A DNA stretch of 35,956 nt. It comes from a virus. The notes under the pieces are model-generated. The model had not been told where the DNA came from and searched no databases. It saw only the letters and a list, made by a program, of their open reading frames with translations. The stretch's first letter is position 1. Every line of letters starts with the position of its first letter. The position numbers were made by a program, and so were the translations under genes. Shown piece by piece: positions 1 through 35,956 of the stretch. The stretch spans positions 1 to 35,956 of the IMG/VR virus record IMGVR_UViG_3300044640_000870. One strand, written 5' to 3'.

Positions 1-127
1 TATGAGCTAAATTTTGCATCAAATGCAGTCTTAGTTGTAGCGTAATCTGTTTCCAATAATGTCATTGGTAACAAAGGCTCTTCGAATCCTTCAGTACTTT
101 CCAAAGTAAATGAAATTGTACCGTCGT
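1..127. repeat. Left copy of 127-bp terminal direct repeat
   Basis: Bases 1-127 are identical to 35830-35956. The repeat lies inside one gene and lets that gene close properly. A length of exactly 127 is a common assembler k-mer size, so this is most simply an assembly overlap showing a circular or terminally redundant genome of 35,829 bp, not a biological repeat. Confidence 0.95.
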
Positions 128-584
128 TTTCTTTTGAGTTGTAAGTCATTGTCATTAATTCCAAACCTGACTTAAATCCGTAAACTTGAAACGCATCAGC
201 ATTAGATGCACCTTTCCATTTTTGCTCAACAACAACTACATATTTGCCACCTTCTGAAAGATGCGTAGCTTGTAATTTGTTTGCGGCACTTGGGTTTAAG
301 ATAACACCTGTAAACATGTGTTTAAATTTATCTGGTCCAAATTCTTTTTTAACCAATTCGTAACTAGTACCATTGATTTGTTTTACACCTTGCAATAAGA
401 AAGCTGTTTTAGTAGCTTTTAATGCAAGATTTGTAATTAAAGTTTTATTTGTAGTACTTACCGTTGTAGTAGCTATGTTTAAATCCTCAGCATTGATTAA
501 CAATACATCAGTTTCTAAACCTCCAGTACTAGGGTTTGCACAATCAAATAAAACATCTGCGGTGATTAATCCTTCGCAAGCCAT
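1..584 (-). CDS. Structural protein, possibly tail tube or second capsid-associated protein (cut by window edge)
   Basis: This gene starts at 584 (MACEGLITADVLFDC...) and runs off the left edge. Because the window ends repeat, its TAA stop can be read at 35829-35831, giving a complete 194-residue protein. It lies 36 bp downstream of the major capsid gene and its stop is just before the next head gene. No catalytic motif or membrane segment is visible. The sequence is rich in Thr, Ser and Val, with the alternating pattern of a beta-rich structural protein. Position right after the capsid protein suggests a major virion protein such as a tail tube, head decoration or stabilising protein, but the sequence alone does not choose between these. 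The role is inferred; the reading frame is certain. Confidence 0.72.
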   Translation of the reverse strand, partial: MACEGLITADVLFDCANPSTGGLETDVLLINAEDLNIATTTVSTTNKTLITNLALKATKTAFLLQGVKQINGTSYELVKKEFGPDKFKHMFTGVILNPSAANKLQATHLSEGGKYVVVVEQKWKGASNADAFQVYGFKSGLELMTMTYNSKENDGTISFTLESTEGFEEPLLPMTLLETDYATTKTAFDAKFSS

Positions 585-620
585 ATTTTTATTTTTTAAA
601 AGTTAAAGTAGTGGCTTAAA

Positions 621-1691
621 TTAATAAGCCGCTACTGTCATATATTTCTCTAAGTGTTTAGCATCGATAGTGTAAACAGCATCGATAACATTTACTTTGT
701 GATATTGGTCGTAGAAAGCATCTAACGTACCAAAGTCGTCAGTTGATAAAGTACCAATTTTTAAGTTCATTGGAGTTGATAAAACCGCTCTGTGAGGTAA
801 GTTCCATTTAGTTCCATTGTCTTGGTAAGCTGCAATTGTTCTATCCCATACTTCGATTTTCACAACAGGAATACCTCTGTAAGTTAAAGAAACTTGTCCG
901 TTTTCGTTAATCATTGTGTTACCAGCTCCAGAGTTTTGTAATGATTCTAAATCATTTAAGTAACCATCCCATAAAGTTCTAGTTACGTAGAATTTAGCAG
1001 AACCACTATCTAATAATCTTGAATCCGCTTTTGCGTACATTGCTTTTAAAGTTGCAATTGCATCACCTGAAGCTAACGCTTGTAAAGCATAAGAAGCAGC
1101 AGCATTTTTAGTAATTGCTACATACTTAGCATCTGTAGTTGGAACTTCAGTAAAGATTTGTTTAAAAAATCCGTTGTAAGAATTAAAGAATCCTAAATCA
1201 GTACCAACTTTGAAAACACCTCCACCACTAGTTAAAGCAGCCGCTGTATCTGAAAACCAAGACTCACGTACTAAATTTTCGTTAAATCCTTCAACAACTT
1301 TTGCAACTAAGAAGTTACCTACTACGTTGTTAGAACCTTCAATTACATTGTAAAAGTCAGGGTTCATTTTCGCCATTTGACGGATCAATTTGTCTTGTGC
1401 GTTTACGTCAGCAGAACAATGTTCTAATCTGAAGTCTTTGTCTACTGGTGTCCACGTTTTTTCAGTAAGTGCAACACCTGCTACTGCATTTGGTGTACAA
1501 CCTGTAACGGTTTTTCCTAATAATCCCATACGCCCAGCGAATACGATTTGCTGATTGTATTTAATACCTTGCTCAATGTCGTGTAATTCATTAAGTGCAG
1601 GGTCGCCAAAAGTTAATTCATTAATTACTTTTGACCAGTCTTTAAGTTCCTCTCTGTTAAAAGCAAAACTTGATGTAATTTCTGATGCCAT
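621..1691 (-). CDS. Major capsid protein
   Basis: A 356-residue protein directly downstream (2 bp gap) of the ClpP-like prohead protease/scaffold gene, the standard place for a major capsid protein. It has an N-terminal helical segment (around residues 8-50), then a mixed alpha/beta body with a Gly-rich patch (SGGG near residue 155) and a stretch near 260-320 (GIPVVKIEVW, PHRAVLST) typical of capsid subunits made by Bacteroidetes siphophages. No transmembrane or enzyme motif is present. It would assemble the icosahedral head around the scaffold and is likely an HK97-fold protein, although I cannot confirm the fold by eye. Identification rests on size, context and general resemblance to flavobacterial phage capsid proteins. 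Confidence 0.82.
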   Translation of the reverse strand: MASEITSSFAFNREELKDWSKVINELTFGDPALNELHDIEQGIKYNQQIVFAGRMGLLGKTVTGCTPNAVAGVALTEKTWTPVDKDFRLEHCSADVNAQDKLIRQMAKMNPDFYNVIEGSNNVVGNFLVAKVVEGFNENLVRESWFSDTAAALTSGGGVFKVGTDLGFFNSYNGFFKQIFTEVPTTDAKYVAITKNAAASYALQALASGDAIATLKAMYAKADSRLLDSGSAKFYVTRTLWDGYLNDLESLQNSGAGNTMINENGQVSLTYRGIPVVKIEVWDRTIAAYQDNGTKWNLPHRAVLSTPMNLKIGTLSTDDFGTLDAFYDQYHKVNVIDAVYTIDAKHLEKYMTVAAY

Positions 1692-1693
1692 TT

Positions 1694-2758
1694 TTATTTA
1701 CGTCTTTTAGTTTTTAAATTTTCTAATGCAGCTTTTGCATCGCCTACGATTACATCCGCTTTTTTGTTTTCTTTTTTCTCTTCTCCGTTAAAACGTGAAG
1801 TGATACCAGCTTTCAATTCTTTAACTTCTTTTACGATGTTAGTAATTTGAGCCTCTTGTTCTGAAATTGTAGTTGCACTCGCTTGTAATGCAGCTTCTTT
1901 TTCCGCAAGTTGTCTTTTCAATTCGTCAATTTCTTTCATTGCTGAATCTTCTTCTACAACTCTAATTTCTTGTAATGCACCTGCTGAAAATACATAAGTA
2001 CTTCCGTCTGGCATAATGTACTCACCTTCTGCAGGTTGTCCGTCTACTGTAGCCATTGCACCAAGTTCAGGAGTTTCCCCTTCTGCTACTTCTGCAAAGT
2101 CTATACTAACTCCGTTCGCATCTTGTAAAATTATATTTACAACCTTCTTTTTGAACGAGTTAAGAATCGAGGTAAATTTTTCCTCAATCCAACTTTTGTC
2201 TTCTTTTGTCATTGGTTTATCATTGTTTAAATTAAGATACGCTTTTGCAAGGATTGGCTCGTTTAATAACGTTGCAAATCCAAGTGATGTCGCTTGGTCT
2301 TCTGTAAGCCAAGTTTCATTTTTTAATAGTGGTTGTAATGCATCTGCACTTAAACCTGTTTGTTGTGAATAAAATTTTATCAATCTATTTTCACAATCCC
2401 TTACGCTTTGTGCGTACTCTTCAATTTGGTCTGCTGTTCCATCAATACCACCCATTGGCGAGTGTATCATAAATTCAGTTCCTGTAGTCAATATTCTTTT
2501 ATCTCCAGCCATAAACACAACAGTAGCAATTGAAGCAACTAAGCCACTCCCTACAGTTGTAATTGGTAAGCGTAAAGATTTAATGTAATTGAAAATATCG
2601 AAGCCAGTATCTACAACACCACCTTCTGAATTAATATGTACTCTAAAAGAAAGTGCCTCAGGTTGTGCCTTTACTTGTTGGATTATATCGATTAACTCTA
2701 CGCCCTTTTGGGTTTCAGTAGTTCCGATTTGACCGTTAATAAAAATAGTTCCTTCCAT
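1694..2758 (-). CDS. ClpP-like prohead protease fused to a scaffold-like C-terminus
   Basis: A 354-residue protein with an S14 (ClpP-like) serine protease domain over residues 1-170. The Ser nucleophile is in GSGLVASIAT (Ser76) and the His in EFMIHSPMGG (His99), the usual spacing in phage ClpP-type maturation proteases. HINSEGG near residue 41 matches the substrate-strand motif of this family. Residues about 185-270 form a polar linker, and 275-335 are a heptad-rich coiled coil (EIDELKRQLAEKEAALQ), followed by a Lys-rich tail ending in KTKRRK. This layout fits a protease with its own scaffolding domain, removed by self-cleavage during head maturation. It lies immediately upstream of the major capsid gene. 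The start at 2758 has little leader: a TAATTTTG box lies at 2764-2771, so leaderless transcription is possible. Confidence 0.9.
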   Translation of the reverse strand: MEGTIFINGQIGTTETQKGVELIDIIQQVKAQPEALSFRVHINSEGGVVDTGFDIFNYIKSLRLPITTVGSGLVASIATVVFMAGDKRILTTGTEFMIHSPMGGIDGTADQIEEYAQSVRDCENRLIKFYSQQTGLSADALQPLLKNETWLTEDQATSLGFATLLNEPILAKAYLNLNNDKPMTKEDKSWIEEKFTSILNSFKKKVVNIILQDANGVSIDFAEVAEGETPELGAMATVDGQPAEGEYIMPDGSTYVFSAGALQEIRVVEEDSAMKEIDELKRQLAEKEAALQASATTISEQEAQITNIVKEVKELKAGITSRFNGEEKKENKKADVIVGDAKAALENLKTKRRK

Positions 2759-2793
2759 ACGTACAAAATTAAGTATAAGAAGTCAATACATTT

Positions 2794-2809
2794 AGACATA
2801 AAAATGTCT
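2794..2809. repeat. Short inverted repeat upstream of the prohead protease gene
   Basis: AGACAT and ATGTCT flank four A bases (6-bp arms, 4-nt loop). No T-run follows on either strand, so it is not a standard terminator. It lies between the protease start and the small plus-strand gene and could be an operator or a chance palindrome. Confidence 0.3.
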
Positions 2810-2842
2810 TAAATTACTATGTATCAATAAGTAAATTTGAGT

Positions 2843-3028
2843 ATGATTTTAATCTTAGTTTCTTTTATTGCGTTGGTTTATTCTTTGAGTGTTCAAGGAT
2901 ATAGAGCTATAAAGAAAATGCAAACACCTGCGTATAAAAAAACTCCCGAATATCAGGAGTTTGAAAAGCAATTAAATGATATATTAATTAACCATAAAGT
3001 TAATAATTCTCAAAATAGTTTTTTCTGA
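2843..3028 (+). CDS. Small single-pass membrane protein, the only plausible plus-strand gene
   Basis: An ORF starting at ATG 2843 encodes 61 residues. The N-terminus MILILVSFIALVYSLSV is a clear membrane helix, followed by a basic turn (YRAIKKMQ) and a polar helical tail (TPEYQEFEKQLNDIL). No gene lies on the other strand over 2759-2983, so it is not a shadow over that part. Its last 45 bases overlap the convergent gene at 2984-3208. A TAAATTTG box at 2832-2839 overlaps the start, too close to act as its -7 element, and no good ribosome site is visible. The composition looks coding, but the opposite orientation to every other gene calls for caution. Function unknown; an inner-membrane anchor with a cytoplasmic tail is all that can be said. 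Confidence 0.45.
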   Translation: MILILVSFIALVYSLSVQGYRAIKKMQTPAYKKTPEYQEFEKQLNDILINHKVNNSQNSFF

Positions 3029-3208
3029 GCAATTATATTTTTCAGAAGTATAAGTTACTGAAACCGATTTCTTATGTGATTTCAATTCGTTTAAATAAAA
3101 TTCATACACTACTAACCAATCCATTACTTTCACGTGTATTATTCCACGTCTAACCATTTCTAAAAATTGGCTTTGTGGAATAGCTTTTAAAAAGTCGTAG
3201 TTTACCAT
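2984..3208 (-). CDS. Small hypothetical protein with possible HTH segment
   Basis: A 74-residue protein starting at ATG 3208 (MVNYDFLKAIPQSQF...), a start that overlaps the upstream stop (ATGGTAA). A longer TTG start at 3223 is possible but less likely. The last 30 residues, TSEKYNCSEKTILRIINFM, look like a helix-turn-helix: a turn around Cys-Ser and then a recognition-like helix. No further catalytic feature is seen. It is the last gene of the tape measure group before the protease gene. It could be a small regulator of late expression, but the HTH call is by eye only. Confidence 0.55.
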   Translation of the reverse strand: MVNYDFLKAIPQSQFLEMVRRGIIHVKVMDWLVVYEFYLNELKSHKKSVSVTYTSEKYNCSEKTILRIINFMVN

Positions 3209-3447
3209 AAATTTTTTGGACAAGTTTCTAATTTACTTCTAATCTTTGCACTTATAGGGCAATAACATAATGCGCAATAATGTCCTTCAATTTCTTTTAA
3301 GTCATCTTTTATAAGTGCCAATAGTTTGCCTTCTTTACATTCGTTACATTTAATGCATTGAGCAGCTCGACTTTCTGCCATTGCTTCAGTAACCTCACTT
3401 TTTTCAATGAAGTTACCCCAACCATTTAAAATGTTTTTAATTTTCAT
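3202..3447 (-). CDS. Small Cys-rich, probably zinc-binding phage protein
   Basis: An 81-residue protein with seven Cys residues, at CIKCNEC near 31-37, CALCYC near 58-63, and one near residue 76 in ETCPKNLW. The pattern C-x2-C-x2-C ... C-x2-C-x-C-P-x-x-A-K-x-R-S ... C-P-x3-W recurs in many small phage proteins and suggests one or two bound zinc ions. The molecular role of the family is not known to me. It lies just downstream of the tape measure gene (12 bp gap) and overlaps the next small gene, so it is co-transcribed with tail genes. Start ATG 3447 is well placed after the tape measure stop. Confidence 0.75.
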   Translation of the reverse strand: MKIKNILNGWGNFIEKSEVTEAMAESRAAQCIKCNECKEGKLLALIKDDLKEIEGHYCALCYCPISAKIRSKLETCPKNLW

Positions 3448-3459
3448 TTTGCTAATATA

Positions 3460-6216
3460 CTATAAATTTGCACCATTTACAACTGTAGCGTATCTATTAC
3501 CTACGGTTTGAATTTCTTCAACCGCAACTACTGGAGCTGGCATACTTGCTATTGCATCTACAACGCTATCGATATTCATTGTTTCAGGGCGTACTCCTTG
3601 CGTAATAATTCCACCACCTGCAAAGAAACCGCCATTACTTCTACCGCTACTATGTGAGTTATTAAAATCCATAAACGACGCAAACGCATTACGGTTTAAT
3701 ATTCCTATTCCTTCGCCTGCTTCAGCTTCAAATTGAGTACCATCTTCACCCCAAAATTTAGTACCTCCAGCGCTATGTCTTTTACCTCCAATTTCTTGAA
3801 TACCTCCTTTTTCAAATTTAGCTGAGTTAATCTGTGATATACTTCTTGCTGTTGTTGCAATAGTTCCACCAATTTGAATAGCTCTTGAAATTGAAGCCGC
3901 TGGCTCTGGTAATACTGAAGGAGTTTTTAAAATTTCAGTTACAGCTAATCCACCATTTATTAAAGCAGTTGCAGAAGCAATAGCTTTGTTTTTTCCAAAC
4001 ATAGATTCAAGTCCTGCTCCGACTTTTTGAAATTCTTGTAGCTGAGTCTGAGTTTTATTTAAAGAAGCTATCCTTTCATTTTCAGCAGTTTTTGCATCGG
4101 CACTTTTTTTCAATGCAGCAAATTGCTCCTCTGTAATTTTCTTATCAGTAAGCAATTTATTTAAACGAGCCATTTCGGTTTGGTAATCTTGCTCTGCTTT
4201 TATAGCATCTTCTTCGGCTTTTGTTTCTGCTTCTGCTAAAGCTACTTCTTTATCAATTGCTAATTGCTCCGCCTTTTGTGCTTTGATTTGCTCCTCAAGT
4301 GTTTTCTTATTTGCTTGAATAGTATTATCGGTTTCACTTGCAATCTTTATTCTCTCGGTTTCAAATTCTAATTCCGCTATCGTTAGCTGTTCATTATTTA
4401 ATTTTTTAGCTTCTAATTTCGCAACGTCAACTTCTTTATCTTTTGCTAAATTTTCAATTCTTTTTTGCTCAATTAGTTTTAACCTTTTTTCTTCTTCTGC
4501 TACTAATTCAGCGGTTAAATTTTCAGCACCTATTAATTTAGATTTGTTAGTTTCTAAAAATAAATTTAATTCAGCGTTTGCAAATTGTAAAAGTGTATTG
4601 GCTTGCTGTTGCGCATAGTTTTGTGAAAGCTGTAACTTTGATAACTCAAATTGCTCTTTTGAAATTTTACCTTTATCGTATTGTAATTTTAAATTTGCGT
4701 TTTCTTTTTCAAATAATTGCTTATTAAAATCTGCGGTCTCTAATGCTGTTTTTTGTTTAGCGGATTCCGTAGTTTTAAATAATTCAATTTGAATATTTGA
4801 CTTTGCAATTAAATCGTCGATTTCTTTTTGGCGTCTAGTTTGTGCATCTTGTGCCGCTTTTTCACTTGCTGCTTTTGCTCTATCTGCGTTTGCTTGTGCT
4901 TCATCTTCAATCTTATTTCTTTTTACATATTGCTTTTCTACGTTTACAGATACTTCGTTTTCTAATGCTATAGCTTTTAAACGTGCTTTGTTTAATGCTT
5001 CAAATTCTTTATCGTAATTACCTCCTCTACTTTCAGCTAATTCCTTAGCACCAATGCCTTGCTCTTTTAATAGTTTTCTTTCCTCAGCTGTAAATTGTGC
5101 TTTAACCGCAATTTGACCCCTTGCAATTCTTACCTCTTCATCTACTATTTTTTTACGCTGTTGAAAGTCTGCCTCTTCTTTTTTAATAATCTGGTCTGAA
5201 ATTGCTAAACGTTCCTTTTCTGTTTTGGTTCTATCTTTTAATTGAACATTTAATTTATTTATTTCTGCTCGGTTTCTTGCTGTTGTTACCTCTTGCGCTT
5301 GTAATACGTCGTCAAGGTCTTGTTGTGCCTTTGTTAAATTTGCTGTTTCTTTTGCAGCACTTGACATCGAACCACCCAAACCACTAAAAGCATCGCTTAA
5401 AGATTGAGTTCCGTTTACAACCGCTAAAACAGTATTCTTAATTACATTTAAAACCGAGCCTAACGCTGCTACCGCTTGTTCTGCTTTGTCAACTACAGGC
5501 TGGAATGTTTTAAAAACAGATACTAAAATCCCTAATGTTAAAGCAATAGCCGCTATAATAGCACCAATAGGAGTTGCAATAAAAGCTAATGAAGCGGATA
5601 TCATTCCACCGATACCACTAATAACACCTGTTAAACCTGCTTTTACTAATGGTAAAACACCTCCAGCATCTTGCGCTCTTTGATTAAACCCAGCTAAACC
5701 ACCGTTTAATGGGTTCATACTTTGGGCAGCATCTTTTATACTTTCAGAATAATTACCTATATTAATTTTTTGCTTTAAATATTGGTCTGCATTTTCTTTT
5801 ATAAAATCGTTGTTTTGATTTAATTTAGCATTTAATGCTGTTAGTTGCGCTTGTCCTTCTTTTGTAGTAACATTCGTTTCGTTACGCATTTTATTAAGCA
5901 ACTGATTTTGTTGACGTGCCTCAGCAATAGATGTTACTTCTGTATTTAAAGCCATAGTTACAAGTTGCGCTTGGTCTGCTTGTGTTTTAGTTGCTTGTCC
6001 ACTTTCTTGTATTACTTTTACATTTGAAGCATAGGCGCTATTTAAAGATTTTAAAACCGCTTCATTTTGTACGAATGCTTCGCTTGACTTATCGCCACTT
6101 GCAGCTAAATCCTTTTGTGTATTTTTAAGTGCATCAATTTCTTTTTTTAAATCCGAAGTAGATTTTAAAAGTGCGGTGATGTCTATTTCGAGTTCTGCTA
6201 CAATAATTTTACTCAT
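3460..6216 (-). CDS. Tail tape measure protein
   Basis: A 918-residue protein with the classic tape measure make-up. Residues 10-170 are a coiled coil. Hydrophobic, Ala/Ile/Gly-rich segments lie around residues 195-235 (GMISASLAFIATPIGAIIAAI). A very long Lys/Glu/Gln-rich coiled coil spans about 290-730, and a Gly-rich C-terminal region follows (GGKRHSAGGTKFWGEDG, SNGGFFAGGGI). It sets siphovirus tail length and may help DNA pass the membrane. At roughly 1.5 angstrom per helical residue a tail near 140 nm is expected (inference). The start at 6216 overlaps the end of the GIY-YIG gene. A second start-like sequence coding MAKVVIAEL lies at 6933-6959, upstream of that gene, and looks like the former start of this gene. 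Confidence 0.92.
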   Translation of the reverse strand: MSKIIVAELEIDITALLKSTSDLKKEIDALKNTQKDLAASGDKSSEAFVQNEAVLKSLNSAYASNVKVIQESGQATKTQADQAQLVTMALNTEVTSIAEARQQNQLLNKMRNETNVTTKEGQAQLTALNAKLNQNNDFIKENADQYLKQKINIGNYSESIKDAAQSMNPLNGGLAGFNQRAQDAGGVLPLVKAGLTGVISGIGGMISASLAFIATPIGAIIAAIALTLGILVSVFKTFQPVVDKAEQAVAALGSVLNVIKNTVLAVVNGTQSLSDAFSGLGGSMSSAAKETANLTKAQQDLDDVLQAQEVTTARNRAEINKLNVQLKDRTKTEKERLAISDQIIKKEEADFQQRKKIVDEEVRIARGQIAVKAQFTAEERKLLKEQGIGAKELAESRGGNYDKEFEALNKARLKAIALENEVSVNVEKQYVKRNKIEDEAQANADRAKAASEKAAQDAQTRRQKEIDDLIAKSNIQIELFKTTESAKQKTALETADFNKQLFEKENANLKLQYDKGKISKEQFELSKLQLSQNYAQQQANTLLQFANAELNLFLETNKSKLIGAENLTAELVAEEEKRLKLIEQKRIENLAKDKEVDVAKLEAKKLNNEQLTIAELEFETERIKIASETDNTIQANKKTLEEQIKAQKAEQLAIDKEVALAEAETKAEEDAIKAEQDYQTEMARLNKLLTDKKITEEQFAALKKSADAKTAENERIASLNKTQTQLQEFQKVGAGLESMFGKNKAIASATALINGGLAVTEILKTPSVLPEPAASISRAIQIGGTIATTARSISQINSAKFEKGGIQEIGGKRHSAGGTKFWGEDGTQFEAEAGEGIGILNRNAFASFMDFNNSHSSGRSNGGFFAGGGIITQGVRPETMNIDSVVDAIASMPAPVVAVEEIQTVGNRYATVVNGANL

Positions 6217-6901
6217 ATCTTAAAAAGTATTTTTCGTTTTTTAAATTTCTGTATAATGTTCTACTTGGTATATTTAAAGCCCTTATTGCTTCAGCAGCAC
6301 ATTTATATTTTTCTCCAGTTATTTTATTAATAACTTTTTTTCCATTAGAATAATCTCTATCACTCCATTTAAATCCTTTATTAGCCATTGAAATTTTTTC
6401 TTTTGTCTCTTTGCTTAATTTCACCCCTAATCGAGGTCCAGAATTTTTTTCGTAATACTTTTTTCTTAACAAAGAATTTTGTAAAACAAACTCCTCTTTC
6501 ATTTTTCTACCCCTATTTGCATTACCAATTTTTATTTTAGTTTCTTCTTTGCATTTTCTTTTAGCTCCTAATCTAATTTTTTCAATAGCTTCTTTAGTAT
6601 GCTTTCTACCTTTATTACTTTTTCCTATACCTCCCTCTCCTCCAATAGTGCAATTATAATTTAAATCACTTAAAATAAAATTTTCATTAACTATTTCTTT
6701 TTCCTTTTCTAATGCTTCTTTTTTTGTTTTATAAGTAAATAATATTTCTTTTATAAAATTTTCTTTACCATATTTTTTTATTGCCTTTAAAAATATTCTA
6801 CCAGAACCTAAATAAGAATCATATTCATTTTCAGTAGCGTGATATCCAATATAAATTTTATTGTTTATTAAATTGGTAGTTTTGTAAACGGTATATTTCA
6901 T
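6209..6901 (-). CDS. GIY-YIG homing endonuclease with NUMOD-type DNA-binding tail
   Basis: A 230-residue protein. The N-terminal GIY-YIG nuclease domain (residues 3-95) has TVY at 4-6 and YIG at 17-19, followed by the conserved YLGSGR motif near 30-35. Next come short repeats of the NUMOD3 kind (NKGRKHTKEAIEKI near 96-109, a second near 160-175). At the C-terminus is a NUMOD1-like helix-turn-helix (KCAAEAIRALNIPSRTLYRNL). This is a free-standing mobile endonuclease that would cut DNA lacking it and copy itself in by repair. It sits between the stop of the 736-residue tail gene and the present start of the tape measure gene, with its own TATCTTTG promoter box. Its final codons TAT GAG TAA contain the ATGAG start of the tape measure gene. 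Confidence 0.9.
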   Translation of the reverse strand: MKYTVYKTTNLINNKIYIGYHATENEYDSYLGSGRIFLKAIKKYGKENFIKEILFTYKTKKEALEKEKEIVNENFILSDLNYNCTIGGEGGIGKSNKGRKHTKEAIEKIRLGAKRKCKEETKIKIGNANRGRKMKEEFVLQNSLLRKKYYEKNSGPRLGVKLSKETKEKISMANKGFKWSDRDYSNGKKVINKITGEKYKCAAEAIRALNIPSRTLYRNLKNEKYFLRYE

Positions 6902-6912
6902 ACTTTTTTTTA

Positions 6913-6920
6913 CAAAGATA
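6913..6920 (-). promoter_or_regulatory. TATCTTTG promoter box for the GIY-YIG gene
   Basis: Read on the minus strand this is TATCTTTG, matching the Bacteroidetes -7 consensus TAnnTTTG, 11 bp before the ATG at 6901. No good -33 TTTG lies at the expected spacing, so it may be weak. An independent promoter suits a mobile endonuclease inside a late operon. Confidence 0.45.
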
Positions 6921-6932
6921 CGAAAAAAAAAC

Positions 6933-6959
6933 TAATTCTGCTATTACAACTTTTGCCAT
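6933..6959 (-). pseudogene. Remnant of the ancestral tape measure start (first nine codons)
   Basis: Starting at ATG 6959, which overlaps the stop of the upstream tail gene as TAATG, nine codons read MAKVVIAEL. The present tape measure protein begins MSKIIVAEL: five identical residues, and V/I swaps at three of the other four. The reading then runs into the GIY-YIG promoter region and stops after about 32 codons. This is best explained as the original 5' end of the tape measure gene, displaced by insertion of the endonuclease gene, with a diverged replacement start supplied at the far side. Confidence 0.65.
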
Positions 6960-9169
6960 TATACTATTGTTATATTTAAAACGTTTGAATTTAGTGTTAT
7001 TGTTTTGTCGTTATTTGATTGTATTATGCTTAATGTTTTATTTCCTGTTGTTGGAAATGATACTTTAATTAAATTTAAATCATTTTGAGTAACAGTTCCT
7101 AAACAATCTACTAATGGTTTGCTGTATTCATCTTCATTATAAATAGTATCTTGATATATTGTAATTGTTTCGCCAACTCCTGCAGTAATTTCTTTTTGGT
7201 TAAATCCAAAATGTATTCTAGGCACTAATTTTTTTACTTCATCGATTAATAAGTTAATTCCGTTGTTTACTAAAAACTCCCCACTAAACTTTGGCACGTA
7301 ATCCACTTTTATAAGTTCAACTTTTGTAACTCCTTTTTTAGTAAAACTGTTTACTTTGTTTAATAAGAAGTAACTAGACAATTCTTTAATCCAATACAAT
7401 TTACTGAAATCTATATCTGAAATGTTTTTCTCGGTTAAATAAATTGTAGCTTCAATTATTTTTGAGTAATTTAAAATAGCACCAATAGTATTATAGTAGT
7501 TTCTTACAATATCCTCCATTCCTAGATTATAAAAACTTTCAACCGGTACGGTTGTAATAGCTTGGTGCGTTCCTAAAACTTTACTGCCTATTTGCGTTGT
7601 GGTTGTAAACGTGTGCGAACGTTCACGCATTAAATAATATCGTTTTTGCAAACCTTTATATTGTACAGTTCCATTATCTTGAACTTCTTTATCCCACATT
7701 TTATAAACGTTAGTTTTTAAATCGTGTATTAAAAATGTTTGGTCTTTTTCAGGAGCGAAAATTTTAGAATTAACTACAGTCTTTTTATCTGCAAGGTTTT
7801 TATTATCAATTAAAATTTTAGAATTATAATAATCGCTTTCAATATCATTGTATTTGTATGTAAAGTCGTTTTGTTGAGCATACGAACCAAAAATATATTT
7901 TTCAGATATTTTTTCTACAAATTTATTTTGTTCTCTACTCCAATCTATAACTTCATTGTATTGTAGTAATTCTTGTAGAGTTAAGAATTTGTAATGATTT
8001 TCGTATTTGTCTTTGAATGGTGTTATTCCAAAACGATTAAGTATTTCAGTAATGAAATCTTTAATACTAAAATCTTTTAATTCGTTTGTAAAAGATACTG
8101 CTTGACCTACAAATTCTGATATAATTAAAGTGAAATCACCGCTATAAGTTGTACTAATTAATGTATCGTATATTCCTAAACTAACTGGTTGAAATTGTAC
8201 AGTAATAACGTCTCCTATTGTAAATTCGTAATCAATATAATCATCTTGACTTGAACCAATTAAAATTCCGTTTTTATAAATGTTTGCATAAGTAAAAGTT
8301 TGATAAGCTGTAAAATTACCAAAACGATTATATACTAAAACTTCATAAGTAATACCACCACCATTATTATTTAATTCAACTCTATACCCACCATCTGCGC
8401 TTATAATAAATTGCTGTTTGTTTGTATCTTGTATATTATCAATTACAATAGATTGATTAAATTTTAATGGAACGGTTGCTGTAGCGCCTGTTAAAGTTTG
8501 TGTTGTACCTTGAAATATTGCTGTAGGCGGTATATTATTATTTGTAAATTTAGGATATGTTAGCCACAAATTTGTAAAATCTACGGTATTAAAAACACTA
8601 CCCTCGTAAGTAAATCCATACGTATCAAATATCTTATACCACAAATAACTAACCTTTGCACTTGGTACTATGTAATCTATATTAATTCTATTGCTGTTAT
8701 AAACTTTTTCGCCATTATAATCAGCAACTATGTACTTATATGGTAAATTTGCTGTAAATGTATTTACTACGTTGGATAAATTTTTAATATGATTTAGTTC
8801 TGACAAGTCCAAATCTCCTAAACTTTTATTCTCTATTGCTTTGTATAAATCGATATTACCATCGTAAAGATTAATCTTATAATCTTTGTCAGTACTTTGA
8901 ATAACCGCCCACCCTTTGTAAACCATACATTCGCCATCATCTGTATAAAGATAGCATTCGTTTTTTTGGTATGGTAAAAAGTTGGTAATACCTACAACGC
9001 CCAATAATTCAAAAATCTGTTTGTTTTTATCGGTACGCTTTACTGAAAAGGTATTTGTGTAATTGCTTTGTCTATTGCTTAACGTTAGAATGTCGTTTAC
9101 TTGTAAAGTCCTTGCAATACTTTGAGTAGGTGTTAATTCAATATCGTATCCGTTAATTACTAACCTCAT
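6959..9169 (-). CDS. Large tail/baseplate protein
   Basis: A 736-residue protein (MRLVINGYDIEL...). The N-terminal 100 residues are beta-rich and resemble the start of distal-tail or hub proteins of Bacteroidetes siphophages (DILTLSNRQSNYTNTFSVKRT). The rest is rich in Asn, Tyr, Thr and aromatic residues, with no membrane helix or enzyme motif I can identify. It overlaps the 391-residue gene upstream by an ATGA stop-start and is followed, across the GIY-YIG insertion, by the tape measure gene. A baseplate, tail-tip or hub role is inferred from size and context. In standard siphovirus order such proteins follow the tape measure gene rather than precede it. Confidence 0.7.
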   Translation of the reverse strand: MRLVINGYDIELTPTQSIARTLQVNDILTLSNRQSNYTNTFSVKRTDKNKQIFELLGVVGITNFLPYQKNECYLYTDDGECMVYKGWAVIQSTDKDYKINLYDGNIDLYKAIENKSLGDLDLSELNHIKNLSNVVNTFTANLPYKYIVADYNGEKVYNSNRINIDYIVPSAKVSYLWYKIFDTYGFTYEGSVFNTVDFTNLWLTYPKFTNNNIPPTAIFQGTTQTLTGATATVPLKFNQSIVIDNIQDTNKQQFIISADGGYRVELNNNGGGITYEVLVYNRFGNFTAYQTFTYANIYKNGILIGSSQDDYIDYEFTIGDVITVQFQPVSLGIYDTLISTTYSGDFTLIISEFVGQAVSFTNELKDFSIKDFITEILNRFGITPFKDKYENHYKFLTLQELLQYNEVIDWSREQNKFVEKISEKYIFGSYAQQNDFTYKYNDIESDYYNSKILIDNKNLADKKTVVNSKIFAPEKDQTFLIHDLKTNVYKMWDKEVQDNGTVQYKGLQKRYYLMRERSHTFTTTTQIGSKVLGTHQAITTVPVESFYNLGMEDIVRNYYNTIGAILNYSKIIEATIYLTEKNISDIDFSKLYWIKELSSYFLLNKVNSFTKKGVTKVELIKVDYVPKFSGEFLVNNGINLLIDEVKKLVPRIHFGFNQKEITAGVGETITIYQDTIYNEDEYSKPLVDCLGTVTQNDLNLIKVSFPTTGNKTLSIIQSNNDKTITLNSNVLNITIV

Positions 9170-10341
9170 AGTGTTTTAGTATTATTAGCTGGTAATTCAA
9201 TCGTTAAATTTAAGTTAGTCATTTTTTCTTTTGCGTTTGAAACTCTAAAAGCTCCCGACTTAATTGTAACTTCTAACCAATCATTTGCTTGTACTACTTC
9301 ATTTTGCACTCCTGTAAATAAATATACTTTTGGACTTTCTAAAATATCGTTAAGAATTAAAAACTCATCTTGTGTAATATTATCTTGTCTTACGGTAATA
9401 TTATTTTCAGAAGTTTTACCAATAGCCACGTAAGGAGAAATGGTATCTACAACGTCATTATAATCATTAAAAATTGTACCTAAATCTTTTGTGCTTAGTG
9501 TGTCGTTTCCTTTATTAAATAGCCAATAGTTCCAGCCACCAAAAGAGTTGAGCCATTTGATATAATGTCCTTCGCAAATGTCAGTAATTTTTTCAATTTG
9601 AAATTCATTAATTGTATTGTAACCTGCGTTTAAACTTATAAATTCACTACCACCATTTGAAACAATTACTCTGTTTATTCTATTAGAGTTTTGAAAATAA
9701 AATTGTTCTCCATTTACATCAAAGTACAATTCACTTTCTGTACCATCATACCAAGTAAAGTCAAACGGATAACCATTCCAATATTTTAAATATGGAATAG
9801 GTTTAAGCATCATTTGAGTTGTATCTGCATTGTAAGGAAAACTAGGATATAATTTTTTGTAATCTTGATAGTTTACATAAGCACTTAAAAAATCATAGTA
9901 TTGTATAAGAGTATCCTCAGTATTATTTGTGTAAAATATTTTATAAGTAACTTCAAATTCTTTGTAAATATTGTCAGTCCAATCAATAATCGGATCTATT
10001 CCTAAATCTTCTAATTGCTCTACTAAACAATCAAACGCTTCAAAAGTTCCACCATCTGCAATCACTTCATTTTGAAAAGTAGTTGCTATTTGTTCTGCTA
10101 AATTAAAACACGAACCATCTGCGAAATTGCTATCGTTTATAAAAGTAGGTGCAGAATATTTAAAGTTAAAATAAAACTTACCATTCGGATCAGGGAATAA
10201 AGTAAACAATTGATTATTAAAAAAAACAGTTGCTTTTTTTGCTACTAAACTTGTGCTGCTTTGTTTAAAAGTAACGTTGTTATTATTATAAGCAAATAAT
10301 AAATCTGTTACACTTAAATTCTTTTCAAATACTATCGCCAT
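9166..10341 (-). CDS. Tail/baseplate-associated protein
   Basis: A 391-residue protein of unknown family, rich in Asn, Phe, Tyr and Asp, with a mostly beta pattern. It includes an aromatic-rich segment near 255-275 (HYIKWLNSFGGWNYWLFNKG) and a C-terminal region near 340-390 (VQANDWLEVTIKSGAF). No signal peptide, membrane segment or catalytic motif. It is translationally coupled on both sides (TAATG at 10341, ATGA at 9166-9169) and lies between the neck-type genes and the 736-residue tail protein, so it is probably part of the same tail-tip assembly. Function is inferred from context only. Confidence 0.65.
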   Translation of the reverse strand: MAIVFEKNLSVTDLLFAYNNNNVTFKQSSTSLVAKKATVFFNNQLFTLFPDPNGKFYFNFKYSAPTFINDSNFADGSCFNLAEQIATTFQNEVIADGGTFEAFDCLVEQLEDLGIDPIIDWTDNIYKEFEVTYKIFYTNNTEDTLIQYYDFLSAYVNYQDYKKLYPSFPYNADTTQMMLKPIPYLKYWNGYPFDFTWYDGTESELYFDVNGEQFYFQNSNRINRVIVSNGGSEFISLNAGYNTINEFQIEKITDICEGHYIKWLNSFGGWNYWLFNKGNDTLSTKDLGTIFNDYNDVVDTISPYVAIGKTSENNITVRQDNITQDEFLILNDILESPKVYLFTGVQNEVVQANDWLEVTIKSGAFRVSNAKEKMTNLNLTIELPANNTKTL

Positions 10342-10805
10342 TATATTGCTAATTCTTTTGTTAAATTTATAATCTCGGTACTGTATATCATAGCCTGCTC
10401 AACCCCTACCTCATCTATTATCTTTTGAATGCGTACATCTGTAACTACTTCGCTAATCAATTCCACACCGCCATACTCTTCACGTTTCCAACCTCTTTGC
10501 GCTATCTTACGAGCTATTAAAAAGGCTAAACTTGTAATTGATATTTCGCCTTGTATTCTGTTTGCTATACCTTTGTCTTTAATCCATTGCTCTATTGCGC
10601 TAATATTAGGAAACTTACCAGCACGTCGCCCTGTTTCTAATTGTTGTGCGTAGCTTTCGCCCCATAGTTGTGCTGTTAATCCGTTTACTTTTACTTCAAG
10701 TGATTCAGCAAACTTCCCACTTGCACGCATACCCTTTGCATCGTAGGCTTTTATTAAATCGTCTTTTAATAATTCAAATTCCTTTGATAAAACTTGACTA
10801 CTCAT
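10341..10805 (-). CDS. HK97 gp10-like neck/tail completion protein
   Basis: A 154-residue protein with the hallmark core of the HK97-gp10/tail completion family: LETGRRAGKFPNISAIEQWIKDKGI at about residues 56-80, followed by SLAFLIARKIAQRGWKREEYGG near 92-113. The N-terminal helix (FELLKDDLIKAYDAKGMRASGKFAESL) also fits. Family members act at the head-tail joint or tail terminator region during siphovirus assembly. The gene overlaps the 144-residue gene upstream by 8 bp and the 391-residue gene downstream by TAATG. The family match is strong by eye; the precise role varies between phages. Confidence 0.8.
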   Translation of the reverse strand: MSSQVLSKEFELLKDDLIKAYDAKGMRASGKFAESLEVKVNGLTAQLWGESYAQQLETGRRAGKFPNISAIEQWIKDKGIANRIQGEISITSLAFLIARKIAQRGWKREEYGGVELISEVVTDVRIQKIIDEVGVEQAMIYSTEIINLTKELAI

Positions 10806-11232
10806 AAACTCTAAATTGGAACGTTACCCAAAGCCCTGACATATTCGCATCGAGTACATCAATAGCATCAACGCTTTCAAAACTTACTATATCAATTTCG
10901 TTGCACCATTTTAATTTCTGCTCTAATAAGTCTAATGATTTTATTAATGGTTCTATTCGGTGTGTATATTTAGCTTCGCATTGTTCTTGTTCTGTTTCGT
11001 TATGATATTCCTGTGCAAAATCATCTGGCATTACATAAAAGAAATTACCATTATAAACCCTTGCGCTATCCACTACATTACCACGTCGTAAAGGGAATAA
11101 AAGCAAATGCACTTTATCTGGACATAAGTCTGAGTTTGCATCTATTAAATTCAAATGCGACTTATTACCATAGTGAAACTCGGTATCATTTGCATTACAA
11201 ACACTTTCTAATATTCTAACTAAATCTGCCAT
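10798..11232 (-). CDS. Hypothetical neck/tail terminator-type protein
   Basis: A 144-residue protein starting at ATG 11232 (MADLVRILESVC...), overlapping the previous stop as TAATG; a TTG two codons upstream is less likely. It has an alpha/beta layout: an N-terminal helix, an LLLFPLRRGNV strand near residue 45, a middle acidic helical region and a C-terminal strand (LWVTFQFRVYE). Size and position beside the gp10-like gene fit a tail terminator or head-closure protein. I do not recognise the family, so this is contextual. Confidence 0.6.
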   Translation of the reverse strand: MADLVRILESVCNANDTEFHYGNKSHLNLIDANSDLCPDKVHLLLFPLRRGNVVDSARVYNGNFFYVMPDDFAQEYHNETEQEQCEAKYTHRIEPLIKSLDLLEQKLKWCNEIDIVSFESVDAIDVLDANMSGLWVTFQFRVYE

Positions 11233-11393
11233 TAACAATATAATTTAATTCCTTTGAAACAACCATTTTTTAACAAGTGCTTAACGTCATCGTATATCTT
11301 TTCGGTTACCTTTAAAGATACTTCATTTTTATTTATATGCGTAGGTATTGCACGAATATAATCCCTTAATATTATTTTTGACTTATTACTCAT
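11232..11393 (-). CDS. Small hypothetical protein (53 aa)
   Basis: A short ORF with ATG 11393 and TAA 11232-11234 encodes 53 residues (MSNKSKIILRDYIRAIP...KGIKLYC). Its start overlaps the end of the 179-residue gene by 4 bp (ATGA) and its stop overlaps the next start (TAATG), so it fits exactly into the chain of coupled genes, which is the main evidence that it is real. Basic, with a predicted strand/helix mixture and two Cys. No recognised domain. Confidence 0.65.
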   Translation of the reverse strand: MSNKSKIILRDYIRAIPTHINKNEVSLKVTEKIYDDVKHLLKNGCFKGIKLYC

Positions 11394-11929
11394 TTTTTAC
11401 TTTTTAATTTTTGATATTCTGCCTCTACTTTTGATTGCACATTATTCATACGCAACAAATAAATAATTTCAATATACTTTTTTTCCCCATAGTCAAACGG
11501 ATAACCTCCGTATATCTTTGCTAATTGTGAAAGTGGTAATACATCTCCAAATTCATTAAGTGAATCGCCTCCAGCCATTTCCCAAATTCCGATATCTTCG
11601 CTAATTGTTTGAAGCAATTGCGTTTCCTTCTTTTGCAAATTTACAAAATAATTGTTTAAATATTTTTTTATTTGAAAAAACTTTTGTAAAGGTAACTCAT
11701 AAAATTGAATTTCTTCTATTTTTAAAGCCATTTCAAAGATTTTAAATACATCTTCTACTTCGCTTGCTGTAGATAATCGTTTGAAAATATTACGAACCTC
11801 GTTATAAGTTAGTTGATTTATATCTATTTTAAGCCATTCCTTTGCTTTTAAAGAAGTAAAAAGCATAACGTAAGGTAATTTATCTACCTCGCTTAATTTA
11901 GTGTATTGTAATACGTTTATTTGCTTCAT
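11390..11929 (-). CDS. Hypothetical protein downstream of the terminase large subunit
   Basis: A 179-residue, mostly helical, charged protein. The region near 105-165 (EDIGIWEMAGGDSLNEFG, LPLSQLAKIYGGYPFDYGEKKYIEIIYLLR) is compact and aromatic-rich. Its W-E-x-x-GGD-x-L-N-x-FG-x-x-LPL pattern may mark a conserved phage family, perhaps a tail assembly chaperone-type protein, but I cannot name it with confidence. It overlaps TerL by 4 bp (ATGA) and the 53-residue gene by 4 bp. Function unknown. Confidence 0.6.
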   Translation of the reverse strand: MKQINVLQYTKLSEVDKLPYVMLFTSLKAKEWLKIDINQLTYNEVRNIFKRLSTASEVEDVFKIFEMALKIEEIQFYELPLQKFFQIKKYLNNYFVNLQKKETQLLQTISEDIGIWEMAGGDSLNEFGDVLPLSQLAKIYGGYPFDYGEKKYIEIIYLLRMNNVQSKVEAEYQKLKSKK

Positions 11930-13314
11930 ACTCGAATATTAATATTACTACTCTTTTGCATTAATTCTTTTTCAATACCATAACAAGTTAAATCAATATG
12001 CTCGTCGTGTTTTCCATTTGGAAACATTGCAATTTGTTGTAAATAATGTTCGTTCCAACTTCCCTCGATTAATTTTACTCTACCACTTTCAATAAATGGA
12101 CTTACAGACCTTGCACGTTCAATCTTTGACATTTGCACAAAATCGCTTTTAATTTCTGCAATATTTAATTTTGTTTGCTGTTTTATTAATTGAGCAATAC
12201 TTTTACCACTTGCTTTTGGTTCTACATAAATCATACTTATTTGAACTCCTACAGCTTTTATAAACTCAGGAATAAACTTTAATAGTTCTGGCATTTCTAA
12301 ATACTTATCTATTGAAGTAAGTATAATATAATCGTTGTTATATTTTCCTGCAATTTGTATTCCTGTAGGATCATTTGCATTATCTTTTGTATAAGCGCCA
12401 TCAATATACATATTCCATTTTATAGGCGGAATACTTTGTTTGTTTATAATTTCAAACCAATTCTTTTTCCATTCGCCTCCCTCGTCTGGTGATGGCGTTT
12501 GCATATATTGACCAGCAAATGTATATCTACTTCCTTGTCTAATTGCTTCTAACTCTTCAAACGTATGCTTATCACTCCATAAAGGTTCGTTGTTTTCGTT
12601 TAAAGCTGGTAAACATAAATGAGTCCAATCTTCGCCACTACCCCCATTTAAAAGAAACCCCGACATATCGTCTTCGTGTAACCTTTGCATAATTACAATA
12701 ATAGGCGTATCCCTATCGTTTACACGTGAGCGTATAGTATTATTAAACCTTTCGTTTACAGCTTTTCTTTTTACTTCGCTAAAAGCATCGTCTGGCTTCA
12801 AAGGGTCGTCAATTATAATCGCACCGCTAAATTCTTTTGATTCAGTAACACCAGCCCCAAATCCTGTAATTGCTCCACCAGATGCAGTAGCATAAACACC
12901 ACCGCCCCAATCATTAAACCATTTTGATTTAGATTGCGCATCTTTTTTAAGTTTCATTTGCCAAAGGTTTTGAAACGCATCGGATTCAATATACTCTTTT
13001 GTTTGACTTGAATTGTCTAGCGCTAAACTATCGGAATATGAAAGGTGTATAAATTTAGATTGTGGATTTCTTGCAAGCGACCAAGCTATAAAACATTTAA
13101 CCGCTAATTCTGTTTTACCATAACGTGGCGGAATATTTATTATAAGTCGTTTTATATTTCCTTTTACAACTTCTTGCAAAGTATTGGCTATATTAACAAA
13201 GTGAGGCGCAACTATAAAATTACGCCTTGTATTTTCTTTGTAAATATACCTTGTAAAAAACAATAAATCATTTTCACATTTGTACTTTAATATTTTTTGT
13301 TCGCTTGTAAGCAT
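11926..13314 (-). CDS. terL: Terminase large subunit
   Basis: A 462-residue packaging motor. The N-terminal ATPase has Walker A IPPRYGKTE at 61-69 and Walker B AIIIDDP near 165-171. The C-terminal RNase H-like nuclease has Asp305 in MYIDGAYTKD, Glu365 in IYVEPKASGKS and an acidic HDEHID near 436-441. YATASGGAITGFGAG near 141-155 is typical of this branch of terminases. It cuts concatemeric DNA and pumps it into the prohead through the portal. The start at 13314 overlaps the stop of the small subunit (TAATG). Length is normal for the family and no domain is missing. Confidence 0.96.
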   Translation of the reverse strand: MLTSEQKILKYKCENDLLFFTRYIYKENTRRNFIVAPHFVNIANTLQEVVKGNIKRLIINIPPRYGKTELAVKCFIAWSLARNPQSKFIHLSYSDSLALDNSSQTKEYIESDAFQNLWQMKLKKDAQSKSKWFNDWGGGVYATASGGAITGFGAGVTESKEFSGAIIIDDPLKPDDAFSEVKRKAVNERFNNTIRSRVNDRDTPIIVIMQRLHEDDMSGFLLNGGSGEDWTHLCLPALNENNEPLWSDKHTFEELEAIRQGSRYTFAGQYMQTPSPDEGGEWKKNWFEIINKQSIPPIKWNMYIDGAYTKDNANDPTGIQIAGKYNNDYIILTSIDKYLEMPELLKFIPEFIKAVGVQISMIYVEPKASGKSIAQLIKQQTKLNIAEIKSDFVQMSKIERARSVSPFIESGRVKLIEGSWNEHYLQQIAMFPNGKHDEHIDLTCYGIEKELMQKSSNINIRV

Positions 13315-13607
13315 TAATATTTAGACTCTAAAACATTATTAAGTAATTCAACTTCTTCTTTTGTTAATTGTCCTGCATCGTAATTCTTATTAATATTTTC
13401 AATAGTTTCTTTTGGTTTTCCAAAACGATACTCAAAATATAATTTTATAGCATTAAAGTTGTTATCTGCAATTAAACGCTTCAAAGACTTAATAGCCTCA
13501 TCTGACTCAATGATGTTATCTAATCTTTCAATTATCTTTAATTCGTCTTCTTTTGGCTTTCTTCCTGCACCGTTTCTAACGCCACCGTGATTAGTTTTAT
13601 TTTCCAT
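13314..13607 (-). CDS. terS: Terminase small subunit
   Basis: A 97-residue protein with the N-terminal GGVRNGAGRKPKEDE motif seen in many phage small terminases and related DNA-recognition proteins, followed by helices (IIERLDNIIESDEAIKSLKRLIAD) and an acidic C-terminal helix. It would bind the packaging site and load the large subunit. It lies directly upstream of terL, coupled by TAATG, and is the first gene after a terminator and a promoter box, so it heads the late operon. Short for a small terminase but within range. Confidence 0.8.
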   Translation of the reverse strand: MENKTNHGGVRNGAGRKPKEDELKIIERLDNIIESDEAIKSLKRLIADNNFNAIKLYFEYRFGKPKETIENINKNYDAGQLTKEEVELLNNVLESKY

Positions 13608-13634
13608 TTTGAAATAACTTGTTTATTCAACTTA

Positions 13635-13642
13635 CAAATATA
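13635..13642 (-). promoter_or_regulatory. TATATTTG promoter box for the late (terminase) operon
   Basis: On the minus strand TATATTTG matches TAnnTTTG. It lies 27 bp before the terS start and directly after the terminator of the preceding unit. No clear -33 TTTG is present, which may mean a phage-modified or activator-dependent promoter. Confidence 0.6.
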
Positions 13643-13643
13643 C

Positions 13644-13673
13644 AAAAAAAACCGATACATTACATATCGGTTT
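13644..13673 (-). terminator. Rho-independent terminator after the lipoprotein gene
   Basis: A 9-bp perfect stem (AAACCGATA / TATCGGTTT, 7-nt loop) is followed on the minus strand by a T-run. It ends the small-gene unit 4 bp after the lipoprotein stop and separates it from the late promoter. Confidence 0.85.
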
Positions 13674-13677
13674 AAAT

Positions 13678-13938
13678 TTAATTACATTTTATTCTGTATT
13701 GAAATTCAACACCTTGACCTGAGTTACCTGGAATTACTTTTCCGTTATCAGCGCAGTTGTTAGAATAAAATTCCGTATCTCCATTAAAATACCAAGCTGT
13801 TGAAGGCGATAGTATTGGTTTAACCCACGTTTGCTTTAAGCAATTGCAAGGTTTTGTAGTTGGTGTTGTTGGTGCATCGTCTGTTGAACAGGCTACCATT
13901 CCGATAGCAAGTGTTACTAATAATAATATTCTTTTCAT
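13678..13938 (-). CDS. Small predicted lipoprotein
   Basis: An 86-residue protein with an N-terminal signal (MKRILLLVTLAIGMVAC) and a lipobox-like LAIGMVAC giving a lipid-modified Cys17, then a Thr/Pro linker (TDDAPTTPTTKP) and a short domain with four more Cys (CNCLKQTWVKP, YSNNCADNGK, RIKCN). It is the last gene before a strong terminator. Short phage lipoproteins at the end of an early or middle unit often act at the cell envelope, for example in superinfection exclusion, but nothing here proves that. The start is fixed by the signal peptide. Confidence 0.8.
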   Translation of the reverse strand: MKRILLLVTLAIGMVACSTDDAPTTPTTKPCNCLKQTWVKPILSPSTAWYFNGDTEFYSNNCADNGKVIPGNSGQGVEFQYRIKCN

Positions 13939-13942
13939 AGTT

Positions 13943-14065
13943 TTAATTTTTAAGTTTTGCTTCTTCTGTTATTTTAATAAATGCTTTATTCATTTGCTCG
14001 TTGTCTGAGTAATAAATATTACACATTTTCTTCATCCATTCGTTAAATTTTATTGCTTGTTCCAT
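13943..14065 (-). CDS. Small hypothetical protein (40 aa)
   Basis: ATG 14065 to TAA 13943-13945 encodes 40 residues (MEQAIKFNEWMKKMCN...), highly charged and helical. Its leader TTAAAAATTAAAACTATG is identical to that of the lipoprotein gene just downstream, which supports a real start. No recognised domain. Confidence 0.55.
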   Translation of the reverse strand: MEQAIKFNEWMKKMCNIYYSDNEQMNKAFIKITEEAKLKN

Positions 14066-14076
14066 AGTTTTAATTT

Positions 14077-14238
14077 TTAATATGTTAATGCTGATATAAT
14101 ACAAATTAATAAAAGTATTACAATAATTCCAAATGCTCCATCTTTTACGTTTTCTTTTTGTTCGTCACTTAAAGCAACAAATAAACAGCCTATAATAATA
14201 ACCACCCAAACGCCTATATAAATATCAATAAGTACCAT
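14077..14238 (-). CDS. Small membrane protein with two helices (53 aa)
   Basis: ATG 14238 to TAA 14077-14079 encodes 53 residues with two clear membrane segments, IYIGVWVVIIIGCLFVAL (6-23) and FGIIVILLLICIISAL (36-51), joined by a charged loop (SDEQKENVKDG). The hairpin layout resembles small phage membrane proteins, but the gene lies in the small early/middle cluster, not the lysis cassette. Function unknown. Confidence 0.65.
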   Translation of the reverse strand: MVLIDIYIGVWVVIIIGCLFVALSDEQKENVKDGAFGIIVILLLICIISALTY

Positions 14239-14241
14239 AGA

Positions 14242-14415
14242 TTAAATGTTTACTTCTCTAATTCGTTCTTCTAATATAAACTTTTCTCTTACTTGTATTG
14301 GGTTTAAACCATTCCAATATAAAATAAATTTAGGTACTTCAATTCCTTTTCTTGTGTAAATTTTATATCCTCTTAATCGGTTGCAAAATTAGTAAAATGT
14401 TTCTGTCTGTTCCAT
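14242..14415 (-). pseudogene. Small gene interrupted by an in-frame TAA at codon 9
   Basis: The frame from ATG 14415 reads MEQTETFY, then TAA at 14389-14391, then continues open for 48 more codons (LRGYKIYTRKGIEVPKF...EERIREVNI) to a TAA at 14242, three bases before the next start. The second part has a coding look but no ATG, GTG or TTG start in frame. A TAATTTTG promoter-like box (14384-14391) covers the stop. It may be a nonsense-mutated gene, a base error, or a gene with an unusual start. Confidence 0.4.
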
Positions 14416-14434
14416 AATGTTATTTGTTTTTAAA

Positions 14435-14521
14435 TTAAAGAATAAAAAATAAAATTGTAAAAAATGTAACCCAATAAACTGTAATTAGTAATACGTCTGA
14501 TAATGTTAGTTTTGCTTTCAT
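14435..14521 (-). CDS. Tiny membrane peptide (28 aa)
   Basis: ATG 14521 to TAA 14435-14437 encodes a 28-residue peptide: a short basic N-terminus, then one hydrophobic helix (VLLITVYWVTFFTILFFIL). The 20-bp leader ending at its ATG, ATTTAAAACAAAACATTATG, is identical to that of the next gene upstream (14793), which supports real translation. Function unknown. Confidence 0.5.
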   Translation of the reverse strand: MKAKLTLSDVLLITVYWVTFFTILFFIL

Positions 14522-14532
14522 AATGTTTTGTT

Positions 14533-14793
14533 TTAAATTTCTGTTGCCTCTTTGATTAGTTGTTCGTATTCTTCGATTATCATCCTTTGAGTAGGATTAT
14601 TTGAATCAAAACCTTTTAATGTATCTATTACATAAATTAATTTATTTAACATTTCAGGTGCTTTTGATATTAATAACGCGTTGGCCTCTGCTTCTTCATC
14701 TGTTTCTTGAATACTACTTACTACGTACTTATATGGAAAATCCATTGTTGTAAGATATTTTACTTTAAATTCTTTTGTTCCTTTAAATTCCAT
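14533..14793 (-). CDS. Small hypothetical phage protein (86 aa)
   Basis: An 86-residue protein. The segment EEAEANALLISKAPEMLNKLIYVIDTL (residues 33-59) matches a small-protein motif (ANAxLIxxAPxxLxxL) found in many phages and often annotated as hypothetical. The N-terminus is beta-like and the C-terminus an acidic helix. It is the first gene after a promoter box at 14829-14836. Function unknown. Confidence 0.75.
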   Translation of the reverse strand: MEFKGTKEFKVKYLTTMDFPYKYVVSSIQETDEEAEANALLISKAPEMLNKLIYVIDTLKGFDSNNPTQRMIIEEYEQLIKEATEI

Positions 14794-14828
14794 AATGTTT
14801 TGTTTTAAATTGTTATTGTTTGATGAAG

Positions 14829-14836
14829 CAAATGTA
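14829..14836 (-). promoter_or_regulatory. TACATTTG promoter box for the small-gene cluster
   Basis: On the minus strand TACATTTG fits TAnnTTTG, 36 bp upstream of ATG 14793, in a 102-bp gap after the DnaA-like gene. No clear -33 box at standard spacing. Confidence 0.5.
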
Positions 14837-14895
14837 TAATGTTACTTTCTAATAAAAAAATATTTTGTCAATTATTTTTGTAATTTATAATTGTT

Positions 14896-15243
14896 CTAAA
14901 TAATAGCGTAACTTTTACACATAGCTAATAAGTCAATATTTTTAGCAATTAATGGAATATTTATACCTCTTTCAATAAGATACAATTCTTTTTTATCTTC
15001 AGCATATAAATTTTTTCTGTTTGTAATTGTTCTTATTCCGTGTAATGCTGTATCGTGTCCTCTATTTACTTTGGCACCTATTTCGCTTAAAGTTTTATTT
15101 GTGTGTTTTCTTGCTAAATAAAAGTAAATAAACCTTGCGTTTGCGATGTGTTGCTTTCTGGACTTACCTGTTAAATCTTTATTATTTAGATTATAGTAAG
15201 TACTTACAACTGTTATTAATTCGTTTAATGTGGTTTCAATCAT
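14896..15243 (-). CDS. Stand-alone DnaA domain IV-like DNA-binding protein
   Basis: A 115-residue protein whose core, SRKQHIANARFIYFYLARKHTNKTLSEIGAKVNRGHDTALHGIRTI (about 28-73), matches the DNA-binding domain IV of bacterial DnaA: basic loop, then the helix with ARxIxxYLxR, then SLxEIGxxxxRxHxTxLHxxxxI. The signature around RGHDTALHG corresponds to GRDHTTVLHA in DnaA. There is no AAA+ ATPase domain, so it cannot open an origin alone. It may bind DnaA-box-like sites in the phage or host genome to direct replication or regulate genes. It is the last gene of the replication unit and overlaps the 85-residue gene by 8 bp. Confidence 0.85.
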   Translation of the reverse strand: MIETTLNELITVVSTYYNLNNKDLTGKSRKQHIANARFIYFYLARKHTNKTLSEIGAKVNRGHDTALHGIRTITNRKNLYAEDKKELYLIERGINIPLIAKNIDLLAMCKSYAII

Positions 15244-15493
15244 TTGTAATTGTTTTTATTAATTTATCGTTATAATCGATTTCAAATATTATTTTTTTAA
15301 TTGGTGCATCTAAAATTTTAAACGTGTAAAACCAATGAAACTTCTCAACTCTATTTATATACATACTATTCATATGTAAATTTTTAGATATTGAATTTAA
15401 AACGCATTTATAATTATTGCCTTTTATGTTTATATCTTGTACAAAATTTGGTACAATTTCCAACGTGTTATTTTTACCTATTATTTTATTCAT
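15236..15493 (-). CDS. Hypothetical protein (85 aa)
   Basis: An 85-residue beta-rich protein (MNKIIGKNNTLEIVPNF...) with no motif I recognise. It lies between the VRR-NUC nuclease gene (2-bp gap) and the DnaA-like gene (8-bp overlap), so it is co-expressed with the replication genes. Function unknown. Confidence 0.6.
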   Translation of the reverse strand: MNKIIGKNNTLEIVPNFVQDINIKGNNYKCVLNSISKNLHMNSMYINRVEKFHWFYTFKILDAPIKKIIFEIDYNDKLIKTITND

Positions 15494-15495
15494 AA

Positions 15496-15780
15496 CTAAA
15501 AATTTAAAACTTCTTTTACTTTTTCATCTGGGTATATTTTTCCTTTTCCATTCTGTAAACAAAAAGCGACAAACCCTAATTCATTTAATTGATCAATCCT
15601 TAATTTCTGCAAAGGTTTTAAAGTATCTTTTGCTTCTTTTATTTCAATAAAAATTGTGGGTTCAGTTGGTTTTAAAGCAATAAGGTCAGGATATCCGTTT
15701 ACATTTAACCTAATTGTTTTTAATACCAAATACCCTTTTGCTTGATATTCCTCTATTATTTTGGTCTGAAATTTTGACAT
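15496..15780 (-). CDS. VRR-NUC domain nuclease
   Basis: A 94-residue protein that is essentially one VRR-NUC domain of the PD-(D/E)xK superfamily. It has NGYPDLIAL with the catalytic Asp at residue 32, IFIEIKEAKD with Glu/Lys near 46-48, and the helix LKPLQKLRIDQLNELGF. Stand-alone phage VRR-NUC proteins act on branched DNA, in Holliday-junction resolution or flap cleavage, and are often next to an SF2 helicase gene, as here. The start overlaps the helicase C-terminus by 71 bp, unusually long for this genome, but the N-terminal helix (FQTKIIEEYQAKGYLVLK) belongs to the domain, so the start is probably right. Confidence 0.88.
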   Translation of the reverse strand: MSKFQTKIIEEYQAKGYLVLKTIRLNVNGYPDLIALKPTEPTIFIEIKEAKDTLKPLQKLRIDQLNELGFVAFCLQNGKGKIYPDEKVKEVLNF

Positions 15781-17005
15781 CGTTTTCTTTTTTAAAATGA
15801 TTAAGTGTGTATGGTGTTTTATTCTGTACCCTTTTGTAAATATTTAATTCAATGGTATTCTTTGCAAATATCCAAAATACATTATTTTCTAAACGTTCCT
15901 TTATAGTCATTCTATCCCTCGCTTGAAAATATGTTGTTGCACTAAAATCTATTTCAATCATTACAAGTGCATCGGCTTTGCTTAAATTAACTCCTTCCCT
16001 TCCACTAATAAACTGAAGTGCAAGCCATTTATCTGTAGTATTAAATTCATCAATATCAGTTGTTAATTTATCTTTTAATACTTCTTTTAAACTTTCCAAT
16101 TGTGCAACGTACTTATAAAATATTGCTATCTTTTCATTTTTAAATCGATCCGCAACGTAAAGAGCTTTTGTGTTATCAATTATTAAACTTTTCTTTTCAT
16201 CTATTTTAATAGTTCCGCTGGATAGTTGGTGTATCTTTTGCATTAATTTAGCACCTGTATCGGCTATTATTTCAACACCACTTGCACCACGTACAACTAA
16301 ATCCTTTTTAAGTTTAGATATTATTTGATATGTTATTGGCTGCATTTCAACTTCTAAAACAAATTCGTTTACCTCTGAATAAAATTGTGCATCGGCTTGC
16401 GTAACGGTGCTTACAAAGTGCCTAATCATTCCTTTTATCTTTGCTTCATTTCCTTTTGAATAATCATTTACTATTGAATAACCTAAATTCTTTTTTGTAA
16501 CATCAACAAATTCATCAGCCCATTTATAAAAATTAATGTAGTTTCTAAATGGAGAATGTTTACTCAATTGAAATTGGTGGAATATTTGAGAGTACGACTC
16601 TGGCGACATCGTTCCAGATAAAAGTAAAAGCATTTTTTCATTAAATCTTTTTCTTATATCTTTTTGATACTTACTTGCTTTTGGATATGCAGCGTATTGG
16701 TGTGCTTCATCTACAATTACAATATCAAAATCATTATTTAAAATAGTGTGTAAACTTTCTTTATTGATAATAGTTAATTCAAAATCATAACCGAAGTTAT
16801 TATAATCGGATTGAATACTTGAAAACGCTTTTATTTTAGTAATGAACAAAACCTTTTTAGCATTTACTTTTTTTGCTACTTCTAATGCAATTAAACTTTT
16901 TCCGCAACGTACTTGACCATTTAAATAATGTATCTTTCTACTTGGTAATAGATTTGCAATATCTGTAGATATTTTTATCTGGTAATCTCTTAATTCAAAT
17001 CCCAT
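15710..17005 (-). CDS. SF2 (SNF2-like) DNA helicase
   Basis: A 431-residue helicase. Q-motif-like LRDYQIKI (5-12), Walker A GQVRCGKS (30-37), DEAH box 99-102, motif III SGT at 130-132. The second RecA domain follows, with ISGREGVNLSKAD, then YFQARDRMTIKERL as motif VI near residue 375. The family remodels or unwinds DNA and in phages usually pairs with VRR-NUC nucleases, suggesting joint work on replication or recombination intermediates. It lies 2 bp downstream of the primase-helicase gene. Length is typical of the small phage members. Confidence 0.9.
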   Translation of the reverse strand: MGFELRDYQIKISTDIANLLPSRKIHYLNGQVRCGKSLIALEVAKKVNAKKVLFITKIKAFSSIQSDYNNFGYDFELTIINKESLHTILNNDFDIVIVDEAHQYAAYPKASKYQKDIRKRFNEKMLLLLSGTMSPESYSQIFHQFQLSKHSPFRNYINFYKWADEFVDVTKKNLGYSIVNDYSKGNEAKIKGMIRHFVSTVTQADAQFYSEVNEFVLEVEMQPITYQIISKLKKDLVVRGASGVEIIADTGAKLMQKIHQLSSGTIKIDEKKSLIIDNTKALYVADRFKNEKIAIFYKYVAQLESLKEVLKDKLTTDIDEFNTTDKWLALQFISGREGVNLSKADALVMIEIDFSATTYFQARDRMTIKERLENNVFWIFAKNTIELNIYKRVQNKTPYTLNHFKKENDVKISDQNNRGISSKRVFGIKNN

Positions 17006-17007
17006 AA

Positions 17008-19392
17008 TTAAAATGCTATATCGTTATCTTCTACTTCTTCAATATTATTATTTACAATTTCAAACCATCTTTGTCCGTTTGAATTACCGGCTAAATATGA
17101 ATGGCCATAAAACTTACAATATTGCTCTAACCATTGCGTAAAACGTTTTTGACTTAATTTATAGGTTCTAAAATCCGGGTATTCATTTATAAATGAATCA
17201 TAATATACTTGTTTTTGTGAACGTGTATTAAATTCAATGTTATCGTTTTTACCATTTGCATCCGGTTTAGTCCATTCATAAAATTCAAATGAAGTATTTT
17301 TAATAAACTTTCTAACTTCAAGATTTTTAAAATCGTGTTTTGTTAAACCATTTAATAAGAAATATTGTACGCATTGTATCATAAAATTATCAAACCTTGA
17401 CCATTCACTATCAGACCAATCATCAAATAACAAATGCCCAAACTCATCTAATGGAGTGTGTTTATAACTAAAATAATCTGCCATTTCAACTTCAAACTTT
17501 CTGCGTTCAAAAGATCCACCAACACCACCAACGGTATAATTAGTTGTAATTAATATTTTAGGGCTTTTTTGTACCGGTAATTTAATTGCATCCTGGCCTT
17601 TATATTCCAATGTTATACCTTCAGTAATTAAACTAAATAAACTTTCAAAATTAAAATTCTTTTTAACGTCATCAAATACTAAAATTTGAGTATCTGTACT
17701 AAGAGTTTGATAAGGAAAACTTTTGGTAAATTCAAATGTTTTCCCATCAATACTGCTTACTTTTTTCATTTGTGATAGTGCGTTCCAAAACAAACCTTTT
17801 CCGGATCCACCATTTGGATTTTCTGAAATCGTTTCATCATTAAAAATAATTGCTTTATTATTGGCCGAAGTTTTAAAACTATGCAAAAGATATCCAATTA
17901 CAGATTTAAACGAATTATATTTTTCTGAATCTTGGCCGCTAATTAACCATAAGAATTTTCTAAATACTGAATCGTGGTGGTCTGCACTTTCATAAACCCG
18001 GTTTATAATTTGTCTTTTCCAAACAAACCCATCCAAATCTAAATAATCTATTGTTTCAATACTTTCATCTGTAACTTTTACAACGCAATTTTCAAAGTAT
18101 AAAAAACATTCATTTTGAGTATCATCTTTTATTTTAATTTCTGAACTTTCTAAAAACGATAAAAAATCATTTTGAAAATATTTAGGACTTGAAGCCATAA
18201 AATCATAAGGAGAAAACCCTATATCGTTTCTTGAAAGCAAATGATCCAATACAAAATCTTTAATTCTTTTTTCGCTTGTTTCCTCAACTAAATTTTGTTC
18301 AATTTTTATAAATGTAAATGTGTTTGTATCAGTTGGAAAATACTTAAAAAAGTTATTTTGTTGTAACCAAAATTTATATTTATGTGGGCTTAAATTTATT
18401 TTACCTTTATCATTATAATACCAAAAATCAGAAACAGAAATATCTTCTTTTATTTCATCGATGCATTTTTCAATTTCTTTTTTATCAAAATCAGTATAGG
18501 TATCAACTAAATCTTTTTTTGATTTACCGGTTCTAATTTGTTTTTCAATTTTTTCTTTAATTGTTTTATCCTCAAAAAATTTAGTTCCAAAGTTAGAAGT
18601 TTTTTTGTAGGCCGAATTTAATATATTTATAATTTCATTACGATTAAAATCATTCTGTTCAAATTGGTATAAAGTTTGCTCGGCCACTAACTTATTAATT
18701 CCAAAATCATTTAAGGCCGATGCTAATTTAAAAAGACTATTATTTCTTTCATTAGAATTATATTTCTTTTCAAACCATTTCAATAAGTTATTAATAATTA
18801 AGTTATCAGATTTAATTGGAATTGAAACATTTACCTGGCCAATATCTTCAACTTCCGACATATCAATTTTATCCCAAACTTTTGAATTTTCATTTAGATA
18901 TAATTCCGGATCAAAACTTTCAAAACAAAACCTACTTACATCTGAACCGCTATCGTCCCAATTTTTATGATTATAATAGTTTTTAAGTGATTTAAAATAT
19001 TCTTTGTGATTTTCTATTTCTGCAGGAATTTTAACTAATGCTTTCAAACCTTTTCCACTTGGAGAAATCCAAGCCGAAAAAATATAATCATCATCACAAA
19101 TTGAATTTTTAAAATCTATTGCTTCTTGTTGGCTTTCAAATTTATCAAAATCTAAAATTATTAAACCGGAGTGTTCTTTTATTCCAGCCAAAGACCTGTA
19201 TTCAAAAACACCATTAAAACAAACACCAGGTAATTTGCTTTTATTTTTATCATATTCAATTTTAGGTAAAGATCTCAACCATTCAACAGTTTCTTTGCTT
19301 TTACCTTTTTTTATACGTTCTAAACAGAAAAATATATCTTTTGTAAATCCGTTTGAAACGTCTGTTGCTTTCTTGTAGATTGTAACGTTCAT
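17008..19392 (-). CDS. Primase-helicase with VirE/BT4734-like N-terminus and SF3-type helicase
   Basis: A 794-residue replication protein. Residues about 55-160 form a VirE_N/BT4734-like domain related to archaeo-eukaryotic primases: GLIILDFDKF supplies the DxD pair (81-83), PSGKGLKALVK the second motif (111-121) and SDVSRFCF the third (150-157). A helical linker follows. The C-terminal ATPase has Walker A NPNGGSGKG near 524-532, Walker B ILVFDDV near 565-571 and sensor motif KILITTNYTVGG, an SF3/D5-like helicase. It would prime and unwind phage DNA. It is the first gene after the candidate origin and the structured leader. It is the main replication protein in the absence of any phage polymerase gene. 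Confidence 0.9.
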   Translation of the reverse strand: MNVTIYKKATDVSNGFTKDIFFCLERIKKGKSKETVEWLRSLPKIEYDKNKSKLPGVCFNGVFEYRSLAGIKEHSGLIILDFDKFESQQEAIDFKNSICDDDYIFSAWISPSGKGLKALVKIPAEIENHKEYFKSLKNYYNHKNWDDSGSDVSRFCFESFDPELYLNENSKVWDKIDMSEVEDIGQVNVSIPIKSDNLIINNLLKWFEKKYNSNERNNSLFKLASALNDFGINKLVAEQTLYQFEQNDFNRNEIINILNSAYKKTSNFGTKFFEDKTIKEKIEKQIRTGKSKKDLVDTYTDFDKKEIEKCIDEIKEDISVSDFWYYNDKGKINLSPHKYKFWLQQNNFFKYFPTDTNTFTFIKIEQNLVEETSEKRIKDFVLDHLLSRNDIGFSPYDFMASSPKYFQNDFLSFLESSEIKIKDDTQNECFLYFENCVVKVTDESIETIDYLDLDGFVWKRQIINRVYESADHHDSVFRKFLWLISGQDSEKYNSFKSVIGYLLHSFKTSANNKAIIFNDETISENPNGGSGKGLFWNALSQMKKVSSIDGKTFEFTKSFPYQTLSTDTQILVFDDVKKNFNFESLFSLITEGITLEYKGQDAIKLPVQKSPKILITTNYTVGGVGGSFERRKFEVEMADYFSYKHTPLDEFGHLLFDDWSDSEWSRFDNFMIQCVQYFLLNGLTKHDFKNLEVRKFIKNTSFEFYEWTKPDANGKNDNIEFNTRSQKQVYYDSFINEYPDFRTYKLSQKRFTQWLEQYCKFYGHSYLAGNSNGQRWFEIVNNNIEEVEDNDIAF

Positions 19393-19408
19393 AGTTAATT
19401 AAAAAGTT

Positions 19409-19482
19409 AATGCCGATTAGAGCGGTGGTGGTCGCATCTAATCGGCATTGATAAGATTTTCTTTATAGCCACCACAACTATA
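19409..19482 (-). promoter_or_regulatory. Structured leader: two hairpins with complementary loops (possible kissing complex)
   Basis: The leader RNA of the primase-helicase gene can form hairpin A at 19464-19482 (stem UAUAG/CUAUA, loop UUGUGGUGG). It can also form hairpin B at 19409-19449 (13-bp perfect stem AAUGCCGAUUAGA, extended by GCG/CGC, loop ACCACCAC). The loops contain GUGGUGG and CCACCAC, exactly complementary over 7 nt, so a kissing loop or switch is possible. Hairpin B ends 17 nt before the start codon, a good place for translational or transcriptional control. It matches no RNA family I recognise. Confidence 0.65.
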
Positions 19483-19486
19483 TCTG

Positions 19487-19494
19487 CAAATATA
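19487..19494 (-). promoter_or_regulatory. TATATTTG promoter box for the replication operon
   Basis: On the minus strand TATATTTG matches TAnnTTTG. Transcription would start near 19480, just at hairpin A of the structured leader. The upstream side is pure AT without a clear -33 TTTG. Confidence 0.6.
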
Positions 19495-19499
19495 GAAAT

Positions 19500-19710
19500 A
19501 ATATTTTATATAAAAAAATAAAATGTAATAAATTTATTAAATAAAAATGTGTACTGATGTAAAGCCCTTATAAATCAAGGGTTTAATAATAAATAGTACA
19601 CAACAACGCTTTGAAACCCAAAAAAATGAATAAAAAATAAAAAAAAATAAAAAACGTTATTTTTATATAATAGAGTAGGCCACTTATATGCGTTGTTGTG
19701 TTGCGTATAA
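19500..19710. other. Gene-free AT-rich region with nested inverted repeats, candidate replication origin
   Basis: No ORF of note is seen here. The region has two very AT-rich blocks (19500-19547 and 19620-19672). Inverted repeats are TGTGTAC/GTACACA (19548-19554 and 19596-19602), enclosing CCCTT/AAGGG (19565-19569 and 19577-19581), and a 12-bp exact pair ACACAACAACGC/GCGTTGTTGTGT (19598-19609 and 19690-19701). It lies between the terminator of the ssDNA-binding protein gene and the primase-helicase promoter. That combination is typical of a phage origin, but no DnaA box was found and function is inferred. Confidence 0.45.
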
Positions 19711-19719
19711 TAACAAAAA

Positions 19720-19740
19720 AACCACCCGTTAAGGTGGTTT
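19720..19740 (-). terminator. Rho-independent terminator after the ssDNA-binding protein gene
   Basis: On the minus strand AACCACC and GGTGGTT form a 7-bp stem around TTAACG, followed by a T-run. It closes the early unit 27 bp after the stop at 19768. Confidence 0.85.
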
Positions 19741-19767
19741 AATCAATTTTTAAAGTATGGGTATTAT

Positions 19768-20481
19768 TTAAAATTCTAAATCTTCATCGCTTTCAGTTTC
19801 TACAACTTCAGCATCTTGCACTTCAATATTTTCAACTGTAGGCTTTTTAAGGTATTGTTGTAAGTATGTATCTAATTCCTCAAATATTGCATCTGCAGAT
19901 AAAACCTGTTCATCTGTAATTGAACTTTGGAATTTAAATTCTGGAGTCCAAAATTTAACAGCACCTTTTTTACCAGCTTTTGCAGTTGCAACCTCAACCC
20001 ATTCATCTGCAAGCCTTGACTTGTTTCTATTAAAGAAGTCGCCCCATTCTTTAACGCTTGCACCTTTTAACTGAAGATTAGCAAGTGTGTTATCTTCTAA
20101 CATAACATAAATTGATTTATGGTATTTAGCACCTGCAGAAACAACAGCGTCTTTAATATCTTTGTAAAGACCTTTTGCTATTGTTGTTTTACTTGGTTCG
20201 CCTTTTAAGTTTTTATGGTAGCATACAGCGTTAATTTCTTGCGTTCCAATAAATTCAACTTCATTTGAAATAATTTGTCCGCTTAAAGCATCAGACCAAC
20301 CTTTAACGGATTGTAATTGTTTTAGCGTAAGGAACTTTAAAGGCAAAGGCACCTGTACATTTTCTGCTTTTTCTTTGTCGTAGTAAGAAAAGCATTGATC
20401 ATTTGATTTCCATTGTAAAAATTTAGTACAAGGGTTTTTTGTAGTTTCGCCACCTAATGCGGCACGTCTTGAATTACTCAT
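19768..20481 (-). CDS. Probable single-stranded DNA-binding protein
   Basis: A 237-residue protein with a basic N-terminus (MSNSRRAALGGETTKNP), a mixed beta core with aromatic residues (residues 20-170) and a very acidic C-terminal tail ending ESDEDLEF. An acidic tail closed by an aromatic residue is the hallmark by which SSB-type proteins recruit replication partners. The core (FLQWKSNDQCFSYYDKE, FIGTQEINAVCYHKNLKG) resembles Bacteroidetes phage proteins placed beside replication genes. No OB-fold can be proven by eye. It has its own promoter box at 20550-20557 and a terminator after it, suggesting high expression, as expected for an SSB. Confidence 0.65.
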   Translation of the reverse strand: MSNSRRAALGGETTKNPCTKFLQWKSNDQCFSYYDKEKAENVQVPLPLKFLTLKQLQSVKGWSDALSGQIISNEVEFIGTQEINAVCYHKNLKGEPSKTTIAKGLYKDIKDAVVSAGAKYHKSIYVMLEDNTLANLQLKGASVKEWGDFFNRNKSRLADEWVEVATAKAGKKGAVKFWTPEFKFQSSITDEQVLSADAIFEELDTYLQQYLKKPTVENIEVQDAEVVETESDEDLEF

Positions 20482-20549
20482 AATATATAAAGTTTATGGA
20501 TTGGAATTATGCGAGCCAACCCTACCCGCTTTTGAGTTATGTAAAATTA

Positions 20550-20557
20550 CAAAATTA
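20550..20557 (-). promoter_or_regulatory. TAATTTTG promoter box upstream of the ssDNA-binding protein gene
   Basis: On the minus strand TAATTTTG fits TAnnTTTG. It overlaps the end of the 54-residue gene. The leader between about 20543 and 20482 can form a GC-rich 5-bp hairpin (GCGGG/CUCGC with one G-U), rare in this AT-rich genome. Confidence 0.45.
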
Positions 20558-20719
20558 TTTGTATTTAATAATAGCTATTAGTGAATTATTTTGTAATAAA
20601 ATTTGAATATCAACTACAATATGGTTTTTTTCTTCTAAAAGATAAGATTGTTTATCTACCTTAAATTGAAAATCTTCAATACTATCGTTGTGCCATTGAT
20701 TTATTATTTTTATGTACAT
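20555..20719 (-). CDS. Small hypothetical protein (54 aa)
   Basis: ATG 20719 to TAA 20555-20557 encodes 54 residues (MYIKIINQWHNDSIEDF...LLQNNSLIAIIKYK), beta-like, with no recognised domain. Its start lies 3 bp after the stop of the 143-residue gene, as expected for a coupled gene, which supports it. Confidence 0.6.
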   Translation of the reverse strand: MYIKIINQWHNDSIEDFQFKVDKQSYLLEEKNHIVVDIQILLQNNSLIAIIKYK

Positions 20720-20722
20720 AAT

Positions 20723-21154
20723 TTAGTATTTTACGTTTAGTGAATCACTTGCATATTTTACGCTTACTTTTGGTACATCATTACCATACGCATCAATTAC
20801 ATCCTGTTTAAGTGCAAGTTTTAATAATTCTTCACGTGCTTTTAAATCTGCGTTTAATTTTTGCCAAATTTCATCTTCTGAAAATTGTATCATTTGCCTA
20901 CCATTTACAGGGTTGATTTCTATTCCGTAAGCAATTTGCTTTTCAGCAGGAATACTTTCCTTAATCGTATCGTAAATAGTGTTAATCGTTTCTTTAATTC
21001 TTACAGCTTGGCTAAACATTTCTAACTTTTCGTGTTCGCCATTGTTAATTAAATGCTTTGCAAATTCAATAGCGTTTGCTTGTACTTGCTTTTTCGTTGG
21101 GTAACTTTCTGCAATCTGTTGTTGTTGCATAAGCTCAAATAATTGTTTACTCAT
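20723..21154 (-). CDS. Hypothetical helical protein (143 aa)
   Basis: A 143-residue, largely helical and Gln/Glu/Lys-rich protein (MSKQLFELMQQQQIAESYP...). A conserved-looking middle (AYGIEINPVNGRQMIQFSEDEIWQKL) and a C-terminal beta end (VPKVSVKYASDSLNVKY) are visible. No catalytic motif. It heads a unit with its own TACATTTG box (21183-21190) upstream of the ssDNA-binding protein gene, so a replication-accessory role is possible, but this is only context. Confidence 0.65.
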   Translation of the reverse strand: MSKQLFELMQQQQIAESYPTKKQVQANAIEFAKHLINNGEHEKLEMFSQAVRIKETINTIYDTIKESIPAEKQIAYGIEINPVNGRQMIQFSEDEIWQKLNADLKAREELLKLALKQDVIDAYGNDVPKVSVKYASDSLNVKY

Positions 21155-21182
21155 AATATGTTTGTTTTAATTATTAATACTG

Positions 21183-21190
21183 CAAATGTA
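21183..21190 (-). promoter_or_regulatory. TACATTTG promoter box
   Basis: TACATTTG on the minus strand fits TAnnTTTG, 29 bp upstream of ATG 21154, in the 67-bp gap after the methyltransferase gene. It probably drives the 143-, 54- and 237-residue genes. Confidence 0.55.
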
Positions 21191-21221
21191 AATATAATTT
21201 ATTTAATAAAAAAATGTTTTA

Positions 21222-21884
21222 CTAAAATAATTCAATTTGATTGCTTTCTTTTTTATTTACTATTCCTAAAGCTATTTCAAAAATAGTTTTTCCAGCTTCA
21301 TAGTCTACTAAATTACGTGCCATTTTTTGAACAGATTGTTTTCCTTTATATTTTCTAAAATCGTAATCGTGATAATTTGAAAGAACTTTTACTAAATCTT
21401 TTGTTCTTGATAAATCAGGGTTTTTTCTGCCATTTAAATTATTAGGCAATATAAAGTTAGTCCAATATAAATGCCTATCTCTTTGTTGACCTTTAATTAA
21501 TGGTTCGTAATAAGGTATTACATTTTCTACACAATATTTACCTTTAAAAAATGTATCTAAAAAAATAATTTCTTGATATAATTTCATATCAGGATATTGT
21601 GGTTTCCAAGTTTCTCTTGTATATTGACTAATTTGTATTCTACTATGCGTAGGGCAAGGCGGTGAACTCCAAATAAAATCAAAATCTTTAAAATTATCTA
21701 ATAAGTATTGATGTGCATCTGCTACTATTACTTTATCATTTGGGAATCTTTCTTGATATAATTCAGCAGCAACCTCATCTAATTCAACAGCGGTTACTTC
21801 AATTTCTATTCCTGCTTGTTTTGCTACTTCATCCCAAAGATATCTATTACCTCCAAGACACGCATATAAGTTTAGTACTTTCAT
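21222..21884 (-). CDS. C5-cytosine-type DNA methyltransferase
   Basis: A 220-residue protein with C5-MTase motifs: motif I NLYACLGGNR (5-14; Gly-rich SAM loop, variant of FAGxGG), motif II VELDE (33-37), the catalytic SSPPCPTHS (73-81, Cys77), and motif VI CVENVIPYY (118-126). Motifs IX-X seem abbreviated and there is no long target-recognition domain, so it is shorter than typical Dcm enzymes (usually 300 or more). It would methylate cytosine in phage DNA to protect it from host restriction, unless the short target region indicates a different specificity or substrate. No partner restriction gene is seen, so it is an orphan. Confidence 0.87.
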   Translation of the reverse strand: MKVLNLYACLGGNRYLWDEVAKQAGIEIEVTAVELDEVAAELYQERFPNDKVIVADAHQYLLDNFKDFDFIWSSPPCPTHSRIQISQYTRETWKPQYPDMKLYQEIIFLDTFFKGKYCVENVIPYYEPLIKGQQRDRHLYWTNFILPNNLNGRKNPDLSRTKDLVKVLSNYHDYDFRKYKGKQSVQKMARNLVDYEAGKTIFEIALGIVNKKESNQIELF

Positions 21885-21886
21885 AA

Positions 21887-22150
21887 TTACTCTGTTATTC
21901 TTTGATAATTCTTTCTTATAATTGTATCTATTGGATATGCTAACTGGTTTAAATAAGTTGATTTACTTACTTCTTTACTTTCAAATACTGCATCTATCAT
22001 AGGCTCAAGTGCATTTTCAAATGCTTTGCCTTTGTCTATAATTTCTTTTGCAAGTACGCTGTTTGCACCTATGTCGTTTAATTCAGAAATTAACATATAA
22101 GATAGTACGGCTATTTTGTGTGAAGAAATATTGTGTTTTTTATTGTTCAT
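21887..22150 (-). CDS. Hypothetical protein (87 aa)
   Basis: An 87-residue, helical protein (MNNKKHNISSHKIAVLSYMLISEL...) with no recognised motif. It lies 2 bp upstream of the methyltransferase gene and 4 bp downstream of the HNH gene, so it is part of the same transcript. Function unknown. Confidence 0.6.
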   Translation of the reverse strand: MNNKKHNISSHKIAVLSYMLISELNDIGANSVLAKEIIDKGKAFENALEPMIDAVFESKEVSKSTYLNQLAYPIDTIIRKNYQRITE

Positions 22151-22154
22151 AATA

Positions 22155-22916
22155 TTAAATTAATTTTAATTGTCGCTCTATTATTTTGTCACCTTTACTT
22201 AAATTTTCTTCAGCCCAAAGCGGTTGAAAATTAGTGTAATGATTAAGTTTAATAATTTCTTCTTCGGTAGTTGCAGTTGCCAATGGTATTATATGGTCTA
22301 AATGCCATTCTCCATTATTTTCAAAAGTCATTCCATTTGTGAATTTACTTTGTATGTAAACTCTAAATTCTTCTATTGTACAACCTAATATAGTTTCTGT
22401 GTTTGAATTCTTTTTAAATTGATTTGTACCACGTTTAAAAGCTCCATAAATTAAATTCCTAGTTTTATATTTAAAAGTTCTAATTTCACATTTTCTTAAA
22501 TCAGAATATTCTTTTTTATAATCTCTTATTCTGTTTTTTTCACGCAATTTATATTTTTCTTTGTTTTTTATATATTCTGCCTGTTTTTTATCTTTATAAA
22601 CTCCTAATTCTTTTAACTTATTTCTATATTTTTTATCAGATTCTCTTTTTAATTCTTTATTTTCTTCACGATATTTCTTTGCTTTTTCTTTTAATATTTG
22701 TTTATTATTCTGTCTATATTTCTTACTCTTTTCAGATATTATTTTTTTGTTTTCTTCATAATATATTTTGTTTCCTTTTGCTATTTTTTCTTTATTTTCT
22801 TCATAATGTTTTTTTTTGCAACTTTTACAACTTGGATAAAATCCATCTTTTTGTATTTTTTGTTTACAAAACTCCTCAAAAGGCTTTTCTACTTTACATT
22901 TACTACATTTTTTCAT
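22155..22916 (-). CDS. HNH homing-type endonuclease
   Basis: A 253-residue protein. The N-terminus has a treble-clef-like zinc site (CSKCKVEKPFEEF at 4-16, CKSCKKKHYEEN at 30-41). Then comes a long Lys/Glu-rich helical spacer with repeats of (K)KYREENKE type (40-130). The C-terminus holds the HNH nuclease: GCTIEEFRVYIQSKF, then WHLDHIIPLA near residue 206, then NHYTNFQPLWAEENLSKG. This layout is common in phage-borne free-standing homing endonucleases. Its start overlaps the HTH gene stop by ATGA. The coding strand is extremely A-rich, more so than its neighbours, which fits a mobile gene. Confidence 0.88.
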   Translation of the reverse strand: MKKCSKCKVEKPFEEFCKQKIQKDGFYPSCKSCKKKHYEENKEKIAKGNKIYYEENKKIISEKSKKYRQNNKQILKEKAKKYREENKELKRESDKKYRNKLKELGVYKDKKQAEYIKNKEKYKLREKNRIRDYKKEYSDLRKCEIRTFKYKTRNLIYGAFKRGTNQFKKNSNTETILGCTIEEFRVYIQSKFTNGMTFENNGEWHLDHIIPLATATTEEEIIKLNHYTNFQPLWAEENLSKGDKIIERQLKLI

Positions 22917-23125
22917 AATTTAGTTATCATATCGCATTCAACCAGCATTATATTTTCTTTCAGCAATCCTTTTTCTTTTAAAATATTCGCTAATTTAATA
23001 GCAAAGTTTAAATTGTATTGCTTACGTTTTTGGTAAGATATTAATTGACTGCTAATTCCTGTTAGTTTGCTTAAACGATAAGCGGTTAATTGTGTTTGTC
23101 TTAGTAATTGATTGAGTGCGTTCAT
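22913..23125 (-). CDS. Small Cro/CI-like HTH protein
   Basis: A 70-residue protein with a helix-turn-helix: LLRQTQLTAYRLSKLTGISSQLISYQKRKQYNLNFAIKLANIL (residues 7-49), where TAYRLSKLTGIS and SQLISYQKRK are the paired helices of the lambda-repressor-like fold. It is short and lacks a C-terminal dimerisation or cleavage domain, so it resembles Cro-type regulators of lytic development more than a lysogeny repressor. It lies in the early unit and overlaps the HNH gene by 4 bp. Its operator cannot be assigned from sequence. Confidence 0.8.
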   Translation of the reverse strand: MNALNQLLRQTQLTAYRLSKLTGISSQLISYQKRKQYNLNFAIKLANILKEKGLLKENIMLVECDMITKL

Positions 23126-23140
23126 AACCCTTTTTCTTTT

Positions 23141-23374
23141 TTAAATATTATTTATAATTTTAATTCTTTTGGCGTTTTTTATCCAATAATATAATTTTAT
23201 AGAATAAAAAAAACCAAGACTTACATCTTTTTCGCTTTCAGTTCTAAAGAAAGGTATTCCATTTGCAATCCACCAAGTAATGCCACTTGGTTTATGATGT
23301 GCTCTAAATTTATCCATTTCCCAATCGTTAATATTTTTAGTTAAATATTTATAAGCTTTTTCTTTTAGTGTCAT
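23141..23374 (-). CDS. Hypothetical protein (77 aa)
   Basis: A 77-residue protein, rich in aromatic and basic residues (HHKPSGITWWIANGIPFFRTE; FFYSIKLYYWIKNAKRIK). No recognised domain. Its start overlaps the previous stop (ATGA). Function unknown. Confidence 0.6.
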   Translation of the reverse strand: MTLKEKAYKYLTKNINDWEMDKFRAHHKPSGITWWIANGIPFFRTESEKDVSLGFFYSIKLYYWIKNAKRIKIINNI

Positions 23375-23580
23375 TTTATCTGTTTTTTAAGTTGTTCAAT
23401 AGTTTTTTCTAATTCTTTATTTTGCTTTTCTAATTTTGTAATGTAATCTTCTATTTTAATAAAAGCCAACCCTACTTCTGTTTGTGCCATTACTTCAAAA
23501 TCTACTGCTTCTGAATGATAAAGTTCTTCAACTTCAATACCTAATTCCTCTAAATCGGTTCTAAATAAATTATTTGCCAT
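23371..23580 (-). CDS. Small coiled-coil protein (69 aa)
   Basis: A 69-residue acidic protein whose C-terminal half (IKIEDYITKLEKQNKELEKT to the end) is a heptad-type coiled coil. The start at 23580 overlaps the upstream gene by 11 bp. Function unknown. Confidence 0.6.
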   Translation of the reverse strand: MANNLFRTDLEELGIEVEELYHSEAVDFEVMAQTEVGLAFIKIEDYITKLEKQNKELEKTIEQLKKQIK

Positions 23581-23788
23581 CGAATAAATCTGTTAAAGGG
23601 TTAATATCAAATCTTTTTGAGTTTGTTTCTTGCAATAAATATATTGCGTGTTCCATTTTTAAACTAGTCCAAGCAACCTCGCTTTTTAAAGCGTTTATTA
23701 AATTAGTTGCAGTTGTTGGATAAAGTCTTTTAGTTTCTTTTAACTTGTTTCTGTTTTCTTTGGATAATTTGCTCCATAAATTTTTCAT
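23570..23788 (-). CDS. Hypothetical protein (72 aa)
   Basis: A 72-residue protein (MKNLWSKLSKENRNKLKETK...NPLTDLFDGK), helical, with the LSKENRxKL element seen in several small phage proteins of unknown role. It lies 3 bp after the pentapeptide-repeat gene and is co-transcribed with it. Confidence 0.6.
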   Translation of the reverse strand: MKNLWSKLSKENRNKLKETKRLYPTTATNLINALKSEVAWTSLKMEHAIYLLQETNSKRFDINPLTDLFDGK

Positions 23789-23791
23789 AGT

Positions 23792-24484
23792 CTATTTGTT
23801 TAAAAAACTTAAATAAGCCTTATACGCTTCATATACTGCTTGTATTTGTTTAAAATCTTCTGTGTTTCTTTCAGTTGAGTAAACCTTTTTACTATCAAAA
23901 AAAATATCCCAATCTTCAATAGTTTTACTTTTGCAACCTATTTTTATTTCATTACCTTTAATTGAATGTGCCCATTTACAAAAAATAGGTAAATATGCTG
24001 TGTCTTTGTTTTTGGCTGAACTCAAGTCGGCTGAACGCAAGTTGGCTGAATACAAGTCGGCTGAACTCAAGTTGGCTGAACGCAAGTCGGCTGAACTCAA
24101 GTTGGCTGAACTCAAGTTGGCTGAACTCAAGTTGGCTGAATACAAGTCGGCTGAATACAAGTCGGCTGAACGCAAGTTGGCTGAACTCAAGTCGGCTGAA
24201 TACAAGTCGGCTGAACGCAAGTTGGCTGAACGCAAGTCGGCTGAACTCAAGTCGGCTGAACGCAAGTCGGCTGAATACAAGTCGGCTGAATACAAGTCGG
24301 CTGAACGCAAGTCGGCTGAACTCAAGTTGGCTGAACGCAAGTCGGCTGAAATCAAGTTGGCTGAAGCTAAAGAAACTTTTTCTTTAACCGCTTTTTCTAC
24401 TGCATCTTTAATAGTTGCATTTTCTGCTTCATAGGTAAATAATACATCACCGAAAATACTTTTAATTTCAATTTTTGTTTTCAT
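23792..24484 (-). CDS. Pentapeptide-repeat protein
   Basis: A 230-residue protein. Residues 1-38 are a non-repetitive N-terminal domain (MKTKIEIKSIFGDVLFTYEAE). Residues about 39-157 hold roughly 24 tandem A(D/N)L(x)S pentapeptides, where x is Arg, Ser or Tyr. Residues 160-230 are a separate domain (WAHSIKGNEIKIGCKSKTIEDWD). The repeats form a right-handed quadrilateral beta helix with central Leu inside. Such proteins can mimic DNA and bind gyrase (Qnr, MfpA), but most are of unknown function. This one has unusually uniform repeats. It is the third gene after an early promoter. The N-terminal and C-terminal segments resemble those of phage and prophage proteins that carry such repeats between them. 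Confidence 0.92.
   Translation of the reverse strand: MKTKIEIKSIFGDVLFTYEAENATIKDAVEKAVKEKVSLASANLISADLRSANLSSADLRSADLYSADLYSADLRSADLSSADLRSANLRSADLYSADLSSANLRSADLYSADLYSANLSSANLSSANLSSADLRSANLSSADLYSANLRSADLSSAKNKDTAYLPIFCKWAHSIKGNEIKIGCKSKTIEDWDIFFDSKKVYSTERNTEDFKQIQAVYEAYKAYLSFLNK
24014..24373 (-). repeat. 15-bp tandem repeat array inside the pentapeptide gene
   Basis: Twenty-three near-identical 15-bp units from 24014, plus one degenerate unit. On the coding strand each is GCC (G/A)AC TTG NNT TCA, varying only at the D/N base and at a codon that is CGT, AGT or TAT (one ATC). The rest is invariant at DNA level, implying recent expansion and exchange between units. Confidence 0.95.
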
Positions 24485-24506
24485 AATATTTTGTTTTAGT
24501 TATTAA

Positions 24507-24683
24507 TTATTTATTTTCTATTGATTTTATATTCATTTTATATTCATTTACTTGCATATTTAAATCAATAGAATTTATTGTTTCATATCTGATTAAATAA
24601 TTGTATTTTTTCATTTGAATTAATTGTCCTTTTGTAGGCGTAAAGTTTATCCATTCTTTACGCCATTTACTAAAGTATTGCAT
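24507..24683 (-). CDS. Small hypothetical protein (58 aa)
   Basis: ATG 24683 to TAA 24507-24509 encodes 58 residues (MQYFSKWRKEWINFTPTKGQLIQ...), basic and aromatic at the N-terminus. The start overlaps the upstream stop as TAATG, the usual coupling in this genome. No recognised domain. Confidence 0.6.
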   Translation of the reverse strand: MQYFSKWRKEWINFTPTKGQLIQMKKYNYLIRYETINSIDLNMQVNEYKMNIKSIENK

Positions 24684-24829
24684 TATTTTCTAATTTGTTT
24701 TAAATGATTATCAATTACTAAAGCCATCATTTTAATATTGTGAGCTGTTTTAGGGAACATTGTTTCTCCTTTGAAGTTAAATAATTCAGTTGCTTGTTCT
24801 AATGTTAATTCTTGATTGAAAGTTGTCAT
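24683..24829 (-). CDS. Small hypothetical protein (48 aa), first gene of the early unit
   Basis: ATG 24829 to TAA 24683-24685 encodes 48 residues (MTTFNQELTLEQATELFNFKG...HLKQIRK), with the helical LTLEQATELFNF near the start. It is 41 bp downstream of a TATATTTG box and has the A-rich leader (AAACAAATATTATG) shared by several early genes. Function unknown. Confidence 0.6.
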   Translation of the reverse strand: MTTFNQELTLEQATELFNFKGETMFPKTAHNIKMMALVIDNHLKQIRK

Positions 24830-24870
24830 AATATTTGTTTTTAAATTGTTATTTGTTTGTTATTATGGTA

Positions 24871-24878
24871 CAAATATA
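24871..24878 (-). promoter_or_regulatory. TATATTTG promoter box for the early unit
   Basis: On the minus strand TATATTTG matches TAnnTTTG, placed after the terminator at 24933-24963 and before the 48-residue gene. A standard -33 TTTG is not evident. Confidence 0.6.
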
Positions 24879-24932
24879 AAACGTTTATTTTTAATAAAAA
24901 AATATTTTATTATTTATTTTGAAAATTCATGC

Positions 24933-24963
24933 AAAAAAAAGCCTTACAATTAAGTAAAGCCTT
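24933..24963 (-). terminator. Rho-independent terminator after the 208-residue gene
   Basis: On the minus strand AAGGCTTTAC and GTAAGGCTTT pair over 10 positions (two G-U) around TTAATT, followed by a T-run. It closes the two-gene unit above it. Confidence 0.8.
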
Positions 24964-24984
24964 GAAAACATTGGTAAAAATATT

Positions 24985-25611
24985 TTAAAATAATTTTTTG
25001 TAATAGCCAAATCCGATACGTTTTTCTGTATCAAATGAAAAGTTAAGTATATTGCCACGTTTATTTTGTATTCCAAGTCCTGCAGAAAACAAAGGCTTAT
25101 TTAGCTGCAAGTTATTTGCTACGTTTACACCTAAATATAAATGATTTTTTTGTTTGGGTGCATCTACTTTTAATTCTTGTGGCTTTATTGTGTAGTCAAA
25201 CTTCATAGCGTGTATTTTACCGCTCACTTCTCCGCTTACTTGAGCATTTATATACTTATCGCTAAATCGTTCCTTAAAAGCGTTTATTTCGATTGCTTTG
25301 TTATACGCTTGTATTTGTTGCAAACTATCCATTTTCATAAACTCTAATTGCATTTGATTATTTTCTTCAAATAATTTGTCTATTTGAGCCACATAAAAGC
25401 CAGTTCCTGAAGTATCTTTTACCGTTTTAGTAATTGGAACGTGTACAATATTGGTTTTGATTATTGTTTTTCCTTTGACTTCTTTGGTTTTTATTTTTAT
25501 CTTTTCCGCAAATTGTGGTTCAGGATTGCACCCTCTACAGAATAGTAATAGAAAAAATAAAAACCATCCTAACCAAGTTAAATAATTCATTCTTTTATTA
25601 GTTGTTTCCAT
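24985..25611 (-). CDS. Membrane-anchored protein with outer-membrane-like C-terminus, spanin candidate
   Basis: A 208-residue protein. After a short basic start comes a membrane helix (YLTWLGWFLFFLLLFC, about 10-25) ending in CRGC, then a polar stretch and a coiled-coil-like region (IDKLFEENNQMQLEFMKMDSLQQI, 76-100). The C-terminus is beta (LYLGVNVANNLQL, LFSAGLGIQNKRG, NILNFSFDTEKRIGFGYYKKLF), ending in Phe like an outer-membrane beta signal. An inner-membrane anchor, periplasmic rod and outer-membrane-seeking end would suit a spanin-like bridge, although it lies outside the lysis cassette. Alternatively it may act in exclusion. No homologue is recognised with certainty; the role is inferred. 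Confidence 0.6.
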   Translation of the reverse strand: METTNKRMNYLTWLGWFLFFLLLFCRGCNPEPQFAEKIKIKTKEVKGKTIIKTNIVHVPITKTVKDTSGTGFYVAQIDKLFEENNQMQLEFMKMDSLQQIQAYNKAIEINAFKERFSDKYINAQVSGEVSGKIHAMKFDYTIKPQELKVDAPKQKNHLYLGVNVANNLQLNKPLFSAGLGIQNKRGNILNFSFDTEKRIGFGYYKKLF

Positions 25612-25613
25612 AA

Positions 25614-25817
25614 TTAAATTCTTTCTGTGTTTTTTATAACTTCTAATTCTAATTGCTTTATAGCTGTATCTATGTCTTTAAAAGTATAAACTTTATCTAA
25701 TCCAGCCCAAGTTATGTAAGGTTTTAAAACAGGTTCTCCAGTAAAAAACCTATACTTTTCTACATAAAAAACTTGAAATCCTCCCTTTACTTGTTTTATT
25801 CTAAATTCTGGTACCAT
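25614..25817 (-). CDS. Small hypothetical protein (67 aa)
   Basis: A 67-residue protein (MVPEFRIKQVKGGFQVFYVEKY...) with a beta-strand N-terminal part (FRIKQVKGGFQVFYVEKYRFF) and a C-terminal helix (DIDTAIKQLELEVIKN). This pattern is common in small phage proteins of unknown function. It is 2 bp upstream of the membrane-anchored gene and forms one unit with it. No clear minus-strand promoter box is seen before it. Confidence 0.6.
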   Translation of the reverse strand: MVPEFRIKQVKGGFQVFYVEKYRFFTGEPVLKPYITWAGLDKVYTFKDIDTAIKQLELEVIKNTERI

Positions 25818-25921
25818 AAAATTTTTATTTAATTAATATTTTTTGTAAAAATAATAAAAAAAATGTTTACATTTACGACTTCATAAATACTTTGTTTTAA
25901 AATGGTATGCGAAATTAATTT

Positions 25922-25949
25922 TTTGTGTACCATTTTTTTATTATATTTG
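25922..25949 (+). promoter_or_regulatory. Plus-strand promoter, TTTG-N16-TATATTTG
   Basis: TTTG at 25922-25925 and TATATTTG at 25942-25949 are separated by 16 bp, close to the Bacteroidetes consensus TTTG-N17-23-TAnnTTTG. This is the most complete promoter in the window, and no protein gene lies downstream on the plus strand. Confidence 0.65.
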
Positions 25950-25954
25950 CATCA

Positions 25955-26077
25955 ACTGTAATTGAAATGCCTCTCGGCTATTAATGAAGCACACTGGTTC
26001 AATTCTTATATAGGTTAAAGCGAAAGCCAAAACGCTATGAACAACAAAACCGACTGAAGTACAAGGTCGGTTTTTTT
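25955..26077 (+). ncRNA. Putative small RNA 1 (about 120 nt)
   Basis: This stretch lies between a full promoter and a strong terminator on the plus strand. The RNA can form a 7-bp stem AAUUGAA/UUCAAUU (25960-25966 with 25998-26004) enclosing a small GCC-UCUC-GGC hairpin. A GGUU/AGCC or alternative AGCG/CGCU pairing follows, then the terminator hairpin. It resembles no tRNA, 6S, tmRNA or CRISPR repeat I know. Three tiny ORFs (MPLGY; MKHTGSILI, coupled to it by TAATG; MNNKTD) could be leader peptides or chance. It runs opposite to all neighbouring genes. Start and end are estimates. Confidence 0.55.
26046..26077 (+). terminator. Rho-independent terminator of small RNA 1
   Basis: A 9-bp perfect stem, AAAACCGAC/GTCGGTTTT, with an 11-nt loop and a run of seven T on the plus strand. 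Confidence 0.85.
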
Positions 26078-26094
26078 ATTTAAAAAACTTTTAT

Positions 26095-26102
26095 TACATT
26101 TG
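26095..26102 (+). promoter_or_regulatory. Plus-strand TACATTTG promoter box for small RNA 2
   Basis: TACATTTG matches TAnnTTTG on the plus strand, 18 bp after the first terminator. The expected -33 position falls in the T-run of that terminator, so the box is less complete than the first. Confidence 0.45.
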
Positions 26103-26107
26103 CAGAG

Positions 26108-26188
26108 CAGTAAGTAATTAGGAAAGACTTGTTGCAAGATTTGGGATTAATACTAAAAAAAAGCCACTATTAATTTAGTGGCTTTTTT
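26108..26188 (+). ncRNA. Putative small RNA 2 (about 80 nt)
   Basis: A second unit on the plus strand, from a TAnnTTTG box to a strong terminator, without any ATG-led ORF. It contains a small CUUG-UUG-CAAG hairpin (26128-26138). The coding strand opposite holds nothing. Together with RNA 1 it makes a tandem pair. Alternatively, the box is chance and only the shared terminator is functional. Confidence 0.4.
26157..26188. terminator. Bidirectional terminator after the lysis cassette and small RNA 2
   Basis: AAAAAAGCCACTA and TAGTGGCTTTTTT form a 13-bp stem around TTAATT, with A- and T-runs on both sides. It ends the late minus-strand operon 9 bp after the endolysin stop and would also end plus-strand RNA 2. 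Confidence 0.9.
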
Positions 26189-26196
26189 TATTGTTG

Positions 26197-26571
26197 TTAC
26201 CAACGTGCTTTTATTTTTCTGCAATCATAATGCACCCAGCTTGGATATATTCCTATTCCGCCTTGTGTCATTTTACCATTTGCAATTAAACCCTCAATCA
26301 CTTTTGCTACTTCTTTTGGTGTCATTCCTTTTACTTTAATATCTGCAGCAGTTCCTTTTATATGTTGGCTATCTTTTGCACCGCCAATCTTTAAATTGTA
26401 TTTAGGACTTCTATATCCGCTTGTAATAGTAATTGTTTTGCCTACTGCATCACGAAGTACCTGTAAATTTTTAGCTAACTTAATAATGTTTATCATTACA
26501 TCGTTAGGCATTTCAGAACCATCTTTACAATTAAATTCTTCTAAACTAAAGTTTGTTGTTATCTTTGCCAT
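26197..26571 (-). CDS. M15-family peptidase endolysin
   Basis: A 124-residue peptidase of the M15 (D-Ala-D-Ala carboxypeptidase/endopeptidase) family. It has SGYRSPKYN (51-59), SQHIKGTAADI with zinc ligands His70 and Asp77, and WVHYD with His114. It cleaves peptidoglycan cross-links, so it is the likely endolysin. No signal peptide is present, so it needs a holin; several small membrane proteins lie just upstream. Coupled at 26571 to the preceding gene (TAATG) and followed by a strong terminator, it is the last late gene. Compact but complete. Confidence 0.93.
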   Translation of the reverse strand: MAKITTNFSLEEFNCKDGSEMPNDVMINIIKLAKNLQVLRDAVGKTITITSGYRSPKYNLKIGGAKDSQHIKGTAADIKVKGMTPKEVAKVIEGLIANGKMTQGGIGIYPSWVHYDCRKIKARW

Positions 26572-26876
26572 TATTTCGTAAGTTTATCAAATTCAGATTT
26601 TAAGGAGTTGTATTTGCGTTCCCACACTCGAAGCTCTTTTCGTAGTTCGCTGTTTTCTTTTCTTAATAATATCACCTCTGTTCTGACCTCTTGCATTTGG
26701 TCACGCATATCAGCATATCTACTTTCAATATCTTTTACAAAATTTTCATAAACAGTTTGCATAGAAAGCACCGCATCGCTATTCGCTTTTTTTTCTTCTA
26801 TTGATTTCATTTTTTGTCCGCCAAAGAAAGCTATTATTGAGCCACCTATACCAGCTAATATTTGCCAGTTTTCCAT
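26571..26876 (-). CDS. Membrane-anchored coiled-coil protein of the lysis cassette
   Basis: A 101-residue protein starting at ATG 26876 (MENWQILAGIGGSIIAFFGG...), chosen because it overlaps the upstream stop as TAATG; a longer start at 26891 is possible. One membrane helix (residues 4-20, ILAGIGGSIIAFFGG) is followed by a long coiled coil (about 40-100, EVRTEVILLRKENSELRKEL). This one-helix plus coiled-coil layout suits an inner-membrane spanin (Rz-like) or a holin-associated protein, and its position before the endolysin supports a lysis role. No outer-membrane partner overlaps it. Confidence 0.7.
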   Translation of the reverse strand: MENWQILAGIGGSIIAFFGGQKMKSIEEKKANSDAVLSMQTVYENFVKDIESRYADMRDQMQEVRTEVILLRKENSELRKELRVWERKYNSLKSEFDKLTK

Positions 26877-27205
26877 TAGTGTTTTAACCATTTTTTTATT
26901 ATTTGTAGGTTTTTAATATATTGTATTGAGGTAAAAGTTGCTATAAAGAAAATATCGTTTAAAGAATAGTTTGTTTCATTGTTAAACAAAAGTACATAAA
27001 TATTGTTAAATATAACTGCAAGGAATATTTTTTCAATTAGTAGGTTTTGTTTTTTGTATTCGAATGCTAATAAAATAATAAGGCAATAAATAGCTACTTT
27101 TAATTTCCAAAACATAGGTATATCGTTTGGATAAATTAATTCGCAAATATGATAGTTTGCAAAATATAGTAATACTATTAATATGCCTATTAATTTATTA
27201 TTCAT
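26876..27205 (-). CDS. Multi-pass membrane protein, lysis cassette
   Basis: A 109-residue protein with three or four hydrophobic segments (LIGILIVLLYFANYHI 4-19, LKVAIYCLIILLAFEY 34-49, IEKIFLAVIFNNIYVLLF 57-74, DIFFIATFTSIQYI 84-97). Coupled by TAATG at both ends. Possibly a holin or antiholin, but no family is recognised. Its codon and residue use (many Ile, Asn, Phe, Tyr) is more AT-rich than the neighbouring structural genes. Confidence 0.65.
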   Translation of the reverse strand: MNNKLIGILIVLLYFANYHICELIYPNDIPMFWKLKVAIYCLIILLAFEYKKQNLLIEKIFLAVIFNNIYVLLFNNETNYSLNDIFFIATFTSIQYIKNLQIIKKWLKH

Positions 27206-27444
27206 TAGAATTTTTTAGTAGGATAGTTTGGATTTTGTGGATCTGAATTATCAGCTTCCCTCGCCATCATATTAACCTTTTTACTAACACTTGGTAAATA
27301 TAAAGCTAATAATAAACCTGTTAATTTTATCCACGCAATAGCAGTAGAAGTTAAACCGATTTGTAATAATACTTCAAATTGCGTATCAGCTAAAGCAGTT
27401 AAAGCAATTAAAATTGGTGCGTACTTAATAAGTAGTTGTTTCAT
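27205..27444 (-). CDS. Putative holin
   Basis: A 79-residue protein from ATG 27444 (MKQLLIKYAPILIAL...); a start nine codons earlier at 27471 would overlap the upstream gene by 47 bp and is less likely. It has two hydrophobic segments (YAPILIALTAL near 8-18, IAWIKLTGLLLALYLPSV near 37-54) and a charged hydrophilic C-terminus (KKVNMMAREADNSD). Size, topology and position upstream of the endolysin fit a class II-type holin. Function inferred. Confidence 0.6.
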   Translation of the reverse strand: MKQLLIKYAPILIALTALADTQFEVLLQIGLTSTAIAWIKLTGLLLALYLPSVSKKVNMMAREADNSDPQNPNYPTKKF

Positions 27445-27769
27445 TTGTATTTGTGTTTTGGTTAGTTTCATTATAATCGTTTGTGTTAAATCCTAAAAAT
27501 GCGTGCTTTACGTTTGTTGGTGTTACTCTTGCAGTTCCGAAATCAATTTCAGTAGTTACCATAACGTCAAAATGATAACCATCTGCGTATATTGGTGCTG
27601 TAATTTCGTTAAAATCTGCATCATAAGTGCCACTTGTTAAAACAATTATTCCTAATTCTACAACCGCTTGCGTTATAGAGGTGTTATTTTCGTTTGTATC
27701 AATTACACCCTTTGCAATTAAATCTGTAATTGCAGTTGCTCTATCGTTATATCTTAATTTATAAATCAT
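27425..27769 (-). CDS. Hypothetical protein between tail fibre and lysis genes
   Basis: A 114-residue protein (MIYKLRYNDRATAITDLIAKG...). It has an N-terminal helix (ATAITDLIAKGVID), beta strands with GYHFDVMVTT and a C-terminal Asn/Thr-rich tail (NETNQNTNTNETTTY). No catalytic motif. It overlaps the fibre gene stop as ATGA. Perhaps a tail-fibre accessory protein; unproven. Confidence 0.6.
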   Translation of the reverse strand: MIYKLRYNDRATAITDLIAKGVIDTNENNTSITQAVVELGIIVLTSGTYDADFNEITAPIYADGYHFDVMVTTEIDFGTARVTPTNVKHAFLGFNTNDYNETNQNTNTNETTTY

Positions 27770-28662
27770 TTCATTACTACGTTTTTAATTCGACCTTGCG
27801 ACATTGTGTAAGTACTTGGAATAGTTGTTATAACATTTGTAGTGTTATCTTCAAACGTTTCAGTAATTTCAGTTAAACCCGTTGTTGGTGTTAAAGTAAT
27901 TACATCTGCGTTACGTGTTACTATTGCTGAAGTTGTAGGAATGTATGAAGTAGCGTAAGAAGCAATCTCAGCTTGTGCGCCCCAAACATATACAAATTTA
28001 TTAGTGATACTATCGAACTCAGTTCCACCCGTGTTTTCAGTAGGGAAAAAAGATATATAATAGTTACCCAAATTATCACTATTTACACTTGTTAATATAA
28101 ACCAACCATTATCTAATTCCTGATAGCTTAGAACTGCTGAACTATTTTGCGTCCAAGTTTTAGTGTCAAAATCAAACACATCGTGTAACCCACCACTATC
28201 ACCGTAATTTCTAAATGCAAAATATCTTGTATTTCCTTTTTTAGCAAATATTGAATTTGAACATTCTTGAGTAGTACCTAAATATGCAACTTGTCTTGTG
28301 AATAAAAGACCGACACCATTACAAGTAACAGTATCAGCGTTTGTAGTTCCATCAGGACTTACAGTCGTATTAGCTGTAACCGTAGCTGCAATTCCTTTTT
28401 CCCACGCAATGTTATCAAATTGCTCACTATATAAAACATGGTTAGTTCTCTGTCCCTCTACTAATATACTCGGACATCCGCCACCGCTATAATCAATTCT
28501 CGGTACGTTACTTGCTACTGTTTCAATCACTCCGTTAGCGTTTACCCTTGTAGCACTTGTGGCACGTGTAACGGTTAAATCTGCACCTTTAACCGCATAT
28601 AGTTTACCTGCTTTAAAAGCGTTCGGTGTTAAGCAAATCGAAGCGGAATCAAATAAACTCAT
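27766..28662 (-). CDS. Tail fibre/receptor-binding protein with phage head-spike/ConA-like domain
   Basis: A 298-residue beta-rich protein. Residues 15-70 (LTVTRATSATRVNANGVIE, RIDYSGGGCPSILVEGQRTN) are the typical opening of the spike-fibre family. Residues 75-245 (LYSEQFDNIAWEKG, SPDGTTNADTVT, YSIFAKKGNTRY-like, YVWGAQAEIASYATSYIPT) follow the sequence pattern of concanavalin A-like carbohydrate-binding modules. It probably binds host surface glycans. It is downstream of the large fibre gene and separated from it by a GIY-YIG gene. Its ATG lies within the last codons of that gene (14-bp overlap). Confidence 0.85.
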   Translation of the reverse strand: MSLFDSASICLTPNAFKAGKLYAVKGADLTVTRATSATRVNANGVIETVASNVPRIDYSGGGCPSILVEGQRTNHVLYSEQFDNIAWEKGIAATVTANTTVSPDGTTNADTVTCNGVGLLFTRQVAYLGTTQECSNSIFAKKGNTRYFAFRNYGDSGGLHDVFDFDTKTWTQNSSAVLSYQELDNGWFILTSVNSDNLGNYYISFFPTENTGGTEFDSITNKFVYVWGAQAEIASYATSYIPTTSAIVTRNADVITLTPTTGLTEITETFEDNTTNVITTIPSTYTMSQGRIKNVVMK

Positions 28663-29350
28663 AATCTTTTAATTTTATTAAATTCGTTTTGTTTTTATAT
28701 TTACCTGACAAAAACATACTCAAATAAGAAACTGAAATATTAACAGATTCAGCAGCTTCTTTCATTGTGTCAAATATTTGTTTTGTTTCTGTATTAATTA
28801 CTTTTTTAGAAGCAGGATTTTTACCTCCTTTTACCGCTTCACTTTTTTTAATTAAAGTTTCTTTAGTAAAAATCTGAAATGCTCTTTTTTGTTTTATAAT
28901 TTCTTTTGCTTTTTCTGTATGTTTTTTCCCTTTAAAATAACTTACCATACCTTTTTTAGCATTAGAAATTTTTTCGCAATGTTCTTTAGTTCTTACATAA
29001 TCTAATGGTAATGTTCTAATTCCTTTTCTTCTTTCAGAAATTTTAATTCTAAAATCTTCAGATAAGTTTCCTCCATCACCACCATCACTCATGTTTGAAA
29101 GAATACCTGTTTTAATATCTTTTCTTCCATACAAACTAATTAAAAAAACCTCTAATTCTTTTGCGTCTTCTAAAGATAAATTTTCTTGAATTATTTCAAC
29201 ATAATAACCACATTTATTAACTATGTTTTTCCAATATGAATTTCTACCAATTTTTATAAAAGGTCTTCTTTTATTTCCTATACCAACATAGAAGACTGAA
29301 TTATCGTCTAATCTTCTATGTCTATATACAACTTTATCATATAAACTCAT
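28649..29350 (-). CDS. GIY-YIG homing endonuclease 2, with NUMOD1-like C-terminus
   Basis: A 233-residue protein. A divergent GIY-YIG domain (VVY at 7-9, YVG at 21-23, then GNKRRP) is followed by NUMOD3-like stretches (KKGMVSYFKGKKHTEKAKEI). A NUMOD1-like segment (KVINTETKQIFDTMKEAAESVNISVSYLSMFLSGKYKN) lies near 182-220. It lies between two tail fibre genes. Its start overlaps the upstream stop as TAATG. Its first codons, MSLYD, copy the first codons of the gene below, MSLFD (14 of 15 bases the same). Its final codons GAT TAT GAG contain the downstream ATG. Confidence 0.85.
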   Translation of the reverse strand: MSLYDKVVYRHRRLDDNSVFYVGIGNKRRPFIKIGRNSYWKNIVNKCGYYVEIIQENLSLEDAKELEVFLISLYGRKDIKTGILSNMSDGGDGGNLSEDFRIKISERRKGIRTLPLDYVRTKEHCEKISNAKKGMVSYFKGKKHTEKAKEIIKQKRAFQIFTKETLIKKSEAVKGGKNPASKKVINTETKQIFDTMKEAAESVNISVSYLSMFLSGKYKNKTNLIKLKDYEFI

Positions 29351-32300
29351 TATAAACTATCTGTATGTGGAATTAAAAGACTTGCTTTTTTAACTCCGTT
29401 ATTAATAATTGTTAAATCCTCTGTTACTCCTGTTAAATCCGTTGCAGGAATATCATTTATAGCTGTTAAAACTTCGTCTTTTGCAGTTGTTACATCTGTT
29501 GCAGTTGCAATACCTATTAAGTTTGTGTTTTCCAAAGTATCAACTTTATCTTTAATAGCTTGACTTGTATTTTCTTTTGCTAATATAGTACTATTTTCAA
29601 TATCTGACAAACTTGGTTTTAAATCTACTTTAGTTGAAATAGCATCTAAACTGTCTGTCATTGCATCAAAATCATTTCCAGCTAATTGTTCAACTCTTAT
29701 ATCTATATTATTTACAGTACTGTAAGTGTCTTGTAATAAATCTTGTTTTGCTAAATTACTATCAACACTTTCCATTTCTGCAAGAGTTGGTTTAGTATCT
29801 ACCTTTGTTTCAACTGCTTGTACATCGGCTTTCATTGCTAAAATAGTACTTGCTTCAATTTCTGCTAACGTTGCACCAGCTGCTCCAGCACTTGTTAAAG
29901 TACGTGTTGTATATTCCCAAACCGTTTGCGGTGTTGCGGGATCAATATAATCCGCATCGGCTAAACGTGTTGAAACTTTAACGTCAAGGTTAGTATCTAC
30001 TTTTAAAGTTAGCTCGTCTAATTTGTCAATAGTTGAAAGTAATTGCGGTGCATCTGTTGCTAATTGAATTTGGTTACCTACATAAAACGCTTGTTCGTAA
30101 CTACCTTTTAACATTGAACTTCGTCTACGCACTCCTGAACTTGTATCTCTACCCACAATGTCATAGCCACTTATACCAATAAATCTATAAGGCAAAGCGT
30201 TGGTTGCTAACGTAGTTAATAAAGTTCCTGTTGCGTAGTTATCCGTTGGCGTTGCAGTTGTAACTTTCCATAATTCATACCCTAAATTATCCCCACCTAA
30301 AATTGATACCTGACTATCACCATTCGCATCTTCAATTAATACGTTTATAATTTCAGTATCAGTTGGCGTTATAGTTTTAGGCGGTGTTGCTTTCATTGCG
30401 TTGTACTTTGCACTTTCGTTTACTACAATAGATTTGTAAGTAATAGTTCCGCTTGAAACTCCTACAATAGCACTTGCATCGTCTTTAATTTTTACGTTAT
30501 ACGTTCCGAAATCTAAATACAAACCATCACGTGTACAAAGTTGCCCTAATTTAATACCTGTTTCGCTTAATCTAAAATAAGCCGTAGCATCGTATATTTG
30601 TGAAGTAGTGCTTAAAGTAGTGTAAGCTGCTACGTTTGTTTTAGTATCTGTAATTCCAACATCTTCTTGGTCCGTAATATTATACCATACATTACCACCG
30701 GTTAATACCAAAGTATCTGCTGTACGTTTTTGTCCGTAGTTTTCAGCAGCTAAATAATAAGTACCTGCTTCACTTGGTGCAAAGTAAACATAATAACTAC
30801 CAGCGTTTACATTTGAAGTAAAATATTTAGTAGTTCCATCTGCTTTGAATATACAAAGTGAATAACCATTGCTTGGTGTGTTTAATTCTAATACTGTTGA
30901 AGTACCAGCACTATCTTGGTAAACTGCTGTTATTTTTGCAGTACCATTTAAAGTAACAGTTCCTAAAGTTTTTAAAGTTGAAATGTTTGTAGAGCTTGTA
31001 ATTGTTACACCTGTATTAACTACAATATTCCAATTTTGAGTGTTTAAAGTTCCACCCGTGCAAGTCCACGTGTCATTACTTGCTTTGTTTGCAAATTGTG
31101 AAATCCAATATCTATAATAATTCCAAATATCTTGGTATTCTTTATTACTTGAAATTGTAATAGTACCACCTGTTGCACCACTTGGAGTTAAAGTAATTCC
31201 TGTAATAGCTCCTGCAACACTTTCAGTAACCGTTGTGGCTGTATCTAAAGCATTCATACCTGCTGAAACATCTTGAATACTATTTGAGCCTAAAACAACT
31301 GAAACATTCATTGTTTTATAGTTATACGCTCTACCCTGATAAGTTGCTGTACTTAATGGGAATCTTAAATTTTGCTTAAAACTTGTTTGCCAATACCAAG
31401 CCTGTAATACAGGGGTTGATAAAGCTATTCCACTCGCATTAGTGGTAGTTTCATAGCTAAAAGGGTTTCTAAAATCCCAAGTTTTTAAACCACCAGCAGT
31501 TGTAAAAGTAACTGTTGGACTATTTGTAGGTGCATCTGTTGTATTAAACCTTACATTCTGTAATAAATTACCACTTGCATCTTTTGCTGTAATTCTTAAA
31601 TCTTGATATAAAGGCACTAAATGTTTAACCCAAATTGAGCTATTAGGATATTGAGAAACTACATTTAAACTTGCACCTTTTGCACAATTATAAAGTTCAA
31701 CCCAACCACCAAAGTAATTATCAAAATCATAAGTTCCGTTTAGATTTTCTAAAGAAGATGCTGAAAATTTTGCATCTGCTCCCCCTGCACCTGCACCTAC
31801 ATATTGATAAACATATTCAGAACCACGAGCCTTAATACTCGGTGCAACTGTTGGCATTCTAAATAAATCAAAAGCCATATCATAAACTTCTACATCTTGA
31901 AATATAGCACTTGTAGTATAACTTCTAAATCTACTTGAAGATGCACCCCATTCTTTAGTGTTTCTCCATCTTGTTTTATAAGTTCTCGGGGTTGTACCTG
32001 CTTCAAAACTTACACCACCTGAAACTTGAACTTCACCACCTATAAATGTACATTGAGCACCTGCTTGTAAGAAAAATGCACTTGGGTCTGCACCACTTGT
32101 AGAAGTTCTTGTTGTTGCAAAATGCACTCCATCCCAAAGAGGAGTAGTTCCATCACTTGCCCAAGCACCACTTGTAAAATTTCCTGTATAAATAAATAAA
32201 TCATAACAAAGAAAATTCTCTTGTTGTGGATTTGTATTTGTTAAAGTTCCATTAATAGCTACTCTAATAGCAGGCATATAGTAATGGTTTGTTGTGCCTA

Positions 32301-32595
32301 AAGTTTGTACATCAGGTGCTTTAAAAGCAGTCCAAACAGAAGTTCCATCTGTAGTAGTTCCACCATCAGTAGTTCCATAAGTAGGTGCTGTTGCTGCTGA
32401 AGTTCCAGCAGTTGAACATCTATACCAAAATCCAGTAGGAGTTGGTGGTTTTCTTAACATTGCTGTTGTGTATGCTGTACTCCTTGCAACGGTAGCTACT
32501 GCTGTAATAGCTGTTGCAATACCTGACAATCCTGTATCTGTACCCGATTGATTTAATCGAGGTATGTTACTTGTTACATCAAAACTCCAAGCCAT
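29350..32595 (-). CDS. Large tail fibre protein
   Basis: A 1081-residue, beta-rich, Thr/Ala/Ser/Gly-rich protein, the longest gene. The N-terminus (PTGFWYRCSTAGTSAATAP, GGTTTDGTSVWTAF) has a beta pattern with a repeat-like insert. The middle (about 450-700) has beta-sandwich-like blocks such as GITLTPSGATGGTITISSN. The C-terminal 200 residues are helical heptads (ESVDSNLAKQDLLQDTYSTV, TILAKENTSQAIKDKVDTL) with several copies of a (T)KVDTKP-LAEMES-type motif, typical of trimeric fibre shafts. It would bind the host receptor or form a central fibre. Role inferred from composition, length and place. Confidence 0.8.
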   Translation of the reverse strand: MAWSFDVTSNIPRLNQSGTDTGLSGIATAITAVATVARSTAYTTAMLRKPPTPTGFWYRCSTAGTSAATAPTYGTTDGGTTTDGTSVWTAFKAPDVQTLGTTNHYYMPAIRVAINGTLTNTNPQQENFLCYDLFIYTGNFTSGAWASDGTTPLWDGVHFATTRTSTSGADPSAFFLQAGAQCTFIGGEVQVSGGVSFEAGTTPRTYKTRWRNTKEWGASSSRFRSYTTSAIFQDVEVYDMAFDLFRMPTVAPSIKARGSEYVYQYVGAGAGGADAKFSASSLENLNGTYDFDNYFGGWVELYNCAKGASLNVVSQYPNSSIWVKHLVPLYQDLRITAKDASGNLLQNVRFNTTDAPTNSPTVTFTTAGGLKTWDFRNPFSYETTTNASGIALSTPVLQAWYWQTSFKQNLRFPLSTATYQGRAYNYKTMNVSVVLGSNSIQDVSAGMNALDTATTVTESVAGAITGITLTPSGATGGTITISSNKEYQDIWNYYRYWISQFANKASNDTWTCTGGTLNTQNWNIVVNTGVTITSSTNISTLKTLGTVTLNGTAKITAVYQDSAGTSTVLELNTPSNGYSLCIFKADGTTKYFTSNVNAGSYYVYFAPSEAGTYYLAAENYGQKRTADTLVLTGGNVWYNITDQEDVGITDTKTNVAAYTTLSTTSQIYDATAYFRLSETGIKLGQLCTRDGLYLDFGTYNVKIKDDASAIVGVSSGTITYKSIVVNESAKYNAMKATPPKTITPTDTEIINVLIEDANGDSQVSILGGDNLGYELWKVTTATPTDNYATGTLLTTLATNALPYRFIGISGYDIVGRDTSSGVRRRSSMLKGSYEQAFYVGNQIQLATDAPQLLSTIDKLDELTLKVDTNLDVKVSTRLADADYIDPATPQTVWEYTTRTLTSAGAAGATLAEIEASTILAMKADVQAVETKVDTKPTLAEMESVDSNLAKQDLLQDTYSTVNNIDIRVEQLAGNDFDAMTDSLDAISTKVDLKPSLSDIENSTILAKENTSQAIKDKVDTLENTNLIGIATATDVTTAKDEVLTAINDIPATDLTGVTEDLTIINNGVKKASLLIPHTDSL

Positions 32596-32693
32596 TATTT
32601 TCTGTCAATTAAAAAGATTAATAATATATATATTTTTCTGAATATCTTGCGAACTACTCCGCCAAAACTTCCTGAATAGCCTTTCTTTTCCAT
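32595..32693 (-). CDS. Tiny basic protein (32 aa)
   Basis: ATG 32693 to TAA 32595-32597 encodes 32 residues, MEKKGYSGSFGGVVRKIFRK followed by a hydrophobic IYILLIFLID and RK. It starts 2 bp after the 157-residue gene stop and ends in a TAATG coupling to the large fibre gene, so it fits the operon exactly. A small amphipathic or membrane peptide; function unknown. Confidence 0.5.
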   Translation of the reverse strand: MEKKGYSGSFGGVVRKIFRKIYILLIFLIDRK

Positions 32694-32695
32694 AC

Positions 32696-33169
32696 CTACC
32701 CTCTTTTAGTTATTAAACCCGTAACACTTGTACCATTAAAAGAAGTATAAAAAGCATCTTGCGTTGGTGTGTATGTTGTTGGTACAAATCTATATCTTAA
32801 CGTTCCATTCAGTTCGTAATTATAAACATCGCCACCTGTTATAGCTGTGTTTAATGTAGGAATTACACTCCAATTAGCAACTAAATATTCCCAACTAAAC
32901 GCCCATTGTGTATCGTAATCAGTAGCAGTTGTTTTAAATAGTTGCATTCCTGCTTCGCCACCTTCTGGAACTCCCTTAACTTCTAAACTTTCAAGCCATT
33001 CCTCCTCCGTTCCTACAAAGCCATTTGCTACTGCAATATCGTAAGCGCTTAATCCTTGCGCCCCTAATCCCTCAGCTATAATAGTAACCTGTTCGCAATT
33101 GTCATCAATTACAATGGTAACTAAATTTTCTGTAGCTTCTATAATAACCGTTACATCATCTTCACACAT
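32696..33169 (-). CDS. Tail fibre-associated protein with GFxGTExEW motif
   Basis: A 157-residue protein. The acidic beta start (MCEDDVTVIIEATENLVTIVID) leads to GLSAYDIAVANGFVGTEEEWLESL (about 37-60), a short motif common at the end of fibre shafts, near collagen-like or chaperone regions of phage and prophage tail proteins. The rest is Thr/Tyr-rich beta. It lies between the BppU-like gene (8-bp overlap) and the large fibre gene, so it probably belongs to the tail tip. Confidence 0.72.
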   Translation of the reverse strand: MCEDDVTVIIEATENLVTIVIDDNCEQVTIIAEGLGAQGLSAYDIAVANGFVGTEEEWLESLEVKGVPEGGEAGMQLFKTTATDYDTQWAFSWEYLVANWSVIPTLNTAITGGDVYNYELNGTLRYRFVPTTYTPTQDAFYTSFNGTSVTGLITKRG

Positions 33170-33515
33170 CTTGACAAATTTTCCAATGGTTAGTAAAGTA
33201 GGTTTTTTTAACGTTTGCGCCAGTGATTAACTGCACATCAAAGATATAATTAAAAGCTGGATAATTCATATCACGTGGCTGTAAAAATATTTCGCCATTT
33301 GCAGGCGTTGGAATTGTAATCGTTGCATCTTCACTCGAAAATAAAAACGTTGCATTTTGTCCTGTACCTTTTTTGAATGGAATTATAACTTTACAATTGG
33401 TTAAATCCATAGGCGTTTTGTCTTCGCCAACGCCATCATAAAAAGTCATTTTTAAACCTGTAAAAGTATCGCCTTTTTTTATGTCTTTGAAAAAATTGTT
33501 ATTTGTACAGCTCAT
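33162..33515 (-). CDS. Baseplate-type beta-sandwich protein (BppU N-terminus-like)
   Basis: A 117-residue protein with FKDIKKGDTFTGLKMTF, DLTNCKVIIPFKK, TIPTPANGEIFLQPRDMNYP and YIFDVQLITGANVKKTYFTNHWKI. This pattern is seen in small tail proteins that resemble the N-terminal domain of upper baseplate proteins. It would join fibres to the tail. It is preceded by the head-tail connector gene with a 1-bp gap and followed by fibre genes. Family assignment is by general pattern only. Confidence 0.6.
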   Translation of the reverse strand: MSCTNNNFFKDIKKGDTFTGLKMTFYDGVGEDKTPMDLTNCKVIIPFKKGTGQNATFLFSSEDATITIPTPANGEIFLQPRDMNYPAFNYIFDVQLITGANVKKTYFTNHWKICQDV

Positions 33516-33516
33516 C

Positions 33517-34026
33517 TTATCCTATTCTTGAAATTCTAAAATTCTTATTTTTTACTTCGCTATTGCAGTGAATATACAAAGCAATATTATTTCTCATTAT
33601 GTATTTTTCTACGTTTAACCAAAGATTAAAAGCGTAGTTACAATTGTGTTCGTATAACGTTTTTTTCATTGGATAATCCACTTGTTTTGAAACGTCGCTA
33701 TTTAGCTTTTCTTTTAAACCGAAAGCCGTATCTATAACATCACCATACAAACTATACCTTGCATAAAAATAATGCACTAAAACCGCTTTTAAACCTACAT
33801 TCGTATAAGTTATTCCGTTGTATTCGTAAATATTACCATCTAATAACTCGGTATAATTTTCTGTATTGTTTAAAATATCGTAATACAACTGCTCACCAAG
33901 CAAAGGTAATAAATCTACCATTTGCGATTGCAATATTAATTCATTCATTTTATTGTTATGAATTGAATTACTTAACTGCTTATACTGCTGTATTTCGCCA
34001 CGTGTGATTAATGGTGTTGTTATCAT
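33517..34026 (-). CDS. Head-tail connector (gp6-like) protein
   Basis: A 169-residue helical protein. The start (LITRGEIQQYKQLSNSIHNNKMNELILQSQMVDLLPLLGEQLYYDIL) and the middle (YEYNGITYTNVGLKAVLVHYFYARYSL) follow the pattern of DUF6712-type/gp6-like connector proteins of Bacteroidetes phages. They form a ring under the portal. It overlaps the portal gene by 4 bp (ATGA), the expected place for an adaptor. Confidence 0.75.
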   Translation of the reverse strand: MITTPLITRGEIQQYKQLSNSIHNNKMNELILQSQMVDLLPLLGEQLYYDILNNTENYTELLDGNIYEYNGITYTNVGLKAVLVHYFYARYSLYGDVIDTAFGLKEKLNSDVSKQVDYPMKKTLYEHNCNYAFNLWLNVEKYIMRNNIALYIHCNSEVKNKNFRISRIG

Positions 34027-35411
34027 ACTACTGGTGTTAAAGGTTGTATTCCTAATTTTGGAGTTCCTAACATTTTACGAGCCAACTCGTTTTCAATTCC
34101 GTATATTTCCTCAATAATAGTAACAGCACTTTCAAAGTCTGTTAATTGTGCAGATACAGCTTGTTGTAATTGTAATAACGCTTGCACACCACCTACTGAA
34201 CCTTTTAATGCTGCTTGACTTTCTATACGTTTAACATCGCCAATTGATTGCTCAGCACTTTGCTCAAACAAAGAAACGATAGGTACATACACACCATTCC
34301 AAGTTGGTAAATTTTGAACAATATCGTTTATAATAGTTTCTAATTTATTACGCTCTTTTGACGTGTTTTCCCAATACATTTTCTTTGCTTCTAATAAACT
34401 TGCACCGCTATTGCCAAACATTGCACTATCAGGTGATTTGACTAAAGCAACGGGCAAGTTATTAAAAGCCATAAGAATATTTTTACTAACTGAGTTTTCA
34501 GTATACTCAAACATTTTATCATCTAAAGTAGAATCTATTTTTTCTACTTTAAATATCGTATCAATTCCGTTTATAAAGTCTGGGCTTTCAATCATTAAAG
34601 CACCGCCAGCATTTTCAGAACCAATAAAACTTTCAATTGTTTTTTTAACCTCATCCGCTTCGGCTTGTCTTTTCGCAAATTCTCTATTACGAACCAAATC
34701 TCCAGCATCATTTAAAAGCATTTCAGGCTCATCATTTGAAACTAATGGCGGTGTCATTATAATAGTTTTACCAAAGAAACCTTTACGCAAAATCATATTT
34801 TTGTAAATAGCCGCTTGACTTTCAGAATCGCAATCGCTTAAAACTGCATCTATTCGTGAAAGTGGATAAAAGTATCTACTATCTAAATTGATATATAAAA
34901 CCTGGCCTTTGTATTTTTCAATAGATCCAGCCTTTTCAATTTGTGATTGTACTATAGAAACGTTTTTATTGAATACATCAAAAGTTATTTCTTTTTCTTT
35001 TGCGTTGCTCCAATCGTTTTTAAACAGTATTTTACCATTATAGAAGTTACTATCTTTTTTACCTAAACGAATTTTTGTAAAATCAATAACTTTTGGATTA
35101 ACCGCTTCAAAATTTAAGTTATAATCAAAATGAATAGCCACACCTCTTTGACGTGTTAAACTATCTGCTACATCAATAGCAAATTCAATTAATTTTTGAT
35201 TGTCATTAATTTGAAAATTGTCAGACTCTCCAAAACCTTTTCCAATTAAGTATTGCACCATCATTTCAGATGCCATTTTTGCGGTTACGGAGTTGTTTAT
35301 AATTCTATCTATTCGCTCAGGATATGCGTTATCCTCGCCATTTTGATAGATTTCTAATTTTTTATCCCACGTAACCAGCCTTTTAACTATGTCGAAGACT
35401 GTAACTTTCAT
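34023..35411 (-). CDS. Portal protein
   Basis: A 462-residue protein of portal length. The N-terminus (MKVTVFDIVKRLVTWDKKLE, then DNAYPERIDRIINNSVTAKMA) is typical of Bacteroidetes phage portals. The central part has LSDCDSESQAAIYKNMILRKGFFGKT, then FKVEKIDSTLDDKMFEYTENSVSKNILMAFNNLPVALV, the long helix and clip-type region. Late helical residues (LETIINDIVQNLP) follow. It forms the dodecameric DNA channel at one vertex and receives the terminase. Coupled by TAATG to the upstream gene and by ATGA to the connector gene. Unusually, it is far from terL and downstream of the capsid gene. Confidence 0.85.
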   Translation of the reverse strand: MKVTVFDIVKRLVTWDKKLEIYQNGEDNAYPERIDRIINNSVTAKMASEMMVQYLIGKGFGESDNFQINDNQKLIEFAIDVADSLTRQRGVAIHFDYNLNFEAVNPKVIDFTKIRLGKKDSNFYNGKILFKNDWSNAKEKEITFDVFNKNVSIVQSQIEKAGSIEKYKGQVLYINLDSRYFYPLSRIDAVLSDCDSESQAAIYKNMILRKGFFGKTIIMTPPLVSNDEPEMLLNDAGDLVRNREFAKRQAEADEVKKTIESFIGSENAGGALMIESPDFINGIDTIFKVEKIDSTLDDKMFEYTENSVSKNILMAFNNLPVALVKSPDSAMFGNSGASLLEAKKMYWENTSKERNKLETIINDIVQNLPTWNGVYVPIVSLFEQSAEQSIGDVKRIESQAALKGSVGGVQALLQLQQAVSAQLTDFESAVTIIEEIYGIENELARKMLGTPKLGIQPLTPVV

Positions 35412-35818
35412 TATTTACGTGGTTTTCTTTGTTTTTTAGGTGCTTCTTCTACTACTTCAGTAGTGATATTTGTTGGATATACCTCAAATAAATCCTCCAT
35501 TTTAAACTCTGGATTGATTTGTTTGAAGCGTTTGATTAACTTTTCAGCGTATCGGTCTGTAAGATTTTCATTTGTGATAAAAATAGAGCCACCAAATTCT
35601 AATTGTAAGCCCTCTCTTTTTTTGTGCAGTTGGTAATTTGAAGTATTTTCCATTGTGCTGTACTTTTTTATAAATTCTCTATGATATGCAACGATACATT
35701 TTTGACATCCAGCGTTTACAGTTTCTACAGAAAATTCTGTTTTGTAATCTATTAAGAATAATTTTAAATAAGGAACATTATCGGCAGTTTTCCCACCGAT
35801 AATTAGTTCCACATTCAT
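35411..35818 (-). CDS. Hypothetical protein between the capsid-type genes and portal (135 aa)
   Basis: A 135-residue protein from ATG 35818 (MNVELIIGGKTADNVPYLK...); a longer start at 35851 would overlap the previous gene by 23 bp, whereas this one begins 10 bp after its stop. It has a CQKCIVAYHREFIKKY segment near residue 38, a beta part (LEFGGSIFITNENLTD) and a Lys/Arg-rich tail ending APKKQRKPRK. The basic tail could bind DNA. Position just before the portal suggests a head or connector accessory protein. Not a recognised family. Confidence 0.65.
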   Translation of the reverse strand: MNVELIIGGKTADNVPYLKLFLIDYKTEFSVETVNAGCQKCIVAYHREFIKKYSTMENTSNYQLHKKREGLQLEFGGSIFITNENLTDRYAEKLIKRFKQINPEFKMEDLFEVYPTNITTEVVEEAPKKQRKPRK

Positions 35819-35828
35819 TTCATGCCAC

Positions 35829-35956
35829 TTATGAGCTAAATTTTGCATCAAATGCAGTCTTAGTTGTAGCGTAATCTGTTTCCAATAATGTCATTGGTAA
35901 CAAAGGCTCTTCGAATCCTTCAGTACTTTCCAAAGTAAATGAAATTGTACCGTCGT
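35829..35956 (-). CDS. C-terminal end of the 194-residue structural protein (duplicate of left end)
   Basis: This stretch encodes the last 42 residues and the TAA stop (35829-35831) of the gene that begins at 584. All but the last base of the stop codon is the terminal repeat. It is the same gene seen at the other end of the linearised circle, not a second copy. Confidence 0.93.
   Translation of the reverse strand, partial: DGTISFTLESTEGFEEPLLPMTLLETDYATTKTAFDAKFSS
35830..35956. repeat. Right copy of 127-bp terminal direct repeat
   Basis: Identical to bases 1-127; see the left copy. Removing one copy gives a closed circle of 35,829 bp in which the interrupted structural gene is intact. Confidence 0.95.

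Follow-up and report, generated by a model that had tools for sequence, protein, structure and literature searches.

The window, i.e., the whole stretch of 35,956 bp that was analysed here, corresponds to positions 1 to 35,956 of the IMG/VR virus record IMGVR_UViG_3300044640_000870. An exact terminal direct repeat of 127 bp was identified (positions 1-127 and 35830-35956), and the record is therefore probably a complete genome. Most genes of the window are carried on the minus strand, including two GIY-YIG endonuclease genes, referred to here as HEG1 and HEG2, as well as their putative targets and the upstream genes discussed below (Table 1). Two other genes of the window were picked out by eye: one at 23792-24484 encodes a protein of repeated SADL/SANL units resembling pentapeptide repeats, and one at 22155-22916 possibly encodes an HNH-type endonuclease (CxxC start, HLDHIIPL), with no Pfam match at E 0.01.

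Table 1. Features identified at the HEG2 and HEG1 loci (positions are those of the window)
Feature	Positions	Strand	Basis or remark
HEG2, putative GIY-YIG homing endonuclease gene, 233 aa	28649..29350	-	Pfam, PHROG, conserved family residues
Tail/fibre protein gene, putative target of HEG2, 298 aa	27766..28662	-	PHROG 5939 tail protein, E=3e-45
Gene upstream of HEG2, 1081 aa	29350..32595	-	Stop TAA overlaps the taken-over ATG
HEG2 left copy: former fibre start ATGAGTTTAT(A)TGAT, now HEG2 codons 1-5 (MSLYD)	29336..29350	-	
HEG2 right copy: rebuilt fibre start ATGAGTTTATTTGAT (MSLFD)	28648..28662	-	14 nt within the HEG2 3' end
HEG1, putative GIY-YIG homing endonuclease gene in the tape-measure gene start, 230 aa	6209..6901	-	PHROG 314, E=4e-51
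Tape-measure-like protein gene, putative target of HEG1, 918 aa	3460..6216	-	PHROG 4704 tail length tape measure, E=4e-4
HEG1 left remnant ATGGCAAAAGTTGTAATAGCAGAATTAG (MAKVVIAEL), 28 nt, native	6932..6959	-	TAATG-coupled to the upstream stop
HEG1 right copy: replacement tape-measure 5' end ATGAGTAAAATTATTGTAGCAGAACTCG (MSKIIVAEL)	6189..6216	-	Overlaps HEG1 by 8 nt
TATCTTTG, between the remnant and HEG1	6913..6920	-	Matches the Bacteroidota -7 promoter element TAnnTTTG

The product of HEG2 showed a NUMOD3 DNA-binding part (Pfam E=1.7e-9), a match to the homing endonucleases of PHROG 314 (E=2e-17) and conservation of the GIY-YIG family residues in a 13-member alignment, while a NUMOD1/HTH part was weak, with NUMOD1 falling just below the Pfam cut-off. 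We refer to HEG2 as a putative free-standing GIY-YIG homing endonuclease gene, whose product would act by cleavage and homing. Its start and the stop of the 1081-aa gene share the sequence TAATG, and its 3' end overlaps the fibre gene, which starts at 28662, by 14 nt. The fibre gene forms a full ORF that begins at a start of its own within the 3' end of HEG2, and its reading frame is not interrupted as it would be by a group I intron or an intein.

The first 15 nt of HEG2, ATGAGTTTATATGAT (MSLYD), and those of the fibre gene, ATGAGTTTATTTGAT (MSLFD), are identical at 14 of 15 positions, which confirms the single difference reported in an earlier note on this DNA. When the starts of all minus-strand ORFs of at least 60 aa in the window were compared with each other (990 pairs), HEG2 and the fibre gene were the sole pair to match at 14 or more of the 15 bases.

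The insert is absent at the collinear site of several relatives, namely L004 (located on the same contig as L228), L227 and L235, in all of which the stop of the upstream gene and the start of the fibre gene meet in TAATG. In L004, the upstream gene ends with CATACAGATAGTTTA and continues with TAATGAGTTTATTTAATGATGC, the L004/L228 junction reads ...CAGATAGTTTATAATGAGTTTATTTAATGATGC, and the fibre gene starts with MSLFNDAS. In L227 and L235, an upstream end nearly the same as that of L004 is followed by TAATGAATTATAACGATGC (MNYNDAS). Fibre starts of the form MSLF(D/N/E) were found in L004, L006, L007 and L008 behind differing upstream genes, the last three starting with MSLFD or MSLFE, and the kinship of the relatives' fibre start to MSL(Y/F)D was thereby borne out. 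Because of these empty sites and the MSLF(D/N/E) relatives, the ATG now used by HEG2 is the former fibre start. The proposal of the earlier note that HEG2 took over the TAATG-coupled start of the fibre gene is thus supported, and so is its proposal that the fibre start was rebuilt in the 3' end of the endonuclease gene.

Seven residues (MSLYDKV) precede the VYRH segment in HEG2, whereas three residues, as in MA-IVYRH, precede it in 51 of 79 relatives, and HEG2 therefore appears to have absorbed fibre codons. Most simply, the opening codons of the fibre gene and HEG2 have been joined in a single reading frame. We consider it improbable that the two starts are alike merely by chance or constraint and that HEG2 was simply inserted between two genes. 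Such a likeness could be imagined, since the repeat is only 15 nt long, MS- starts are common, as are ATGAG starts in AT-rich phages, and HEG2 taken alone gave p=0.009 in the anchored survey described below, which is not decisive by itself. It would nevertheless have to account for the only pair of 990 at this level, for empty sites that identify the left ATG as the original start of the fibre gene, for family N-termini that lack the extension of HEG2, and for HEG1, which has the same layout in the same genome on independent evidence. No switch from diverged to native sequence was found in the HEG2 right copy when it was compared by eye with L004, and what links HEG2 to the pattern described below for HEG1 is its empty sites, its N-terminal extension and the layout that both have in common. 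Taken together, we regard it as quite probable that HEG2 entered the fibre gene within codons 1-5, that it is translated from the original fibre start, and that it represents a short example of a recurring layout in which the 5' end of the target is replaced.

HEG1 lies at the start of a gene for a tape-measure-like protein, which showed 90% aa identity to that of L220. HEG1 is absent at the collinear site of the relatives L220-L223 (L220 and L221 are near-identical), in which the upstream gene is TAATG-joined to MAKVVIAELEIDI. In the window, on the other hand, the upstream stop is followed by ATGGCAAAAGTTGTAATAGCAGAATTAG, about 30 nt containing TATCTTTG, HEG1 and the restart of the tape-measure gene, MSKIIVAELEIDI. 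With L220 as the reference, identity is 0.89 over the left 28 nt, 0.64 over the right 28 nt and 0.96 over the next 72 nt of the right copy; when L220, L222 and L223 are considered together, the left remnant showed identities of 0.82-0.89 and the right copy 0.64-0.71. As the left copy is native, while the right one is diverged over about 28 nt and then 96% native, the right copy is a chimera whose native part begins close to the point at which the left remnant ends. TATCTTTG is a weak candidate for a HEG1 promoter, as 28 matches of this type are present on that strand of the window.

According to the earlier note, the same design is found at both genes. This holds in general but not in detail, since the left copy of HEG1 is an out-of-frame 28-nt remnant and HEG1 keeps its own start codon, with neither fusion to the left copy nor an in-frame takeover of the start. 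The codons TAT GAG, within which the downstream ATGAG lies, do occur in both endonuclease genes, as had been pointed out; the 3' codons are AAA GAT TAT GAG TTT ATT TGA in HEG2 and AGA TAT GAG TAA in HEG1. This shared feature is partly a by-product of a common ATGAG start, which was found in 10 of 45 overlapping downstream starts and in 3 of 41 non-overlapping ones.

Two further loci, L137 and L107, allowed the layout to be resolved over a longer tract. Their endonucleases are related (73% aa) and are located in a small gene, close to where it begins; many relatives carry this gene without interruption, and 36 distinct natural tracts were used for comparison. The left remnants showed identities of 0.95 (L137) and 0.97 (L107) to the nearest natural tract, whereas the right copies reached at most 0.77 and 0.73, respectively, with the best one. 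Compared with L252, the right copy of L137 is 0.63-0.73 identical over the tract and 0.97-1.00 from about nt 87; likewise, that of L107 becomes native (0.93-0.97) from about nt 87 when compared with L280. Both left remnants end at about nt 78, close to the native switch. HEG1, L137 and L107 are therefore alike in having a native left copy, a diverged right copy and a switch near the remnant end, and the replaced 5' tract is about 28 nt long in HEG1 and about 85-90 nt in L137 and L107. A new start supplied with the gene's own last codons, as suggested in the earlier note, is thus not the main feature, since in these resolved cases a longer diverged tract takes the place of the native one.

Direct repeats that flank an insert with a known empty site, and that differ at one base in the case of HEG2, recall target-site duplication, in which insertion at a staggered cut copies a short stretch of the target, as in transposition. 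This reading has little probability in our view. GIY-YIG enzymes leave 2-nt overhangs, while the duplications vary between 15 nt and about 100 nt in length, and the copies are strongly diverged in HEG1, L137 and L107, where the gene body is 96-100% native. Neither the constant length nor the initial identity expected of transposon repeats was found, as lengths and divergence vary between loci. It is very unlikely, too, that the 5' end was first duplicated in tandem and that the endonuclease landed later between the two copies; tandem paralogous genes occur in these phages (L017), but such an origin predicts a full-length near-native copy rather than one diverged only to about the remnant end, and no two-copy empty relatives were seen among those of HEG1 and L137/L107, all of which are single-copy so far.

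A more serious question is whether selection, either for escape from cleavage or against deletion between the repeats, has produced the right copy by recoding the native 5' end where it stood, with no import. In favour of recoding, the right copy of L137 shares 23 of 25 residues with L288 but only 0.43 of the codons, and 105 natural pairs at that identity all lie above this value, with a minimum of 0.57. The codon sharing of the L107 right copy, however, is within the natural range. Furthermore, the native start of L137 is MKLTDITRAEYTTY-VGLL, whereas its right copy reads MSEIL-VGLL, similar to the MSTIL-VGLL of L107; recoding does not readily explain this difference at the N-terminus, and import of the 5' end is therefore favoured. 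We thus judge recoding in place to be unlikely, though worth keeping in mind. Counting against import, the right copies of L137 and L107 are only 64% identical, compared with 80.5% for their endonuclease genes, so that the replacement tract is not simply co-evolving with the endonuclease. In L289 (3815-4579) and in L288, a different, HNH-like gene, recognised by eye, precedes the gene targeted in L137, and no duplication was seen there.

The earlier note had called for a survey of terminal duplications, and an excess was indeed found. The sample consisted of GIY-YIG loci with relatives of HEG1 and HEG2 (157 non-redundant records). In the anchored test, applied to 83 loci at which a downstream ORF begins between -45 and +60 nt relative to the endonuclease stop, the downstream N-terminus was compared with every nearby upstream ATG, and the expectation was obtained from mismatched pairs. 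Seven of the 83 loci scored at least 20, against 0.24 expected, and 5 scored at least 25, against 0.10 expected; two of the seven, L082 and L106, may be due to chance. A free alignment test gave 6 of 119 at 50 or above (about 0.04 expected). The nucleotide test gave 17 of 156 at p<=0.01, some of them being tRNA duplications, and the protein-level tests were preferred because the plain nucleotide test mixes these in. Only 4 of 200 other gene triplets from the same loci, used as a control, reached a score of 20; three of them are tandem paralogues in contig L017 and the fourth is the window's own HEG1. Similar tRNA-like sequences were also observed on both sides of the GIY-YIG genes of L219, L193, L176, L149 and L142.

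The clear cases comprise L166 (radical-SAM-like gene, 24 aa), L087 (lysozyme, about 34 aa), L107 and L137 (small gene, about 25-30 aa), L052 (tail fibre, 23 aa), L200, L120, L136 and HEG1 itself (L140). All of their right copies extend across the endonuclease stop, with overlaps of 4, 8 or 14 nt. Several of these loci have a short remnant ORF that ends at, or almost at, the first codon of the endonuclease, as TAGTG in L052, TAATG in L087 and TAATTATG in L200, and with an overlap in L136; in HEG2 and L120, remnant and endonuclease form one continuous reading frame. L120 thus provides a second in-frame takeover (MINCNEIQ.. / MINCSEIQ..), and L358, a relative of its target with no adjacent GIY-YIG frame, starts with MIQCNEIS. 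From this geometry, the remnant would couple translation of the endonuclease to that of the upstream gene. A mirror image was also detected, at which the C-terminus encoded upstream resembles the DNA after the endonuclease; 4 of 128 loci reached at least 50 against 0.08 expected, and the C-terminal-type loci are L087, L174, L111 and L205.

No left copy was detected at most of the surveyed endonuclease loci, roughly 10% being detectable. The earlier note had described the sequence correctly, and its interpretation is partly supported. A strategy shared across endonuclease genes may be suggested by the excess of 5'-end duplications, although these concern only a minority of loci and the C-terminal mirror form exists as well. 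Conserved virion genes are affected, as it had proposed, namely those for the fibre and the tape measure, but so are a lysozyme gene and a radical-SAM gene.

In Achromobacter phage Motura, a named isolate, MAAPSNFMLQLQGADWI precedes the endonuclease start and MSAPTNFALNLSGADWI follows its stop. In phage T4, mobC and the next gene, nrdG, both start with MNYDRIY. We considered mobC as a clean in-frame takeover and rejected it; mobD starts with MNYTKVY and mobE with MNYQKIY, and the match between mobC and nrdG is weakened since MNYxxIY is the Mob family's own start, which may be all that the match reflects. On the other hand, T4 nrdD is 0.93-1.00 identical to that of RB14 and T2 up to the ATG, and the nrdG beside mobC is diverged from RB14/T2 over nt 0-300 and then 0.97-1.00 identical, reaching 100% with RB14 (L331 42446-43538). 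A review lists MobC as having an undetermined activity and an unknown target (PMC2988022); nrdG is a candidate for the latter. In T6 (L344), segH lies between diverged ends, i.e., the last ~80 nt of nrdD and the first ~30 nt of nrdG. The T4 nrdG and T6 segH flanks are consistent with the replacement layout. No left copy was detected at T4 segA, segC, segE, segF, segG, mobB, mobD and mobE, nor at most of the isolate loci checked.

Free-standing endonuclease genes are usually viewed as lying between other genes, one of which they cut. The layout observed here consists of a native 5' remnant, the endonuclease, and a diverged 5' replacement that is joined to the native gene body and overlaps the endonuclease stop; it recurs in unrelated phages, with empty sites, with native left and diverged right copies in HEG1, L137 and L107, and in excess over the controls. 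From these sequences we infer cleavage, the position of the cut, immunity and the origin of the right copy. In a phage without the endonuclease gene, the enzyme would cut the target within its 5' coding region, and repair from the carrier phage would bring in the endonuclease together with the carrier's version of the target 5' end. The right-hand crossover would return in the body of the target gene, the native 5' end would stay on the left as a remnant, and the carrier would keep a working target gene. Since the cut site would be both split and diverged in the carrier, the carrier would be expected to escape cleavage by its own enzyme.

Group I introns and inteins similarly house an endonuclease gene in an essential coding sequence and split the cut site, but they rely on splicing, whereas in the phage layout a replacement front end would keep the gene working. 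Elements such as SXT, which inserts at the 5' end of prfC, and those with tRNA-targeting integrases likewise supply a new 5' or 3' gene end. These, however, are driven by an integrase at a fixed att site, while the phage layout has no integrase and a tract of variable length.

Among the closest parallels are the mobile ORFs of fungal mitochondria, known from atp6 of Allomyces macrogynus and from atp6, atp9, cox2 and nad3 of Glomus (PMC3630166). As in the phage layout, the endonuclease lies within a gene whose end is duplicated, a diverged and probably foreign end forms part of a working hybrid, and a native remnant lies beyond the endonuclease (PMC3630166). They differ in that the C-terminal end is concerned, in mitochondria, with a LAGLIDADG enzyme in the atp6 example (PMC3630166), whereas HEG1 and HEG2 both duplicate the N-terminal end, and the phage cases involve GIY-YIG enzymes and start/stop overlaps across the junctions. 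The seg and mob genes of T4-like phages are also free-standing at gene junctions, with co-conversion of flanking markers, and mobE overlaps the upstream stop (UAAUGA) much like the TAATG of HEG2, but a duplicated target 5' end is absent from the review's description (PMC2988022).

The endonuclease family, the overlap with the upstream stop (PMC2988022) and the C-terminal replacement in fungi (PMC3630166) were thus already known. In the literature searched, we found no description of N-terminal replacement by phage endonuclease genes, although an earlier mention in connection with SegH/Hef is possible (doi 10.1093/nar/gki932). Whether the phage free-standing endonuclease genes include a 'gene-end replacement' class is, to us, evenly balanced; in such a class, a diverged 5' (or 3') end of the target would be swapped in, the native remnant would couple translation, and a third route into essential genes, besides introns and inteins, would be provided with immunity to the own cut. 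It would explain how some endonuclease genes can be found inside essential reading frames with neither loss of the gene nor self-cutting. If true, the end of the left remnant would mark the approximate cut site, and the targets of uncharacterised endonucleases could therefore be read from sequence. The 5' ends of adjoining phage structural genes could also be foreign, which would matter for gene calling and phylogeny.

The C-terminal-type phage loci, L087, L174, L111 and L205, resemble the fungal mobile ORFs (PMC3630166). The lysozyme gene of L087 has an endonuclease at each end, with its 5' end duplicated at one and its 3' end at the other.
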